DNA from: Aliiroseovarius sp.
GTDB taxonomy: Bacteria; Pseudomonadota; Alphaproteobacteria; Rhodobacterales; Rhodobacteraceae
DNA: 64,000 nt
NCBI RefSeq assembly: GCF_030148435.1
Contig: NZ_JASBTN010000001.1
Location: forward strand, 62,001 to 126,000
Direction of reading: 5' to 3'
The notes under the pieces were generated by a model. That model saw only the letters and a program-made list of their open reading frames with translations. It was not told the origin of the DNA and did no database searches. A program made the position numbers and the translations under genes. Below are positions 1-64,000 of this stretch, one piece after another; position 1 is the stretch's first letter; each line of letters begins with the position of its first letter.

Positions 1-66
1 GACGGTCTGACCGCCGAACTGCACCCGGGCGCCCTGAAATACTACCAGGAACGTGGCTGGAAATAA
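1..66 (+). CDS. TAXI-family TRAP solute-binding protein, C-terminal end (partial)
   Basis: Only the last 21 codons and the TAA stop are inside the window. The tail (Leu-His-Pro-Gly-Ala-Leu-Lys-Tyr-Tyr near the end) is the usual ending of TAXI-type TRAP receptors, periplasmic proteins that bind a carboxylate and pass it to the TRAP permease. The next gene is a fused TRAP permease, which supports the call. The substrate cannot be told from this fragment. Confidence 0.75.
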   Translation, partial: DGLTAELHPGALKYYQERGWK

Positions 67-91
67 GCGTTTGACCGGTTGAGAAAACTGC

Positions 92-121
92 GACCTCCGG
101 CGCCATGAGGCGGCGGGGGTC
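92..121 (+). terminator. Intercistronic hairpin after the TRAP receptor gene
   Basis: A 13-bp stem with one mismatch and one G-U pair (92-104 with 109-121) closes a four-base loop. No T-run follows, so it may be a 3'-end stabiliser or attenuator that lowers permease expression relative to the receptor, rather than a full terminator. Confidence 0.5.
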
Positions 122-157
122 TTCGTGCTTTCAGGTTACGGGGACATGAGGGGCAAG

Positions 158-2770
158 ATGTCACAAGACAGGACCGACACGCCGCAATCCGATCAGAATG
201 ACGCGGCGCTCGAAGATTTCATCGCCGACAGCGATACCGGCGGGCGCCAGCCTGACGATGCCTTCGGCAAGGCCGCGCTGTGGTACATTCCGCTGGTATG
301 GTCGCTCTACCAGCTTTGGATCGCGTCACCGCTGCCCTTCATCCTGAAGGTCGGTGTGTGGAACGACACCCAGACACGGGCGATCCACCTGGGGTTCGCG
401 GTGCTTCTGGCCTTCATCGCCTTCCCCGGGCTGAAAGGCAGCCCGCGCAACCGCATCCCGATCCCGACCTGGGTCCTGGCCGTGGTCGGTGCGCTGGCGT
501 CCTCCTACCTGTTTTATAATTATGTCGGCGTGGCCAACCGGACCGGCAACCCGAATACGCTGGACCTTGTGGTGTCCGTCATCGGTATCGTGCTTCTGAT
601 GGAGGCCGCGCGCCGTTCGCTGGGCTTCCCGCTGATGGGCGTGGCGTTGTTCTTCCTGGCTTATGTCTTCTTCGGCTCCTGGTCGGGCCTTCCGGAAGTG
701 ATCCAGTGGAAGGGTGCCTCGATCAACAAGGCGATGAGCCACATGTGGCTGACCACCGAAGGCGTCTTCGGCGTGGCGCTGGGCGTGTCCTCGGGCTTTG
801 TCTTTCTTTTCGTGCTGTTTGGCGCGCTTCTGAACCAGGCGGGGGCGGGCAACTATTTCCTGCAACTGGCCTTTGCGGCCCTGGGGCACCTGCGGGGCGG
901 CCCGGCGAAAGCCGCGGTCATTGCCTCGGCGGCGACCGGCCTGATCTCGGGCTCGTCCATCGCCAACGTCGTCACCACCGGCACCTTTACCATCCCGCTG
1001 ATGAAGAAGGTCGGCTTTCCCGCGACCAAGGCCGGCGCGGTCGAGGTCTCCTCGTCCATCAACGGCGTTCTGACCCCGCCGGTCATGGGCGCGGTGGCCT
1101 TCCTGATGACCGAATATGTCGGCATTTCCTATATCGAAGTGGTCAAGACCGCCATCGTGCCAGCCGCGATCTCATATGTCGCGCTGGTCTATATCGTGCA
1201 TCTTGAGGCGCTCAAGATGGGCATGACCGGCACCTCGCGCATGCACCCGGTGAAGTTCATGCTGGGCGCGATCTTCATCATCGCCACGTCGATCGTTATC
1301 GCCGGGGGAACGCTGTTTCTGACCGGGCTGATCGTCGATGTGCTGCAAGGCGCGCTGGGTGCGGCTTCAACCTGGGTGATCGTGGTGATCATGGCGGTGC
1401 TTTATGTGCTGGCCGTACGCTTTGCCGCGGGTCAGAAGGATCTGGAAATGAGCATCGAGAGCATGCAGCATCTGCCGCCCACGCGCGAGATATTCAAGAC
1501 CGGCATCCACTACATCATGCCGATCCTGCTGCTCATGTACCTCTTGATGATCGAGCGCAAATCGCCCGGCCTGTCGGCCTTCTGGTCGGCCATTGCCATG
1601 CTGGTGATCCTGGCCACGCAGAACCCGCTCAAAGCCTATTTCCGGGGTCAGAGCGATATAGGTGCGCAGATCCGTCAGGGGATTGTCGATATCGCCGACG
1701 GGTTGATCATCGGTGCGCGCAACATGATCGGTCTGGCGGCGGCCATGGGTGTCGCGGGTATTATCGTCGGCGCCGTGACCCTGACCGGGATCGGTCAGGT
1801 GATGGCCGAATTCGTCGAGTTCCTGTCGGGTGGCAACCTGCTGGCGATGCTGTTCTTCGTGGCGCTGATTTCGATCATCCTGGGCATGGGCCTGCCGACC
1901 ACGGCGAACTATATCGTCGTGTCGTCGCTGATGGCCGGTGTGGTGGTCGAACTTGGGGCGCAGAACGGGCTGATCGTGCCGCTGGTCGCGGTGCACATGT
2001 TCGTCTTCTATTTCGGGATCATGGCGGATGTGACGCCACCCGTCGGGCTGGCGAGCTTCGCTGCCGCCGCGATTTCGAAGGGCGACCCGCTGCGCACCGG
2101 CTTCCAGGCGTTCTTCTATTCGATCCGCACGGCGCTGCTGCCCTTCCTGTTCATCTTCAACACCGACCTGCTCTTGATCGACGTCGGCCCGGTGCAGGCG
2201 ATCTTCGTCTTCGTCGTGGCGCTGATCGCGATGCTTCTGTTCGCGGCGGGCACGATGGGTTTCTTCATGGTGCGTTCGCGCATCTGGGAAAGCGCGGTCC
2301 TGTTGCTGGTGGCCTTTACCCTGTTCCAGCCGGGCTATTTCCTGAATCAGCTGCAGCCCGAGTTCGAAACCCGCGCGGGGGCCGAGATTTTCGACATGGC
2401 TCAGGCGGCGGAGGCAAATGGTTCGCTGCGCGTACGTCTGACGGGGGAAAGCCTGGAGGGCGATCCGGTGGATGCGCGCTTCTTGCTGCCGATGGGCGAG
2501 GCAGGCGCGGATGGCGCCACCCGGCTCTATGACGGGGCCGGGCTGGAGCTTCGCGACGAGGAGGGCAAGCTCTTTGTCGACAACCTGAACTTCGGTGGGC
2601 CAGCCGAACAACTGGGCATCGATTTCGACTGGGAGATCGTGGAGCTTGAGGTTCCCGCCGACCGCCCGCCGAAGGAGCTGTTCTATATCCCCGCCTTCCT
2701 GCTGCTGGCTGCGGTTTACCTGCTGCAAATGCGGCGCAAGGGCGCTCAAGAGGAAGGAGTACCGGCATGA
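158..2770 (+). CDS. TRAP transporter permease, fused 4TM/12TM type with C-terminal DUF3394 region
   Basis: Integral inner-membrane permease of a TAXI-type TRAP transporter, using an ion gradient to import the ligand delivered by the periplasmic receptor. About 870 residues: a soluble N-terminus, the small-subunit helices, then the DctM-like large subunit with typical stretches such as GLISGSSIANVVTTG and GMGLPTTANYIVVSS. After the last DctM helices comes a roughly 130-residue soluble section (about residues 745-845) and a final helix, as in DUF3394-bearing TRAP permeases. I start at ATG 158 because GAGGGG precedes it; an in-frame GTG at 125 and ATG at 146 are possible. The stop overlaps the next ATG by four bases (ATGA), so the Usp gene is translationally coupled. 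Confidence 0.93.
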   Translation: MSQDRTDTPQSDQNDAALEDFIADSDTGGRQPDDAFGKAALWYIPLVWSLYQLWIASPLPFILKVGVWNDTQTRAIHLGFAVLLAFIAFPGLKGSPRNRIPIPTWVLAVVGALASSYLFYNYVGVANRTGNPNTLDLVVSVIGIVLLMEAARRSLGFPLMGVALFFLAYVFFGSWSGLPEVIQWKGASINKAMSHMWLTTEGVFGVALGVSSGFVFLFVLFGALLNQAGAGNYFLQLAFAALGHLRGGPAKAAVIASAATGLISGSSIANVVTTGTFTIPLMKKVGFPATKAGAVEVSSSINGVLTPPVMGAVAFLMTEYVGISYIEVVKTAIVPAAISYVALVYIVHLEALKMGMTGTSRMHPVKFMLGAIFIIATSIVIAGGTLFLTGLIVDVLQGALGAASTWVIVVIMAVLYVLAVRFAAGQKDLEMSIESMQHLPPTREIFKTGIHYIMPILLLMYLLMIERKSPGLSAFWSAIAMLVILATQNPLKAYFRGQSDIGAQIRQGIVDIADGLIIGARNMIGLAAAMGVAGIIVGAVTLTGIGQVMAEFVEFLSGGNLLAMLFFVALISIILGMGLPTTANYIVVSSLMAGVVVELGAQNGLIVPLVAVHMFVFYFGIMADVTPPVGLASFAAAAISKGDPLRTGFQAFFYSIRTALLPFLFIFNTDLLLIDVGPVQAIFVFVVALIAMLLFAAGTMGFFMVRSRIWESAVLLLVAFTLFQPGYFLNQLQPEFETRAGAEIFDMAQAAEANGSLRVRLTGESLEGDPVDARFLLPMGEAGADGATRLYDGAGLELRDEEGKLFVDNLNFGGPAEQLGIDFDWEIVELEVPADRPPKELFYIPAFLLLAAVYLLQMRRKGAQEEGVPA

Positions 2771-3195
2771 CGAATCATGTTCTCTGCGCGATCGACCTGA
2801 CCCACCTTGAGGCGGAAAAGCCGCTTCTGCGTCGCGCCGCCGAGCTGGCGGATTTCTACGGCGCGTCACTGTCCGTGGTCACGGTTATCCCGGATTACGG
2901 CATGTCGATCGTCGGCTCCTTTTTCCAGGAAGGCACGATGAAGGCGGCCGCGGCCTCGGCCAGCGAGCAGTTGCATGCCTTCGTGGCCGACACCCTGCCA
3001 GGTGTCGACGCCGTGCAGCATATTGTCGAGGTCGGAACCGCCTACGAGCAGATCCTGGATGCGATCGAACGTTCCAAGGCGGATCTGGTGGTGATCGGTG
3101 CGCACAAGCCGAACCTGATGGACAAGCTACAGGGGCCGAACTCATCGCGCGTGGCGCGCAAGGCGCCCTGCTCGGTGCTGATCGTGCGCGACTGA
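2767..3195 (+). CDS. Universal stress protein (UspA family)
   Basis: A 142-residue single-domain Usp protein. It opens with LCAIDLTH and carries the nucleotide-binding loop near the C-terminus (VVIGAHKPN, then a Ser-Ser-Arg-Val-Ala stretch before CSVLIVRD). Usp proteins bound to TRAP operons are known (for example TeaD of the ectoine TRAP system) and are thought to regulate the transporter by nucleotide binding; that role here is inferred from the overlap with the permease stop. A good Shine-Dalgarno (AGGAAGGAGT) lies just upstream. It is the last gene of the TRAP operon. Confidence 0.92.
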   Translation: MTNHVLCAIDLTHLEAEKPLLRRAAELADFYGASLSVVTVIPDYGMSIVGSFFQEGTMKAAAASASEQLHAFVADTLPGVDAVQHIVEVGTAYEQILDAIERSKADLVVIGAHKPNLMDKLQGPNSSRVARKAPCSVLIVRD

Positions 3196-3205
3196 ACTGC
3201 GTTCC

Positions 3206-3230
3206 CCCCGGCGCCATGGGCACGCCGGGG
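3206..3230 (+). terminator. Terminator hairpin of the TRAP-usp operon
   Basis: CCCCGGCG (3206-3213) and CGCCGGGG (3223-3230) form an 8-bp G+C stem with a 9-base loop, 11 bases after the usp stop. There is no T-run. Confidence 0.6.
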
Positions 3231-3381
3231 AGAGGGGTGCCATGTCCTGAAAGCAAAGAAATGGTTGGTCGGACCGTGTCCATGGCCCACTGACAAAGCA
3301 TAGGCTCCGCGCATGGCGCCAAGCGTACTGACCAGCGCGCAGGACAGGGTGCACCGGGTGTCATGGGGTTGCCGTCGCATG

Positions 3382-3414
3382 GCGCGGGGAGGAATGCGGA
3401 AGGCCTGCCCGCGC
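3382..3414 (-). promoter_or_regulatory. Candidate expression-platform helix of the TPP riboswitch
   Basis: Directly after the riboswitch P1 helix on the minus strand, GCGCGGG (3414-3408) can pair with CCCGCGC (3388-3382) across a 19-base loop. An ATG follows one base later (3380-3378). An alternative helix of GCGAC (plus 3413-3417) with GTCGC (plus 3374-3378) would compete with P1. This is the geometry of a riboswitch expression platform, but no convincing protein follows. It is an inference from base pairing only. Confidence 0.4.
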
Positions 3415-3499
3415 GACGTCTTCCGCCAGCGTGATCCGGGTCAGGTTCAAAGGGTAGGTCTCAGCCCAACCCAAGTTCAGGCGCCCCTGTCACGACGCC
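3415..3499 (-). promoter_or_regulatory. TPP (THI-box) riboswitch
   Basis: Read on the minus strand, the segment has the conserved thiamine pyrophosphate aptamer blocks in order: GGGCTGAGACC, then ACCCTTTGAACCTGA, then CCGGATCACGCTGGCGGAAG. The flanks GGCGTC (3499-3494) and GACGTC (3420-3415) form a six-pair P1 helix with one G-U. Such elements normally precede thiamine synthesis or transport genes. Here only about 215 bases separate it from the 3' end of the convergent usp gene, and no thiamine gene is present. On its 5' side the MFS stop is 52 bases away. Confidence 0.9.
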
Positions 3500-3508
3500 A
3501 CCTAAGGG

Positions 3509-3543
3509 AAATAACCCCGCCGAGCAAAGTGGTTCAGGGCGGG
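3509..3543 (-). terminator. Probable terminator of the MFS transporter gene
   Basis: On the minus strand CCCGCC (3543-3538) pairs with GGCGGG (3521-3516) across a 16-base loop, followed by GTTATTTC. It lies between the transporter stop and the TPP riboswitch. The long loop makes it weak, so read-through into the riboswitch is possible. Confidence 0.45.
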
Positions 3544-3551
3544 CGGTGTGT

Positions 3552-4778
3552 TCACTCTGCGCGGCTGTGCCCCCGGTCACGCCGATCCAGCATCCGCCCC
3601 ATAGTCAGCACCGCCACCGCCAGTCCCGCGAACAGCGCCATGGTCAGGCTGATCGCCAGGTTGGTGCCATCGAAGAGCGACGAAGCGATGAACGCGCCGA
3701 GGCTGGCCATGACCATCTGCAGTGCGCCCATCAGCGAGGCCGCGAAACCGGGCATGTCACCCGCGGGTTCCATCGCCGCCGCCATCGAGGTGGGCAGGAT
3801 GATTCCGAAAGCCGCCACGTAGAGACATACGCCGCCCCAGAAGGCGGGCAGGGAGGGGTCGGCAAAGGCCAGCCCCAGGTTGACCAGCCCGGCCAGGCCC
3901 AACAGGCTGACCGCCAGGGTTCCGACCTGGCGCAGGCTGATCCGGGTCAGCAATTGGCGCGCAAACAGCGCGCCGCCCGTGTTTACCCCGGCCACGATCG
4001 CAAAGAGCGCGCCGAAGGCCTCGGGCGAGACACCGTAGCGCTGCTCGGCAATGATCGCGCCGGTGGCCCCGACCGAGACATAGCCGCCGAACGTCAGCCC
4101 GCCCACCGCCATCGGCACCAGGTAGGAGCGGGTGGTCAGGAGCCGGGCCCCCGCGCTGCGGATGAAGCCCAGGGTGAAACGCTCGGGCCTTTTCTCGCCG
4201 CCGGTTTCGCCCAGGGAAAACCAGGTGTAGGTTGCAAAGACCATGGCCAACAGGGCCAGGAAAACAAAGATCGCGCGCCAGGAAAACAGGATCAGCAGGC
4301 CCGAGCCCAGCACCGGTGCGAACATGGTGGCCATGGTCAGGATCGCGCCCAGCACGGTCATGATCCGCGCGGCTTCCTCGCCATGGGCCACATCGCGCAC
4401 CATGGCGCGGGCAATGATCGGCGAGGCGCCGAACAGCCCCTGGATGAAACGGGCGATCAGCAGGCCCTGGAAACTCGCGGCCATCGCGCAGGCCAATGAG
4501 GCAAGGGTAAACCCCGCAAGCGTCATCAGAAGCGCGCGCCGCCGCCCGAAGGCATCCGAAAAGAGGCCCCAGAACAGCTGCCCCACCGCATAGGCGATGA
4601 AATAGAGCCCGACCAGCAGCGCGCCCTGTTGCTCCGGTGCGCCAAAACTGCGGGCAACCACGCCGGTGGAGGGCAGCACGATGTCCACGCTGACGGCGGT
4701 CAGCGCGGTGATGCCGCCCAGGAAGACCACCGTGTCGGTGCGGTCCAAGGCGGGTTTTGTGGCCGTTTTTCGAGCCAT
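3552..4778 (-). CDS. MFS drug/metabolite transporter, Bcr/CflA type
   Basis: A 408-residue protein with 12 predicted membrane segments in two halves. The loop between helices 2 and 3 has the MFS motif around SDAFGRRRALL, and helix 4 contains RFIQGLFGAS. These fit the Bcr/CflA group of proton-driven exporters (drugs, sulfonamides, cysteine). The substrate is not evident. It lies downstream of valS on the same strand, but a strong terminator separates the two, so it probably has its own promoter. A TPP riboswitch follows its stop rather than preceding its start. Confidence 0.88.
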   Translation of the reverse strand: MARKTATKPALDRTDTVVFLGGITALTAVSVDIVLPSTGVVARSFGAPEQQGALLVGLYFIAYAVGQLFWGLFSDAFGRRRALLMTLAGFTLASLACAMAASFQGLLIARFIQGLFGASPIIARAMVRDVAHGEEAARIMTVLGAILTMATMFAPVLGSGLLILFSWRAIFVFLALLAMVFATYTWFSLGETGGEKRPERFTLGFIRSAGARLLTTRSYLVPMAVGGLTFGGYVSVGATGAIIAEQRYGVSPEAFGALFAIVAGVNTGGALFARQLLTRISLRQVGTLAVSLLGLAGLVNLGLAFADPSLPAFWGGVCLYVAAFGIILPTSMAAAMEPAGDMPGFAASLMGALQMVMASLGAFIASSLFDGTNLAISLTMALFAGLAVAVLTMGRMLDRRDRGHSRAE

Positions 4779-4795
4779 GCGGGCGTCCCTAAAGG

Positions 4796-4823
4796 AAAAC
4801 GCCCCGCCGGGTCGGGCGGGGCG
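4796..4823 (-). terminator. Rho-independent terminator of valS
   Basis: CGCCCCGCC (4800-4808) and GGCGGGGCG (4815-4823) form a 9-bp stem with a six-base loop. On the minus strand a TTTT run follows at 4799-4796. It sits 18 bases beyond the valS stop. Confidence 0.85.
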
Positions 4824-4840
4824 ATGCGTTGAGCGTCGTG

Positions 4841-7615
4841 TTACAGATCGGCCAGGCGCGAGAGGGCTTCGTTGATCTTGGCCTCCTCCGCCTCGCGCGC
4901 GGCGAGGTTGGCGCGGGCTTCCTCGACCACCTCGTCAGGTGCGCTGGCGACGAATTTCGGGTTGTTCAACCGGCCCCGCAGCCCGCCCAGTTCCTTGGCG
5001 AGCTTGCCGAGGGTCTTTTCCAGCCGCGCCTTTTCGGCGTCCACGTCGATGATGTCCGCCAGCGGCAGGGCGAAGGCGCCACCGTCCACGGGCACGGTGA
5101 TGCAGCCCTTGGGCAGTTCCGCCCGTTCGGTCAGGCTGTCGATCCGCGCCATGCGTTTGATCAGCGCCTCGTTGCCCGCCCAGGCGGCGCGACCGGCCGC
5201 GTCCATCTCCTGCAGGATCACCGGGATCTTCAGGCCGGCGGGCACATGCACCTGGGCGCGGGCCGAGCGGATATTGTCGATCACCTGAATTACCCAGTTG
5301 AGCTCGGCGCTCGCAGCCTCGTCGACCAGTTCGGCGCCATAGGTCGGCCAGTCGGCATGCACCAGCATCTTCTGGCGCTCGGATATGTCGCCCCAGAGCT
5401 GTTCGGTGATGAACGGCATGATCGGGTGCAGAAGCACCAGGCACTGGTCGATCACCCAGGCCATGGTGGCGCGGGTCTCGGCCACGACGGCGGCGTCATC
5501 GGAGTTCAGGAGCGGCTTGGCGAACTCCAGATACCAGTCGCAGACCTTGCCCCAGACATAGGCGTAAAGCCCGTTGGCGGCCTCGTTGAAACGGTAGCCG
5601 TCCAGCGCCTCGTCCACCATGATGCGGGCCTTGGCGGTTTCGCCGACGATCCATTTGTTCACGGTCTGGGTGACGGCGGCCGGGTCGAAATCAGCAGACG
5701 GTTTGCAGTCGTTCATCTCGGCAAACCGCGCGGCGTTCCACAGCTTGGTGCCGAAGTTACGGTAGCCCTTGATGCGTTCTTCGCTGAGTTTCAGCACCCC
5801 ACCGATGGCCGCCATCGAGGCATTGGTAAAGCGCAGCGCATCCGCGCCGTATTCGTCGATGATCTCCAGCGGGTCGATGACATTGCCCGTGGTCTTGGAC
5901 ATCTTCTTACCCTTCTCGTCGCGGACAAGCTGGTGCAGGTAGACCGTGTGGAAGGGGATCTCATCCACCACCGCCAGCTGCATCATCATCATGCGCGCGA
6001 CCCAGAAGAACAGGATGTCGAACCCGGTGATCAGCACATCGGTCGAGAAGTATTTCTGCATCTCGTCCGTGTCGGCAGGCCAGCCCAGGGTGCCGATCGG
6101 CCAGAGGCCGGAGGAGAACCAAGTGTCGAGAACGTCTTCGTCACGGGTCAGCGCCTTGCCACCGGCCATTTCCACTGCCTCGGCTTCGGTCGCGGCGCAA
6201 TATTCCTTTCCGTCCTCATCATACCAAACCGGCACCTGATGGCCCCACCAGAGCTGGCGTGAAATGCACCAGGGCTCGATGTTCGCCAGCCAGTGGTAAT
6301 AGGTCTTCTCGCCGCTCTCCGGGATGATCTTGGTGCGGCCTTTGCGTACCGCGTCCAGCGCGGGCCCGACGATTTTCGCCGTGTCCACATACCATTGGTC
6401 GGTCAGGAAGGGCTCGATCGCGACCTTCGAGCGGTCGCCATGCGGGACCATGTGGCGGTCTTCGTCGATGCCGTCCAGCCAGCCGTTGTCATGTGCTTCG
6501 GTGACGATGGCGTCGCGGGCCTCGTAGCGGTCCATGTCATGGAAACGCACCACGGTGTCGGCCAGCATTTCGGGGTCGCAGCCCTCGGCGAAGTCGGCAT
6601 TGTCCTTCAGGAACATCTGCGCGCGGGTGCCCATCACGTTGATGATGCGCAGGCCGGTGCGCTTGCCCACGTCGCGGTCGTTGAAGTCGTGGGCGGGGGT
6701 GATCTTCACCGCACCCGTGCCCTTTTCCGGGTCGGCGTAGTCGTCGGCGACAATCGGGATGGACCGCCCACAGAGCGGCAGTTTCACGGTCTTGCCGATC
6801 AGGTGCTGATAGCGTTCGTCGTCCGGGTGCACGGCCACGCCGGTATCGCCCAGCATGGTTTCGGGCCGGGTGGTGGCGACGACCAGATAATCGCGGGTTT
6901 CGCGGGCGATCTCGTTGCCGTCCTCGTCCTTGGTAATGTGGGTATAGGTCTGCCCACCTTCCAGCGGATAGCGCAGGCGCCACATTTTGCCGTTCACCTC
7001 GATCTGCTCGACCTCGAGGTCCGAGATGGCGGTTTCAAAGTGCGGATCCCAGTTGACCAGGCGCTTGCCCTTGTAGATCAGACCCTTGTTATACATCTCC
7101 ACGAAAACCTTGATGACGGCATCGTGGAAATTGCCCTTGGCGTCGGCCGCAGGGGCGCCGGGGGCGCCGGACATGGTGAAGGCGTTGCGCTCCCAGTCGC
7201 AGGAGGAGCCGAGGCGCTTCAGCTGGTTGACGATGGTGCCGCCGTATTCGCCCTTCCATTCCCAGACCTTCTGCAGGAAGGCGTCGCGGCCCAGTTCGCG
7301 CCGGCCGGGTTGCTGGGTGGCGGCCAGCATCTTTTCGACCTGCAGCTGGGTGGCAATGCCCGCGTGGTCCTGCCCGGGCTGCCACAGCGTGTCGAACCCG
7401 CGCATGCGGTGCCAGCGCACCAGGATGTCCTGCAGCGTGTTGTTGAAGGCATGGCCCACGTGCAGCGCGCCGGTCACATTGGGGGGCGGGATCATCACGC
7501 AGAAGCTCTCGTCGCGCGAGGCGTTGGCGCCTGCGCGGAAGGCACCGGAGACCTCCCATGCGGCATAGATTTCGCCCTCGCGGGCTTGGGCGTCAAAGGT
7601 TTTTTCCATGGCCAT
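4841..7615 (-). CDS. valS: Valine--tRNA ligase
   Basis: Class I aminoacyl-tRNA synthetase charging tRNA-Val in the cytoplasm. The HIGH-type signature is seen in [15 protein letters not shown] and the KMSKS loop as KKMSKTTGN. The CP1 editing domain lies between, the anticodon-binding domain follows (around [12 protein letters not shown]), and the C-terminus is the usual ValS coiled-coil arm rich in Glu, Ala and Lys. Length (about 924 residues) is normal. The frame is open upstream to 7711, but homology begins at MAMEKTFDA or MEKTFDA; I chose the ATG at 7615, with 7609 equally possible. It is followed by a strong terminator and stands alone. Confidence 0.97.
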
Positions 7616-7725
7616 GGCGGTCTGTCCCAGCGTGTGAAAATGCGTCCGGGGACATGTAGCCGAAGGGCGGGGCAAGGGGAAGGGCGTTGTCAGCTCGTGC
7701 GGCCGCGCCACGCGTGTTGTCCCGC

Positions 7726-7738
7726 GCCCGGACCGGGC
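7726..7738 (-). terminator. Short hairpin after pgm
   Basis: GCCC (7726-7729) and GGGC (7735-7738) flank GGACC, a G+C-rich perfect inverted repeat nine bases past the pgm stop. There is no T-run, so its role as a terminator is tentative. Confidence 0.35.
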
Positions 7739-7746
7739 AGGGTAGG

Positions 7747-9399
<1,653 letters not shown>

Positions 9400-9474
9400 T
9401 CACCATAACGCGGTGGGCGCGGAAGCTTTATCAGTAGATTTCGTCAAAATTGGGGTGGCGGTTCACCGCCGTTT

Positions 9475-9906
9475 TTAGCCCAAACGGTCAATCCGGGTCG
9501 AGAGATGTATGAGGCTTTCCGAGCTCTTGACCCCGTCAATCTCGCCGATTGCATCCAGCGCGGCGTCCAGTTCGGCGGTCGAGCGGGCGGCCAGCTTCAA
9601 CACCATGTCGAACCGTCCGGAGGCGGTATGGGCGACCTCGACCGTTGTCAGGGTCTTCAGCCGCGCCAGCACCGCCGGGGTCGAGCGTGGCTCCAATGAC
9701 AACAATACGGTGGCGTGAATCTGATCCCCTCTTGCGCCATCGCCCAGTTTCAGCGCATAGCCCGCGATTATACCGCGTTCCTCAAGCCGTTCGATTCGGG
9801 CCTGTACAGTTGATCGTGCCAGTCCCAGCCGCCGGGCCAGGGTGGCCACCGGCAGACGGGCGTTTCCTTCGAGTTGAGCGAGCAATTCGCGGTCTGTGTC
9901 GTCCAT
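9475..9906 (-). CDS. Lrp/AsnC family transcriptional regulator
   Basis: A 143-residue protein with an N-terminal winged helix-turn-helix (ARRLGLARSTVQARIERLEE, about residues 23-42) and a C-terminal RAM/AsnC ligand domain. It is transcribed divergently from an ornithine decarboxylase gene, and the 126-bp gap contains a near-perfect inverted repeat (9929-9947) suited to an Lrp dimer. I infer that it controls the decarboxylase, probably in response to an amino acid, and may regulate itself. Confidence 0.92.
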   Translation of the reverse strand: MDDTDRELLAQLEGNARLPVATLARRLGLARSTVQARIERLEERGIIAGYALKLGDGARGDQIHATVLLSLEPRSTPAVLARLKTLTTVEVAHTASGRFDMVLKLAARSTAELDAALDAIGEIDGVKSSESLIHLSTRIDRLG

Positions 9907-9928
9907 GTGTCGTCTCTAGGCGTCGTTT

Positions 9929-9947
9929 TGTCGTATGGTATGCGACA
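9929..9947. promoter_or_regulatory. Inverted-repeat operator candidate between the Lrp gene and the ornithine decarboxylase gene
   Basis: TGTCGTAT-GGT-ATGCGACA has 8-bp arms with 7 of 8 matching around a 3-bp centre. It lies 22 bases before the Lrp start and about 85 bases before the decarboxylase start. Length and symmetry suit an Lrp-family dimer. Confidence 0.55.
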
Positions 9948-10032
9948 TTTTGTCATTTCCGCCACTAGAAATCGCCGGACTCAGCCTGAAAACTGAAGGA
10001 AAGCGCGACGGTTCACCCGAAGGATCAAACTC

Positions 10033-11172
10033 ATGAGCAGACCCCTGTCGATCTGGCCCACGGCCCTGACCCATCTGAAAGCCGAGCATCCGGAGCATCC
10101 GGTGCTCTATTTCGCCCCGTCGGTCCTGCAGGACACGGCGCGCCGGTTTCTGGCCGGGTTCGACGGCATTGTGACCTATGCAGTCAAGGCAAATGACGCC
10201 CGCGTGGTGATCGAGAACCTGCTGGCCGCGGGCATAAGCGGTTTCGACGTGGCGAGCCCCGCCGAGATGCGCAAGATGCGTGCGATCAGCGCATCGGCGG
10301 ATCTGCATTATAACAACCCGGTGCGCAGCCCCGCCGAAATCCGCGAGGCGGCGGCTATGGGTGTGTGTTCCTATTCGGTCGATGGCATGAGCGAGTTGGC
10401 CAAGCTGATAGGAATCGTGCCTCCAGAAGGGGTCGAGGTTTCGGTTCGCTTGCGCCTGCCGGTCGAAGGGGCGGCCTATGACTTCGGTGAGAAGTTCGGC
10501 GAGGATCCGGATGGCTGCGTACGCCTCTTGAAGGCGGTGGCCGAGGCCGGGTTTACCCCGTCCATGACTTTCCACCCCGGTACGCAATGTGCCGATCCCG
10601 CCGCATGGACCGCCTATATCCAGACCTGCGCCGACGTGGCCGAGCGGGCGGATGTGCGTCTGGCGCGGCTGAACGTGGGGGGGGGATTTGCCGCCAATAG
10701 GGGGGTGGTGCCGGATCTCGAGGCGATTTTCGACGCCATCCACACCTCCGTGGCCGAGGCTTTCGGCAGCAAAGCCCCGACCCTGGTCTGTGAACCGGGG
10801 CGCGCCATGGTGGCCGAGGCCTACGCCTTGGCCACACGGGTCAAGTCGGTGCGCGAATGCGGGTCGATTTTCATCAATGACGGCATTTATGGCGGATTTG
10901 CCGAAGCCCTTCTGATCGGTGTGGTCGAACGGGTCAGCGTGGTCCGCCCCGATGGTTCCGGCGTCACCGGCCCGACGATGGAGCGTATCGTCTACGGCCC
11001 GACCTGCGACAGTGTCGACCGCTTGCCGGGCGCCCTGCGGTTGCCAGAGGCCCTGAACGAGGGGGACTATCTGATCTTTGGGGGGATGGGCGCCTATTCC
11101 ACCGCGACCGTCACCCGGTTCAACGGGTATGGCGCCATTCGCGTGATCACGGTTCGGTCAGCGGGCAACTGA
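10033..11172 (+). CDS. Ornithine decarboxylase, PLP fold type III
   Basis: Decarboxylates ornithine (possibly lysine) to putrescine, the first step of polyamine synthesis. The 379-residue protein has the alanine-racemase-like barrel of eukaryote-type decarboxylases. The PLP lysine is in TYAVKAN (Lys52), the phosphate-binding glycines in LNVGGGFAAN, the CEPGR motif follows, and the substrate-site Cys325 is in YGPTCDSVD. A diaminopimelate decarboxylase or carboxynorspermidine decarboxylase is less likely, because the GPTCDS and CEPGR motifs and the length match ornithine/lysine decarboxylase. It is divergent from an Lrp regulator. Confidence 0.9.
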   Translation: MSRPLSIWPTALTHLKAEHPEHPVLYFAPSVLQDTARRFLAGFDGIVTYAVKANDARVVIENLLAAGISGFDVASPAEMRKMRAISASADLHYNNPVRSPAEIREAAAMGVCSYSVDGMSELAKLIGIVPPEGVEVSVRLRLPVEGAAYDFGEKFGEDPDGCVRLLKAVAEAGFTPSMTFHPGTQCADPAAWTAYIQTCADVAERADVRLARLNVGGGFAANRGVVPDLEAIFDAIHTSVAEAFGSKAPTLVCEPGRAMVAEAYALATRVKSVRECGSIFINDGIYGGFAEALLIGVVERVSVVRPDGSGVTGPTMERIVYGPTCDSVDRLPGALRLPEALNEGDYLIFGGMGAYSTATVTRFNGYGAIRVITVRSAGN

Positions 11173-11261
11173 CGCTCTGGACAGGTCCCGCCTGGCACGG
11201 CACGTTTGTATAACGCGGGGGGTTAACCACCGGTTTACCCTGTCCGCGCCAAGATGGTGGG

Positions 11262-12341
11262 ATGATACAGGAGCAGCAGCGCGTGTTCGAGCGCATCAGG
11301 AAATGGCTCGTCGGCAAGGTCCAGACGCGAAGCCCCGCCCGTCCGGTGCGGGGGCGGGTGAACCACGTGGTGATCCTGGACGGCACCATGTCCACGCTCG
11401 ATCCGGGGGAAGAGACCAATGCCGGCCTGACCTACCGCCTGCTTTGTGACGCACCGGCAAGTGCGCGCCTGTCGATCATGTACGAGGCCGGCATCCAGTT
11501 CGAAACCTGGAAACACTCGTGGCACGTGGCGACCGGGGTGGGGATCAACCGCCAGATCCGCCGTGCCTACGGGTTCCTGGCCTCGCGCTATCGCCCCGGG
11601 GACCGGATTTTCCTGATGGGATACTCACGCGGCGCCTTTGCCGTACGCTCGCTGGCCGGGGTGATCGACATGATTGGCCTTCTGAAACCGGAACATGCCA
11701 CCGAACGCAACGTGCGCGAAGTCTACCGCCATTACCAGAACGACCCGGAAAGCGCTGCGTCGTCACGGTTTGCCGAGCTTTACTGCCACGAGGAGGCCAC
11801 GATCGAAATGATCGGTGTCTGGGACACGGTAAAGGCGCTGGGCCTGCGCTGGCCGCTTGTCTGGCGCTGGTTCGAGCCGTTGCACCGGTTCCACTCCACC
11901 CACCTGGGCAGCTCGATCCGACACGGGTATCACGCCCTGGCCCTGGACGAGACACGCGATGCCTTCGAACCGGTGTTGTGGAGCAGCAATGGTGATTGGG
12001 GCGGGCGGGTCGAACAGGTCTGGTTCCGCGGCACCCATGGGGACATCGGCGGACAGCTGGGCGGGTTCCACCCCGCACGTCAGCTCGCGAATATCCCGCT
12101 GGTCTGGATGCTGGGCAAGCTGGAAGGGCACGGGATTGAATTGCCGCAGGGATGGCGCGACCGGTTTCCCTGCGATGCGAACGCTCCTTCGACCGGCACA
12201 AGGCGGGGGTGGGGCAAGATGTTCGTCTATCGCCACAAGCGCAAAGTCGGGTTGGACCCGTCCGAGCGGCTGTTCAAGGCAGGCCGCATGCGCAGCGCCT
12301 CACCGGTGCAGCCGCCCGGCACCCTGCGCCACGGTCACTGA
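11262..12341 (+). CDS. DUF2235 domain hydrolase (T6SS phospholipase-effector-like fold)
   Basis: A 359-residue soluble protein whose core (about residues 30-300) matches the DUF2235 alpha/beta-hydrolase family: HVVILDGTMSTLD at the start, the nucleophile elbow MGYSRGAFAVR (Gly-Tyr-Ser-Arg-Gly) and a later GTHGDIGG containing a likely catalytic His and Asp. Related domains occur in Tle1-type phospholipase effectors of type VI secretion, but no secretion genes, immunity partner or signal peptide are visible, so a housekeeping lipase or esterase is also possible. It starts at ATG 11262 after GGTGGG and stands alone. Confidence 0.85.
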   Translation: MIQEQQRVFERIRKWLVGKVQTRSPARPVRGRVNHVVILDGTMSTLDPGEETNAGLTYRLLCDAPASARLSIMYEAGIQFETWKHSWHVATGVGINRQIRRAYGFLASRYRPGDRIFLMGYSRGAFAVRSLAGVIDMIGLLKPEHATERNVREVYRHYQNDPESAASSRFAELYCHEEATIEMIGVWDTVKALGLRWPLVWRWFEPLHRFHSTHLGSSIRHGYHALALDETRDAFEPVLWSSNGDWGGRVEQVWFRGTHGDIGGQLGGFHPARQLANIPLVWMLGKLEGHGIELPQGWRDRFPCDANAPSTGTRRGWGKMFVYRHKRKVGLDPSERLFKAGRMRSASPVQPPGTLRHGH

Positions 12342-12352
12342 GCCCGTGTGCC

Positions 12353-12805
12353 TTAACGCATCTTCATGACAATGCAGGTGGTCGACCCGGTGGCATAGGG
12401 CTTTCCATCCTCGACCCCGCGCAACTCGGACACGGCGACACCGGTCGAGCGGCCGGAGTGTTGCGAAGTGCCCACTGCCTCGATCTCGGTGCCCGGCTTG
12501 ATCGGGCGGATGATGTTGGTCTTGAACTCCAGCGTCGTATAGGTCGATCCCTTGGGCACCAGGGTCATCACCGCGCAGGCCATGCAGCTGTCCGCCAGCG
12601 TACCGTACCAGCCGCCATGGACCGTGCCCATCGGGTTGCTATGGTCGAACCCCGGCGTGCAGCGAAAGGACACGCGGCCCTCTTCGACGCTGTGCAGGTC
12701 GTAGTTCAGGACCCGGCTGATCGGCGGAGCGGGCAAGGTGCCATTCAGGATTCCCTGCATGAACTCTAGCCCGGACAAGGACAGAAGGCTATCCCGGTCC
12801 AGCAA
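12353..12805 (-). CDS. PaaI-family hotdog thioesterase
   Basis: A 150-residue hotdog-fold protein with the PaaI signature NPMGTVHGGWYGTLADS (HGG plus the acidic residue two turns on) and a TLEFKTNIIRPI strand. It probably hydrolyses an acyl- or aryl-CoA thioester in the cytoplasm. The start is odd: homology seems to reach the LSLSGLEFM segment, but the only upstream start in frame is a TTG at 12805 that directly follows an in-frame TAG and has no clear Shine-Dalgarno; the first ATG is at 12760. Confidence 0.82.
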   Translation of the reverse strand: MLDRDSLLSLSGLEFMQGILNGTLPAPPISRVLNYDLHSVEEGRVSFRCTPGFDHSNPMGTVHGGWYGTLADSCMACAVMTLVPKGSTYTTLEFKTNIIRPIKPGTEIEAVGTSQHSGRSTGVAVSELRGVEDGKPYATGSTTCIVMKMR

Positions 12806-12912
12806 CTATTCGGGTTTGGGCGCGAAGTTCGTTGGAGCGCTCCTTGGACGTATCAGCAGGAGGCTGGGGTGGGGAGCGCACCGGGCAAGAGTGACGTTGG
12901 CTTCCGCCTGTC

Positions 12913-12929
12913 CGGGACGCGGCGTCCCG
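12913..12929 (-). terminator. Hairpin after metF
   Basis: CGGGACG (12913-12919) pairs with CGTCCCG (12923-12929) across three bases, nine bases past the metF stop. It has no T-run, so it is probably a weak or Rho-assisted end. Confidence 0.5.
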
Positions 12930-12937
12930 CGCCTGGA

Positions 12938-13801
12938 TCAGGCGACGTCGCGCAGCTGAATCTGAGGGGTGATCCCCAGAGCGTGAGCCACCACACGGGT
13001 CAGGGCGGGCTTGTTCAGCGTGTAGAAATGCAGGTCTTCGACCCCGCCGTCGATCAGCTCGCTGCAGAGCTCCGTGCAGAGCGCGGTGGACAGCAGATCC
13101 TCGCGGTCGTCACGTTTGGCCTTGGCATAGGCATCGTCCAGCCATGCGGGCACCTGGGTGCCGCAGCGCCGGGCGAAGCGCTTCACGCCGTCCCAGTTTT
13201 CGATCGGCAGGATACCGGGGATGATCGGCACGTCGATCCCGGCCTTCTCGCAGGCGTCGCGGAAGCGGAAGAACGTGTCGGGCTCGAAGAAGAACTGGGT
13301 GATGGCCGAGGTCGCGCCGGCATCCACCTTGCGCTTCAGCCAGGCCACGTCGGCAGCGGTATCCGCGGCATCCGGGTGCGGTTCGGGATAGGCGCCGACG
13401 CGAATGTCGAACCCTTCGCCCGCCAACGCCTCGATCAGTTCGAGCGAATTGGCGAAGCCTTCGGGATGCGGTGTGAACCGTTCGGCCCCCTTGGGGGCAT
13501 CCCCGCGCAGCGCCACGATCTCGCGTACGCCCTGTTTGGCGTAGCCTCGGGCGATCTCCAGCGTTTCTTCACGGGACGCTTCGACGCAGGTCAGATGTGC
13601 CGCGACATTCAGACCGTAATTGCGGTGGATCGTGCCGACGGCCTCATGGGTCAGGTCCCGGGTGGTGCCGCCCGCCCCATACGTGACCGAGACAAAGCTC
13701 GGGTCCAGCGGAGCCAGTTCACGCACGGTGTCCCAGAGCCGGAACGACGCGTCGAGCGATTGCGGCGGGAAGAATTCGAACGAGATACGGGGCGTGGTCA
13801 T
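12938..13801 (-). CDS. metF: 5,10-methylenetetrahydrofolate reductase
   Basis: Flavoprotein reducing methylene-THF to methyl-THF, the methyl donor for methionine synthase. The 287-residue TIM-barrel protein begins MTTPRISFEFFPP, has VSVTYGAGGTTR for folate/FAD binding and EIVALRGDAPKG, followed by AITQFFFEPD. The frame is open upstream to 14008, but homology starts at the ATG at 13801. It is divergent from a MetR-like regulator, with a perfect MetR box between them, so it is probably activated by MetR with homocysteine as co-effector (family knowledge). Confidence 0.97.
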   Translation of the reverse strand: MTTPRISFEFFPPQSLDASFRLWDTVRELAPLDPSFVSVTYGAGGTTRDLTHEAVGTIHRNYGLNVAAHLTCVEASREETLEIARGYAKQGVREIVALRGDAPKGAERFTPHPEGFANSLELIEALAGEGFDIRVGAYPEPHPDAADTAADVAWLKRKVDAGATSAITQFFFEPDTFFRFRDACEKAGIDVPIIPGILPIENWDGVKRFARRCGTQVPAWLDDAYAKAKRDDREDLLSTALCTELCSELIDGGVEDLHFYTLNKPALTRVVAHALGITPQIQLRDVA

Positions 13802-13849
13802 CGGGGCACCTTTGGTTTGGGTTGCCCTCTTGTGCCTGATCCCCATCTG

Positions 13850-13862
13850 TGAAACAAATTCA
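13850..13862. promoter_or_regulatory. MetR box between metF and metR
   Basis: TGAA-ACAAA-TTCA is an exact match to the MetR consensus TGAA-N5-TTCA. It lies 48 bases before the metF ATG and 30 bases before the metR ATG, so it could serve activation of metF and control of metR. Confidence 0.85.
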
Positions 13863-13892
13863 TAATTCTCACGAAGATCATGAGGATCACAC

Positions 13893-14798
13893 ATGTATCT
13901 CGAATTCCGCCACCTGCGCACCATTCGCGCGATCCACGAAGCGGGTGGGCTCGCGCGGGCTGCCGACATGCTGCATATCACCCAGTCAGCCCTGTCCCAC
14001 CAGGTCAAAGGGCTGGAGGAGCAGGTGGGGATGGAGCTGTTTCACCGCCGCTCGAAACCGATGAAGCTCAGCCCGGCGGGGATGAAGCTCCTCCGTCTGG
14101 CCGAACGCATCCTGCCCGAGGTTGCCGCGCTGGAGGAAGAATTCCGCGCGCTGAAATCCGGCCGTTCGGGGCGAATGCATATCGCGATCGAATGCCACGC
14201 CTGTTTCGAATGGCTGTTTCCGGTGCTCGACGGGTTCCGCCATGCCTGGCCCGAGGTTGACGTGGACATCCGCATGCGCCTGGCCTTTGACGCGCTGGAG
14301 GCGCTGCGGCGCGAGGAGGTCGACTTCGTCGTGACCTCGGACCCGGTCGACACACCCGGGATCACCTATTCGCCGCTGTTCGACTACGAACCCCGGTTCG
14401 TGGCACCCGCCACCCATCGTCTGGCCGATCGCGAGTTCATCACACCCGAGGATTTCGAGGAGGAAATGCTGATCACCTATCCGGTGGAACGCTCAAAACT
14501 GGACATCTTCACCGCGCTTCTGACACCCGCCAGGGTCGAACCCCGCGCGCAGCGTCAAGTCGAGCTGACCGAGGTTATCCTGATGCTGGTTGCCGCGGGA
14601 CGCGGGGTCACGGTGCTGCCCGACTGGGTGCTGAGGGACGTGAAATACAACCCGGATTACATTACAAAACCGATCACCGAAGCGGGCCTGTCCAAGCGCA
14701 TGTATGCTGCCACGCGCGAAGAGGATGCCCTGAAACCCTATATCGCCCATATGATCCGGCTGGCCCGGACAGAGCCAGTTAAGCTCCAGCGTGCGTGA
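13893..14798 (+). CDS. metR: LysR-family regulator of methionine genes (MetR-like)
   Basis: A 301-residue LysR-type regulator: N-terminal helix-turn-helix (residues about 3-62, with GGLARAADMLHITQSALSHQ) and a periplasmic-binding-like effector domain (about 90-290). The opening and the context fit MetR: it is divergent from metF and a canonical MetR box lies in the 91-bp gap. The name rests on this context plus overall similarity. Autorepression, as in other MetR systems, is likely but not shown. Confidence 0.88.
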   Translation: MYLEFRHLRTIRAIHEAGGLARAADMLHITQSALSHQVKGLEEQVGMELFHRRSKPMKLSPAGMKLLRLAERILPEVAALEEEFRALKSGRSGRMHIAIECHACFEWLFPVLDGFRHAWPEVDVDIRMRLAFDALEALRREEVDFVVTSDPVDTPGITYSPLFDYEPRFVAPATHRLADREFITPEDFEEEMLITYPVERSKLDIFTALLTPARVEPRAQRQVELTEVILMLVAAGRGVTVLPDWVLRDVKYNPDYITKPITEAGLSKRMYAATREEDALKPYIAHMIRLARTEPVKLQRA

Positions 14799-14858
14799 AG
14801 GCTTGGCAAGCGGCCCCGCGCCGCGTATACGCGCGGCTTGAGTCTAAGGAGCCGTCCC

Positions 14859-15647
14859 ATGCAAGGCAGTGCAAACCTGAACGTGATGATCAAGGCCGCC
14901 CGGAAAGCCGGGCGCAGCCTGGTGAAGGATTTCCGCGAGGTCGAGAACCTGCAGGTCTCGATGAAAGGGGCGGGGGACTTTGTCAGCCGCGCCGATATCG
15001 CCGCCGAAAAGATCATTCGCGAAGAGCTGATGGAAGCGCGCCCGAACTATGGCTGGCTGGCCGAAGAGAGCGGTGAGACCCCTGGCACGGACCCGACCCG
15101 TCGCTGGATCGTCGACCCGCTGGATGGCACCACGAACTTCCTGCATGGTCTGCCGCATTGGGCGATTTCGATCGCGCTTGAACACAAGGGCGAGATCGTC
15201 GCGGGCGTGGTCTTCGACGCCGCCAAGGACGAGATGTTCTATGCCGAAAAAGGCGCGGGGGCCTGGCTCAATGAAAGCCGGCTGCGCGTCTCGGGCCGCA
15301 ACCGCATGATCGAATCGATCTTTGCCACCGGGCTGCCCTTCGGTGGACGCTCGGACCTGCCGGCCACCCTGCAGGACTTGGCGCGCCTGATGCCGGCCTG
15401 CGCCGGGGTGCGCCGCTGGGGCGCTGCCGCGCTTGACATGGCCTATGTCGCTGCGGGCCGCTACGACGGGTTCTGGGAACGCCGCCTGAACGCCTGGGAT
15501 ATCGCCGCGGGCATCGTCATCGTGCGCGAAGCGGGCGGGTTGATCGAGCCGTTGGACCCCGCAGGCAGCCTTCTCGAGGATGGCGAGGTGGTTTGCGGGA
15601 ACGAACCGATTTTCGAAAAATTCTCGAAAGTCATTCGCGATTCTTGA
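14859..15647 (+). CDS. suhB: Inositol monophosphatase family protein
   Basis: A 262-residue lithium-sensitive phosphatase of the IMPase/SuhB family. Metal-binding motifs are visible in order: LAEESGE (Glu of the first motif), WIVDPLDGTTNFLHG (DPLDGT) and NAWDIAAG (WD motif). It probably dephosphorylates inositol 1-phosphate or a related sugar phosphate; in some bacteria SuhB also binds the transcription antitermination complex. I use ATG 14859 because AAGGAG lies eight bases upstream, rather than the ATG at 14838. The stop is followed at once by the palindrome GCCGAATTCGGC (15648-15659). Confidence 0.93.
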   Translation: MQGSANLNVMIKAARKAGRSLVKDFREVENLQVSMKGAGDFVSRADIAAEKIIREELMEARPNYGWLAEESGETPGTDPTRRWIVDPLDGTTNFLHGLPHWAISIALEHKGEIVAGVVFDAAKDEMFYAEKGAGAWLNESRLRVSGRNRMIESIFATGLPFGGRSDLPATLQDLARLMPACAGVRRWGAAALDMAYVAAGRYDGFWERRLNAWDIAAGIVIVREAGGLIEPLDPAGSLLEDGEVVCGNEPIFEKFSKVIRDS

Positions 15648-15659
15648 GCCGAATTCGGC
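15648..15659 (+). repeat. Perfect 12-bp palindrome after suhB
   Basis: GCCGAATTCGGC begins one base after the suhB stop. It could end the transcript or be a protein site for the following small gene. There is no T-run. Confidence 0.4.
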
Positions 15660-15725
15660 GGGTTCCCCGGACCCATGTCATGGCTGGCCGCAATTTCGCC
15701 GGATTTCGATGGCAGATTGAACGGC

Positions 15726-15926
15726 ATGATGCGTATTTTTTATAACTTCCGGGCGAAGTTCGTCCGAGACGAGAGCGGTGCCGTGACCGTGGACTGGGTT
15801 GCCTTGACCGCGGTGGTTGTTGGAATGGGCCTGGCAGCAGGCTTTACGGTCGGGTCGAGTGTACCGGAAGTTGGCGACAATTTGTCCTCCTACATGGCCA
15901 ACAGGGATGTAAACCCCTACGATTGA
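15726..15926 (+). CDS. Flp-pilin-like small membrane protein
   Basis: About 66 residues with a short positive N-terminus (MMRIFYNFRAKFVRDE) followed by GAVTVDWVALTAVVVGMGLA, a hydrophobic helix in which the Glu/Asp-Ser-Gly-Ala stretch precedes a Val-rich segment as in Flp/Fap type IVb pilins. A second short hydrophobic stretch follows. No tad or prepilin-peptidase genes are nearby. The frame is open from 15675, but ATG 15726 or 15729 fits the family start. It may be a pilin-like or pseudopilin protein; the function is not established. Confidence 0.7.
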   Translation: MMRIFYNFRAKFVRDESGAVTVDWVALTAVVVGMGLAAGFTVGSSVPEVGDNLSSYMANRDVNPYD

Positions 15927-15953
15927 GTGTCGTAGCGGTGGGGATCTCGACAC
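15927..15953. terminator. Weak bidirectional hairpin between convergent genes
   Basis: GTGTCG (15927-15932) and CGACAC (15948-15953) form a six-pair stem with a 15-base loop in the short gap between the pilin-like gene and the rhomboid gene. No T-runs are present. Confidence 0.3.
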
Positions 15954-15959
15954 CCGGTC

Positions 15960-16694
15960 CTATTTCCGGCGGCGGACCACCGGGATGCCCGTGCGGCTGT
16001 AGCGCGCGGCAGGATGGTCCGGGTGGCCCTGGCTGCGGCGCCAGAATGCGGGCCCGCCTTCGCGCAGCCACTTGGGCAGCACCCACAGGAAGCCGACGAC
16101 AAAGCCCCCGGCATGGGCCCAGTAGGCCACGCCTGCGTCCGCCCCGGCCGCGCCGTTGAACAGTTGCAGCCCGAACCAGACCACCAGCATCAGCCAGGCG
16201 GGCACCGGGAAAATCTTGAAAAAGACGATGAAGATGATCAGCACATCGACCCGCGCCCGCGGAAACAGCAGCAGGTAGCCCCCCATTACCCCCGCGATCG
16301 CCCCCGAGGCGCCGATCATCGGCGCCAGGCTGGTTGGATCCGCGGCAAATTGCAGACCTGCGGCGCCCAGGCCCGAGGCGAGATAGAAGAGGATGAAGCC
16401 CAGGTGGCCAAGCTCGTCTTCCAGGTTGTCGCCAAAGATGAACAGAAACAACATGTTGCCTGCCAGATGCATGAAGCCGCCGTGCAGGAACATCGAGCTG
16501 ACAAAGCCGCCGTAGCCCATGCCCTCGCTGACCTTGGCGGGCACAAGCCCCCAGTCCCAGTAGAAAAGCGCCAGTGCCCGGTCCCCTTCCAGCGATGTGG
16601 TCATGAACAGGAACACAACGATGTTCGCCGCCATCAGCGCATAGGTGACATAGGGGGTTCGTTCGGACGGGTTGTGGTCGCGGATCGGGAACAT
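15960..16694 (-). CDS. Rhomboid family intramembrane serine protease
   Basis: A 244-residue membrane protease with six or seven hydrophobic segments. The catalytic Ser is in IGASGAIAGVMGG (Ser130) and the His in YWAHAGGFVVGF (His194); HGGFMHLAGNMLFL supplies the conserved His and Asn of helix 2. It cleaves substrates within or beside their membrane helices; the target is unknown. I chose ATG 16694 (MFPIRDHNP) because rhomboids of this group begin there, although the frame is open to 16754. It ends convergent with the pilin-like gene, and the stop of putA lies just upstream of its start. Confidence 0.92.
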   Translation of the reverse strand: MFPIRDHNPSERTPYVTYALMAANIVVFLFMTTSLEGDRALALFYWDWGLVPAKVSEGMGYGGFVSSMFLHGGFMHLAGNMLFLFIFGDNLEDELGHLGFILFYLASGLGAAGLQFAADPTSLAPMIGASGAIAGVMGGYLLLFPRARVDVLIIFIVFFKIFPVPAWLMLVVWFGLQLFNGAAGADAGVAYWAHAGGFVVGFLWVLPKWLREGGPAFWRRSQGHPDHPAARYSRTGIPVVRRRK

Positions 16695-16725
16695 GGGGTC
16701 AAACTCCCCGATCCGCGTGAGGGCG

Positions 16726-19700
16726 TCAAGCGTTGGCGGCCAGCAGTTCGGCATTGCCGCCGGAGGCGGTGGTGTCGACGCAGAGATGCCGTTCGGCCAG
16801 CACGTGGTCGGCCCGCGGCGTTCCGGTGATCAGCGGCAGGATCGCCCCCGGGCGCGCGGCCAGGGCCCGTACGATCTCACGCGCGGTCCCGTCATCGCCC
16901 CACCAGATTACTCCACCTATTTCGTGAATGGTTTCAAGGTGATAGGCCGGGAGTCTGTCGGCCAGAACAGCCTGGCCACCGGCCGCTTCGACGGCATTGG
17001 CCTGCGCCTGCGCAGCTTCACCGGGTCCCATGCAGAGGAAGGGCTGGCGGGGCAGGGTGGTCAGGCGGTTGAGCTCCCCGGTCGGGCCGGGCAGGTCCTG
17101 GGTGGTCACGATGCCGGGTGGCGGTGTGACCTGGGCCAGGGCGACGGTCACGTCGGTCAGGTCCATGCGCGGGCTGTCCGGCGCCTCGACCCGCGGCCTG
17201 TCATCGGCGCAGAACCGTTTCAGGTAGTCGGGACCACCCGCCGTGGGGCCGGTGCCGGACAGACCCTCGCCGCCAAATGGCTGGCTGCCCACCACAGCGC
17301 CGATCTGGTTGCGGTTCACATAGGTGTTGCCGACCTGCAACCGGTCGGCCACGTGCTGTACGCGATCGTCAATCCGGGTGTGCAACCCGAAGGTCAGCCC
17401 GTAGCCACGCCAGTTGATATCGTCGATCACGCGGTCCAGATCCTCGGCCCTGAACCGGGCGACATGCAGGATCGGGCCGAAAACCTCGCGCTCGAGATCG
17501 TTGATACCCTTCACGGAAATCGCGGTGGGTGGGATGAACTTGCCGCCAGTTGGTGGGCGGTTTGCAACCAGCGTGTCGCAGCCCGCGGCATAGGAGGCGA
17601 TGCTCTCAAAGGCCTCGTCGTCGATCACCGGTCCCAGATCGGTCGAGAGATCCCAGGGGTTGCCCTGTTTCAGTTCGGCCATCGCGCCCTTGAGCATGGC
17701 GAGGAACCCGTCAGCGATATCGTCCTGCACATAAAGGCAGCGCAGGGCCGAGCAGCGCTGACCGGCGCTTTGGAAGCTCGACGCCAGCACATCGGCCACC
17801 GCCTGTTCGGGCAGGGCGGTCGAATCGACGATCATCGCATTCAAGCCCCCGGTTTCGGCAATCAGCGGCGCCTCGGGGGACATGTGTTCAGCCATGGCGC
17901 GGCGGATGATCTGCGCGGTTTCGGTCGAGCCGGTAAAGGCCACGCCGTTCACCCGTGCGTCGCCGGTCAGAGCGGCGCCCACCGTGAGGCCATCGCCGGG
18001 CAACAGTTGCAGAACTTCGCGCGGGACGCCCGCCTGGTGCAGCAGTTTCGTGGCTTCGAAGGCGATCAGCCCAGTCTGTTCGGCGGGTTTCGCCAGCACG
18101 CCATTGCCAGCGGCCAGCGCGCCCGCGATTTGCCCGGTAAAGATCGCCAGCGGGAAGTTCCACGGCGAGATGCAGGTAAAGATACCGCGGGCCGGGGCAT
18201 CGAGCGTCGGGATGCGCGAGGCATAATAGCGCAGGAAATCAACGGCTTCGCGCAGCTCTCCCTGGCAGTCCGGCAGCGTCTTGCCCGCCTCGCGCGCCAG
18301 CAGCGCGAAAAACGGACCCAGGTGCGCCTCGTAGAGGTCGGCGGCCTTGTTCAGCACCTCGGCGCGGGTGGCGGCGTCTGCCTCCCACCGGATGGCGGCA
18401 GCCAGCGCGGTTTGAACGTCCTTGGCCGAGGCCGGGGTCAGGGTGCCAACGGCGCTGCCGTCACTGGGGTTGATGACCTCCCAGTCCTCGCCACCCTCGA
18501 CTTCGCCGGCGATCAGCGGTTCGGCGGCGAAGACCACCTCGCGGAAGGGCGCGCGGGCGGCCTCGATCTGTTCCAGGTGCGGCTCGTGAGTCAGGTCGAG
18601 CCCCTTGGAATTCGCGCGGGCAGGGGCGAAAAGCTCGGGCCCGGTGGGGATATGCGGGTGCTCTGCTTCAAGCGCATCGAAGGGGCAGGCGGCGACCTCC
18701 TCGGGGGGCACGTCCTCGTCCACGATCTGGTTCACGAAGGAGCTGTTGGCGCCGTTCTCCAGCAGGCGACGGACCAGATAGGCCAACAGGTCGCGGTGGG
18801 CGCCGACCGGGGCATAGATGCGGCAGCGGGTGCTTTCCGCCGTCAGGATGATGTCGTGCAGGCGCTCGCCCATGCCGTGAAGACGTTGGAATTCAAAGGC
18901 CTGCTTGTCCCCGGCCATGTCCAGAATGGCGGCGGCGGTATGGGCGTTGTGTGTGGCGAACTGCGGGTAGATACGATCGGTCAGGCCCAGCAGTTTGCGC
19001 GCATTGGCGATGTAGCTCACATCGGTGGCCGCTTTCGACGTAAAGACCGGGAAGGCGTCCAGCCCTTCGACCTGGGCCAGCTTAATCTCGCTGTCCCAAT
19101 AGGCCCCTTTCACCAGGCGCACCATGATCTTGCGGTCATGGCGCGTTGCCAGCTCGTAGAGCTGGTCCAGAACCGCACCGGTGCGCTGGCCATAGGCCTG
19201 CACCACCACGCCGAACCCGTCCCAACCGGCCAGCGCCGGATCGGCGAGGACCGCCTCGATCACGTCCAGCGACAGCGACAGGCGATCGGCCTCCTCGGCG
19301 TCGATGTTGAAGCCCATGTTCCCGGCCTTGGCCAGTTGCGCCAGCGACGAGACCCGCGGCACCAGCTCACGCATCACCCGGTCCTTCTGGGCCCGCTCAT
19401 AGCGCGCATGCAGCGCCGAGAGCTTGACCGAGATGCCCGGGTTGTTGCGGATGTCGTCTGCCTTGCAGGCCACGGCGATCTCGGAAATCGCATTGGCATA
19501 GGCCATCTGGTAACGGCGTGCATCGGCATCCGTGCGCGCGGCCTCGCCCAGCATGTCGTAGGAATAGGTATAGCCCTTTTCCTCCATCGCCTGCCCGCGT
19601 TTCATCGCCTTTTCAATGGTTTCTCCCAGCACGAACTGCGCGCCCATTTCTTTCATCGCACGGCCGGTGGCGGTGCGGATGACCGGTTCGCCCAGCCGTT

Positions 19701-20130
19701 TCACTGCGCCCCGAAGAGTGCCCAGCACGCCCGGTTCGGCATCTTCCAGAACCTTGCCGGTCAGCATCAGCGCCCAGGTCGATGCATTGACCAGTGCCGA
19801 GGTCGACTGTCCCTTGTGACGGCCCCAGTCGGAGGGGGCGATCTTGTCTTCAATGAGTGCGTCGATCGTATCCGCGTCTGGCACGCGCAGCAGCGCTTCG
19901 GCCAGGCACATCAGCGCAATGCCCTCGTCGGTCGACAACCCGTATTCGGCCAGGAAAACCTCCATCAACCCGGGGTCCGAGCTCTCACGGATCTGTCGCA
20001 CGAGCTCTGCGCCCCGGGCGGAAATCCGGGCGCGGGCCGTTTCATCCAGATTGGCCAGGGCAATCATCTCGGCCACACGGGCCGCTTCCGGGGCGTATTT
20101 CAGGCTGTCGATGGTAAAGCGATGGGTCAT
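16726..20130 (-). CDS. putA: Bifunctional proline dehydrogenase / L-glutamate gamma-semialdehyde dehydrogenase
   Basis: Oxidises proline to glutamate in two steps, FAD-dependent then NAD-dependent, at the inner membrane. About 1134 residues: a short N-terminal arm, the proline dehydrogenase barrel (about 150-450, with MVRLVKGAYWDSEIK and YAPVGAHRDLLAYLVRRLLEN), then the aldehyde dehydrogenase (about 530-1000, with SPWNFPLAIF, the GAAL/FTGSTETA stretch and catalytic Cys in SAGQRCSALR), and a C-terminal domain. No ribbon-helix-helix DNA-binding domain is seen at the N-terminus, so this is not the self-repressing form. Control is probably by the divergent PutR-like gene. ATG 20130 has GGAGAG upstream. 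Confidence 0.97.
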   Translation of the reverse strand: MTHRFTIDSLKYAPEAARVAEMIALANLDETARARISARGAELVRQIRESSDPGLMEVFLAEYGLSTDEGIALMCLAEALLRVPDADTIDALIEDKIAPSDWGRHKGQSTSALVNASTWALMLTGKVLEDAEPGVLGTLRGAVKRLGEPVIRTATGRAMKEMGAQFVLGETIEKAMKRGQAMEEKGYTYSYDMLGEAARTDADARRYQMAYANAISEIAVACKADDIRNNPGISVKLSALHARYERAQKDRVMRELVPRVSSLAQLAKAGNMGFNIDAEEADRLSLSLDVIEAVLADPALAGWDGFGVVVQAYGQRTGAVLDQLYELATRHDRKIMVRLVKGAYWDSEIKLAQVEGLDAFPVFTSKAATDVSYIANARKLLGLTDRIYPQFATHNAHTAAAILDMAGDKQAFEFQRLHGMGERLHDIILTAESTRCRIYAPVGAHRDLLAYLVRRLLENGANSSFVNQIVDEDVPPEEVAACPFDALEAEHPHIPTGPELFAPARANSKGLDLTHEPHLEQIEAARAPFREVVFAAEPLIAGEVEGGEDWEVINPSDGSAVGTLTPASAKDVQTALAAAIRWEADAATRAEVLNKAADLYEAHLGPFFALLAREAGKTLPDCQGELREAVDFLRYYASRIPTLDAPARGIFTCISPWNFPLAIFTGQIAGALAAGNGVLAKPAEQTGLIAFEATKLLHQAGVPREVLQLLPGDGLTVGAALTGDARVNGVAFTGSTETAQIIRRAMAEHMSPEAPLIAETGGLNAMIVDSTALPEQAVADVLASSFQSAGQRCSALRCLYVQDDIADGFLAMLKGAMAELKQGNPWDLSTDLGPVIDDEAFESIASYAAGCDTLVANRPPTGGKFIPPTAISVKGINDLEREVFGPILHVARFRAEDLDRVIDDINWRGYGLTFGLHTRIDDRVQHVADRLQVGNTYVNRNQIGAVVGSQPFGGEGLSGTGPTAGGPDYLKRFCADDRPRVEAPDSPRMDLTDVTVALAQVTPPPGIVTTQDLPGPTGELNRLTTLPRQPFLCMGPGEAAQAQANAVEAAGGQAVLADRLPAYHLETIHEIGGVIWWGDDGTAREIVRALAARPGAILPLITGTPRADHVLAERHLCVDTTASGGNAELLAANA

Positions 20131-20229
20131 GGGTGTTCTCTCCGTTACGCCTATATTACCCCTTGCATGGCGGACGGGTTTCCTGAAATTATGTCCGTTG
20201 AAGGCGAAGTGACCGAAGTGGGGGGTGAA

Positions 20230-20709
20230 ATGCGGGAAGAAGGAGAAGCGCGGCTGGACCGACACGATCGGATGATTCTAGAGATCCTGTCCACCGAGGG
20301 GCGCTTGCCGATCACCGAGCTCGCCCGGCGCATAGGACTGTCGAAAAGCCCGACCCAGGCGCGGCTGCGGCGGCTGGAAGCGGATGGGGTCATCACAGGC
20401 TACCGCGCGCTGATCGACCCGATTCGCATCGGCCGGGACCACGTGGCCTTTGTCGAGGTCAAGCTCAGCGACACCCGCGAGGCGGCGTTGTCGGCCTTCA
20501 ACGCGGGTGTGGTGAAGATCCCCGAGGTCGAACAATGCCACATGCTGGCGGCGGAATTCGACTACCTGTTGAAAGTGCGCTGCCGCGACATGCGCGACTA
20601 TCGCCGGGTGCTGGGCGAGGCGATATCCTCCTTGCCCCATGTGGCCCATTCGACCACACATGTGGCGATGCAGGCGGTGAAGGAGGGCCCTCTCGGCGAT
20701 GTGAGTTGA
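20230..20709 (+). CDS. putR: Lrp-family regulator of proline catabolism (PutR-like)
   Basis: A 159-residue Lrp/AsnC protein with the helix-turn-helix around ELARRIGLSKSPTQARLRR and a C-terminal RAM domain (YRALIDP to the end). It is divergent from putA, the arrangement of PutR, which activates putA in response to proline in alphaproteobacteria (family knowledge). The start is uncertain: ATGs at 20167, 20191 and 20230 are in frame; 20230 is preceded by a G-rich ribosome site and gives the usual N-terminus. The same open frame continues far upstream antisense to putA, but that part is not coding. Confidence 0.87.
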   Translation: MREEGEARLDRHDRMILEILSTEGRLPITELARRIGLSKSPTQARLRRLEADGVITGYRALIDPIRIGRDHVAFVEVKLSDTREAALSAFNAGVVKIPEVEQCHMLAAEFDYLLKVRCRDMRDYRRVLGEAISSLPHVAHSTTHVAMQAVKEGPLGDVS

Positions 20710-20739
20710 CCGCACGGGATGCTCGGGCAGGATGGAACT

Positions 20740-21261
20740 ATGCGTTGGATTGTCTTTGCCCTTCTGGCCGGGCCCGCGTTTGCAAACTGCCCGGCTGCAC
20801 CCGAAATCGACGCGCCGCTGCGCGTCTTGATCGATGAGGCGCGGGCGGCGCCGGATGAGCGCGCCGCGCGGGCCGTGACCGGGGACATGTGGGCACTCTG
20901 GACCCGGGCGCCGGATGACCATGCGCAAACCCTGCTGGAAAATGGTCGGGCGCGTTTGCGGCAATCCGACCTGGTCGGTGCCGAACGGCTGTTCTCCGAA
21001 CTGATTTCCTACTGTCCGGACTATGCCGAAGGCTACAACCAACGCGCTTTCGCCTATTTCCTTCTGGGCGACTTTGCACTGGCCCTGCCTGACCTCGACG
21101 CGGCGCTGGAACGCTCGCCCCTGCACGTGGCGGCGATGGCGGGACGTTTCCTGACCCTGCGCGCATTGGGCCGCGAGACCGAGGCGCAGGACACCCTGCG
21201 CGCGGCGCTGGAGCTGAACCCCTGGCTGCCGGAACGCGCCTTTCTGACCAGCGAGCGCTGA
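20740..21261 (+). CDS. Periplasmic tetratricopeptide-repeat protein
   Basis: A 173-residue protein with a short signal peptide (MRWIVFALLAGPAFANC, cleavage near Ala-Asn), then helical TPR-like units. The clearest is about residues 85-150, with YCPDYAEGYNQRAFAYFLLG and the consensus pattern around GDFALALPDLDAALERSP. Such proteins serve as periplasmic scaffolds; no partner is evident. A Cys right after the predicted cleavage region could indicate a lipoprotein, but the lipobox is poor. The frame is open from 20719; ATG 20740 fits the signal peptide. Confidence 0.8.
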   Translation: MRWIVFALLAGPAFANCPAAPEIDAPLRVLIDEARAAPDERAARAVTGDMWALWTRAPDDHAQTLLENGRARLRQSDLVGAERLFSELISYCPDYAEGYNQRAFAYFLLGDFALALPDLDAALERSPLHVAAMAGRFLTLRALGRETEAQDTLRAALELNPWLPERAFLTSER

Positions 21262-21267
21262 GCCCTC

Positions 21268-21295
21268 TGGACACTCGTTTCCTCCGCGCTATTGT
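21268..21295 (+). promoter_or_regulatory. Candidate sigma-70 promoter for tRNA-Leu
   Basis: TGGACA (21268-21273) and TATTGT (21290-21295) are separated by 16 bases and end 25 bases before the tRNA. Confidence 0.5.
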
Positions 21296-21320
21296 CCCCG
21301 CATCAGGGCCCCAGCCCAAT

Positions 21321-21407
21321 GCCCGCGTGGTGGAATGGTAGACACAGGAGACTTAAAATCTCCAGGCCGTACAGGCCGTGCCGGTTCGAGTCCGGCCGCG
21401 GGTACCA
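21321..21407 (+). tRNA. tRNA-Leu, anticodon UAA
   Basis: An 87-base class II tRNA with encoded CCA. The acceptor stem GCCCGCG pairs with CGCGGGT, the anticodon arm GGAGA/TCTCC encloses the loop CTTAAAA with anticodon TAA at 21354-21356, a variable arm follows (GGCCGTACAGGCC region), and the T arm reads CCGGTTCGAGTCCGG. It decodes UUA and UUG leucine codons. No integrase or attachment duplication lies at its 3' end. Confidence 0.96.
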
Positions 21408-21545
21408 CAGGGACGGCGCAGAGCAACAATTTCGTGCAGGCGCCGCCTCGGCCTCTTTTGCTGTCTGGACTGCGCGCGGATTGCTTTTCTGCCGCGCTCA
21501 TGGCACGCGGTTTGTCAGCGGTCGGGTTGCAGCAGGGAGGCGCAG

Positions 21546-22727
21546 GTGCAGGACAGCTATGATGTGGTGATTGTCGGGGGCGCGATGATCGGGTCTTCGG
21601 TGGCGTGGCATCTGATCTCGGACCCCGGGTTTGACGGGCGGGTGTTGGTCATCGAACGCGACCCCAGCTACCTGACCTGTTCCACGGCACATACCAACAG
21701 CTGTATCCGGATGCAGTTCTCGACCCCGCTGAATGTGCGGGTCAGCCAATATGGTGTTGATTACGTGAAGAATTTCCGCGCGCGCATGGGCGATGAGCGG
21801 GTGCCGGAGATCCATATGCATGCCTTCGGATACATGTATCTGGCGGGGGATGAAGCGGCTGCCGAAACCCTGCGTGTGAACCAGCACATGCAGGCCGGGC
21901 TGGGCGCGGCAACCCGACTCTTGACCCCGGATGAGCTTGCAGCGCAATACCCGTTCTATGACCTCGACGGCATTGTTCTGGGCAGTCACAATCCGGTGAA
22001 CGAGGGCTATTTCGACGGCACCACCATGTTCGACTGGTGGCGGCGCCTGGCGCGCGAGCGGGGTGTCGAATTCCTGCATGACGAGGTGGTCGGTATGCGC
22101 TGCGAGGCCGGGAGGGTGGTCGCGGTCGATCTGGCCTCGGGCGGTGAAGTGGCCTGTGGCATGGTGGTGAACGCGGCGGGGCCGCGCGCGGGTCGTGTGG
22201 CGGCGATGGCGGGGCTTGAGCTGCCGGTCGAACCGCGCAAACGCTACACATGGGTGGTGGAGGCGGCCAGTCCGCTGGGACAGGACCTGCCGTTGACCAT
22301 CGACCCCTCGGGTGTGCACGTGCGCACCGACGGCAGATACTACATGATCGGCGCGACGCCGGACGAGGATCCGGCGGTTGAGCCGGATGACTTTGTCGAG
22401 GACTTCTCGCTTTGGGAGCAGAAGGCCTGGCCCGCCGTGGCGACCCGCATTCCGCAATTCGAGGCATTGCGCGTGGTGAACTCCTGGGTCGGGCATTATG
22501 CCTTCAACACGGTGGATCAGAACGCGGTGCTGGGGCCGCATCCGGAGCTGGAGAACTTTCTCTTCGTCAACGGCTTCTCGGGGCATGGGTTCCAGCAGGC
22601 CCCGGCGATGGGGCGGGGTGTGGCGGAGTGGATCCTTCACGGCGAATACCGCACGCTGGACTTGTCGGATTTCGGCTTCGCGCGGCTGGCGAGGGGCGGC
22701 ATGGATTCAGAGCTGCGCGTGATCTGA
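21546..22727 (+). CDS. FAD-dependent oxidoreductase (DAO family)
   Basis: A 393-residue flavoprotein of the glycine/D-amino-acid oxidase superfamily. The N-terminal Rossmann fold is YDVVIVGGAMIGSSVAWHL with an acidic VIERDP at the end of beta-2; the C-terminus has the FAD-contact stretch FVNGFSGHGFQQAPAMGRG. Substrates in this family are secondary or tertiary amines such as sarcosine or dimethylglycine, or D-amino acids; which one is unclear. The start is GTG 21546 with GGAGG nine bases before it, although the frame is open further upstream through the tRNA. It is followed by a hairpin. Confidence 0.87.
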   Translation: MQDSYDVVIVGGAMIGSSVAWHLISDPGFDGRVLVIERDPSYLTCSTAHTNSCIRMQFSTPLNVRVSQYGVDYVKNFRARMGDERVPEIHMHAFGYMYLAGDEAAAETLRVNQHMQAGLGAATRLLTPDELAAQYPFYDLDGIVLGSHNPVNEGYFDGTTMFDWWRRLARERGVEFLHDEVVGMRCEAGRVVAVDLASGGEVACGMVVNAAGPRAGRVAAMAGLELPVEPRKRYTWVVEAASPLGQDLPLTIDPSGVHVRTDGRYYMIGATPDEDPAVEPDDFVEDFSLWEQKAWPAVATRIPQFEALRVVNSWVGHYAFNTVDQNAVLGPHPELENFLFVNGFSGHGFQQAPAMGRGVAEWILHGEYRTLDLSDFGFARLARGGMDSELRVI

Positions 22728-22729
22728 AA

Positions 22730-22743
22730 GGCGGGCTCCCGCC
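22730..22743 (+). terminator. Hairpin after the FAD oxidoreductase
   Basis: GGCGG (22730-22734) and CCGCC (22739-22743) pair across four bases, three bases past the stop. A T-run (TTTTTTT) appears only about 45 bases later. Confidence 0.45.
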
Positions 22744-22804
22744 CTGCAGCTGCGCATCAGAGAGGCGTGCGACGGATTGGGCGTAGCACTTTTTTTGTAC
22801 GGGA

Positions 22805-22880
22805 AGCGCCGCTGGGGGCTTTGCCCCCGTCCCGGGTCCCGGGACTCCCCCAGGATATTTTTGGCAAGATAAGGAGAGGG
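22805..22880 (+). repeat. Rhodobacterales-type intergenic repeat element with two tandem hairpins
   Basis: Two adjacent perfect hairpins: GGGGGC-TTT-GCCCCC (22814-22828) and GTCCCGGG-T-CCCGGGAC (22829-22845). They are followed by CTCCCCCAGGATATTTTTGG and an A+G-rich tail. From general knowledge this CCCCCAGGATATTTTT motif recurs between genes in many Rhodobacteraceae genomes, so I call it a REP-like repeat. Only one copy is present in the window, so the repetitive nature is not shown here. Confidence 0.6.
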
Positions 22881-22984
22881 ATGGCGCTGCGACTCTGTAG
22901 CGCGGGCTCTTGTAGTTCGGCCCGATTGCGCCACATCATTGTTGCGCCCGGTTTCTCGCGTCATGATTGCGTCAAGGAGGTCCG

Positions 22985-23692
22985 ATGGCAGAGCGGATAT
23001 TTCACACGTCGGGAATTACCAAGATCTACCGCACGGACGCAGTGGAGGTGCAGGCGCTGCGCGGGGTGAATGTGGAGCTGTTCTCGGGCGAACTGGCGGT
23101 GCTGCTCGGTGCTTCGGGCTCGGGCAAGTCGACGCTGTTGAACATTCTGGGCGGGTTGGACAGTGCCACGGGCGGGCAGGCGTGGTTCAGGGATCAGGAA
23201 TTGACGGCGATGAAAGACCGGGCTCTGACTCGATATCGCCGCGACCACGTGGGTTTCGTTTTCCAGTTCTACAATCTGGTGCCCAGCCTGACGGCGCGCG
23301 AAAACGTGGCCCTGGTGACAGAGATTTCGCGCAACCCGATGCGTCCCGAGGAGGCGCTGGAGCGGGTTGGGCTGGACCATCGCATGGACCATTTCCCGGC
23401 CGAGATGTCGGGGGGCGAACAGCAGCGCGTCGCCATTGCGCGCGCGATTGCCAAGCGGCCCGAAGTTCTGCTTTGCGATGAACCCACGGGGGCGCTGGAC
23501 AGCAAGACCGGGGTGCAGGTGCTGGAGGCCCTGGACCGGATCAATACCGACCTGGGCACCACCACCGTGGTCATTACCCACAATGCGGGCATTCGTGCGA
23601 TGGCGCATCGGGTGATCCTGTTCGCGGACGGCAATATCAGCGAGATCGTCACCAATGACACCCGCGTCCACCCGTCCGAGATCGTGTGGTGA
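22985..23692 (+). CDS. ABC transporter ATP-binding protein (MacB/LolD type)
   Basis: A 235-residue ATPase with Walker [10 protein letters not shown], a Q-loop at [11 protein letters not shown], the signature [15 protein letters not shown], and Walker [12 protein letters not shown]. The [11 protein letters not shown] stretch and the PTGALDS wording place it in the MacB/LolD/FtsE group, which drives mechanotransmission rather than substrate passage through the membrane. A near-perfect ribosome site AAGGAGGT precedes ATG 22985. It is the first gene of a three-gene operon with the permease and adaptor that follow at 3-4 bp spacing. Confidence 0.95.
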
Positions 23693-23695
23693 GCC

Positions 23696-26059
23696 ATGCG
23701 GGTTCTGGATCGCAAACTGGTACGGGACATTCGGCGGCTCTGGGCGCAGAGCCTGGCGATTGGCGCCGTGCTGGCGACCGGGGTGATGATCATGGTCATG
23801 TCGGTGGGTACGCAGCGCTCGCTGATCGAGACGCGCGACACGTTCTACGAACGCAACCGGATGGCGGATATCTGGTCCGCCGTTCGGCGGGCTCCGCTGT
23901 CGGTGGCCGGGCAACTCGCCGAAATCGAGGGCGTGGCACGGGTTGAGCCGCGCATCAGCCAGTTCGCGATCCTGGACATCGCGGGGGTGATCGAACCGGC
24001 GATGGGGCAGGTGCTGTCCTTGCCCATTACGTCCGATCCCCTTTTGAACGTGCCGCTTTTGCGCAGCGGGCGTTTCCCGGCGGCAGGGCGGGGAGACGAG
24101 GTTCTGGTGAACGAAACCTTTGCGCTGGCAAACGGCTTCGGGCTGGGGGACAGCTTCCAGGTCACTCTGAACGGGCAAAAGCGCGTGGTGACAATTGTCG
24201 GCTCGGCGCTGACACCGGAGTTCATCTACAATATCGGTCCGGGGGCGCTGATGCCCGATGACCGGCGATTTGCGATTCTGTGGATGGCCGAGGATGTGCT
24301 GGGCGCGGTGTTTGACCTGGACGGGGCGTTCAACTCGGTCAGCCTGTCGCTGACCCGCGGGGCGCAACCGGACGAGGTTGCCGATGCGGTCGAGGAGATC
24401 CTGAAACCCCATGGCGGCACGGGCGCGGTCCTGCGCAAGGACCAGGTGTCCAACGCCTTTCTGGATGGCGAGCTGAAGCAGCTGGATGTCATGGCACGGG
24501 TGGTGCCGCCGATCTTCCTGGTGATCTCGGCCTTCCTGGTGAACATGGTTCTGGGGCGGCTGATTGCCTTGGAGCGCGAGCAGATCGGGCTCTTGAAGGC
24601 GCTGGGGTATCACGACCGGGAAGTCGCCTGGCATTACGTGAAGCTGGCCCTGCTGATCGGAGCTATCGGCGTATTGCTGGGTTGGGGCTTTGGCCTCTGG
24701 GCCGGGCGGGGCATGGCGGTGCTGTATCAGCAGTTCTTTCACTTCCCCTACCTGGTCTTCGTGCAATACCCGACGACCTGGGTGATCTCGGGTGCGGCCG
24801 GGCTGATGGCGGCGGTGCTGGGCGCGGTGTTTGCGGTGCGCCGGGTGGCGGTGCTGCGCCCGGCGGTGGCGATGAGCCCGCCGGCGCCGACCCGATTCCG
24901 CCGGGGCCTGCTGGACCGGGTCGTGCTTCTGTTGCGGCCGCGTCAAACGACCATGATGATTTTGCGCGCCATCGGTCGCTGGCCCCTGCGCGCGGCCCTG
25001 ACCAGCCTGGGCATTGCAACTTCGGCGGCGGTGATGGTGGCCTCGATGTTCATGTTCGACGCCATGGACGAGTTGCTGGATGTCAGTTTCTCGCAGGTGA
25101 ACCGTCAGGATGCGGTACTGACCTTCGCGCTGGAGCGGCCCGAGGCGGTGTTGGAGGACGTGGCGAACCTGCCCGGGGTCATGCTGGCCGAGGGCAGCTG
25201 GGATCTGGCCGCCGAGCTGACCCATGGGCCACGCGCGCGTAATGTTGGCATTTCTGCTCTGCGCGTGGGCAATGACCTGTCGCGGGTGTTCGATGCGGAA
25301 AGCGGTGATCTGATCAGGCCGGAAAACGGCGTTGTCCTGTCGCGCCGTCTGGCCGGGCATCTGGATGCGCAGGTGGGTGACGTACTGGAGGTCGAGTTCC
25401 TGCAAATGCGTGAAGCCCGGCATGAGGTCGTCGTGACCGGCGTGGTGAAACAGTATTTCGGCCTTGGCGCCTGGATGGATGCCGAAGCGCTGGCGCGGCT
25501 GTTGAACGTGGCCCCCCGCGTAACCGGAGCGAACCTGGAAATCGACGAGGCGGCGGCGCCCGCGCTTTATGAGGCCGTGAAGGACACACCAGCGATCAGC
25601 GGCGTGACCCTGATGTCGCGCATCCGGCAGAGCTTTGACGACACGATCGCAGAAAACGCGGGCATGACGACCACGATCAACTCACTGCTGGCCGCATTGA
25701 TAGCAATCGGGGTGGTCTACAACTCGGCGCGCATCCAGCTGTCGGAACGGGCGCGCGAGCTCGCCTCCCTGCGCATTCTGGGCTTTACCCGGGGCGAGGT
25801 GAGCTACATCCTTCTGGGCGAGCTGGCGATCCTGACCCTGGTGGCGATCCCCATCGGGCTGTGGATGGGGGCGGGACTGGCGGCAGGCATGGTTGCAAGC
25901 TTTGACAGCGACCTCTATTCGATCCCGCTGGTCATCACGCGGGACACCTATGTACGCGCCGTTCTGGTGGTGGTGGCGGCCTCGGTCGTCTCGGCCCTGA
26001 TCGTGCGGCGGCGGATCGACCGGATGGACCTGGTCGCGGTAATGAAAACACGGGAGTAA
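23696..26059 (+). CDS. ABC transporter permease with two FtsX domains
   Basis: A 787-residue membrane protein. There is a TM segment near residue 20, a large periplasmic region, then an FtsX-type cluster of helices (about 265-395), a second TM near 430, another periplasmic region and a second FtsX cluster (about 660-785). This duplicated plan is that of long MacB/LolC-like permeases. With the neighbouring ATPase and HlyD-like adaptor it should form an export complex for a peptide, lipid or drug across the envelope. No outer-membrane channel gene is next to it. It ends KTRE, four bases before the adaptor start. Confidence 0.92.
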   Translation: MRVLDRKLVRDIRRLWAQSLAIGAVLATGVMIMVMSVGTQRSLIETRDTFYERNRMADIWSAVRRAPLSVAGQLAEIEGVARVEPRISQFAILDIAGVIEPAMGQVLSLPITSDPLLNVPLLRSGRFPAAGRGDEVLVNETFALANGFGLGDSFQVTLNGQKRVVTIVGSALTPEFIYNIGPGALMPDDRRFAILWMAEDVLGAVFDLDGAFNSVSLSLTRGAQPDEVADAVEEILKPHGGTGAVLRKDQVSNAFLDGELKQLDVMARVVPPIFLVISAFLVNMVLGRLIALEREQIGLLKALGYHDREVAWHYVKLALLIGAIGVLLGWGFGLWAGRGMAVLYQQFFHFPYLVFVQYPTTWVISGAAGLMAAVLGAVFAVRRVAVLRPAVAMSPPAPTRFRRGLLDRVVLLLRPRQTTMMILRAIGRWPLRAALTSLGIATSAAVMVASMFMFDAMDELLDVSFSQVNRQDAVLTFALERPEAVLEDVANLPGVMLAEGSWDLAAELTHGPRARNVGISALRVGNDLSRVFDAESGDLIRPENGVVLSRRLAGHLDAQVGDVLEVEFLQMREARHEVVVTGVVKQYFGLGAWMDAEALARLLNVAPRVTGANLEIDEAAAPALYEAVKDTPAISGVTLMSRIRQSFDDTIAENAGMTTTINSLLAALIAIGVVYNSARIQLSERARELASLRILGFTRGEVSYILLGELAILTLVAIPIGLWMGAGLAAGMVASFDSDLYSIPLVITRDTYVRAVLVVVAASVVSALIVRRRIDRMDLVAVMKTRE

Positions 26060-26063
26060 GACG

Positions 26064-27278
26064 ATGGCAGGCATGAGACAGATTCTTCTGGGCGCCGTCG
26101 GGCTGGCCGCTGTCGGCGGTTTTGCCTGGGTGGCCTTGCAGCCCGAAGAGGTGCCCGTGGACATGGCCGTGCTGGAGCGCGGCGTGATGGAAGTAACCGT
26201 GAACGCCGAGGGTGAGACGCGCATTCGCGACGTGTTTGACGTTTCGGCCCCGGTGGCGGGGCGCGTGCTGCGCAGCCCGGTCTCGGTCGGCGATGCGGTG
26301 GTGGCCGGGGAAACCGTGGTGGCGCGGATCGAACCGGGGGAGCCCGCTTTCCTGGATGACCGGTCGCGCAGCCAGGCTGAAGCCGCCGTGGCCCAGGCCG
26401 AAGCCGCCGTGGCCCTGGCCGAGGCACAGGTGGCGATTGCCGAGGCCGACCTCGGGTTTGCCCAGGTCCAGCTGACCCGCGTGAACGGGCTGCATTCGCG
26501 CGGTACGGTGAGCCAGGCGCAGTTGGACGAGGCGGAACTGGAGCTGGACCGCGCGGCGGCGACGCTGGAAAGCGCGCATGCCACCCTTGCGATGCGCGAA
26601 GCCGAACTGGCCGCGCAGCGCGCGGTGCTGATCGAGCCGGACGCGACCGGAGGGGCGGAGGGCGCGGCCTGCTGCATCTCGCTGCTCGCCCCGGTAAGCG
26701 GGGCCGTTCTGAGCGTCGAAAGCGAAAGCGCGCGCATGGTGGGGTCGGGCACGCCGCTCTTGTCCGTTGGCCGGACTGGCGACCTGGAGGTCGAGGTGGA
26801 ACTGCTCTCGACAGATGCGGTGCGGCTGTCTACCGGTGCCTCGGCCTATGTCGAGCGCTGGGGCGGGGCCGGGGATTTGCAGGCGCGTGTGCGGGTGATC
26901 GAACCCGCGGGCTTCACCAAGATCAGCGCGCTGGGCATCGAAGAACAGCGCGTGCGCGCGGTGCTGGAATTCGTCACGGAGGAAGCAGAACGCGAGGCGC
27001 TGGGCCATGGTTTCCGTGTCTTCCTGCGGATCGTCGAGTGGCGTGGCGAGGATGTGCTGCGCCTGCCGATCTCGGCTCTTTTCCGCGATGGCGACAGTTG
27101 GGCGGTGTTTGCGGTCGAGGCCGGGCAGGCGAAGCTGACCCGGGTCGAGATCGGCCACCGCGCGACCGATGTGGCCGAGGTGCTGGACGGGCTTGCCCCC
27201 GGGGCCCAGGTGGTGCTGCACCCGGGTGACAAGGTGTCGGATGGGGTGTTGGTGCTGGACCGGGCGCAACTGGAATGA
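26064..27278 (+). CDS. HlyD/MacA-like periplasmic adaptor protein
   Basis: A 404-residue membrane-fusion protein: one N-terminal membrane anchor (LLGAVGLAAVGGFAWVAL), a lipoyl half-domain (around VSAPVAGRVLRSPVSVGDAV), a helical hairpin about residues 90-195 built from Ala/Glu-rich heptads (QAEAAVAQAEAAVALAEAQ), the second lipoyl half (LLAPVSGAVLSVESE), and beta-barrel domains. It should link the FtsX-type permease to an outer-membrane channel. The neighbouring Cys pair in AACCISLLAP is unusual but its meaning is unclear. It is the last gene of the operon. Confidence 0.92.
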   Translation: MAGMRQILLGAVGLAAVGGFAWVALQPEEVPVDMAVLERGVMEVTVNAEGETRIRDVFDVSAPVAGRVLRSPVSVGDAVVAGETVVARIEPGEPAFLDDRSRSQAEAAVAQAEAAVALAEAQVAIAEADLGFAQVQLTRVNGLHSRGTVSQAQLDEAELELDRAAATLESAHATLAMREAELAAQRAVLIEPDATGGAEGAACCISLLAPVSGAVLSVESESARMVGSGTPLLSVGRTGDLEVEVELLSTDAVRLSTGASAYVERWGGAGDLQARVRVIEPAGFTKISALGIEEQRVRAVLEFVTEEAEREALGHGFRVFLRIVEWRGEDVLRLPISALFRDGDSWAVFAVEAGQAKLTRVEIGHRATDVAEVLDGLAPGAQVVLHPGDKVSDGVLVLDRAQLE

Positions 27279-27362
27279 CCGCGCGTTCCGCCCAGGCGTG
27301 TTGTCTTGCGGAGCCTTCCGGCGCCGCTCGGGCATGACGCGCAGGTCAAGGCAACGGCCCCA

Positions 27363-27420
27363 TTGACAGGACGGGCCTTGATGGGACAATGTGCGCCATC
27401 CGCAGCGATGGCGTCGCTGC
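27363..27420 (+). promoter_or_regulatory. Candidate creatinase promoter and inverted repeat
   Basis: TTGACA (27363-27368) is followed after 18 bases by CAATGT (27387-27392), a possible sigma-70 promoter. Ten bases on, GCAGCGA-TGGCG-TCGCTGC (27402-27420) is a perfect 7-bp inverted repeat that could be an operator or a hairpin in the leader. The leader to the creatinase ATG is then about 130 bases. Confidence 0.4.
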
Positions 27421-27533
27421 CCATGGGTCAGGCGCAAGCCCCCATGGTCCGGAATCACTGCCCTGGACGCCGGGGTGTTGGTTGGCCGGATTTGCGACTT
27501 GTACCATCCGGCCCTTCGGAGAAGGAGAGGCGG

Positions 27534-28742
27534 ATGGAACGCCCCCAGTTTTTTGTTTGTGAAAACGGTGAAAAGGCAAAACTGCCCTTTTCGGATGGTG
27601 AATATGAACGCCGTCTGAGCGAGCTGCGCGCGATCATGAATGCGCGTGGGGTCGAGGCGGCGGTGTTCACCTCGATGCACAATATCGCCTATTATTCAGG
27701 TTTCCTGTACTGCGCCTTCGGGCGGCCCTATGCCTGCGTGGTGACGGCGGATCGTTGCACCACCGTGTCGGCGAATATCGACGGTGGCCAGCCCTGGCGC
27801 CGCAGCTACGGTGACAATGTCATCTACACCGATTGGGAGCGCAACAACTACTGGCGCGCTGTGAAGGAGCTGGTGGGCAATGCCAAATCCATCGGCATCG
27901 AAGGCGACCATATGAGCCTGGCGCAGCGCGGGTTGCTGGACGAGTTCCTGGGCAATCGCGAAGTTGTGGACATCGCCCCCGACACGATGACGGCGCGCAT
28001 GATCAAGAGCGCCGAGGAAATCGCGCTGATCCGCGAAGGCGCGCGCATCGCCGACGTGGGCGGGCAGGCGATCTATGACGCGATCAAGGAAGGCGCGCGC
28101 GAGATCGACGTGGCCATGGCCGGCCGCGACGCGATGGAGCTGGAGATTTCCCGCGCCCATCCCGACAGCGAAATCCGCGACACCTGGGTCTGGTTCCAGG
28201 CGGGCATCAACACCGACGGCGCCCACAACCCCGTGACCACGCGCCGCCTGCAGATGGGCGATATCCTGTCCTTGAACACCTTTCCGATGATCTCGGGCTA
28301 CTATACCGCTCTGGAACGTACCCTGTTCCTGGGGGAGCCTGACGCGGAAAGCCTGCGTATCTGGGAGGCCAATGTCGAAGCACATGAGCTGGGCATCTCG
28401 CTGATCAAGCCGGGGGCCACCTGCGCGGGCATCACTGCCGAGATCAACAGGTTCTTCGAAAGCAAGAACCTGCTGCAGTACCGCAGCTTCGGATACGGCC
28501 ACAGCTTCGGCGTGCTCAGCCACTACTATGGCCGCGAGGCCGGGCTGGAACTGCGTGAGGACATCCACACCGAACTGGTCGCGGGACATGTCGTGTCGAT
28601 GGAACCGATGCTGTTCCTGCCCGAAGGTCTGGCCGGCGCGGGTGGCTATCGTGAACACGATATTCTCGTTGTGGGCGAGGATGGGGCCGAGAACATCACC
28701 GGCTTCCCCTATGGGCCGGAGCACAATATCGTCGCAGGTTGA
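27534..28742 (+). CDS. Creatinase (creatine amidinohydrolase)
   Basis: Hydrolyses creatine to sarcosine and urea in the cytoplasm. The 402-residue protein has the pita-bread (M24 peptidase-like) fold but not the metal ligands of methionine aminopeptidase. Features typical of creatinase are NIDGGQPWRRSYGDN, FQAGINTDGAHNPVT with the catalytic His231 (His232 in the Pseudomonas putida enzyme), SFGYGHSFGVL and SMEPMLFLPEG; length is also typical (about 403). It starts at ATG 27534 after GGAGAGG. The next four genes encode a Pot-like ABC importer, which suggests coupled uptake of creatine or a related guanidino compound. Other M24 amidinohydrolase-like functions cannot be excluded. Confidence 0.9.
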   Translation: MERPQFFVCENGEKAKLPFSDGEYERRLSELRAIMNARGVEAAVFTSMHNIAYYSGFLYCAFGRPYACVVTADRCTTVSANIDGGQPWRRSYGDNVIYTDWERNNYWRAVKELVGNAKSIGIEGDHMSLAQRGLLDEFLGNREVVDIAPDTMTARMIKSAEEIALIREGARIADVGGQAIYDAIKEGAREIDVAMAGRDAMELEISRAHPDSEIRDTWVWFQAGINTDGAHNPVTTRRLQMGDILSLNTFPMISGYYTALERTLFLGEPDAESLRIWEANVEAHELGISLIKPGATCAGITAEINRFFESKNLLQYRSFGYGHSFGVLSHYYGREAGLELREDIHTELVAGHVVSMEPMLFLPEGLAGAGGYREHDILVVGEDGAENITGFPYGPEHNIVAG

Positions 28743-29083
28743 CGCAAACGCGCTGAAACCTGTCGGAGAATCTCCAGTTCTGTCGCTTTTATGCGGCAAT
28801 GTGTCGAAAAGCGTGAATAGGCTGCCCCGGCGGCCTGTTCGCAGGAAAAGTGGAGAAAGAGTGCGTTGGGTTTAGTGGACGCCGAAGTTGACGTTAGGTT
28901 CAGCCGAACGATCACCGCGGAACTCCTGACGCGTTCGACGGGAAAAAAGACCGTTTTGGACTTGTCATTCGGTGTGGTTTCCCGTGAAGTGAACGAAAAA
29001 GGTCGCCTTGACTGTTGAAACCTGAATTGGTTTCGTGTTGGCTCAAGAGCAACCATAACAAATACATAGACCAGGGGGGTCAC
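28743..29083 (+). other. 341-bp gap between creatinase and the ABC importer: leader or promoter region, no gene seen
   Basis: No convincing reading frame on either strand; base composition is less G+C-rich than around it. Near the end are TTGACT (29008-29013), the inverted repeat GAAACC-TGAATT-GGTTTC (29017-29034), and GCTC-AA-GAGC soon after. These could be a promoter plus operator for the importer operon. I looked for guanidine or glycine riboswitch motifs and did not find them. Confidence 0.4.
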
Positions 29084-30184
29084 TTGGCAGACGCTGCTTC
29101 CAACGACGGTTTCGTCGTTTTTGATCGTGTCCAGAAAAGCTATGACGGGGTAAACCTGGTCGTGAAAGACCTGAACCTGTCCATTGCTCAGGGCGAATTT
29201 CTGACCATGCTCGGGCCCTCAGGTTCCGGCAAGACCACATGCCTGATGATGCTGGCGGGGTTCGAAACAGCAACCCATGGCGATATCCGCCTGGATGGGC
29301 GCCCGATCAACAATATTCCGCCGCACAAGCGCGGCATCGGAATGGTGTTCCAGAACTACGCGTTATTCCCGCACATGACGGTGGCCGAGAACCTGGCCTT
29401 CCCGCTTGAGGTCCGCAAGCTGGGCAAATCCGAGCGCGAGGCCAAGGTCAAGCGCGCGCTGGAGATGGTTCAGATGGGCGAGTTTGGTGGCCGTCGTCCG
29501 GCCCAGCTGTCCGGTGGTCAGCAGCAGCGTATCGCTTTGGCGCGCGCCTTGGTGTTCGAACCCGAACTGGTGCTGATGGACGAGCCGCTGGGTGCGCTCG
29601 ACAAGCAGTTGCGCGAGCATATGCAATTCGAGATCACTCGTCTGGCCCATGAGCTGGGCATCACCACGGTCTACGTGACCCACGACCAGACCGAAGCCCT
29701 GACCATGTCCGACAATGTCGCCGTGTTCGACGATGGCCGCATTCAGCAGCTGGCTCCGCCGGCCCAGCTTTACGAGAAGCCGGAGAACAGCTTCGTGGCG
29801 CAGTTCATCGGCGAGAACAACACTCTCGAAGGTGTCGTGACCGAATTGAACGGTGACACCTGTGTTGTGCGCCTGGACGACGGCGAGGAGCTGGACGCCA
29901 CCCCGGTGAACGTGTCGAAGGTGGGCGAGCGGACCAAGGTTTCGATCCGGCCGGAACGGGTCGAGTTCAACAAGGACCGCCTGCATGCCGACGCACACCT
30001 GCTGAAGGCCGAGGTTATGGAATTCATCTACATGGGCGACGTGTTCCGCACCCGTCTGCGGGTCGCTGGCAATGACGAGTTTATCATCAAGAGCCGCAAC
30101 GCGCCGGACCAGGTGCGCCTGGAGCCGGGCAGCCAGATCGAGATCGGTTGGCTGCCGCAGGACTGCCGCGCGCTGGACGCCTGA
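29084..30184 (+). CDS. ABC transporter ATP-binding protein (PotA type)
   Basis: A 366-residue importer ATPase: Walker A GPSGSGKTT, signature LSGGQQQRIALARAL, Walker B LVLMDEPLGALD, and a C-terminal TOBE domain (about 280-360). This is the spermidine/putrescine (PotA) class. The start is a TTG at 29084, chosen because AGGGGGGT sits just before it; an ATG 69 bases upstream has no ribosome site. It is the first gene of an ATPase, binding protein, permease, permease operon. Confidence 0.92.
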   Translation: MADAASNDGFVVFDRVQKSYDGVNLVVKDLNLSIAQGEFLTMLGPSGSGKTTCLMMLAGFETATHGDIRLDGRPINNIPPHKRGIGMVFQNYALFPHMTVAENLAFPLEVRKLGKSEREAKVKRALEMVQMGEFGGRRPAQLSGGQQQRIALARALVFEPELVLMDEPLGALDKQLREHMQFEITRLAHELGITTVYVTHDQTEALTMSDNVAVFDDGRIQQLAPPAQLYEKPENSFVAQFIGENNTLEGVVTELNGDTCVVRLDDGEELDATPVNVSKVGERTKVSIRPERVEFNKDRLHADAHLLKAEVMEFIYMGDVFRTRLRVAGNDEFIIKSRNAPDQVRLEPGSQIEIGWLPQDCRALDA

Positions 30185-30200
30185 AGTATTGCCCCCCGCT

Positions 30201-30215
30201 CCCGGGAAAGCCGGG
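30201..30215 (+). terminator. Intercistronic hairpin between ATPase and binding-protein genes
   Basis: CCCGG (30201-30205), loop GAAAG, CCGGG (30211-30215). It is likely a processing or stabilising hairpin inside the operon. Confidence 0.35.
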
Positions 30216-30295
30216 TGCAGGGGACCAAATGGCCCCGGATCTGCCCGTCACCCGGGGACCCTCTCATAGAACGGGAAAGAAATAGGGAGTATGTA

Positions 30296-31405
30296 ATGAA
30301 ACTGACAAAGACTCTTCTGGCGACGACCGCGCTGGCTGCCACGTCAGGCGCTGCGCTGGCCGATGGCCACATGGCGAACGAGCTGACCCTGGTGTCCTGG
30401 GGTGGTGCCTATCAGGCCAGCCAGGTGAAAGCCTATGTCGAACCCTACCTGGCAATGAACCCCGGTGTGACCGTTGTCTGGGACGAGAGCTCGGCCGAGG
30501 CCACCGCCAAGATGCGCGCCATGAACGAAGCCGGCAACGTGACCTGGGACCTGGTCGACGCCGTGGCCTCGGACGCGATGCGCATGTGTGACGAAGGCCT
30601 GATCGAAGAGCTGGACCACGACGCCGATCTGGCCGCTGCCCCGGATGGCACCTCGGCATCGGACGACTTCGGCGACCTGCTGGTGTCGGACTGCTTCGTG
30701 CCGCAGATCGTCTACTCGACCACCTTCGGCTACCGCACCGACATGGTGGGTGACACCCCGCCGACCTCGATCTGCGCGATCTTCGACCTGGACGCCTACC
30801 CGGGTAAGCGTTCGCTGCAGAAACGCCCGATCGACAACATGGAATGGGCCCTGTACTGCGACGGTGTCGCCAAGGACGAGATCTATGACGTGCTGGGCAC
30901 CGATGAAGGTGTCGACCGCGCGCTCGCCAAGCTCGGCACCATCAAGGACCAGGTTGTCTGGTGGACCGCCGGCGCCGAAACTCCGCAGCTGCTGGCGGAT
31001 GGCGAAGTTGTCTTCGGCTCGACCTTCAACGGTCGTCTGTTCTCGGCCATCGCCGAACAGGGCCAGCCGATCGGCATGCTCTGGGACATGCAGTCCTTCG
31101 ATCTGGACGGCTGGGTTCTGCCCGCCGGTCTGCCCGAAGACCGCAAGGCCCGTGCGATGGACTTCCTGAAGTTTGCCACCGACACCCAGCGTCTGGCTGA
31201 CCAGGCTGCCTACATCTCCTACGGTCCGGCCCGTGCCTCCTCGGCCCCGCTGGTCGGCAAGCACGCCGAACTGGGCATCGACATGGCGCCGCACATGCCG
31301 ACCGACCCGGCCAACTCCGGCAACGTGCATGTCTACGACTACGAGTGGTGGGCTGACAACCGCGATGACCTGGACGCCAAGTTCCAGGCGTGGCTGGCCA
31401 AATAA
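30296..31405 (+). CDS. ABC transporter extracellular solute-binding protein (PotD/PotF type)
   Basis: A 369-residue periplasmic receptor with a signal peptide (MKLTKTLLATTALAATSG then AALADG, cleavage after Ala-Leu-Ala). The mature protein begins ELTLVSWGGAYQASQ, the usual opening of PotD/PotF-like receptors, and contains FGYRTDMV and DYEWWADNRDDLDAKFQAW. Substrates of this class include polyamines, GABA and related cations. The location after creatinase makes creatine or another guanidino compound plausible, but that is inference. A strong terminator after the stop should give more of this transcript than of the permeases. Confidence 0.92.
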   Translation: MKLTKTLLATTALAATSGAALADGHMANELTLVSWGGAYQASQVKAYVEPYLAMNPGVTVVWDESSAEATAKMRAMNEAGNVTWDLVDAVASDAMRMCDEGLIEELDHDADLAAAPDGTSASDDFGDLLVSDCFVPQIVYSTTFGYRTDMVGDTPPTSICAIFDLDAYPGKRSLQKRPIDNMEWALYCDGVAKDEIYDVLGTDEGVDRALAKLGTIKDQVVWWTAGAETPQLLADGEVVFGSTFNGRLFSAIAEQGQPIGMLWDMQSFDLDGWVLPAGLPEDRKARAMDFLKFATDTQRLADQAAYISYGPARASSAPLVGKHAELGIDMAPHMPTDPANSGNVHVYDYEWWADNRDDLDAKFQAWLAK

Positions 31406-31421
31406 TCAGGTTTCGACCTGC

Positions 31422-31465
31422 GGGAAGGGCCTCTTGGGCGGCCCTTCCCACCCCCCTCTTTTTCT
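31422..31465 (+). terminator. Terminator/attenuator after the binding-protein gene
   Basis: GGGAAGGGCC (31422-31431) and GGCCCTTCCC (31440-31449) form a perfect 10-bp stem, followed by a T-rich stretch with TTTTT. Lying inside the operon, it probably allows partial read-through to the permeases. Confidence 0.85.
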
Positions 31466-31534
31466 CCTTTTTCCGAGACTTCATTCGTTAGTCACTTTGT
31501 GACCTGCAACAACGAACAAGACGACAGGGATGAC

Positions 31535-32806
31535 ATGAGCGACACGACCCTAGATGGCCCGGTGCTGGCCGCAGACGGCACACCGCTGAAGCGCAGCCTC
31601 GCGCGGGCGCTGCGCCGCCAGAAACTGCGCGCGCTGATGCTGATCGCGCCCTTGCTGATCTTCATCCTGGTGACGTTCATCATGCCGGTGGCGGACATGC
31701 TGTTCCGCTCGGTGGAAAACGGCATCGTCGAGGACACGCTGCCGCGCACCGTGGTGGCGCTGGCCGACTGGGATGCGGACAGCGGTGAACTGCCCTCGGA
31801 GGCGGTGTTTGCCGCGATGGCGGCCGACCTGAAGGACGCGGCCGAGGCCAAGACCCATACCAAGGTGGGGTCGCGCCTGAACTACGAAAACCCGGGCATT
31901 TCCTCTCTGTTCCGCAAGACAGGCCGCAGGGCCAAGAAATTCGATATCGAGGCCGACGGCCCCTGGAAGGAACAGCTGATCGATATCAACGATGGCTGGG
32001 GCGAGCGCGAAGTGTGGCGCACGATCCAGACCTATTCGCCGACGTACACCGCTGGCTACTACCTGAATGCGGTCGACATGCAGGTGGGTACCGACGGGGC
32101 CGAAATGCGCCCCGAGGATGAGCGCATCTACATGCTGCTGCTGAAGCGGACGCTGTGGATGTCGCTGCTGATCACCTTCAGCTGCATTCTGCTCGGCTAC
32201 CCGGTGGCCTGGATTCTGGCCAACCTGCCGATGCGCCAGGCGAACCTTCTGATGATCCTGGTGCTGCTTCCCTTCTGGACCTCACTCCTGGTGCGGACCT
32301 CGGCCTGGAAGATCCTGCTGCAGCAGCAGGGGGTGATCAACGACATCCTCGTCTGGATCGGCCTGGTGGCGGATGACAACCGCCTGGTCATGATCAACAA
32401 CCAGTTCGGCACCATCGTGGCGATGACCCATATTCTGCTGCCCTTCATGATCCTGCCGATGTATTCGGTGATGCAGACCATCCCGCCCAGCTATCTGCGT
32501 GCGGCCAAGAGCCTTGGCGCAACCGACTGGACGGCCTTCTGGAGGGTCTATTTCCCGCAGACGGTGCCGGGGATCGGCGCGGGCTCGATCCTCGTCTTCA
32601 TCCTGGCGATTGGCTACTATATCACGCCGGCGCTGGTGGGCGGTACGACCGGTACCTTCATCTCGAACCGGATTGCCTTCCACATCTCGACATCGCTCAA
32701 CTGGGGCCTCGCAGCCGCATTGGGTGCAATCCTTCTGGCGGTCGTCCTGGCGCTCTATTGGGCCTATGACAAGATCGTCGGCATTGACAACGTGAAGCTG
32801 GGGTAA
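31535..32806 (+). CDS. ABC transporter permease (PotB type) with large extra loop domain
   Basis: Inner-membrane permease of 423 residues. The core (about 200-420) has the BPD-type permease helices and the EAA-like loop RAAKSLGATDWTAFWRVYFP. After the first membrane helix (about 35-55) there is an unusual hydrophilic segment of about 140 residues (roughly 56-195, including RPEDERIYMLLLK near its end) before the second helix; the Escherichia coli PotB has only about 275 residues. By topology this segment should face the periplasm, where it could touch the receptor. The start is ATG 31535 with AGGGATGAC upstream. Confidence 0.9.
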   Translation: MSDTTLDGPVLAADGTPLKRSLARALRRQKLRALMLIAPLLIFILVTFIMPVADMLFRSVENGIVEDTLPRTVVALADWDADSGELPSEAVFAAMAADLKDAAEAKTHTKVGSRLNYENPGISSLFRKTGRRAKKFDIEADGPWKEQLIDINDGWGEREVWRTIQTYSPTYTAGYYLNAVDMQVGTDGAEMRPEDERIYMLLLKRTLWMSLLITFSCILLGYPVAWILANLPMRQANLLMILVLLPFWTSLLVRTSAWKILLQQQGVINDILVWIGLVADDNRLVMINNQFGTIVAMTHILLPFMILPMYSVMQTIPPSYLRAAKSLGATDWTAFWRVYFPQTVPGIGAGSILVFILAIGYYITPALVGGTTGTFISNRIAFHISTSLNWGLAAALGAILLAVVLALYWAYDKIVGIDNVKLG

Positions 32807-32811
32807 CTGAC

Positions 32812-33666
32812 ATGAGCGGAATTCCTTCTTATGCCTCCACCGGCCAGCGGGTCTGGTACTACACTTTCCGGGTCATCTGCGGGGTGATCTTCTTCTTCCT
32901 GATCGCACCGATCGTGGTGGTGATGCCCTTGAGCTTCAACGCGCAGGACTTCTTCACCTTCACGCCGGAAATGCTGCGGCTGGACCCGGCGGGGTATTCG
33001 TTGAAGCACTATCGTGACTTCTTCTCCAGCCCGGACTGGCAGCAGGCACTGGGCAACTCGGTGACGATTGCCCCGGTGGCGACGCTGCTGTCGGTCGGTT
33101 TCGGCACGCTGGCGGCCATTGGCCTCAGCCAGCCGCATGTGCCGTTCCGTCGAGCGATCATGGCAATCCTGATTTCGCCGATGATCGTGCCTCTGATCAT
33201 CTCGGCCGCGGGCATGTACTTCTTCTACTCGCGCCTTGGTCTGCAGGGCAGCTACTGGGGTGTGGTGCTGGCGCATGCCGCTCTGGGCATTCCTTTCGTG
33301 ATCATCACCGTGACCGCAACGCTGGTGGGCTTCGACCACTCGCTGACCCGGGCGGCGGCGAACATGGGCGCCGACCCGGTGACAACCTTCCGCCGGGTGC
33401 AGATGCCGCTGATCCTGCCGGGCGTGATTTCGGGGGCGCTGTTTGCCTTCATCACCTCGTTCGACGAGGTGGTCGTGGTGCTCTTCGTCGGTTCGGCCAG
33501 CCAGAAGACCCTGCCCTGGCAGATGTTCCTGGGCCTGCGCGAGCAGATCAGCCCGACCATCCTGGCGGTGGCAACGATCCTGGTCGTAATCTCGATCGCG
33601 CTTCTGACCACGGTCGAACTCCTGCGTCGCCGCAGCGAGAAACTGCGCGGCATGAGCCCACAGTAA
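32812..33666 (+). CDS. ABC transporter permease (PotC type)
   Basis: A 284-residue permease with six predicted helices and an EAA-like loop (RAAANMGADPVTTFRRVQMP), typical of PotC/PotI. It starts five bases after the PotB-like stop and completes the importer. The operon ends with a strong terminator. Confidence 0.92.
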   Translation: MSGIPSYASTGQRVWYYTFRVICGVIFFFLIAPIVVVMPLSFNAQDFFTFTPEMLRLDPAGYSLKHYRDFFSSPDWQQALGNSVTIAPVATLLSVGFGTLAAIGLSQPHVPFRRAIMAILISPMIVPLIISAAGMYFFYSRLGLQGSYWGVVLAHAALGIPFVIITVTATLVGFDHSLTRAAANMGADPVTTFRRVQMPLILPGVISGALFAFITSFDEVVVVLFVGSASQKTLPWQMFLGLREQISPTILAVATILVVISIALLTTVELLRRRSEKLRGMSPQ

Positions 33667-33689
33667 TCCGGCCTGCACGGTGAACCGGG

Positions 33690-33715
33690 AAACGGCGCCC
33701 TCGGGCGCCGTTTTT
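33690..33715 (+). terminator. Terminator of the Pot-like operon
   Basis: AACGGCGCCC (33691-33700) and GGGCGCCGTT (33703-33712) form a 10-bp stem with a two-base loop on paper (four bases in practice), followed by TTTC. Confidence 0.85.
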
Positions 33716-33827
33716 CTTTGCATGTTCCCCGTGTCAAAGAATTGTTAAGCAAATTGCGCCATGCCGGGCGAAAGCCATTCCAGCGCCCCTTGCAGCCCCC
33801 CGTGCCCGGCACTAAGACTCTGTAAGG

Positions 33828-33839
33828 ACCCGCGCGGGT
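33828..33839 (+). promoter_or_regulatory. 12-bp palindrome upstream of clpP
   Basis: ACCCGCGCGGGT lies 36 bases before the clpP ATG. It could be a leader hairpin or a regulator site; no clear heat-shock promoter could be assigned with confidence in this 209-bp gap. Confidence 0.3.
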
Positions 33840-33875
33840 AAGATTTCGAAACGTGAACTGAGCAGGCTGACCGAC

Positions 33876-34502
33876 ATGCACGATCCCATGGAAACCTACA
33901 TGAACACCCTTGTGCCGATGGTGGTCGAACAGACCTCGCGCGGCGAACGGGCCTATGACATTTTTTCGCGTCTGCTGAAGGAGCGGATCATCTTCCTTTC
34001 GGGCCCCGTGCATGACGGCATGGCGTCGCTGATCGTGGCCCAGCTTCTGCATCTGGAAGCCGAGAACCCGACGAAAGAGATTTCGATGTACATCAACTCG
34101 CCCGGTGGCGTGGTGACATCGGGTCTGTCGATCTATGACACGATGCAATACATCAAGCCGAAGGTCTCGACCCTGGTCGTCGGCCAGGCCGCCTCGATGG
34201 GGTCGCTCCTGCTTGCCGCCGGTGAGCCGGGCATGCGTTTCTCGCTGCCCAACTCGCGTATCATGGTGCACCAGCCCTCCGGTGGCTACCAGGGTCAGGC
34301 GACGGATATCATGATCCACGCCCAGGAAACCCAGAAGCTCAAGGACCGGCTGAACGGCATTTACGTGAAGCATACCGGCCAGAAGATGAAGACCGTGGTA
34401 GAGGCGCTGGAACGCGACAACTTCATGTCCGCCGAGGAAGCCAAGGAGTGGGGCCTGATCGACGAGATCGTCGAAAACCGCCCGAAAGGCGAAGAAGAAT
34501 AA
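33876..34502 (+). CDS. clpP: ATP-dependent Clp protease proteolytic subunit
   Basis: A 208-residue serine protease forming the double-heptamer chamber of ClpXP/ClpAP in the cytoplasm. The catalytic triad is visible: Ser107 in GQAASMGS, His132 in [11 protein letters not shown] and Asp181 in [11 protein letters not shown]. The loop YINSPGGVV is also conserved. The start could be Met1 or Met5. clpX follows after a 128-bp gap, the usual arrangement. Confidence 0.97.
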
Positions 34503-34630
34503 GAGGGAAAGGGGCACGATTTTTTCGCGTTGTGCCCCTCCCGCCGCTGCTCTAGGTTTGAAAGAGGGCGAAATGGTAGGCCGTGGGGCCCAGGATCAAC
34601 CAACCGGGCGTGGCCCGAGGGAATGCAAGA

Positions 34631-35899
34631 ATGTCGAACAACTCCTCCGGTGACAGCAAGAACACCCTCTACTGCTCGTTCTGCGGAAAGAGCCAGCACG
34701 AGGTGCGCAAGCTGATCGCGGGGCCGACCGTCTTCATCTGTGACGAATGCGTCGAGCTGTGCATGGATATCATTCGCGAGGAGACCAAATCCTCGGGGCT
34801 GAAGGCCGCCGACGGGGTGCCCACTCCGCGGGAGATCTGCGAGGTGCTGGACGATTACGTGATCGGTCAGGCGGTGGCGAAACGGGTTCTGTCGGTGGCG
34901 GTGCACAACCACTACAAACGCCTGAACCACGCCGCCAAGGCGGGGGATGAGATCGAACTGTCCAAGTCGAACATCCTGCTGATCGGCCCGACGGGTTGTG
35001 GCAAGACGCTTTTGGCCCAGACGCTGGCGCGCATTCTGGACGTGCCTTTCACCATGGCCGATGCCACCACGCTGACCGAAGCGGGCTACGTGGGCGAGGA
35101 CGTGGAAAACATCATCCTCAAGCTCTTGCAGGCGTCCGAATACAACGTTGAACGTGCGCAGCGCGGCATCGTCTATATCGACGAGGTCGACAAGATCACC
35201 CGCAAGTCGGACAACCCTTCGATCACCCGCGACGTGTCGGGCGAGGGTGTGCAGCAGGCGCTGTTGAAGATCATGGAAGGCACCGTTGCCTCTGTGCCGC
35301 CGCAGGGCGGGCGCAAACATCCGCAGCAGGAATTCCTGCAGGTCGACACCACCAACATCCTGTTCATTTGTGGCGGCGCCTTCGCCGGGCTGGACAAGAT
35401 CATCGCTCAGCGCGGCAAGGGGTCGGCGATCGGCTTCGGCGCCGATGTGCGCGACGAAAGCACCAAGACCGTGGGTGAGCATTTCAAGGAACTGGAGCCC
35501 GAGGATCTGCTGAAATTCGGCCTGATCCCGGAATTCGTTGGTCGTCTGCCGGTGATTGCCACGCTGGAGGATCTGGACGCCGACGCGCTTGTCACCATCC
35601 TGACCGCGCCCAAGAACGCCCTGGTCAAGCAGTACCAGCGCCTGTTCGAACTGGAAGATGCCAAACTGTCCTTTACCGAGGATGCGTTGACAGCAATCGC
35701 CAAACGCGCCATCCAACGCAAGACCGGTGCACGAGGCCTGCGCTCGATCATGGAAGACATCCTGCTGGACACGATGTTCGACCTGCCGGGCCTGGAAAAC
35801 GTGGATGAGGTCGTGGTCAATGAAGAGGCCGTCGGCCCGGATGCGAACCCGCTGATCATCTACGCGGATGCCGCCGCCGAGGGCGCATCGGCCGGCTGA
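34631..35899 (+). CDS. clpX: Clp protease ATP-binding subunit ClpX
   Basis: A 422-residue AAA+ unfoldase delivering tagged proteins to ClpP. The N-terminal zinc-binding domain has four cysteines (Cys15, Cys18, Cys37, Cys40), followed by Walker A GPTGCGKT, Walker [11 protein letters not shown], the ClpP-contact loop near IGFGAD and the sensor/arginine region before the C-terminal small domain. Length and motifs are normal. ATG 34631 is chosen because the protein begins [10 protein letters not shown] as in relatives; the frame is open to 34583. Confidence 0.97.
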
Positions 35900-35918
35900 T
35901 CCGGCCACAGAGATTTGA

Positions 35919-35942
35919 GGGCGCCCCACGGGGCGCCTTTTC
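35919..35942 (+). terminator. Terminator of clpX
   Basis: GGCGCCCC (35920-35927) pairs with GGGGCGCC (35930-35937), followed by TTTTCC. It lies 20 bases after the stop. Confidence 0.8.
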
Positions 35943-35980
35943 CATTGAACACGTCACCAAGGTACATAGGGTGGACAGCC

Positions 35981-36349
35981 ATGACCGACCGTATCCGCCG
36001 CATCCACTCCGGTGGGGAGTTCGAGGCCAGGATCGGCTATTGCCGCGCCGTGGTGGCCGGGGGTTTTGTACATGTCGCGGGCACCGTGGGGCAGGGTGAC
36101 ACGGTAGAGGCACAGTGCCGTGCGGCGCTCGATACGATCAGGACGGCGCTGGAAAAAACGGGTGCAAGCCTCGCGGATGCGGTGCGGGTGAACTACTACC
36201 TGCCCGACCGGCACGAATTCGAACCCTGCTGGCCGATTCTGGCCGAGGCCTTTGGCGACAACCCTCCGGCCGCGACAATGGTCGAATGCGCGCTCATCGA
36301 CCCGAAATTCCGGATCGAGATCGAACTGACCGCCCTTGCACCGGCCTGA
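35981..36349 (+). CDS. RidA/YjgF-family protein
   Basis: A 122-residue protein of the Rid (reactive intermediate deaminase) superfamily, which hydrolyses enamines and imines released by PLP enzymes. It shows the usual pattern of [15 protein letters not shown], then [19 protein letters not shown], and EIELTALAP at the end. The Arg that binds the carboxylate in classical RidA (in a C-terminal RxxV pattern) is not clear, so it may belong to a divergent subgroup. It stands alone between clpX and the NDUFA12 gene. Confidence 0.85.
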
Positions 36350-36441
36350 CCGGTCGGGCCGGATTGCCACAGGGCCACCTGACCTCTGGACCTCGGCGCC
36401 GGATTGCGCCATATGTCTTGGGACTCGAATTGGAGGTTTAC

Positions 36442-36813
36442 ATGCGACTGCTCTCGCTTCTGACCTGGTGGCACGGTGAAACCATCGGCACCTGGCTGTT
36501 TACCCGCCGCAAGGGCGTCAAGGTTGGCGAGGACGAGCAGGGCAATGTCTTCTACCGCAACGCGGACGACAGCCGCCGCTGGGTGATCTACAACGGAGAA
36601 CCCGAAGCCTCGCGCGTCAGCCCGGACTGGCATGGCTGGCTGCATTTCACCTTCAACGACAACCCGGCCGACCAGCCCTTGTCCCACAAGGCTTGGGAAG
36701 CGCCGCACCAGGACAACCTGACCGGCACCACGATGGCCTATGCGCCTGCGGGCTCGCTGCGCCAGGCGGCTCCTGCCGAACGGCGCGACTACGAGGCCTG
36801 GCAGCCGGAGTAA
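36442..36813 (+). CDS. NADH:ubiquinone oxidoreductase subunit NDUFA12 (B17.2) family
   Basis: A 123-residue homologue of the mitochondrial complex I accessory subunit NDUFA12, one of the few accessory subunits also found in alphaproteobacterial complex I (for example Paracoccus). Features: [18 protein letters not shown], then [21 protein letters not shown] and [18 protein letters not shown]. It should sit on the peripheral arm near the quinone module. The nuo operon is not in this window. GGAGG precedes ATG 36442. mlaD follows 32 bases later. Confidence 0.93.
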
Positions 36814-36845
36814 TCCGGCCCGCACGAACTGGCCGGGGGTTTCTT

Positions 36846-37295
36846 ATGGCGAGCCACAGCGCAGAAGTTATCACGGGCGGGGTCGTCCTGGCCGGGGCAG
36901 TCGGCTTCTTCCTTTATGCCAGCCAGATCGCGGGCTATTCCGGCACGGGCGCGCTGGACAGTTACACGGCGTCCTTCCGTTCGGTCGAAGGCATCTCGAT
37001 CGGCACTGATGTGCGTCTGGCAGGCGTCAAGGTCGGATCCGTCACCGACATGGATCTGAACCCGACCACTTTCCGCGCCGACACCACATTCTCGGTGCAA
37101 TCTGACGTGCCTCTGCCCGAAGACACCGCCGTGGTAATCTCCTCCGAAGGGCTGCTGGGCGGTTCCTTTGTCGAGCTTTTGCCGGGTGGTTCGCCCTTCA
37201 ACCTCGATCCGGGAGCCGAGATCGAAGATACGCAAAGCTCGGTCAGCGTGGTTAATCTCCTGATGAAATTCGTAGCTGGCGGAGAAGAGGAGTGA
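36846..37295 (+). CDS. mlaD: MlaD-family outer-membrane lipid asymmetry protein
   Basis: A 149-residue protein with one N-terminal membrane anchor (about 8-28) and a single MCE domain (about 38-115, with SVEGISIGTDVRLAGVKVG and SEGLLGGSFVELLPGG). MlaD forms the periplasmic hexamer of the Mla phospholipid transporter at the inner membrane. The other mla genes are not adjacent here, which is usual in this group. Its TGA overlaps the GTG start of the DUF2155 gene by four bases, so the two are coupled. Confidence 0.93.
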   Translation: MASHSAEVITGGVVLAGAVGFFLYASQIAGYSGTGALDSYTASFRSVEGISIGTDVRLAGVKVGSVTDMDLNPTTFRADTTFSVQSDVPLPEDTAVVISSEGLLGGSFVELLPGGSPFNLDPGAEIEDTQSSVSVVNLLMKFVAGGEEE

Positions 37296-37651
37296 TCCGT
37301 TCCGCGCTTGTCGCCCTCATGGCCCTGACCGCCCCTGTCTTGGCGCAGGACGAGGCCAGCATCGGCACCGGTGCAACGTTGCGCGGGCTGGACAAGCACG
37401 CGGGCACGGCGGTGGACCTGCCGCTGCGCGCGGGCCAAACCGTGTCGCTGGGGTGGTTGCAGATCACACTCGCCGAATGCCGTTATCCGACCACAAATCC
37501 GTCGGGCGATGCCTTTGCCTATCTGGTGATCCGCGAGGAGGCCGGCGAAGCAGCGATCTTCGAAGGCTGGATGGTCGCCTCCTCGCCAGCGCTGAACGCG
37601 CTGGACCATGGGCGTTACGACGTGTGGGTGTTGAACTGCACCACCGATTGA
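37292..37651 (+). CDS. DUF2155 domain periplasmic protein
   Basis: A 119-residue secreted protein with a signal peptide (MIRSALVALMALTAPVLA) and a DUF2155 beta-sandwich-like domain. The conserved elements are ATLRGLDKHAGT, SLGWLQITLAECRYP and [27 protein letters not shown], containing two cysteines that may pair. The function is unknown. It starts with GTG overlapping the mlaD stop and ends convergent with aat: the last 37 bases overlap the 3' end of aat on the other strand. Confidence 0.9.
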   Translation: MIRSALVALMALTAPVLAQDEASIGTGATLRGLDKHAGTAVDLPLRAGQTVSLGWLQITLAECRYPTTNPSGDAFAYLVIREEAGEAAIFEGWMVASSPALNALDHGRYDVWVLNCTTD

Positions 37652-38304
37652 GCGTCGGGCAGGGGACGGGCGTGGATGTCCGCAGCACCCTGCAAAGCCT
37701 GTTCCAGCAGATCGTGATACTGATCGCGCGGGATTTCTACTCCGCCCAGGCTGGCCAGGTGATCGGTCAGGAACTGCGTGTCGAACAGGGTGAAGCCGCA
37801 GCCGGACAGATGGGCCACCGCATGGGCCAGTGCAATCTTTGACGCGTCCCGGCGGCGCGAGAACATGCTTTCCCCGAAAAAGGCCCGCCCGAGGCTGACT
37901 CCATAGGTGCCGCCGACCAGAGCGTCGCCGTCCCAGACCTCGAAACTGTGGGCGAATCCCATGCGGTGCAGCGCCCTGTAGAGGTCAAAGATCGTCTCGT
38001 TGATCCATGTCTCGTCCCGATCGGAGCAGCCCTGCACCACGCCCGCGAAATCCTCGTCCAGTGAGATACGGAAGGGTGTCTGGCGGATACGTTTGCGCAA
38101 GGAGCGGGACAGACGAAACCCGTCCAGGGGCAACACGCCGCGCATGTCCGGATCGACCCAGAAAACGCGCGGGTCGTCGCGGCCGTCAGCCATGGGAAAG
38201 ATTCCCATGGCATAGGCTCTGAGGAGCAGTTCGGGTGTCAGCTCCGGGTCATGGTCCTGATCATGCGGGGGCGGGGCCAAGGGGCCCTCAGCCCATGTTG
38301 GCAT
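37615..38304 (-). CDS. aat: Leucyl/phenylalanyl-tRNA--protein transferase
   Basis: A 229-residue GNAT-fold enzyme that adds Leu or Phe to proteins with N-terminal Lys or Arg, marking them for ClpS/ClpAP breakdown (N-end rule). Motifs: [47 protein letters not shown] and [18 protein letters not shown] chose ATG 38304, which overlaps the accC stop by 17 bases; homology begins after about residue 20, so a later start (TTG around 38280) is possible. Its 3' end overlaps the convergent DUF2155 gene. Confidence 0.94.
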
Positions 38305-39634
38305 CCAGCCAGCGTTCCAGCCAGTGGATGTTGTAATCGCCCGAGTGGATGTCATCTTCTTCCAGAAGCGCGTGAAACAGCGGCACGGTGGTGTCCACCC
38401 CGTCCACGATCAGCTCGCCCAGGGCACGATGCAGGCGCGACAGCGCCTCGGCCCGGTCACGGCCATGCACGATCAGCTTGCCGATCAGCGAATCGTAATA
38501 GGGCGGGATCGAATAGCCGTCATAAAGCGCCGAATCCATGCGCACACCCAGCCCGCCGGGGGCGTGGTATTGGGTGATCTTGCCCGGGCAGGGGGCGAAG
38601 TTCGGCAGGCGTTCGGCGTTGATGCGGATTTCGATCGCGTGGCCGTTCACCACCAGGTCGTCCTGGGTGAACGAGAGCGGCAGCCCTTCGGCCACACGGA
38701 TCTGTTCGCGCACAAGGTCGACACCGAAAATGGCTTCGGTCACGGGGTGTTCCACCTGCAGACGGGTGTTCATCTCGATGAAATAGAACTCGCCATCTTC
38801 ATAGAGGAACTCGACCGTGCCGGCGCCGGCATAGCCCATCTCGGCAACGGCCTTGGCGCAAATGCCACCGATCCTGGCGCGTTCTTCGGGCGTAATGCAG
38901 GGGCCGGGGGCCTCTTCAAAAACCTTCTGGTGTCGGCGCTGCAGCGAGCAGTCGCGCTCGGCCAGGTGAACCCCGCCGCCCTGACCGTCGCCAAAGACCT
39001 GCACTTCGATGTGACGCGGCCGCTGGAGGTATTTCTCCATATAGACCTCGTCATTGCCGAACGCGGCTTTCGCTTCCGACCGTGCGGTGGAAAAGGCGGT
39101 GTCGATGTCGGCTTCGGTTTCGGCGACCTTCATGCCGCGCCCGCCGCCACCAGCGGTGGCCTTGATGATCACCGGGTAGCCCATCTCGGCCGCCATCTTG
39201 CGCGCCGAAGCCAGGTCCGGCACACCACCATCGGACCCGGGCACCACCGGGATGCCCAGCTTGATCGCGGTATCCTTGGCGGTAATCTTGTCGCCCATCA
39301 TGCGGATATGCTTGGCCGAGGGGCCGATGAAGGCGATCTCGTGGTCTTCAAGCGCCTGCACGAAATTGGCGTTCTCCGACAGGAAACCATAGCCAGGGTG
39401 CACGGCCTGTGCGCCGGTGATCTCGCAGGCGGCGATGATACCGGCAATCGACAGGTAGCTGTCGGTGCCCGGCGGGGGGCCAATGCAGACGCTCTCGTCG
39501 GCCATACGCACATGCATGGCATCGACATCGGCGGTGGAATGCACAGCCACGGTCTTGATGCCCATTTCGCGGGCGGCGCGGATGACGCGCAGGGCGATCT
39601 CTCCGCGGTTGGCGATCAGGATTTTCTCGAACAT
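38288..39634 (-). CDS. accC: Acetyl-CoA carboxylase biotin carboxylase subunit
   Basis: A 448-residue ATP-grasp enzyme that carboxylates the biotin on AccB, the first half of malonyl-CoA synthesis. It has the opening [17 protein letters not shown], the glycine-rich ATP loop [13 protein letters not shown], and the active-site stretch [16 protein letters not shown] followed by DLVREQI. Length is typical. It starts 11 bases after accB on the same strand, and aat overlaps its end. Confidence 0.97.
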
Positions 39635-39645
39635 CCCGGCCGCCC

Positions 39646-40140
39646 TTATTCGACGATCATCAGAGGCGCGCCGAATTCGACGGGGGCGCCGTCTTCGACC
39701 AGAATGCGTTTCACCGTGCCGGAATGCGGCGCGGGGATCTGGTTCATGGTCTTCATGGCTTCGATGATCAGCACGGTCTGGCCTTCCGACACCTGATCAC
39801 CGACCTTGACGAAGGAGGGCGCACCGGGCTCGGGTTGCAGATAGGCGGTGCCGACCATCGGCGAGGGCACGGCACCGGGGTGGTTCGCCGGATCCTCGGC
39901 GGCCTCGGGGGCGGGGGCAGCAGCAGCGGCCGCCACGGGTGCAGCGGCGGGGACCGGGGCCGCAGCCACGGGGGCAGCAACCTGCGCGACCACTTCCTTT
40001 GCGCGGCTGACGCGCACGTTCAGGGCGTTGTTCTCGCCATATTCGCGCATGACCTCCAACTCGGTCAGGTCATTTTCCTGAAGCAGCTCGGCCAGTGCCT
40101 GGATAAAGGCCACGTCGTTGTCGTGCGATTTCTTTGTCAT
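39646..40140 (-). CDS. accB: Acetyl-CoA carboxylase biotin carboxyl carrier protein
   Basis: A 164-residue carrier. The N-terminal domain ([20 protein letters not shown]) is followed by a long Ala/Pro-rich linker (about 52-90) and the biotinyl domain with EAMKTMNQI, Lys130 being the biotinylated residue. It forms acetyl-CoA carboxylase with AccC next to it; accA and accD are elsewhere. On the minus strand TATATA lies about 60 bases upstream and could be part of its promoter. Confidence 0.97.
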
Positions 40141-40388
40141 GCCGTCCTCGACCCAATTCGCCCGCGTCGCTTGGCGGGCTGATGAAGTTTCCAGCTATAT
40201 AGACGTAGGGGAAAGGGGAGAAAAGGGGGCGCGGGCATTCCCTTGCAGTAAGCGCCGGGGCGGAATGCCGCGCCGGTGCTGTCTCAGCCGTGCAAAGGGG
40301 GGGCTGGGCCGGGTGTCCGGGGCCGCTATCTGTTTGAACGGAAAGACAACCCCGGCGAAAATGGCGGGTTGCGGCGGCACCGGCCCGG

Positions 40389-40868
40389 TCAGGCGGCATT
40401 CGCCCCGCTGGAGGGCGTGTCATATGGCTGCTCCAACTGCGCCACGCCCACGCGTTCGGCCGGTTCAAGCGCCCGGCTCTCGACCGTGACGGCGGCTGGG
40501 GCCGCGTCCGCCTCCGCACTGTCCGTGTCGGCATGCGCCGTGGGCCTGACCGCTTCGGCGTCCCGGTCGTGGTTGCGGGTGGCTTCCAGCCGGGCAAGCG
40601 TCGCCTGCAAGTCTTGTTCGACCTCCAGCAACGTGACTTCGAAAGTCGGCGGGGGGCCGGTCTGCACGTCCGGGTCGCGCCGCGCCGCATGGAGGTCGCG
40701 CGCCGCGTCAGCGGCGGTCCCATCCCGGTGGGCCGTGTTTGCATCCGTCTGCGCCCGATCCGTGCGCCGGCTTTCGTCGATCACCGGAACCTCGGGCGGT
40801 GTGCGTGTCGGCATCTGCGCGGCAATGCTGGCCTGTGCGCCGAAAGGTGCCGGTCCTGAGATGTCCAT
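40389..40868 (-). CDS. Hypothetical disordered, alanine/aspartate-rich protein
   Basis: A 159-residue protein starting MDISGPAPFGAQ, preceded by AGGAG nine bases before ATG, which supports it as a real gene. It has no signal peptide or membrane helix. Composition is rich in Ala, Asp, Arg, Thr and Pro, so it is largely disordered, with one helical stretch around FEVTLLEVEQDLQATLARLE (about residues 77-96) that could form a coiled coil. I recognise no domain. It is on the same strand as accB, upstream of it, with a 248-bp gap that holds no other gene. Confidence 0.65.
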   Translation of the reverse strand: MDISGPAPFGAQASIAAQMPTRTPPEVPVIDESRRTDRAQTDANTAHRDGTAADAARDLHAARRDPDVQTGPPPTFEVTLLEVEQDLQATLARLEATRNHDRDAEAVRPTAHADTDSAEADAAPAAVTVESRALEPAERVGVAQLEQPYDTPSSGANAA

Positions 40869-40973
40869 TTTCCGTGCTCCTGTGCCTGGTTCAATCAGGA
40901 GCCCCCACGGTCGTACAGGTTAGACCCAGGTGATGAACCAGGGGTTAACGCCAGAAGGTTTCGGGTGTCAGGG

Positions 40974-41591
40974 TTAACGTGGCGTTAGCGCGTGGCGATA
41001 CAGATGATCCAGGAACCGTGCGGCATCGGCGAAATGCTCATCCGTTCGCGGGGTCAGAATCGCGCGGACCTGGGTGTCAAAATCCGCGTAATGCTGCGTT
41101 GTCGACCAGATCGAGAAAATCAGATGGTAGGGGTCTACATCGGCCAGGCGCCCTGCGGCGATCCATCCGCGCAGGACCTTGGCCTTTTCATCCACCAGAG
41201 CTTTCAGAGGCCCTTCGATCTGGTCGTGGATGCGCGGTGCGCCCTGCACGATTTCATTGGCAAACAGGCGGCTTTCCCGGGGCAGGTCGCGCGCCATGTC
41301 CAGCTTGCGCAGCACATAGGCGATGATTTCCTCGACCGGGTCGCCGTCATCCTTCAATGCCCTGAGCGGCTCAAGCCAGCTTTCCATCAACCCGGACAGC
41401 AGCTCGGTGTGGATCGCTTCCTTCGACGGGAAATAATAGAGCAGGTTCGGTTTGGACAGCCCGGCCTCCCGGGCGATCTGATCCAGGGTGGAGCCGCGAA
41501 ACCCGTGGCGCGAGAACACCTCCAGCGCGGCCTCCAGGATCGTTGCCCGGTTGCGTTCCTGTATCCGCGTACGTGGTCGCGCGCTCGACAT
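40974..41591 (-). CDS. TetR-family regulator (RutR/YcdC-like)
   Basis: A 205-residue repressor: N-terminal TetR helix-turn-helix (about 10-60, TLDQIAREAGLSKPNLLYYF) and a C-terminal domain of the YcdC type (around MESWLEPLRALKDDGDP). RutR binds pyrimidines, but no pyrimidine catabolic genes are here, so the ligand is unknown. It may act on the nearby acyl-CoA/Liv cluster. I use ATG 41591; the frame is open to 41651. Confidence 0.9.
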   Translation of the reverse strand: MSSARPRTRIQERNRATILEAALEVFSRHGFRGSTLDQIAREAGLSKPNLLYYFPSKEAIHTELLSGLMESWLEPLRALKDDGDPVEEIIAYVLRKLDMARDLPRESRLFANEIVQGAPRIHDQIEGPLKALVDEKAKVLRGWIAAGRLADVDPYHLIFSIWSTTQHYADFDTQVRAILTPRTDEHFADAARFLDHLYRHALTPR

Positions 41592-41665
41592 GTACTGCCC
41601 TCCACTGGTCCGGGGTTCGCCAAGGTTTGAATGTGCAGGGATTTCAGCCAAAGTTCAACATTTGG

Positions 41666-42217
41666 CTACAATGGCATACCAGAAAACTTGGCCACGAGCT
41701 CGGGCAGTTTACGCGCGCCGAATTTCTCCAGAAGCCGGGCGCGATGGGCCTCGACGGTTCGATAGGACAGGCCCAGCTCCAGGCCGATCTCCTTCGAGGT
41801 CTGCCCCTGGCAGGTCAGGATCGCGATCTCGCGTTCGCGCGGGGTCAGTTCGACGACAGGCCGTTCCGAGGACAGGTCGACAAAGCTCCAGACCCCACGG
41901 CGAAACGGGTTGTCCGGCGTCACGCTCTGCCCACGGACCCGGCACCAGAACAGCTCGCCATCCAGACGCCGCATGACCCGTTCATCCTCGTAACGCCCAC
42001 TTTCGCGCATGACTTCCAGCCCGCGCGCCCCGATCCGCTCATAGTCCTGCGCGGTCGGATAGACCCGCGCCAGCGGCGTGTCGGCGAATTCATCGGCGGG
42101 GGCGCCGAACATCTCGCCAAAGCGCAGGTTGGCGACGCGCACCACCCGGTCTTCCAGGATGGCCAGCCCGATGGGGGCGTTGAGAAAGGCGATTTCATTC
42201 AGGTCCATGGCCTGCAT
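41666..42217 (-). CDS. PAS-domain LuxR-family transcriptional regulator
   Basis: A 183-residue protein with an N-terminal PAS domain (about 8-110; LNAPIGLAILEDRVVRVAN to FWCRVRGQSV) and a C-terminal LuxR helix-turn-helix (about 120-180; ELTPREREIAILTCQGQTSKE, then YRTVEAHRARLLEKFGA). It has no receiver domain, so the PAS domain probably senses a small molecule. It is divergent from the thiolase operon, and a perfect inverted repeat (42247-42262) lies between them. I infer that it regulates that operon. Confidence 0.92.
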   Translation of the reverse strand: MQAMDLNEIAFLNAPIGLAILEDRVVRVANLRFGEMFGAPADEFADTPLARVYPTAQDYERIGARGLEVMRESGRYEDERVMRRLDGELFWCRVRGQSVTPDNPFRRGVWSFVDLSSERPVVELTPREREIAILTCQGQTSKEIGLELGLSYRTVEAHRARLLEKFGARKLPELVAKFSGMPL

Positions 42218-42246
42218 CCTGCCCTGTCGGCGCGGGCATTTCCAGA

Positions 42247-42262
42247 CGCGTATTTCTACGCG
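42247..42262. promoter_or_regulatory. Inverted-repeat operator candidate for the PAS-LuxR regulator
   Basis: CGCGTA-TTTC-TACGCG is a perfect 6-bp inverted repeat 55 bases before the thiolase ATG and 30 bases before the regulator start, well placed for a LuxR-type dimer. Confidence 0.5.
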
Positions 42263-42317
42263 ATTGCGCGACCGATGGTCCCGGTCCCATGCTTAGGGCA
42301 GCGAAAAGGAGGCCCGC

Positions 42318-43475
42318 ATGGTGCATATCGTTGGTTGGGGACATACGAAATTCGGCAAGCTCACGGAGATGGATCTGGAGGCGCTGATCACGGCAGCCGG
42401 GGGGGAGGCCCTGACCCATGCCGGTGTGGCGCCGAAGGATGTGGACGGCATCTGGGTCGGCCATTTCAACGGCGGCATGGTGGGGGACGGGTTTCCGTCG
42501 TCGCTGGCGTTGTCGATCCATCCGGACCTGCGCTTCACCCCGGCAACGCGGGTCGAGAACGCCTGTGCCTCGGGCGCGGCGGCCATCTTTGCCGCGCGCA
42601 ATGCGATCGAGGCCGGGCGCTGCAAGATCGCCCTGGTGATCGGCGCCGAGAAGATGACCCACCTGCCCACAGCCGAGGTCGCCAAGGGGCTGGGCCATGC
42701 CGCCTACCAGGCCGAAGAAGCCGGGATGAGCTTCCCGCAGGTCTTTGCCGGATTTGCGCGGGCCTATTTCGACAAATGGGGCGACCACAGCCAGGCGCTG
42801 GCCGAGATCGCGGCCAAGAACCACCTGAACGCTATGGACAACCCGCTGGCGCAGTTGCACAAGCCGCTGCCGGTCGAATTCTGCGCCGAGGTGAGCGAGA
42901 AGAACCCGATGGTGGCCGACCCTCTGAAGGTGACGGATTGTTCGCTGGTCTCGGACGGGGCGGCGGCGCTGGTGCTGGTCTCGGACGACGTGGCCGCGAC
43001 CATGCCCCGCGCGGTCAGGCTGCGGGCCGCCGAGCAGGTCAATGACCTCTTGCCCATGTCGCGCCGCGATCTGACTGCATTCGAGGGACCTCGCCGGGCG
43101 ATTGGCCAGGCACTTGAGGTGGCCGGGCTGGGGTTGGCGGATCTTGATCTGGCCGAGGTGCATGACTGTTTCACCATTGCCGAGCTGATGATCTACGAGG
43201 CCATGGGGTTGGCGGAACCGGGTCAGGGGGCGCGGCTTCTGACAGACGGCACCGTACGGCGCGGCGGCGTGCTGCCGGTCAACCTATCGGGCGGGCTCAA
43301 GGCCAAGGGCCACCCGGTCGGCGCGACCGGCGTGTCGATGCATGTTCTGGTGGCGCGTCAGCTCGCGGGGGAGGCCGAGGCAATGCAGCTGCCCGGTGCT
43401 TCCAAGGGGCTGGTTTTCAACATGGGCGGGTCGGGCGTGGCATCATACGCCTCCGTACTAGAGGGCGTGCGATGA
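42318..43475 (+). CDS. Thiolase-family acetyl-CoA acetyltransferase (SCP2-thiolase type)
   Basis: A 385-residue thiolase of the non-decarboxylating SCPx-like group. It has the nucleophile in RVENACASGAAAI, the His of VHDCFTIAELM in place of the classical NEAF His motif, and the GHPVGATG loop. It would cleave or form a 3-ketoacyl-CoA. AGGAGG lies seven bases before ATG 42318. It is the first gene of an operon with overlapping (ATGA) acyl-CoA ligase and SDR genes. Confidence 0.92.
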   Translation: MVHIVGWGHTKFGKLTEMDLEALITAAGGEALTHAGVAPKDVDGIWVGHFNGGMVGDGFPSSLALSIHPDLRFTPATRVENACASGAAAIFAARNAIEAGRCKIALVIGAEKMTHLPTAEVAKGLGHAAYQAEEAGMSFPQVFAGFARAYFDKWGDHSQALAEIAAKNHLNAMDNPLAQLHKPLPVEFCAEVSEKNPMVADPLKVTDCSLVSDGAAALVLVSDDVAATMPRAVRLRAAEQVNDLLPMSRRDLTAFEGPRRAIGQALEVAGLGLADLDLAEVHDCFTIAELMIYEAMGLAEPGQGARLLTDGTVRRGGVLPVNLSGGLKAKGHPVGATGVSMHVLVARQLAGEAEAMQLPGASKGLVFNMGGSGVASYASVLEGVR

Positions 43476-44953
43476 ACATCGCGCTCTGGCTCGAACGGAT
43501 CGCAACCACGCAGGGCGACCGGCCAGCACTGTTTCGCGGGGCCAAGCAGGTGGCGGATTACGCCGGGTTCCACCGCGCCGCCACCGGGCTTGCCGGGGCG
43601 CTGAGGGCGCGCGGGATCCGCCCGGGCGACCGCGTGGCCATGTTCATGAAGAACTGCCCGGAGTTCCTGATCGCGCTCTACGGTATCTGGGCCACCGGCG
43701 CGGCGGCCGTGCCGATCAACGCCAAGCTCCACCCGAAGGAAGCCGCCTTTATCATCGAAAACGCGGGGGCAAAACTGGCGGTGGTCACGCCTGCCCTGGG
43801 TCTGGAAACGGCCAGTGACGTGGAGGTTTTGCACGGGGAGGGCTTCGACGCAGCCTGCGTCCATGACCCGGTGCCGGTGCTGAGCCGGGGCAAGGATGAC
43901 CTGGCCTGGCTGTTCTACACCTCCGGCACGACCGGCCAGCCCAAGGGGGTGCGCATTACCCATGGCATGTTGGTGACAATGTCGCTGGGCTATCTGGCCG
44001 ATGTGGACGAGGTGCATGGCGAGGACGCCGCCTTCTACATGGCGCCGATGAGCCACGGCGCGGGGCTTTATGCGCCCGTGCATGTGCTGCACGGCGCGCG
44101 TCATATCTGCCCGATGTCGGGCGGGTTCGACGAGGTCGAACTGCTGGATGCAGCCGAAGCGCAGGGCCCGCTGTCCATGTTCATGGCGCCGACCATGGTT
44201 CGCCGCCTGACCGATGTGGCAAAACGCGAGGGACGCCGTGGCGAAGGGATCAAGACGATCGTCTATGGTGGCGGGCCGATGTACCTGGCCGATATCGTCG
44301 AGGCGGTGGACTGGTTCGGCCCCCGGTTCGTGCAGATTTACGGCCAGGGCGAATGCCCGATGGCGATCACCGCGCTGTCACGCGAGGAGGTGGCGGACCG
44401 CAGCCATCCGAACTGGCAGGCACGGCTGGCCTCGGTCGGCCGCGCGCAAAGCGTGGTGGAACTGGCCATCGACGGGGCGAAGGCGCCCGGGGATGTGGGC
44501 GAGATCATGGCGCGGGGCCTGCCGGTCATGCCGGGGTATTGGCGCAACCTCGAAGCCACCAATGCGACCCTGGTCGATGGCTGGCTGCATACCGGCGACA
44601 TGGGGTTCCTGGACGCGGATGGCTATCTGACCCTGCGGGATCGGTCGAAGGACGTGATCATCTCGGGCGGGTCGAACATTTATCCGCGGGAAGTCGAAGA
44701 GGCGCTGTTGACCCTTGAGGGCGTGCGCGAAGTGTCCGTTGTCGGCCAGCCGGACGCGGAATGGGGCGAGGTCGTGGTGGCCTTCGTGGTCGGCGACGCG
44801 CTCAGTGATACGGATCTTGACGCTCATTGCCTTGCACATATCGCACGTTTCAAGCGACCGAAGGCCTATATTCGCGTCGATAGCTTACCAAAAAACAACT
44901 ACGGCAAGGTTTTGAAGACCGAGCTGCGTAAACTGCTGGAGGAAGAATCATGA
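43472..44953 (+). CDS. Acyl-CoA synthetase (AMP-binding family)
   Basis: A 493-residue ANL-superfamily ligase activating a carboxylic acid to its CoA thioester through an acyl-AMP. Motifs: LFYTSGTTGQPKGV (P-loop), YGQGECPMAI (A4-like), DGWLHTGDMGFLD (A7), RSKDVIISGGSNIYPREVE (A8) and the catalytic Lys in KNNYGKVLKTELR. The chain length or aromatic nature of the substrate is not clear. It overlaps the thiolase stop by four bases and the SDR start by four bases. Confidence 0.93.
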   Translation: MNIALWLERIATTQGDRPALFRGAKQVADYAGFHRAATGLAGALRARGIRPGDRVAMFMKNCPEFLIALYGIWATGAAAVPINAKLHPKEAAFIIENAGAKLAVVTPALGLETASDVEVLHGEGFDAACVHDPVPVLSRGKDDLAWLFYTSGTTGQPKGVRITHGMLVTMSLGYLADVDEVHGEDAAFYMAPMSHGAGLYAPVHVLHGARHICPMSGGFDEVELLDAAEAQGPLSMFMAPTMVRRLTDVAKREGRRGEGIKTIVYGGGPMYLADIVEAVDWFGPRFVQIYGQGECPMAITALSREEVADRSHPNWQARLASVGRAQSVVELAIDGAKAPGDVGEIMARGLPVMPGYWRNLEATNATLVDGWLHTGDMGFLDADGYLTLRDRSKDVIISGGSNIYPREVEEALLTLEGVREVSVVGQPDAEWGEVVVAFVVGDALSDTDLDAHCLAHIARFKRPKAYIRVDSLPKNNYGKVLKTELRKLLEEES

Positions 44954-45753
44954 CAGATCTGACAGGAAAGACCGCGTTGGTGACAGGGTCGGTTCAGGGG
45001 ATCGGACTGGCGGTGGCCAAAGCGCTGGCCGAGGCTGGCGCCCGCATTGCGGTGCATGGGCTGGCGGATGCCGAAACCGCCAGCGAAGTTTGTGCCGAGA
45101 TCACCGCGCAGGGCGCGCCGGAAGTGCGGTTCTTTGGTACCGATCTGCGCGAACCCGACCGTATCGACCGCATGATGGCGGAACTTGAGGTCTGGGGCGG
45201 GGTGGACGTGTTGGTCAACAATGCCGGCATCCAGCATACCGCCCCGCTGGCCGAGATGCCGCGCGAGACCTGGGCGGCAATCCTGGATGTGAACCTGTCG
45301 GCCGCCTTCCACACCATGCAGGCGGCAATGCCGGGCATGGCCGAACGGGGCTATGGCCGGGTGGTGAATATCGCCTCGGTTCACGGGCTGGTTGCCTCGG
45401 TCAACAAGGCGCCTTATTGCGCGGCGAAATTCGGGCTGGTGGGGTTAAGCCGTGTTGCCGCGCTGGAATATGCGGCCCAGGGCGCGAAGGCCAGAGGAGG
45501 CGTGACGGTGAATTGCATAGCGCCGGGCTGGACCGAAACCGCGATCATCGAGCCGCAGGTGGCGGCGCGGGCGGCGCTGCATGGCGGCGACCGGGATGCG
45601 GGCGTCGCCGATCTGCTGGCCGAGAAGCAGCCCAGCCGCCGCCTGTCCGATCCGTCCGAGATCGGGGCACTGGCACTGTGGCTCTGCGATCCGGTGGCAC
45701 ATAACGTAACCGGCACGACCATCCCGGTGGATGGCGGCTGGACCGCGCAATAG
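44950..45753 (+). CDS. Short-chain dehydrogenase, 3-hydroxybutyrate dehydrogenase-like
   Basis: A 267-residue classical SDR: GSVQGIGLAVAKALA for NAD(P) binding, NNAGIQH, the catalytic Ser in NIASVHGLV, and Tyr/Lys in PYCAAKFG. The SVHGLVASVNKAPYCAAK stretch resembles D-3-hydroxybutyrate dehydrogenases, so it probably oxidises a 3-hydroxy acid or its CoA ester. Together with the ligase and thiolase it would form a short route: activate, oxidise, cleave. Confidence 0.9.
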   Translation: MTDLTGKTALVTGSVQGIGLAVAKALAEAGARIAVHGLADAETASEVCAEITAQGAPEVRFFGTDLREPDRIDRMMAELEVWGGVDVLVNNAGIQHTAPLAEMPRETWAAILDVNLSAAFHTMQAAMPGMAERGYGRVVNIASVHGLVASVNKAPYCAAKFGLVGLSRVAALEYAAQGAKARGGVTVNCIAPGWTETAIIEPQVAARAALHGGDRDAGVADLLAEKQPSRRLSDPSEIGALALWLCDPVAHNVTGTTIPVDGGWTAQ

Positions 45754-45795
45754 CGATCCATTGGGGCAGGGCGGTGCAGAGCGCCCCGCTCAAAC

Positions 45796-46074
45796 TCAGC
45801 GGCAGCGTGCCTCGTAATAGGTGCCGTCGCCGCGCGCATAGGCGCAAAGGCCGGTCTGCTGGTTGCGCGCCACAACGGTGCCGGCGGCGGCTCCGGCCAG
45901 GGCGGCAAGCACGGTCCAGTTGCTATTGGCGTTCACAATGTCCGCGGCAAGCAGACCTGCCGCCGCACCGCCCAGGGCTCCCACAGCCAGCTGCTGATCC
46001 GGTGTGAGCGTGTTGTAGCAGCCAGCCAAACCCAGACTCGCCGAAAGGGTCAGGGCTGTCAGTTTCACTCGCAT
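45796..46074 (-). CDS. Small glycine-zipper lipoprotein
   Basis: About 92 residues with a lipoprotein signal (MRVKLTALTLSASLGLAGCYN; lipobox Leu-Ala-Gly-Cys at residue 19). Behind it are two glycine/alanine-rich segments (VGALGGAAAGLLAADIV and AALAGAAAGTVVA) typical of glycine-zipper outer-membrane lipoproteins, and a C-terminal part with two Cys (GLCAYARGDGTYYEARC). GGAAGG precedes ATG 46074. The role is unknown, perhaps envelope integrity. It is convergent with the SDR gene. Confidence 0.82.
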   Translation of the reverse strand: MRVKLTALTLSASLGLAGCYNTLTPDQQLAVGALGGAAAGLLAADIVNANSNWTVLAALAGAAAGTVVARNQQTGLCAYARGDGTYYEARCR

Positions 46075-46188
46075 GGGCCTTCCTTTCTTGCTGTCGCGTC
46101 CCGCGTCTACAATTCGCCCAAACGATACCGCCTTCAACCTCGGGGTGATCCTGTACTTCTGACAGGCTGAAACCCGCCGGAATTCGGG

Positions 46189-46219
46189 GAAAAAAAGGCC
46201 GGTGCACGAAGCACCGGCC
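46189..46219 (-). terminator. Terminator of the Liv operon
   Basis: GGCCGGTGC (46197-46205) and GCACCGGCC (46211-46219) form a perfect 9-bp stem with a five-base loop, followed on the minus strand by seven or eight Ts (46196-46189). It is a strong intrinsic terminator 48 bases after the livF stop. Confidence 0.93.
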
Positions 46220-46267
46220 GACAGGGAGTGAGGACACAGGGGTGTGCCCTCCGGGGAGTCGAATGTC

Positions 46268-47059
<792 letters not shown>

Positions 47060-47070
47060 TGATGCCTCCC

Positions 47071-47826
47071 TCAATGCGCCTCACCCAGATAGGCCTCTTG
47101 GACCTTCGGATGACCTTTGATGTTTTCCGGCGTGTCCTCGACCAGGGGCGTGCCCTGGGCCAGGACGGTGATGCGCTCGGCCAGCGAGAACACCACGTGC
47201 ATGTCATGTTCGATGATCGCCATGGTGATGTCGCGCTTCTCGTTGATTTCCTTCAGAAGGTCGATCGTGTTGTTGGTATCGGCGCGCGCCATGCCCGCAG
47301 TGGGCTCGTCGAGCAGCAGGAGTTTCGGGTCCTGCACCAGGCACATGGCCATTTCGAGCCGCCGCTTGTCACCCCGCGACATCGAGGCCGCGTTCATGTG
47401 GCGCTTGTCGATCATGTTCACGTCGATCAGCATCTGCTCGGCCTTTTCGACCAGTTCCTTCTCGTTCTCCACACCTTCGAAGGCATGCATGCGGAAGGCG
47501 CCGTCGCGCTTGGCAAAGCAGGGGATCATCATGTTTTCCATGACGTCCAGATCTCCGAAGATTTCCGGGGTCTGGAACACGCGGGAGATGCCCATCTGAT
47601 TGATCTCGTGCGGCGTTCGGCCCAGCACCGACTGCCCGTTGAACAGGACCGAGCCCTCGTCAGGGATGAGCTTGCCCACAAAGCAGTTCAGCAGAGTGGA
47701 CTTGCCCGCGCCGTTCGGCCCGATAATGGCATGCACGGAGTTTTCCTGGACCGAGAGGTTCACGTTGCCAAGCGCCTGAAGGCCCCCGAAACGTTTCCCC
47801 ACGCCTTTGACTTCAAGAAGTCCCAT
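47071..47826 (-). CDS. livG: Branched-chain amino acid-type ABC transporter ATP-binding protein LivG
   Basis: A 251-residue LivG-type ATPase: Walker A GPNGAGKST, signature MSRGDKRRLEMAMCL and Walker B LLLDEPTAGM. The signature MSRGDKR differs from the usual LSYGQQR form; this variant is seen in some urea/amide-class Liv systems. It overlaps no neighbour but lies 11 bp before livF and 14 bp after livM. Confidence 0.93.
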   Translation of the reverse strand: MGLLEVKGVGKRFGGLQALGNVNLSVQENSVHAIIGPNGAGKSTLLNCFVGKLIPDEGSVLFNGQSVLGRTPHEINQMGISRVFQTPEIFGDLDVMENMMIPCFAKRDGAFRMHAFEGVENEKELVEKAEQMLIDVNMIDKRHMNAASMSRGDKRRLEMAMCLVQDPKLLLLDEPTAGMARADTNNTIDLLKEINEKRDITMAIIEHDMHVVFSLAERITVLAQGTPLVEDTPENIKGHPKVQEAYLGEAH

Positions 47827-47840
47827 CTTTCAGCCTCCTC

Positions 47841-49052
47841 TTATTCAGCCACGTGCGGCGATTGTTTCGGTTGATGCTCGGGGTCATCGATGTCTTCGTC
47901 CGACTTGCCGCGCTTGAACAGTCCCGCCAGTTTCTGGCCACCTTCGACCAGGCCACCGGGCAGGAAGATCACGACCAGCATGAACAGCAGACCCGAGGTC
48001 AGGTGCCAGCCCGAGCCGACGAAGTATTCCGCGACCCAGACCACCGCGCCTTCCAGCCCGTCCGGCAGGAAGCCGAACCACTGGCGCAAGACCTGTTCGT
48101 TGATCTTCGAGAAGATGTTCTCGAAATACTTGATGAAGCCTGCGCCCAGAACCGGGCCCATCATGGTCCCGAGGCCGCCCAGAATGGTCATCAGGACAAC
48201 TTCACCCGAGGCGGTCCACTGCATGCGCTCAGCACCGGCCAGCGGGTCCATTGCAGCCAGCAGGCCACCGGCCAGACCGGCATACATGCCCGAGATCACG
48301 AAGGCCGCCAGCGTATAGGGGCGCGCGTTCAGCCCGGTGTAGTTCAGACGGGTCTGGTTGGTCTTGATTGCGCGCAGCATCAGGCCGAAGGGCGAGCGGA
48401 AGATCCGCAGGCTCAGGTAGAAGGCCAGGATCGCGATCACGGCAGAGAAGTAGTAGCCGTTGTTGAAGGTGAACTCCCACGCGCCGATGTCGGCGACCCA
48501 GAAATTCTCGCGCATGACGATGCCGAAGAAATGCGGGCTCTGCGGCTCGTTGGCGCCCATCAGGATCTGCACGTCATCGGTATAGACCTGCAGGCCGGTT
48601 TCCCCATTGGTGATCGGGGTCAGAACCGAATAGGCCAGGTTGTAGCTCATCTGCGCGAAGGCCAGCGTCAGGATCGAGAAGTAGATGCCCGAGCGGCGCA
48701 GCGAGACGAATCCGATCAGCAGCGCGAAGAGGCCGGAGGTGATGATCGCCAGCGGCAGGCCCCAGATCACGTTGTAGTCCAGAAGCTTGTACATCCAGAC
48801 GACCGTGTAGGAGCCCACGCCCAGGAAGGCCGCGTGGCCAAAGGACAGGTAGCCGGTGAGGCCGAAAAGGATGTTGAAGCCGATTGCAAAGATGCCGAAG
48901 ATCGCGAAACGCTGCATCAGGTCCGGGTAGCCGGCGTTGAACTGAGCGAGGCTCGAGCCTTCGGGGAAGGGTTGCAGAATGATCGGTGTCAGCAGCGTCA
49001 GCGCGATGACAATTAACAGGAAGCGGGTGTCTTTCTTGTTCAGTCCCAGCAT
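47841..49052 (-). CDS. livM: Branched-chain amino acid-type ABC transporter permease LivM
   Basis: A 403-residue permease with about ten membrane helices and the LivM signature [19 protein letters not shown] and [17 protein letters not shown]. Between two helices (about residues 145-205) is a longer hydrophilic section (around [17 protein letters not shown]) that should be extracytoplasmic. The C-terminal cytoplasmic tail is charged. It starts three bases after livH. Confidence 0.93.
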
Positions 49053-49055
49053 GTC

Positions 49056-50087
49056 TTAGTCCTCCATCACGCCTTTGCGGCCCATCAGGCCACGCGGCCG
49101 CGTCAGCAGGATCGCGATGGCAACAAGGTAGATGATGATCTGGTCGATGCCCGGGATCATCGATTTGATCCAGTTCATCGAAGCGAAGCTTTCCAGGATG
49201 CCCAGCATGAAGCCGGCCAGCACCGCCCCGGGCAGGGAGCCCATGCCGCCGACAACGACCACGACGAAGGACAGCACCAGGAAGTCCATGCCCATGTGGT
49301 AGTTGGGCGAGTTGATCGGTGCATACATCACACCCGCCAGCCCCGCGACCGCGGCGGCCAGACCGAACATGATGGTGAAACGCTTGTCGATGTTGATGCC
49401 CAGCAGGCCCACGGTCTCGCGGTCCGCCATGCCGGCACGCACGACCATGCCGAAGGTGGTGAATTGCAGGAAGGCAAACACCGCGGCGACGATCACGGCA
49501 GCGAAACCGAAATAGACCATGCGCCAGTAGGGGTAGATGATCAGGTTCGGATCGAAGCCCAGCAGAACACCGAAGTCGAACGAGCCCTTGAAGGCCTCTG
49601 GTGCACCGGTCTGGATCGGGTTGGCGCCGAACCAGTGTTTCACCAGCTCCTGCAACACGATGGCCAGGCCGAACGTGACCAGGATCTGGTCGGCGTGGGG
49701 ACGTTTGTAGAAATGCTTGATCAGGCCGCGCTCCATGATGAAGCCGACCAGAAGCATGATCGGGATCGAGAAGAGGATCGCCAGCGGCACCGACCAGTCG
49801 ATGATCGCCGCACCTGTTTCGGGTCCGAACCAGCTTTCGATGTAAGGCGTTTTCACCTTCAGTGGGTTGCCCAGAAAGTCCGTTCTGGTCGGGTCGACCG
49901 TTTCGAAGGACAGGCTCAGGAGGCGCTGCAGCGAAACGGCACAGAAGGCGCCGATCATGAACAGCGCCCCGTGGGCGAAGTTCACCACGCCCAGCGTGCC
50001 GAAGATCAAAGTAAGCCCAAGCGCGATCAGCGCGTAGGCTGAGCCCTTGTCGAGCCCGTTCAGGATTTGAAGAAGGATGGCGTCCAT
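49056..50087 (-). CDS. livH: Branched-chain amino acid-type ABC transporter permease LivH
   Basis: A 343-residue permease; NGLDKGSAYALIALGLTLIFG and VVNFAHGALFMIGAF mark the LivH N-terminus, and MYAPINSPNYHMGMDFLVLSF with GGMGSLPGAVLAG the C-terminal half. An extra loop (about residues 55-85) carries FGPETGAAI. ATG 50087 has GGTGGGG upstream; the frame is open to 50129. A large hairpin separates it from the receptor gene. Confidence 0.93.
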   Translation of the reverse strand: MDAILLQILNGLDKGSAYALIALGLTLIFGTLGVVNFAHGALFMIGAFCAVSLQRLLSLSFETVDPTRTDFLGNPLKVKTPYIESWFGPETGAAIIDWSVPLAILFSIPIMLLVGFIMERGLIKHFYKRPHADQILVTFGLAIVLQELVKHWFGANPIQTGAPEAFKGSFDFGVLLGFDPNLIIYPYWRMVYFGFAAVIVAAVFAFLQFTTFGMVVRAGMADRETVGLLGINIDKRFTIMFGLAAAVAGLAGVMYAPINSPNYHMGMDFLVLSFVVVVVGGMGSLPGAVLAGFMLGILESFASMNWIKSMIPGIDQIIIYLVAIAILLTRPRGLMGRKGVMED

Positions 50088-50147
50088 TGTCCCCACCTTT
50101 GGATGAAACCGCTCCCCCCGGGTCGCCATGCGGCGCCGGTCAGGGGT

Positions 50148-50175
50148 GGTCGCGCGGGGGATATCCCGCGCGACC
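50148..50175 (-). terminator. Long intercistronic hairpin between the receptor gene and livH
   Basis: GGTCGCGCGGG (50148-50158) and CCCGCGCGACC (50165-50175) form a perfect 11-bp stem with a six-base loop, 33 bases after the receptor stop. No T-run follows, so it more likely protects the 3' end of the receptor mRNA or causes partial termination. Confidence 0.7.
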
Positions 50176-50207
50176 GATTGCTTTTAAGTGACTGATGTCG
50201 CTTGCGT

Positions 50208-51554
50208 TTACGCGCCTTCGTTGCAGGCGCCCAGATTGCCGCCAGCGAACATCGGGTGGTTCGGGTCGTAAGTGACCTGCTCCACCGGGGTGACTTCCAC
50301 GACTTCCAGAAGGTCGAATTCCGAAGTCGGGTTCTCCTTGCCGCGCACGACCAGAACGTCCTTGAAGCACTGGTGGTCGTCGGCACGGTAGGTGGTCTTG
50401 CCGTTGCCCAGCCCGTCGAACTCGAAGCCTTCGAGGGCCTCGACCACGCCGCAGGGGTTGAAGGTGCCGGCGCGTTCACAGGCGTCGGCATAAAGCAGGG
50501 TCTGGCAGTAGACCGTATGAGCGGCCTGCGACGGCGGGAAGCCGTACTTGGTGCCGAAGGATTTCACGAAGGCCTGCGAGCCTTCATCGGTCAGCGACCA
50601 GTGCCAGTTGGTGGAGCCAAGGATCCCCTTGATGTTTTCACCAGCACCACGGGCCATCAGGCGCGAGAACAGCGGCACGACGATTTCGAAGTTGCGGCCG
50701 TTCACCTGCTTTTCGCGCAGGCCGAACTGCACGGCGTTGGTCAGGGAGTTCACCATGTTGCCGCCATAGTGGTTCAGGACCAGCACGTCGGCATCCGTCT
50801 GCAGCACCGGGGTGATGTAGGACGAGAAGTCGGTCGCGGCCAGCGGCGTCTTGACCGTGTTGACGGTCTCCCAGCCCAGGGCCTCGGTCGAGGCGACGAT
50901 CGATTCTTCCTGGGTCCAGCCCCAGGTGTAGTCGGCGGTCAGGTGATAGGCCTTGCGGTCGGAGCCGTAACGTGCGGCCAGCACCGGGGCCAGGGCGGCG
51001 CCCGACATGTAGGCGTTGAAGAAATGCCGGAAACCGTTCGCCTTCTTGTCCTTGCCGGTGGTGTCGTTCGAGTGGGTCAGGCCGGCCATGAAGATGACGC
51101 CGGCTTCCTGGCACAGGCCCTGCACGGCAATCGCGACGCCCGAGGACGAGCCGCCGGTGATCATCACCGCGCCATCTTTTTCGATCATCGACTTGGCCGA
51201 GGCGCGCGCCGCGTCCGATTTGGTCTGGGTGTCGCCGGTCACATATTCGACCTTCTTGCCCAGGATGCCGTTGCCCTGCAGCGCTTTCGAGCTGAAGGTG
51301 TTCATCATGCCGCCGTCACCTTCGCCGTTCAGGTGTTCGACCGCAAGTTGATAGGCGCGCAGTTCATCCGCGCCCTCGTCCGCATAGGGGCCCGACTGGG
51401 GCACGTTGAAGCCCAGCGTGACTGAGCTACCCATCGGCTCGTTCGTATAGGCCGCGGCCGACGAGGCGGTGAAGATGGTCGGCAGGGCGACACCGGCACC
51501 GGCGACGGCGCCGGATTTCAGCACGCCACGGCGGGTGAAGTTCGAGTTGGACAT
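50208..51554 (-). CDS. ABC transporter substrate-binding protein, Liv type, with Tat signal
   Basis: A 448-residue periplasmic receptor. The N-terminus has a twin-arginine signal (NFTRRGVLKSGAVAGAGVAL then Ala-rich to ASSAAA), so it is exported folded. The mature part follows type I periplasmic-binding protein order: VTLGFNVPQSGPYADEGADE, GGSSSGVAIAVQGLCQEAG, LTADYTWGWTQEESIV. This class binds branched-chain amino acids, amides, urea or other small carboxylates; the ligand here is unknown. GGAGG precedes ATG 51554. It is divergent from the XRE regulator. Confidence 0.92.
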   Translation of the reverse strand: MSNSNFTRRGVLKSGAVAGAGVALPTIFTASSAAAYTNEPMGSSVTLGFNVPQSGPYADEGADELRAYQLAVEHLNGEGDGGMMNTFSSKALQGNGILGKKVEYVTGDTQTKSDAARASAKSMIEKDGAVMITGGSSSGVAIAVQGLCQEAGVIFMAGLTHSNDTTGKDKKANGFRHFFNAYMSGAALAPVLAARYGSDRKAYHLTADYTWGWTQEESIVASTEALGWETVNTVKTPLAATDFSSYITPVLQTDADVLVLNHYGGNMVNSLTNAVQFGLREKQVNGRNFEIVVPLFSRLMARGAGENIKGILGSTNWHWSLTDEGSQAFVKSFGTKYGFPPSQAAHTVYCQTLLYADACERAGTFNPCGVVEALEGFEFDGLGNGKTTYRADDHQCFKDVLVVRGKENPTSEFDLLEVVEVTPVEQVTYDPNHPMFAGGNLGACNEGA

Positions 51555-51682
51555 GTAATTCCTCCCTTTGATTAATGTGCAGCACTCCTCCTCCGAATGC
51601 GGCACAGACTCTTTACAGAGCCCTTTCATGTTAGGGGGTGATTGGAAAATTTCGCAACAAATGCTTTTGACGCAACATTTTT

Positions 51683-51726
51683 TTTGTAAACAAATCTACT
51701 ATGCTGTGATAGCATTTGTTAACGAA
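51683..51726. promoter_or_regulatory. Palindrome cluster between the receptor gene and the XRE regulator
   Basis: Three inverted repeats in an A+T-rich gap: TTTGTAAACAAA (51683-51694), ATGCT-GTGAT-AGCAT (51701-51715) and TTTGTTAACGAA (51715-51726). The first and third share a TTTGT half-site and their centres are 32 bp apart, about three helical turns. They are likely sites for the XRE/ScfR-type regulator and possibly shared with the Liv operon promoter. Confidence 0.5.
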
Positions 51727-51768
51727 TTTTCGCGCACTTGCAGAAAGTGTCGAGAAACACGGGATAAA

Positions 51769-53064
51769 ATGATGCCGCAGTCACGATTGACCGGGAGCAG
51801 AATTCGCGAACGCCGTATGGTGCGGGGCATCCGGCAGGCCGATCTGGCCCGCACGGTCGGAATTTCGCCCGCCTACCTCAATCTGATCGAACATAATCGA
51901 CGCAGAATCGGCGGCAAGCTGCTGGTGGACATTGCCCGCGAACTGGGCGCCGAGCCTGTCAGCCTGACCGAAGGCGCCGAAGCCGCGCTGCTGGGCGCCT
52001 TGCGCGATGCGGCGGGACGGCGCCCGGACCAGGACGTGGAACTGGACCGGACCGAGGGTTTCGCGGGACGCTTTCCCGGCTGGGCCGGGCTGGTGGCCGC
52101 GCAGCACGGGCGGATCGAGGAATTGGAACGCCTGGTTGAAAGCCTGTCGGACCGGCTGACCCATGACCCGCATCTGGCCGCTTCGCTGCACGAGGTATTG
52201 TCAACCGTGACCGCGATCCGCTCGGCGGCGTCGATCCTGACCGACACGACCGATATTGACCCCGACTGGCAGGCGCGGTTCCTGCGCAACGTGGGCGAGG
52301 ACAGCGCGCGCCTGACCGACAGTGCACAGGGGTTGGTCGACTATCTTGAAGCCGGCAGTGATGTAGAAGAGACGCCGATCTCCCCGCAGGAGGAGGTCGC
52401 GGCCTTTCTGGACGGGATCGGTTTTCACATCCCCGCGCTGGAAAGCGGCGAAGGGGATCCGGAGGCAATGGCCGAGGCCTCGGAGGCTCTGCACACCTCC
52501 GCGGCCCGCGACATGGCTGCGCGCATGCTGGCGCGCTATCAGGCCGATGCGCGCAACATGCCCGGACCCCGTTTTGCCGCTGCCTGGGCGCAAAGCCGCG
52601 ATCCCGGCCAGGTGGCTGCACGGTTCCATGTCGATCCGGCCGCAGTGCTGCGCCGGGTGGCGGCGCTGAAAAGCGGTCCGACCTGCGGGCTTGTGATCTG
52701 CGATGGCTCGGGAGCGTTGAGTTTCCGCAAGCCGGTCGAAGGCTTTTCGATCCCGCGTTTCGGCACCGGCTGTCCGCTCTGGCCGCTATATCAGGCGCTG
52801 ACGCGCCCGTCGCAGCCCATTCGGACCCGGGTCGAGATGCCCGGACGCACCCCGCGCCGCTTTATCTGTCTGGCGATCTGTCAGCCGCAGGCCGCGCCCA
52901 GTTTCGATGCGCCGCCGGTTTTCGAAGCGACCATGCTGATCCTGCCGGAGGATCCGATGGCCGAAACCGAGCCGGGCTTGCCGGTGGGGGGCTCCTGCCG
53001 CGTCTGTCCGCGCGAAGTCTGCGGCGCGCGGCGCGAACCGTCGATCCTGTCGGGCCGGGGTTGA
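51769..53064 (+). CDS. XRE-family regulator, ScfR-like, with a histidine-kinase DHp-like middle region
   Basis: A 431-residue protein. Residues about 9-62 are an XRE/Cro helix-turn-helix (GSRIRERRMVRGIRQADLA, then PAYLNLIEHNRRRIGG). The C-terminus (about 300-431) resembles the DUF2083 domain of short-chain fatty-acyl regulators and ends with a cysteine cluster (Cys410, Cys413, Cys418). The HExxH of the usual middle IrrE-like domain is absent. Instead residues about 136-195 look like a kinase dimerisation helix pair: HEVLSTVTAI with His141-Glu142, then RNVGEDSARLTDSAQGLVDY. No ATP-binding domain is present. Neighbours are a receiver protein and a sensor kinase on the same strand. The start could be either of two adjacent ATGs. 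Confidence 0.8.
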   Translation: MMPQSRLTGSRIRERRMVRGIRQADLARTVGISPAYLNLIEHNRRRIGGKLLVDIARELGAEPVSLTEGAEAALLGALRDAAGRRPDQDVELDRTEGFAGRFPGWAGLVAAQHGRIEELERLVESLSDRLTHDPHLAASLHEVLSTVTAIRSAASILTDTTDIDPDWQARFLRNVGEDSARLTDSAQGLVDYLEAGSDVEETPISPQEEVAAFLDGIGFHIPALESGEGDPEAMAEASEALHTSAARDMAARMLARYQADARNMPGPRFAAAWAQSRDPGQVAARFHVDPAAVLRRVAALKSGPTCGLVICDGSGALSFRKPVEGFSIPRFGTGCPLWPLYQALTRPSQPIRTRVEMPGRTPRRFICLAICQPQAAPSFDAPPVFEATMLILPEDPMAETEPGLPVGGSCRVCPREVCGARREPSILSGRG

Positions 53065-53180
53065 GCCCTTCGGGTCGGTGTCTGTGCAAGAAAAACCATG
53101 ATGGCTTTTGACATGCGCGCCCGCATTGGGGATAGTCAGGCGAAGCGGGACACAGGGTCCAGGTCCATGGGGAGGGACAG

Positions 53181-53558
53181 ATGGCCAAAAAGGTTCTTGT
53201 CATCGAGGACGAACCGAACATCGTCGAAGCCATCAGCTTCATCCTCAGCCGTGATGGCTGGGACGTATCCGTCCATGCCAATGGTGAAACCGCCGCCGAT
53301 ACCGTCCGGGGGGGCGCGCCGGATGTGCTGATCCTCGACGTGATGCTGCCCGGCCGCTCCGGTTTCGAGATCCTGCAGGAACTGCGTGGCGAAGAGGCCA
53401 CCGCCGACCTGCCCGTTCTGATGCTGACCGCGCGTGGGCAGAAGAAGGACCGCGATCTGGCCGCGCGCCTGGGCGTTACCCGTTTCATGACCAAGCCCTT
53501 CGCCAATGCCGAGGTGCTGGAGGCCGTGCGTGACCTGGCCGGCAATCCCGCCTCGTGA
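53181..53558 (+). CDS. Single-domain response regulator
   Basis: A 125-residue receiver with no output domain. The acidic pocket is EDE at residues 9-11, the phospho-acceptor is Asp53 in LILDVMLPG, the conserved Thr is in MLTARGQ, and the Lys in MTKPFANAE. GGAGGGAC precedes ATG 53181. Its stop overlaps the next GTG start (GTGA). It is probably phosphorylated by the sensor kinase two genes downstream and acts by protein contact. Confidence 0.94.
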   Translation: MAKKVLVIEDEPNIVEAISFILSRDGWDVSVHANGETAADTVRGGAPDVLILDVMLPGRSGFEILQELRGEEATADLPVLMLTARGQKKDRDLAARLGVTRFMTKPFANAEVLEAVRDLAGNPAS

Positions 53559-53878
53559 GCGGCGGACGCGAACCGCTTTTCCTGGCCCGCCAGACCTATC
53601 GCCGCCGCCGCGTGGCGGATGCCGCACGTTTGTTGCCGCTGCTGGGGGTTCTTCTGTTCATGCTCCCCCTGCTGGGCGCCGCCGGGGCCGGAAACGGTGG
53701 CGAAGGGACCGGCTCGACTTCGATCGGGGGCATCTACATCTTTGCGGTCTGGGGCGGTCTGATCCTGGCGGCCGCATTGCTGTCGGGGCCGCTCTCGGCA
53801 GGCAATCCTGCGCCGTCCGGCAACGACGGAGAGACACCGGAGACGACCAGAACGCGTGATACGGAAGGGCGCGGCTGA
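53555..53878 (+). CDS. Small two-helix membrane protein next to a symporter-type kinase
   Basis: A 107-residue protein with a basic N-terminus (LFLARQTYRRRRVADAARLL), two hydrophobic helices (about 26-44 and 60-80) and a polar C-terminal tail. I recognise no named domain. Small two-helix proteins (DUF485/DUF4212) often precede SLC5-type symporters such as ActP, and this gene overlaps the SLC5-kinase gene by one base, so it may be a partner of its membrane domain. GTG start overlapping the response-regulator stop. Confidence 0.78.
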   Translation: MSGGREPLFLARQTYRRRRVADAARLLPLLGVLLFMLPLLGAAGAGNGGEGTGSTSIGGIYIFAVWGGLILAAALLSGPLSAGNPAPSGNDGETPETTRTRDTEGRG

Positions 53879-56625
53879 TGCTGGGCTACAATCTGTTGGT
53901 CCTGGTTTGCCTGCTTTACGTGGCCACGCTTTTCGTCGTGGCCTATGGCGCGGACAAGCGCGCGCGGGAGGGGCGCGACGGTGCGGCCTGGCTGCGCAGC
54001 CCCTGGGTTTATACCCTGTCACTGTCCGTCTATTGTACCGCCTGGACCTTTTATGGCGCGGTGGGCTACGCGGCGCGCAGCGGGTTGGAGTTCGTCACCA
54101 TCTACCTTGGCCCGACCTTGATCATGGTGGGCTGGTGGTGGCTTCTGCGCAAACTGGTGCGGATCGGACGGGCGCAACGTGTCACCTCGGTCGCCGACCT
54201 GATTTCCTCGCGCTATGGCAAGTCGAACCTGCTGGGTGTGATCGTCACCCTGCTGGCGGTCATTGGCACCACGCCCTATATCGCGCTGCAACTTCAATCT
54301 GTTACCCTGTCATTTGCAGTCTTTGCGGCCGAGCGCGGCTCCGGTACCGGTGGGGATCTGGTGGCCGAAGTGCCCGACCTCAACGCCACCGCGCTCTGGG
54401 TTGCGGCGGGGCTTGCGGTATTCACCGTGGCTTTCGGGACCCGCAATCTCGATGCCAACGAACGCCATCACGGTGTGGTCACGGCGATTGCGGTCGAAGC
54501 GGTGGTCAAGCTGATCGCCCTGCTGGCGGTTGGTATCTTCGTGGTTTGGGGCGTTGCCGGTGGCCCGGGTGAAATCGCACGCACGATCGACAGTTCCGCG
54601 ATCGCCGATTGGGAGCTCAAACCGGGCCGCTGGGTCAGCCTGACCTTCCTGTCCGCCGCCGCGTTCCTGACTCTGCCGCGCATGTTCCAGGTGTTGGTGG
54701 TCGAGAACGTGGACGAGCGCCAGCTCGCCACGGCCTCCTGGGCCTTCCCGGCCTATCTGTTCGCGATGAGCCTCTTTGTCGTGCCCATCGCCGTTGTCGG
54801 GCTGAACATCCTGCCCCAGGATGCCAACCCGGACCTTTTCGTGCTGACCGTCCCCCTGCATTTTGAGAAGGAAAGCCTGGCCATGCTGTCCTTCCTCGGC
54901 GGGTTCAGCTCGGCCACTTCGATGGTCATCGTGGCGGCCATTGCCCTGTCGACCATGGTGTCGAACCACATCGTCATGCCGATCTGGCTGTCCCTGCGCA
55001 GCGACGGGGCCTCGATGTCCGGCGACGTGCGCAACCTTCTGCTGGTCTCGCGGCGTCTGTCGATCGCCGGCGTGCTGCTGCTGGGCTATCTTTATTTCAG
55101 GGTCTCGGGCGGCGGTGCGGCGCTGGCATCCATCGGCCTGGTCTCCTTCGCCGGTGTGGCCCAGGTCCTGCCCGCGCTTTTGGGCGGTATCTTCTGGCGT
55201 GGTGCTTCGCGCAATGGGGCGGCGGTGGGGCTGGTTGGTGGCTTCGTCGTCTGGGTTTACGGTCTTTTCCTGCCCAGTTTCGGCCCCGACGGAATAATGT
55301 CGGCAGAGCTGCTCGCAAATGGCCCCTGGGGCATCGGCTGGCTGCGCCCGCAGGCGCTCTTCGGTCTCGACATCATGGATCCGCTGGTGCACGCGCTGTT
55401 CTGGTCCATGGTGGTCAACACGACCCTGTTTCTGACCGTCAGCCTGCTGAGCTTTCCCAATCCGCTGGAACGTCTGCAAGGTGCACAATTCGTCAACGTG
55501 TTCGAACATTCCGGCTCGGCGCGCGGCTGGACGCAAAGCCGGGCCCAGGCAGAAGACCTGATGATCATGGCTCAGCGCATCATGGGCCCGTCGGAGGCCC
55601 AGGCCCTGTTCGAGGAGCAGGCCGCCGCCCAGGGCAAGGAAGGCTTCCTGCCCGAACCTACCCCCGGGTTCATCGAGCTTCTGGAACGCGAGCTGTCAGG
55701 CTCGGTCGGCGCGGCCACGGCCCATGCGATGGTCGGCCAGATCGTCGGCGGTGCTTCGGTGTCGGTCAAGGACCTGATGGCCGTGGCGGATGAAACCGCG
55801 CAGATGCTGGAATACTCCTCGCGGCTCGAGGTGCAGTCCGAGGAACTGACCCGCACCGCCCGCCAGCTGTCCGAGGCGAATGACAAGCTGACCCAGCTGT
55901 CGATCCAGAAGGACGCCTTTCTGAGCCAGATCAGCCATGAACTGCGCACGCCGATGACTTCGATCCGTTCGTTCTCGGAACTTTTGCGCGATGGCGACAT
56001 GGACCCCGAGGCCAGCCGGCGTTTCAGCTCGATCATCCATGACGAGGCGCTGCGCCTGACCCGGCTGCTGGATGATCTCTTGGACCTCTCGGTGCTGGAA
56101 GCGGGCCACGTGACCCTGCACCCCCAGGCCGACAACCTGAGGGCGGTGCTGGACCGGGCCGTGGCAGCGACCACTTCGGTGGGCGAGGCCGCCGGGATCG
56201 AAATCCGGCGCAAGGGCATCTATGAGGATGTGCCGATCCACACCGACACGGACCGTCTGGCGCAGGTTTTCATCAACCTGATCGCGAATGCGATCAAGTA
56301 TTGCGATGCCGAACAGCCCCGGCTGAAGATCCTTGTCACCCATCGCGGCGATCGGCTGCATGTGGATTTCATCGACAATGGCTCGGGCATTCCCAAGCAG
56401 AGCCAGTCGGTGATCTTCGAGAAATTCTCGCGCCTGTCGGATCAGGCCAAGGCAGGAGGTGCCGGGCTGGGCCTGGCGATCTGCCGTGAGATCATGGACA
56501 AGCTGGGGGGCAAGGTTTCGTACCTGCCGGGGCAGGGCGGGGCGGCTTTCCGCGTGACCCTGCCGCGCGCGCCGCTGAGGGCGGGTGAACGCCAGTTGAG
56601 TGCCGCCGGTCTAAACCATTTGTAA
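53878..56625 (+). CDS. SLC5 (Na+/solute symporter)-STAC sensor histidine kinase
   Basis: A 915-residue membrane sensor. The N-terminal half (about 1-520) is a sodium/solute symporter domain with 12 or 13 helices (SVYCTAWTFYGAVGYAARSG, LGGFSSATSMVIVA). About residues 600-640 match a STAC linker (SGSVGAATAHAMVGQIV). A coiled coil leads to the DHp domain with His687 in SQISHELRTPM, followed by the ATPase domain: N box NLIANAIKY, DNGSGIPKQSQ, and GAGLGLAICREIM. This is the CbrA-like plan in which transport or binding of a solute controls the kinase. It is part of a gene set with a receiver, a small membrane protein and probably the XRE regulator. Confidence 0.93.
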   Translation: MLGYNLLVLVCLLYVATLFVVAYGADKRAREGRDGAAWLRSPWVYTLSLSVYCTAWTFYGAVGYAARSGLEFVTIYLGPTLIMVGWWWLLRKLVRIGRAQRVTSVADLISSRYGKSNLLGVIVTLLAVIGTTPYIALQLQSVTLSFAVFAAERGSGTGGDLVAEVPDLNATALWVAAGLAVFTVAFGTRNLDANERHHGVVTAIAVEAVVKLIALLAVGIFVVWGVAGGPGEIARTIDSSAIADWELKPGRWVSLTFLSAAAFLTLPRMFQVLVVENVDERQLATASWAFPAYLFAMSLFVVPIAVVGLNILPQDANPDLFVLTVPLHFEKESLAMLSFLGGFSSATSMVIVAAIALSTMVSNHIVMPIWLSLRSDGASMSGDVRNLLLVSRRLSIAGVLLLGYLYFRVSGGGAALASIGLVSFAGVAQVLPALLGGIFWRGASRNGAAVGLVGGFVVWVYGLFLPSFGPDGIMSAELLANGPWGIGWLRPQALFGLDIMDPLVHALFWSMVVNTTLFLTVSLLSFPNPLERLQGAQFVNVFEHSGSARGWTQSRAQAEDLMIMAQRIMGPSEAQALFEEQAAAQGKEGFLPEPTPGFIELLERELSGSVGAATAHAMVGQIVGGASVSVKDLMAVADETAQMLEYSSRLEVQSEELTRTARQLSEANDKLTQLSIQKDAFLSQISHELRTPMTSIRSFSELLRDGDMDPEASRRFSSIIHDEALRLTRLLDDLLDLSVLEAGHVTLHPQADNLRAVLDRAVAATTSVGEAAGIEIRRKGIYEDVPIHTDTDRLAQVFINLIANAIKYCDAEQPRLKILVTHRGDRLHVDFIDNGSGIPKQSQSVIFEKFSRLSDQAKAGGAGLGLAICREIMDKLGGKVSYLPGQGGAAFRVTLPRAPLRAGERQLSAAGLNHL

Positions 56626-56664
56626 ACCTTGTCCTGTCACATCTGGAGGGGATGAATAATCCGG

Positions 56665-57792
56665 GTGAGCAAAGGCATGCGTGACGATCTTGAGCTCAGC
56701 GCGATGCGCCGCAAAGCGGGGGCCGGGCGCCCTCCGCCCGAGATCGGGCGCGCGACCGCCGCCACTGCGCTGCGCGTGGCCGTCGCTCAGGCGGCCGAGG
56801 ATGTCGCGGCCCTGGTTGCCCTGGCTGCCGGGGTGCAGGAGGATCGTGTGGTGCGCGACAGTTTCATCCAGGCGCTTCCAGAACATGCGCTGCTGGCCCT
56901 GTGCGAAGGGGAAGGGGAACGGTACGGCATGGTCGTGATGGACCCCCAGACCCTGGCCGCCCTGATCGAAATCCAGACAACCGGCCGCGTCGTGCCGCAC
57001 AAGGCCGAGCCGCGCGCACCGACCCGCACAGACGCGATCCTGTCTGCCGATTTCATCAACCGGGTGCTGGAACTGTTTGCGGAACTCGCCGCCGAGGCCG
57101 CTCTGCCGGTCCTGCCCACCATCAAAGGGTTCCGCTATGTGCTGCCCCTTGAGGACGCCCGCGCGGTGGAAATGACGCTGGAAGATATTCCCTATCGCCA
57201 ATACACCCTGACCATGGACCTGGGCAGCGGGGCAAAGGAAGGGCAGCTACACCTGCTTTTCCCCTTTGACCCGCCCCGTCCTGCGGTCTCGGCCACGGCG
57301 AATATCGACGGGGGCACGGTTGGCGAAGCGGTGATGGAAGCCCATGCCGAGATTCACGCCGTTCTGCACCGTTTGGAATTGCCATTGACCGAGGTGGCCG
57401 ATCTGGTGCCCGGCGCGCTGGTCCCGGTTCCCCGCGCGGCCCTGTCCCGCGTGACCCTGGAGGGCATGACCGGGAAAGAGGTGTGCAAAGGGGGGCTTGG
57501 TCAGGTTGCCGGACACCGCGCCGTACGCCTCAGTGCCGAAGTGCCGGACAGTATCGCGGCGAAGGTCGGCGCGGACATGCCTGTGCCTCCCCCGCCCACT
57601 TTGCCGGGCGCGGCCACAAACGAACCGCCAGCCCCGCCCGCCATGCCTGTGGCAGGACTTTCTGACGTTCCGCCCGGACTGGGCGATCTGCCCGGAGAGG
57701 GCGCACCATCCCCACATGACGGTGAGAGGGAGCTTCCCCCGCTCGACGTTGCTCCCATCTCGATGAGTGACCTGCCTGAACCCGTGGGTTGA
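56665..57792 (+). CDS. FliM/FliN-like SpoA domain protein
   Basis: A 375-residue protein opening with MRRKAGAGRPPPEIG, as in the divergent FliM/FliN-family C-ring proteins of Rhodobacterales. A FliM-middle-like region (about 100-210, with RTDAILSADFINRVLELFAEL and RQYTLTMDLGSG) is followed by a SpoA-like domain (about 225-300, LHRLELPLTEVADLVPGALV) and a Pro-rich tail of about 75 residues. It would be a flagellar switch component or a moonlighting relative; no flagellar gene is adjacent. The start is uncertain: GTG 56665 or ATG 56677. Confidence 0.75.
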   Translation: MSKGMRDDLELSAMRRKAGAGRPPPEIGRATAATALRVAVAQAAEDVAALVALAAGVQEDRVVRDSFIQALPEHALLALCEGEGERYGMVVMDPQTLAALIEIQTTGRVVPHKAEPRAPTRTDAILSADFINRVLELFAELAAEAALPVLPTIKGFRYVLPLEDARAVEMTLEDIPYRQYTLTMDLGSGAKEGQLHLLFPFDPPRPAVSATANIDGGTVGEAVMEAHAEIHAVLHRLELPLTEVADLVPGALVPVPRAALSRVTLEGMTGKEVCKGGLGQVAGHRAVRLSAEVPDSIAAKVGADMPVPPPPTLPGAATNEPPAPPAMPVAGLSDVPPGLGDLPGEGAPSPHDGERELPPLDVAPISMSDLPEPVG

Positions 57793-57807
57793 ATCTCCAC
57801 GTTATGG

Positions 57808-57821
57808 TTGACCTGCATCAA
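57808..57821 (+). promoter_or_regulatory. FNR/FnrL-type box upstream of the DksA-like gene
   Basis: TTGAC-CTGC-ATCAA matches the FNR/CRP-family anaerobic consensus TTGAY-N4-RTCAA. The centre is about 60 bases before the ATG of the DksA-like gene, which fits a class II position relative to a transcription start near 57856. Confidence 0.7.
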
Positions 57822-57873
57822 GGCGACGCGCCAGAATTTTAAGCAAACTGTTGATGATTACAGGAGATTTGCA

Positions 57874-58200
57874 ATGATCGACGTGGGCAAATACCGCAAT
57901 GTCCTTGAGACACGTCTGGAAGAGCTGCAAGCTCTTTTACAGGAGATAGACAAGGAGCTGGACAGCCACCAGTCGAAGGACTGGGAGGAACTTGCGGTCG
58001 AGCGGGAAGGCGACGAGGTTTTGGAGCGCCGTGGAACGGACGCGCAGGCCGAGATTGCCAAGATCCGCGCAGCTCAGGCCCGCATGGCCGAGGACGAGTT
58101 CGGCTATTGTGTCGAGTGCGGTAATGAGATTGCCGAAGAGCGGCTGGAAGTGGTGCCCTACACCCCATTCTGTCGCGACTGTGCGGCCAAGCACGGCTAG
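57874..58200 (+). CDS. DksA/TraR-family C4 zinc-finger protein
   Basis: A 108-residue protein with an N-terminal coiled coil (about 5-70) and a zinc finger with four cysteines (Cys79, Cys82, Cys100, Cys103; YCVECGNEI and FCRDCAAKHG). It is shorter than DksA (151 in Escherichia coli) and lacks its exact DxxDxA tip motif in the coiled coil, so it is a short relative that may bind the RNA polymerase secondary channel with changed output. CAGGAGA precedes ATG 57874. An FNR-type box upstream suggests oxygen control. Confidence 0.9.
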   Translation: MIDVGKYRNVLETRLEELQALLQEIDKELDSHQSKDWEELAVEREGDEVLERRGTDAQAEIAKIRAAQARMAEDEFGYCVECGNEIAEERLEVVPYTPFCRDCAAKHG

Positions 58201-58223
58201 AAATGACGGAAGAGGAGGACCCA

Positions 58224-58436
58224 ATGGCATTCGAGGACATGAAAGCGGCGGTGGCGAGTATCCTGGACGAGATCGCCAAACGCCCCGAGGACCGGCATGT
58301 GTTGCAGGAACAGTTGCGCGAAAAGATTGCCGAGTTCGAATCGATGGGTCTGCCAGTACCCGAGGACTACCTGCGCCTGATCGACGAACTGGACGATGAT
58401 GACGCCGACGACCTGTTTGACAACATGCCGGTCTGA
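58224..58436 (+). CDS. Small conserved acidic hypothetical protein
   Basis: A 70-residue soluble protein, mostly helical, ending in an Asp-rich stretch (LIDELDDDDADDLFDNMPV). I recognise no named domain. AGGAGG lies four bases before ATG 58224, which I prefer to the ATG at 58203. It starts 23 bases after the DksA-like gene and probably shares its mRNA and its FNR-type control. A strong terminator follows. Confidence 0.75.
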   Translation: MAFEDMKAAVASILDEIAKRPEDRHVLQEQLREKIAEFESMGLPVPEDYLRLIDELDDDDADDLFDNMPV

Positions 58437-58457
58437 ACCCATGACCACGCCCGCTTG

Positions 58458-58484
58458 AACGCCCGCCTTTGCCGCGGGCGTTTT
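58458..58484 (+). terminator. Terminator of the DksA-like operon
   Basis: AACGCCCGC (58458-58466) and GCGGGCGTT (58474-58482) pair with a seven-base loop, followed by TT. Confidence 0.85.
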
Positions 58485-58540
58485 CATGTTTGCCTCCGGC
58501 GCACGGGCACTTAAATTGCGTCCAGCATCGAGGAGGGGAC

Positions 58541-60637
58541 ATGAACGAGCACGTCACATATGAGGTTCAGGACAGCGTTGCTGTGCTGACCATTGCGCAT
58601 CCACCTGTAAACGCACTATCTTTCTCCGTTCGAAGCGGGTTGCTGGACGCTGTGGAACGGGCCGATTCAGACCCGACCGTGCGGTCGATATTGATTCGGG
58701 CAGAGGGACGTACCTTTCCTGCCGGTGCCGATGTGCGCGAATTTGGCAAACCCCGTGCCAAGCCGATCCTCTCCACCGTCGTCGCCCGGATCGAGGCCTG
58801 TTCGAAACCGGTCGTCGCGGCTGTCCAGGGCACCGCGTTGGGCGGCGGGTTCGAGATTGCCCTGGGTGCGCATTACCGCCTGGCCGATCGAAAGGCGCGC
58901 TTTGGCCTGCCGGAAGTGGGGTTGGGTGTGTTGCCCGGAGGCGGCGGGACCCAGCGGGTGCCGCGCCTGACCGGTGCCGGGTCGGCGCTGGACCTGATGC
59001 TGTCGGGCAAGCTGATCTCTGCCGAGAAGGCCAGTGACCTGGGGCTGGTTGACGCGCTGGTGGATGGGGACGTGGCGGCGGCAGGTTTCGCCTTTGCCCG
59101 TGACCTTGCCCAAAATGGAGCCAAACCGCGCCCAACCTGCGAACGGCGCGAAGGTTTTGCTGACGCTGCCGCCTACACCGCCGCCATCACTGCGCGCCGC
59201 GCCGAGGTCGCCAAGTCACCGCTCGACGCACCGGGAAAGATCGTCGACTGCGTCGAGGCGGCGATGCTGCTGCCTTTCGAGGCCGGCATCGCGATGGAAC
59301 GCGCGGCCTTCGATGACTGCGAGAACTCGGATGGCGCCCGGGCATTGCGCCACGCGTTCTTCGCCGAACGCCGTGCAGCAAAGGTGCCCGAACTCGATGG
59401 CGCCACCCTGCGTGAGGTGAACACAATCGGCGTGGTTGGCGCCGGCACCATGGGGGCCGGCATCGCCGTGGCCTGCCTGGATGCAGGCTTCCCGGTCACG
59501 CTGGTGGAACGCGATGACGAGGGACTGATGCGCGGGGTCGAGAAGATCGACGCCATCTACGAGCGCTCTCTTGTCAAGGGGCGCATCGACGCGGCGACGC
59601 GGGACGCGCGCATGGAGCTTCTGTCAGGCAGCACACGGATGGAGGATCTGGGGCGCGTCGATCTGGTGATCGAAGCGGTTTTCGAAGAGACATCCGTCAA
59701 GGTGGGCGTTTTTGCCCAGCTCGACCAGGTGATGAAACCGGGCGCAATCCTGGCTACAAATACCTCCTACCTGGACATCAACGCCTTGGCCGATACAATC
59801 TCGAGGCCTGAGGACGTGGTGGGATATCACTTCTTTTCTCCGGCCAACATCATGAAATTGCTGGAAATCGTGGTGGCGGACAAAACCGACCTGAATGTGG
59901 TTGCCACGGGTTTTGCTCTGGCCAGGAAGCTGCGCAAGGTGCCGGTGCGGGCCGGTGTCACCGATGGGTTCATCGGCAATCGCATTCTGGCGGCCTATCG
60001 CCTGGCGGCGGATTTCATGCTGGAGGACGGGGCAACGCCGACGCAGATCGACGCTGCCATGCGTGCATATGGGTTCCCGGTCGGCCCATACCAGGTGCTG
60101 GATATTGCCGGGCTCGACATCAGCTGGGCGCGCCGCAAGCGATTGGCGGAGACACGCGATCCGGCGCATCGCTACGTGACGATTGGTGACACGCTGTGCG
60201 CGCGCGGCTGGTTCGGTCAGAAAGCCGGGCGGGGCTATTATCTTTATGAAGCGGGCGGCCGGGTCGGGCGCGAGGACCCCGAGGTGTTGCGGATCATTTC
60301 CGAGGCGCGGGCGGCCAAGGGGATCACCCCGCGCGCCTTTACTGCGGAAGAAATCCAGGCCCGCTGTCTGGGCGCCATGGCCAACGAAGGCGCGAGACTG
60401 CTGGAGGAGGGCGTGGCGCTACGCCCCTCGGATATTGATGTGGTGCTGTTCTTTGGCTACGGCTTCCCGCGCTGGCGTGGCGGGCCGATGATGGCCGCCG
60501 ATCTGCGCGGGTTGCTGACGGTCGAGAACGAGCTGAAGTCCTGGGTGGAGGAAGCACCCGAGTTCTGGACCCCGGCGCCGCTGTGGGATGAGCTGATCAA
60601 GAACGGACGCCATTTTGCGGACATGAACGAGGATTAG
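58541..60637 (+). CDS. Bifunctional enoyl-CoA hydratase / 3-hydroxyacyl-CoA dehydrogenase
   Basis: A 698-residue multifunctional beta-oxidation enzyme. Residues about 1-185 are the crotonase domain (QGTALGGGFEIALGAH oxyanion loop; catalytic Glu in FGLPEVGLGVLPGGGG). From about 295 comes the NAD-binding domain (VVGAGTMGAGIAVACLD), then the C-terminal dehydrogenase domains (VGYHFFSPANIMKLLEIV, DGFIGNRILAAYR). This is the peroxisomal-type arrangement. AGGAGGGG precedes ATG 58541. It is separate from the fadJ-fadA pair on the other strand, so it may serve a different acid. Confidence 0.93.
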   Translation: MNEHVTYEVQDSVAVLTIAHPPVNALSFSVRSGLLDAVERADSDPTVRSILIRAEGRTFPAGADVREFGKPRAKPILSTVVARIEACSKPVVAAVQGTALGGGFEIALGAHYRLADRKARFGLPEVGLGVLPGGGGTQRVPRLTGAGSALDLMLSGKLISAEKASDLGLVDALVDGDVAAAGFAFARDLAQNGAKPRPTCERREGFADAAAYTAAITARRAEVAKSPLDAPGKIVDCVEAAMLLPFEAGIAMERAAFDDCENSDGARALRHAFFAERRAAKVPELDGATLREVNTIGVVGAGTMGAGIAVACLDAGFPVTLVERDDEGLMRGVEKIDAIYERSLVKGRIDAATRDARMELLSGSTRMEDLGRVDLVIEAVFEETSVKVGVFAQLDQVMKPGAILATNTSYLDINALADTISRPEDVVGYHFFSPANIMKLLEIVVADKTDLNVVATGFALARKLRKVPVRAGVTDGFIGNRILAAYRLAADFMLEDGATPTQIDAAMRAYGFPVGPYQVLDIAGLDISWARRKRLAETRDPAHRYVTIGDTLCARGWFGQKAGRGYYLYEAGGRVGREDPEVLRIISEARAAKGITPRAFTAEEIQARCLGAMANEGARLLEEGVALRPSDIDVVLFFGYGFPRWRGGPMMAADLRGLLTVENELKSWVEEAPEFWTPAPLWDELIKNGRHFADMNED

Positions 60638-60776
60638 GTGGGTTCGCCTCTCGTTCATTTCCTGACAGGAAGGTAACGGATCTTCCGTGGAGAGCCTTGG
60701 CTGGGTTGGATAAAACCACGCGATTTCGAAGGGCTTTCCCGGGCTCTGCTTCTAGATTGCTATCTTCCCCCCAAAA

Positions 60777-60803
60777 AAACGCCCGCCGGTCCGGCGGGCG
60801 TTT
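60777..60803. terminator. Bidirectional terminator between convergent beta-oxidation genes
   Basis: AAACGCCCGCCGG and CCGGCGGGCGTTT form a near-perfect stem. On the minus strand seven Ts follow; on the plus strand it is followed by TTTCC then TTTTTT. It can end transcripts from both sides. Confidence 0.88.
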
Positions 60804-60819
60804 CCTTTTTTCTTCTGTC

Positions 60820-63009
60820 TCAAGCTGCAAAGCGGCTGTAGAACCCGTCGCCCTTGGCGGCCATGTCGCGCAGGGTCTCGGGCGTGGTGAACCTGGTGCC
60901 GAACTTTTCGGTCAACCCATCGCAGATTTCGACTGCCTTTTCGGCGCCGATCATATCGAGCCAGGACAGCGGCCCACCTGACCAGGGGGCAAAGCCCCAG
61001 CCGAGGATCGCGCCAACGTCTCCCTCGCGGATGTCCATCAGAACGCCTTCTTCCTTGGCGCGCACGGCCTCCAGTACCTGGGCCATCATCAGACGGTGCT
61101 GAACTTCGGTCACGCCGGGCTGATCTGCGGCCTGCGGGTATTTTTCGCCCAGACCTTCCCAGAGATGGCTGCGCTTGCCCTTGTCGTCATAGTCGTAGAA
61201 GCCCGCGTTTGCTTTGCGGCCCAGGCGGCCTTCGTCCGCCATCCAGAAAACGACCTCGTCCACCGCGCTGTCGGGGTAGGCATCGCCCATCGCCGCGCGG
61301 GTGGCCTTGGCGATCTTGACGCCCAGGTCGATCGAAGTCTCGTCGACCAGCTGCAGCGGCCCGACCGGGAAACCCAGAAGGCGCGCAGCCCCTTCGACCA
61401 GCGCAGGCGCAACGCCCTCGCCGACCATGCGGATCCCTTCGTTGATGTAAGGAATGATGCAGCGGTTGGCGTAGAAGAAGCGCGCGTCATTGACGACGAT
61501 CGGCGTCTTGCGAATCTGGCGCACATAGTCCAGCGCCTTTGCCACCGCCCAGTCTCCGGTTTCCCGGCCCTTGATGATCTCGACCAGCATCATCTTTTCG
61601 ACCGGCGAGAAGAAGTGGATGCCGATGAACTGCTCCGCCCGGACGGAAGCCCTGGCAAGTTCGGTGATCGGCAGGGTCGAGGTGTTGGTGGCAAAGATGC
61701 AGTCCTCACCCACCACGGCCTCGACTTTCCGGGTCATCTCGGCCTTGACGTCCGGGTCTTCGAACACCGCTTCGACAATCAGGTCGCAGCCCTTCAGCGC
61801 ATCAAGATCAGTGGTGGCGGTGATGAGGTTCAAAAGCGCCTCTTTCTTCTCCGCCGTGGCCTTCTTGCGGGCGATGCCCTTGTCCATGTAGGCCGCCGAA
61901 TAGGCCTTGCCCTTGTCGGCGGCCTCCTGGTTCTGGTCGATCAGCACGACCTCGATCCCGGCCCTGGCAGACACCAGCGCGATGCCCGCGCCCATCATGC
62001 CCGCGCCGAGCACGCCGACTTTCTTCACGCTCTGATCCGGAACATCGGCGGGCCGTACGGCACCTTTTTCCAGCGCCTGCTTGTTGATGAAGAGGGACCG
62101 GATCATGGCGGCGGAGGACGGGTTCATCAGCACGTTGACGAACCAGCGGCATTCCACACGCAGCGCGTCATCAAAGGGCAGCATCGCGCCTTCATAGACG
62201 GCGGCCAGCAGCGCCTTGGCGGCAGGGTAGACACCGTTGGTCTTGCCATGGATCATCGCGGCCGCACCAACGAAGGTCTGGAATCCGGCCGGGTGATAGG
62301 GCGCACCGCCGGGCATCTTGAAGCCCTTGGCGTCCCAGGGTTTGACGATGTCGGCGTCGGTCGCGTTCAGGACCCATGCCTTGGCGCGGGCCTGCAGTTC
62401 ATCCGCCGGTACGACCTCGTCGATCAGACCGGCGGCCCTGGCCTTGTCGGGGCTGACGGTCTTGCCTTCCAGCAGGAAGGGCGCGGCGGCCATGGCGCCT
62501 ATCTTGCGCACGAGGCGCGTGGTGCCACCGGCGCCGGGGAAAATGCCGACCATGATCTCGGGCAGGCCGATCTTGGCCTTCGGATTGTCGGCGGCAATGA
62601 TACGGTGACAGGCCAGCGGGATTTCCAGACCGATGCCCAAGGCGATGCCGGGCAGGGCGGCGATGACCGGCTTTCCGCCTTTCAAGGTCTTGGGGTCCAT
62701 GCCGGCGCGCTCGATCTTGCGCAGGGCCTTGTGCATCGACATGATCCCGTCGAACAGACCCTGCGCCGGGGTGTCGCCCGCGCTTTCCTTCATTTTCGCG
62801 ATGACATTCAGGTCCATGCCGCCGGCGAAGTCCCTCTTGGCGGAGGTGATGATCACGCCCTTCACGGCCTCGTCGGACAGGGCGGTGTCGATATGGGCAT
62901 CGAGCTCGTGCATGCCCTCCATCGACAGCACGTTCATGGATTTGCCGGGCAGGTCCCAGCAGATGGTCGCGACGCCATCGGCGTCAACGGAATAGTTGAA
63001 ATCAGCCAT
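60820..63009 (-). CDS. fadJ: Fatty-acid oxidation multifunctional protein (FadB/FadJ type)
   Basis: A 729-residue enzyme with enoyl-CoA hydratase (about 1-190; IGLPEIMVGIFPGAGGT catalytic loop) and 3-hydroxyacyl-CoA dehydrogenase (about 330-700; VGVLGAGMMGAGIALVSARAG for NAD, FIGIHFFSPVEKMMLVEII). It converts trans-2-enoyl-CoA to 3-ketoacyl-CoA. fadA lies upstream on the same strand, 15 bp away, so the two form the usual thiolase-plus-MFE pair. The symbol is by family; it could equally be called fadB. AAGGAAGG precedes ATG 63009. Confidence 0.93.
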   Translation of the reverse strand: MADFNYSVDADGVATICWDLPGKSMNVLSMEGMHELDAHIDTALSDEAVKGVIITSAKRDFAGGMDLNVIAKMKESAGDTPAQGLFDGIMSMHKALRKIERAGMDPKTLKGGKPVIAALPGIALGIGLEIPLACHRIIAADNPKAKIGLPEIMVGIFPGAGGTTRLVRKIGAMAAAPFLLEGKTVSPDKARAAGLIDEVVPADELQARAKAWVLNATDADIVKPWDAKGFKMPGGAPYHPAGFQTFVGAAAMIHGKTNGVYPAAKALLAAVYEGAMLPFDDALRVECRWFVNVLMNPSSAAMIRSLFINKQALEKGAVRPADVPDQSVKKVGVLGAGMMGAGIALVSARAGIEVVLIDQNQEAADKGKAYSAAYMDKGIARKKATAEKKEALLNLITATTDLDALKGCDLIVEAVFEDPDVKAEMTRKVEAVVGEDCIFATNTSTLPITELARASVRAEQFIGIHFFSPVEKMMLVEIIKGRETGDWAVAKALDYVRQIRKTPIVVNDARFFYANRCIIPYINEGIRMVGEGVAPALVEGAARLLGFPVGPLQLVDETSIDLGVKIAKATRAAMGDAYPDSAVDEVVFWMADEGRLGRKANAGFYDYDDKGKRSHLWEGLGEKYPQAADQPGVTEVQHRLMMAQVLEAVRAKEEGVLMDIREGDVGAILGWGFAPWSGGPLSWLDMIGAEKAVEICDGLTEKFGTRFTTPETLRDMAAKGDGFYSRFAA

Positions 63010-63024
63010 TGTAACGTCCCTTCC

Positions 63025-64000
63025 TTACACGCGTTCGATAATGGTTGCGGCGCCCATGCCCGAGCCGATGCAGAGGGTGGCGAGGCCGGTCTCCTTGTCG
63101 GATCGCTCCATTTCATCCAGCAGAGCCCCCAGGATCATTGCCCCTGTGGCGCCCAGCGGGTGGCCCATGGCAATCGCACCGCCGTTCACGTTGACCTTGT
63201 TCGTGTCGGCATCAAAGGCCTGGATAAAGCGCAGCACGACCGAGGCGAAGGCCTCGTTCACCTCGAACAGGTCGATGTCGCCGAAGCTCATACCCGCGGC
63301 CTCAAGCACACGTTCGGTGGCCGGAACCGGACCGGTCAGCATGATGGTCGGGTCGGTGCCGACTTTCGAGGTTGCGCGGATGCGGGCACGGGGTTTCAGG
63401 CCGTTCTCCTCGCCGAACTCCTTGTTGCCAATCAACACGGCAGCGGATCCATCGGCGATGCCCGAGCTGTTGCCCGCGTGGTGCACGTGGTTCACCCGCT
63501 CCAGATGCGGGTATTTCAGCAGCGCCACGGCATCGAAACCCGGCATCGCTTCGCCCATCGCCTTGAAGGACGGGTTCAGGCCGCCCAGCGTCTGCATGGT
63601 GGTCTCGCGGATCATTTCGTCCTCGTCCATGATGGCAAGGCCGTTCTGGTCGCGCACGGTGTAGACGGAGCCCTTGAAACGCCCGGCTGCCCGGGCGGCA
63701 GCGGCGCGTTTCTGGCTTTCGACTGCATAGGCGTCGCAATCATCGCGTGAGAACCCGTATTCGGTGGCGATGATATCCGCCGAGATGCCCTGCGGCACGA
63801 AATAGGCTTTCATCGCCAGGTGCGGGTCGGCGGCAATCGCGCCGCCGTCCATACCCATCGGCACGCGGGACATGCTTTCCACACCACCGGCGATATAGGC
63901 CTTGCCTGCGCCGCCCTTGACCTGGTTCGCGGCCATGTTCACGGCTTCGAGGCCGGAGGCACAGAACCGGTTGATCGAAACACCCGGGATGCGTTCGTCA
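63025..64000 (-). CDS. fadA: Acetyl-CoA C-acyltransferase (3-ketoacyl-CoA thiolase), partial
   Basis: About 325 C-terminal codons are present; the 5' end lies beyond the window. The nucleophile Cys is in [12 protein letters not shown], a His in [15 protein letters not shown], and the C-terminal catalytic Cys in [15 protein letters not shown]. It cleaves 3-ketoacyl-CoA to acetyl-CoA and a shortened acyl-CoA. The reading frame is open to the window edge, so the true start is not visible. It forms an operon with the fadJ-type gene that follows. Confidence 0.95.

Follow-up and report, generated by a model that had tools for sequence, protein, structure and literature searches.

A HisKA-type hairpin inserted into an ScfR-type transcription factor: a candidate end point of a phosphorelay in Alphaproteobacteria

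Why would a DNA-binding regulator without an ATPase domain carry a helical hairpin that resembles the phosphoacceptor module of a sensor histidine kinase, and from where could such a hairpin receive a phosphoryl group? This question is raised by a gene found in a 64,000-nucleotide stretch of DNA from Aliiroseovarius sp. (contig NZ_JASBTN010000001.1, positions 62,001 to 126,000; referred to here as the window), which presents the following features:

51769..53064 (+): ScfR-type regulator with an inserted HisKA-type hairpin, 431 amino acids (translation, Pfam, NCBIfam, family alignment)
51802..51957 (+): XRE-type helix-turn-helix, residues 12-63 (Pfam HTH_3, E 1.1e-8)
52075..52164 (+): long helix running into the hairpin, residues 103-132 (AlphaFold2 model)
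52168..52362 (+): HisKA/DHp-type helical hairpin, residues 134-198 (CreC model, HMM and profile matches, AlphaFold2, alignments)
52189..52191 (+): His141 codon; this residue is the predicted phosphoacceptor
52693..53046 (+): ScfRs C-terminal domain, residues 309-426 (Pfam, E 9.2e-13)

Both HTH_3 and ScfRs were above the Pfam cut-off in this regulator, which gives it the architecture of an ScfR protein, and both domains were matched in 74 of 74 close relatives (Pfam, E ≤ 1). The best PDB sequence match was PrpR, spanning residues 238-427, and the RamB model of NCBIfam matched the regulator in two separate stretches. Alignment with PrpR presented Cys335, Cys410, Cys413, and Cys418 as the equivalents of the four [4Fe4S] ligand cysteines named in the accessible text of PMC6765138; all four are invariant in the family alignment (74/74 close relatives). 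Judged from its sequence, the protein is an ScfR-type regulator, for which acyl-CoA binding and DNA binding are predicted. An earlier, sequence-only reading of this DNA had given the open reading frame, the stretch HEVLSTVTAI, and the pair His141-Glu142 exactly, and its observation that the regulator has no ATPase is borne out by the Pfam scan, which found no HATPase domain in it; because of this, the regulator is not considered a kinase. The same reading held that the metallopeptidase motif usual in the middle of ScfR proteins is missing. This is correct for the window regulator, in which Pfam found no M78/IrrE-like metallopeptidase-like middle domain (2 of 74 close relatives presented a match at E ≤ 1), but not for long relatives, which have the domain. 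Since it is present in long relatives and absent from the window protein, this domain appears to have been lost here; most of the M78-like part is gone from the regulator when it is aligned with L002, an ordinary ScfR protein of this genome.

Downstream of the regulator gene, three further genes lie on the same strand, so that the kinase is encoded three genes on (receiver 53181, small open reading frame 53555, kinase 53878), rather than two as had previously been thought:

53181..53558 (+): single-domain response regulator, receiver only, 125 amino acids (Pfam, E 2.7e-25)
53555..53878 (+): small conserved operon protein, 107 amino acids (no Pfam match; in most loci adjacent to the kinase)
53878..56625 (+): SLC5-type sensor histidine kinase, 915 amino acids (HisKA and HATPase_c by Pfam; 10ed_A match)
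55909..56106 (+): HisKA domain of this kinase (His687), in this genome the closest relative of the hairpin (HMM, profile, and profile-profile matches)

Asp10, Asp53, and Lys105 of the receiver are present in 171 of 171 sequences, and the protein extends by 20 residues (median; 17-51) beyond the KPF motif, with no output domain. Residues 7-469 of the kinase matched 10ed_A, a histidine kinase, at E 4.8e-65, the sole PDB match at E ≤ 10. The Pfam SSF model was above its cut-off in two of four homologous kinases (L313 and L315) and below it in L308, L311, and the window kinase; the kinase is referred to as SLC5-type because of the 10ed_A match and of SSF in these two homologues. A receiver domain was found in none of the 169 kinases of the set. 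The small protein encoded between receiver and kinase, judged by eye, crosses the membrane twice, and the transporter-like kinase may have it as a partner. Directly after the kinase lies a gene similar to the C-terminal part of FliM/FliN (56665-57792, +), a relative of which is found at this position in 62 of 80 loci.

Several sequence comparisons link the hairpin to histidine kinases. The CreC histidine kinase model (NCBIfam) matched residues 118-202 of the regulator (E 1.8e-5) as well as 54 of 54 hairpin sequences of alignment A2 (best E 1.2e-7), and the PnpS and PhoR models were matched by 27 and 9, respectively, of these 54 domain sequences (E ≤ 1). A domain HMM derived from 102 homologous regions scored the operon kinase at 23.4 bits, with a runner-up of 8.3 among the 21 HisKA loci of this genome, and the A2 profile (54 sequences) found two places in the whole genome at E ≤ 10, namely its own and the operon kinase (E 6.4e-6); with a broader profile, A3, the operon kinase was matched at E 1.6e-15. 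Profile-profile alignment placed His141 of the regulator opposite His687 of the kinase, with P values of 5.6e-5 against the kinase C-terminal part and 4.3e-5 against its DHp part (probability 66-69%), as compared to 0.73 for the transporter part and 0.034 for the ATPase part. The register at the level of residues rests on helix 1 and a shift test, in which the mean BLOSUM62 score against the kinase was 1.66 with His on His and at most -0.15 in 28 shifts. The sequence-only reading had described residues from about 136 to 195 as DHp-like and HEVLSTVTAI as parallel to the H-box of the operon kinase; the matches above agree with the former, and the latter is upheld by a helix 1 that scores positively solely in the His-on-His register. 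The Arg and Pro of the kinase H-box (R at +3, P at +5) are replaced in the regulator hairpin. Pfam HisKA (PF00512) gave no match at E ≤ 1 in the window regulator, so that its hairpin is called HisKA-derived, in the sense of homologous, and not a member of PF00512; at this threshold 14 of 74 close relatives were matched. A PDB sequence search with A2 (E ≤ 10) yielded five matches at E 0.22-0.79, none of them a kinase. We regard the DHp (HisKA-type) identity of the hairpin as strongly supported by these comparisons.

A monomer model of the regulator was obtained with AlphaFold2 from alignment A1, which consists of 74 sequences picked to reduce redundancy and omits, among others, six of the 80 contig loci. 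The model (mean pLDDT 87.6, pTM 0.65) presented helices at residues 103-132, 134-159, and 165-198, and matched PrpR over residues 204-431 (Z 19.6) as well as helix-turn-helix proteins. A model of the hairpin alone (mean pLDDT 73) resembled helical bundles such as FAT and vinculin most closely (Z up to 12.4); against HK853 (4jav_A) it reached a Z of 9.2 (68 aligned residues, rmsd 2.6). If the offset of the first aligned residues is carried through, His141 corresponds to residue 260 of HK853, the His of that kinase. A fold check had been proposed earlier for this region: the two-helix hairpin is indeed found in the monomer model, but fold comparison does not discriminate, and it was set aside as proof of a DHp fold, since FAT, vinculin, and other bundles scored above HK853. 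Covariation between hairpin and receiver (176 distinct pairs, Neff 91) placed 5 of the top 20 pairs on the presumed contact faces, versus 1.1 expected by chance, and 10 of the top 50 versus 2.9; the kinase-receiver control (165 pairs, Neff 52) placed 2 of 20 versus 1.6 and 2 of 50 versus 4.1, and because this control did not validate the test, covariation was not used as evidence.

A search with A2 of 289 genomes of the class identified 38 with a match at E ≤ 1e-5, including 28 outside the family of the window organism that show a regulator-type frame, as read from the match rows. Loci were fetched for 26 of these 28 (the remaining two belong to a genus already taken), and the family HMM found the regulator in 26 of 26. 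Among the matches listed for 398 genomes of the phylum, those of regulator type are all within Alphaproteobacteria. Across these genomes the hairpin-bearing regulators form a conserved family and are not represented by one odd protein. A Pfam scan of ten hand-picked distant members found M78-like and ScfRs domains in all ten, no HATPase match in any, and HisKA above the Pfam cut-off in five (L234, L237, L239, L240, and L241; 31.9-38.7 bits versus a cut-off of 26.9). A degenerate HEXXH/IrrE motif, considered as another identity for the His-containing stretch, was ruled out because distant members hold a HisKA-type hairpin and an M78-like domain side by side. In L234, for example, the RamB model matched in two stretches, the best covering residues 223-534, and kinase-type matches lie ahead of it at 139-221; in the ordinary ScfR protein L002, RamB matched in one stretch and no kinase model was found at E ≤ 0.01. 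Compared to L002, the window protein and seven distant members carry a single insertion of about 65 residues, located after a helical linker and before an S/TPxEEV-like motif. In PrpR this site corresponds roughly to the end of DII (residues 81-152), which the accessible text of PMC6765138 describes as a possibly disordered linker. With profile A3, the matches listed after the regulators were frames of 839-1032 amino acids, down to E 2.8e-13; all four such frames fetched from outside the class shared 49-51.5% identity with the first 520 residues of the window kinase, and the hairpin is likely to have originated as a copy from a kinase of this type.

Of 80 Rhodobacteraceae contig loci, 79 have the receiver after the regulator and 78 have the kinase, with missing genes scored as misses and one contig (L112) ending ahead of the kinase; both genes are on the stretch in 17 of 18 more distant family members. 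Of the 26 loci of other families, 22 have a receiver on the stretch and 21 a kinase scoring at least 300 bits; in L234, L240, and L241 the two genes are on the opposite strand. The operon of regulator, receiver, small protein, and kinase recurs in many alphaproteobacterial families. The kinase (E ≤ 1e-60) was found in none of the 19 family genomes that lack an ScfR match at E ≤ 1e-5, in 6 of 20 genomes with weak ScfR matches (a picked subset, G004, G008, and G054 being among those left out), and in 5 of 5 with strong matches; three of the six weak-match genomes with the kinase (G017, G248, and G101) do have the regulator. Two more of these six, G023 (L312) and G194 (L314), have a related kinase and receiver, with no regulator on the fetched stretches around the kinase.

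Conservation of His141 among orthologues had been set in advance as a test of the phosphotransfer idea, and the residue proved to be kept in 182 of 185 non-redundant homologues overall, in 101 of the 102 family-set sequences, and in 42 of 44 distant members. The two distant exceptions, L236 and L238, have Gln and count as one event since they come from one genus; no receiver or kinase was found on their fetched stretches, and their genomes carry kinase-type frames elsewhere. The third variant, L031, has Tyr although receiver and kinase adjoin it, suggesting that His141 is not absolutely needed; this locus represents a natural test case. In L066, L169, and L226, His is kept with no receiver or kinase adjoining, and the kinase or a kinase-type frame is found at another place in each genome. 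The residue at +1 is E or D in 152 of 185 homologues and E in 12 of 44 distant members, while S, T, or N occupies position +4 in all 44 distant members and in 184 of 185 homologues overall. The acidic residue at +1 has a role in self-phosphorylation of kinases; a constant His next to a drifting acidic neighbour would fit an acceptor that is not its own kinase.

Two features lie upstream of the regulator gene:

51685..51721 (+): twin TGTAA-type boxes 32 bp apart, predicted operator (divergent promoter; spacing recurs)
50208..51629 (-): binding protein of an ABC importer, divergent, with a common promoter region (Pfam Peripla_BP_6)

Two TGTAA words 32 bp apart were found in 71 of 102 upstream regions, and none at this distance in one set of shuffles; ScfR sites are described in the accessible text of PMC10370305 as two near-identical boxes with a spacer. 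The importer genes (46268-51629, -) encode the binding protein, two permeases, and two ATPases of the urea/branched-chain amino acid type. About 60 of 80 loci have an importer relative on the upstream side of the regulator, and the importer substrate may therefore be part of this circuit. Immediately ahead of the regulator gene, many relatives conserve a sequence that ends in GCAGAAA (about 51735-51750), perhaps a promoter element or a further site. The pattern TGTAA-N27-TGTWA occurs at two places in this genome, with no match to a control pattern; one is the promoter of the regulator, and the second place is upstream of the acetate-CoA ligase gene (acs), between an acetate/propionate-kinase gene and acs. 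In 61 family genomes, a stricter pair gave 57 matches, in 37 genomes, as compared to 28 for a control pattern, so that about half of the 57 may be due to chance. Among 30 pair loci listed, 16 are by the regulator, five upstream of acs, and nine at neither; five of six further pair loci, chosen by eye, are upstream of acs. Upstream of acs, the exact pair was found in 5 of 15 genomes with the regulator versus 0 of 15 without it, and a pair within one mismatch in 8 of 15 versus 1 of 15, in a comparison that was not blind, its genomes having been chosen with knowledge of the 61-genome search. In four genomes in which acs lacks the pair (G003, G009, G020, and G025), acs is encoded 5.5-6 kb away from the regulator and on the other strand, like the importer of the window; the same probably applies to G013, and G005 presents neither pair nor proximity. 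The shared twin boxes and, in some genomes, the proximity of acs to the regulator make acs a likely target, which the regulator may control through these boxes as a predicted operator.

The explanation that we consider best, with a probability of about 0.57, is a relay that runs from the kinase through the lone receiver to His141 and thereby to acs. The linker of an ScfR transcription factor that senses acyl-CoA would have acquired a HisKA-type phosphoacceptor hairpin; having no ATPase, the factor would be unable to phosphorylate itself. The SLC5-type kinase would sense a carboxylate, probably acetate, and phosphorylate the receiver at Asp53; the receiver would then dock on the hairpin and hand the phosphoryl group to His141, in the direction of the Asp-to-His step of a phosphorelay. 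The C-terminal part with its four cysteines would read acyl-CoA in the manner of PrpR, and phosphorylation together with the acyl-CoA/iron-sulphur state would set the action of the factor at twin TTTGTAAA-like boxes, so that both inputs would converge in one DNA-binding protein at its own divergent (importer) promoter and at acs. That the hairpin is a phosphotransfer target of the receiver is indirectly suggested by the linkage, by an intact receiver without output, and by the likeness of the hairpin to that of the partner kinase. The explanation as a whole draws on what the sequences establish, namely homology to HisKA (above the Pfam cut-off in five of ten distant members), one insertion relative to an ordinary ScfR protein, a near-constant His141 beside a drifting +1 residue, the operon linkage, and twin boxes shared with acs. 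The Tyr of L031, the absence of neighbours in L066, L169, and L226, and the missing H-box Pro and Arg are evidence against a relay.

Some of these observations suit other explanations. The phosphorylated receiver could dock on the hairpin without lasting transfer and shift the oligomeric state of the regulator, or the hairpin could dephosphorylate the receiver, His141 being in either case part of the site. The HExxT motif, with its T, belongs to HisKA phosphatases, and the S, T, or N at +4 resembles this T; the linkage of regulator, receiver, and kinase would serve such docking equally well, and the Tyr of L031 also counts in its favour. A near-invariant His amid drifting neighbours, however, suggests chemistry at the His itself, and we consider docking alone rather unlikely. 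The likeness of the hairpin to that of the operon kinase might also mean that the ATPase domain of this kinase phosphorylates His141 directly in trans, with the receiver as a sink or phosphatase. This we regard as improbable, since the R (+3) and P (+5) that are fixed in the kinases are replaced in the regulator, the acidic residue at +1 drifts in distant members, and a receiver needed merely as a sink is nevertheless kept in 79 of 80 loci. Finally, the hairpin may be a structural remnant that serves dimerisation of the regulator, its likeness to kinases reflecting ancestry without signalling; the part aligned to PrpR DIII is shortened, so that a new dimer contact could be useful, and the Tyr of L031 and the two Gln members would fit. 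The persistence of His141 across families in which the domain is often just 30-40% identical to that of the window protein, and the linkage with receiver and kinase, argue against this explanation, the least probable of those considered here. The phosphorelay is thus the best reading of these sequences, and an unproven one. A wider claim, that a relay ending on the transcription factor's own His (an ScfR protein) joins external carboxylate and internal acyl-CoA at the acs promoter, arose by hairpin insertion, and is widespread in Alphaproteobacteria, seems to us about as probable as its opposite.

The hairpin resembles the HisKA/DHp domain of sensor kinases in its two helices, its phosphoacceptor-type His, and its sequence homology, but it is located in a regulator without an ATPase domain and without the H-box Arg and Pro. 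Spo0B and ChpT are kinase-derived phosphotransferases, with a degenerate ATPase-like domain, in which a His acceptor stands between a receiver and the next step; they are separate go-betweens, whereas the hairpin here lies within the DNA-binding protein. The PRD regulators controlled by the PTS are likewise transcription regulators under phosphohistidine control; their phosphate comes from PTS proteins and not from a receiver, and the PRD domain is unrelated to the hairpin. ScfR classes were reportedly defined by Carter and Alber in 2015. The ScfR regulators RamB, PccR, and MccR/PrpR share with the window protein the XRE helix-turn-helix, the ScfRs domain, the four [4Fe4S] cysteines, and paired binding boxes (in the accessible text of PMC10370305; predicted boxes here), and differ from it in that the window protein has a hairpin in the linker, has lost the M78-like domain, and shares its operon with a receiver and a kinase. 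A paper from 2023 mentions, in its accessible text, an ScfR gene adjoining a two-component system, without following it up there; Pden_1785 is named in the accessible text of PMC10370305, and we found no other mention of it in the open-licence literature. No fusion of ScfR/XRE with HisKA, DHp, or HPt was reported in the titles or abstract openings of the papers found by searches of this literature.

The accessible texts of four papers (PMC5715377, PMC5436829, PMC7918813, and PMC9100948) describe how CrbS/CrbR, which consists of a hybrid kinase of SLC5 type and a regulator of LuxR type, controls acs. CrbS/CrbR (MxtR/ErdR) and the present operon have in common an SLC5-type kinase and acs as target, known for CrbR (in the accessible texts of PMC5715377 and PMC7918813) and predicted here. 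However, CrbS is a hybrid kinase and CrbR is LuxR-type (PMC9100948, accessible text), whereas the window operon has a kinase devoid of a receiver domain, a free-standing receiver, and, as DNA binder, an ScfR protein with a HisKA hairpin. Because the receiver has no output domain and the kinases have no receiver, the system was not assigned to CrbS/CrbR; the best reading is a CrbS/CrbR-like task with an unusual relay ending.

In known phosphorelays, the last acceptor is usually an Asp of a response regulator that itself binds DNA. The window operon would turn this order round, with a His-type acceptor in its DNA-binding protein and a response regulator that lacks an output domain. If this is true, it would assign a task to an output-less receiver, provide an example of direct control of a transcription factor by phosphohistidine, and identify a circuit that probably controls acetate use among Rhodobacteraceae as well as other Alphaproteobacteria.
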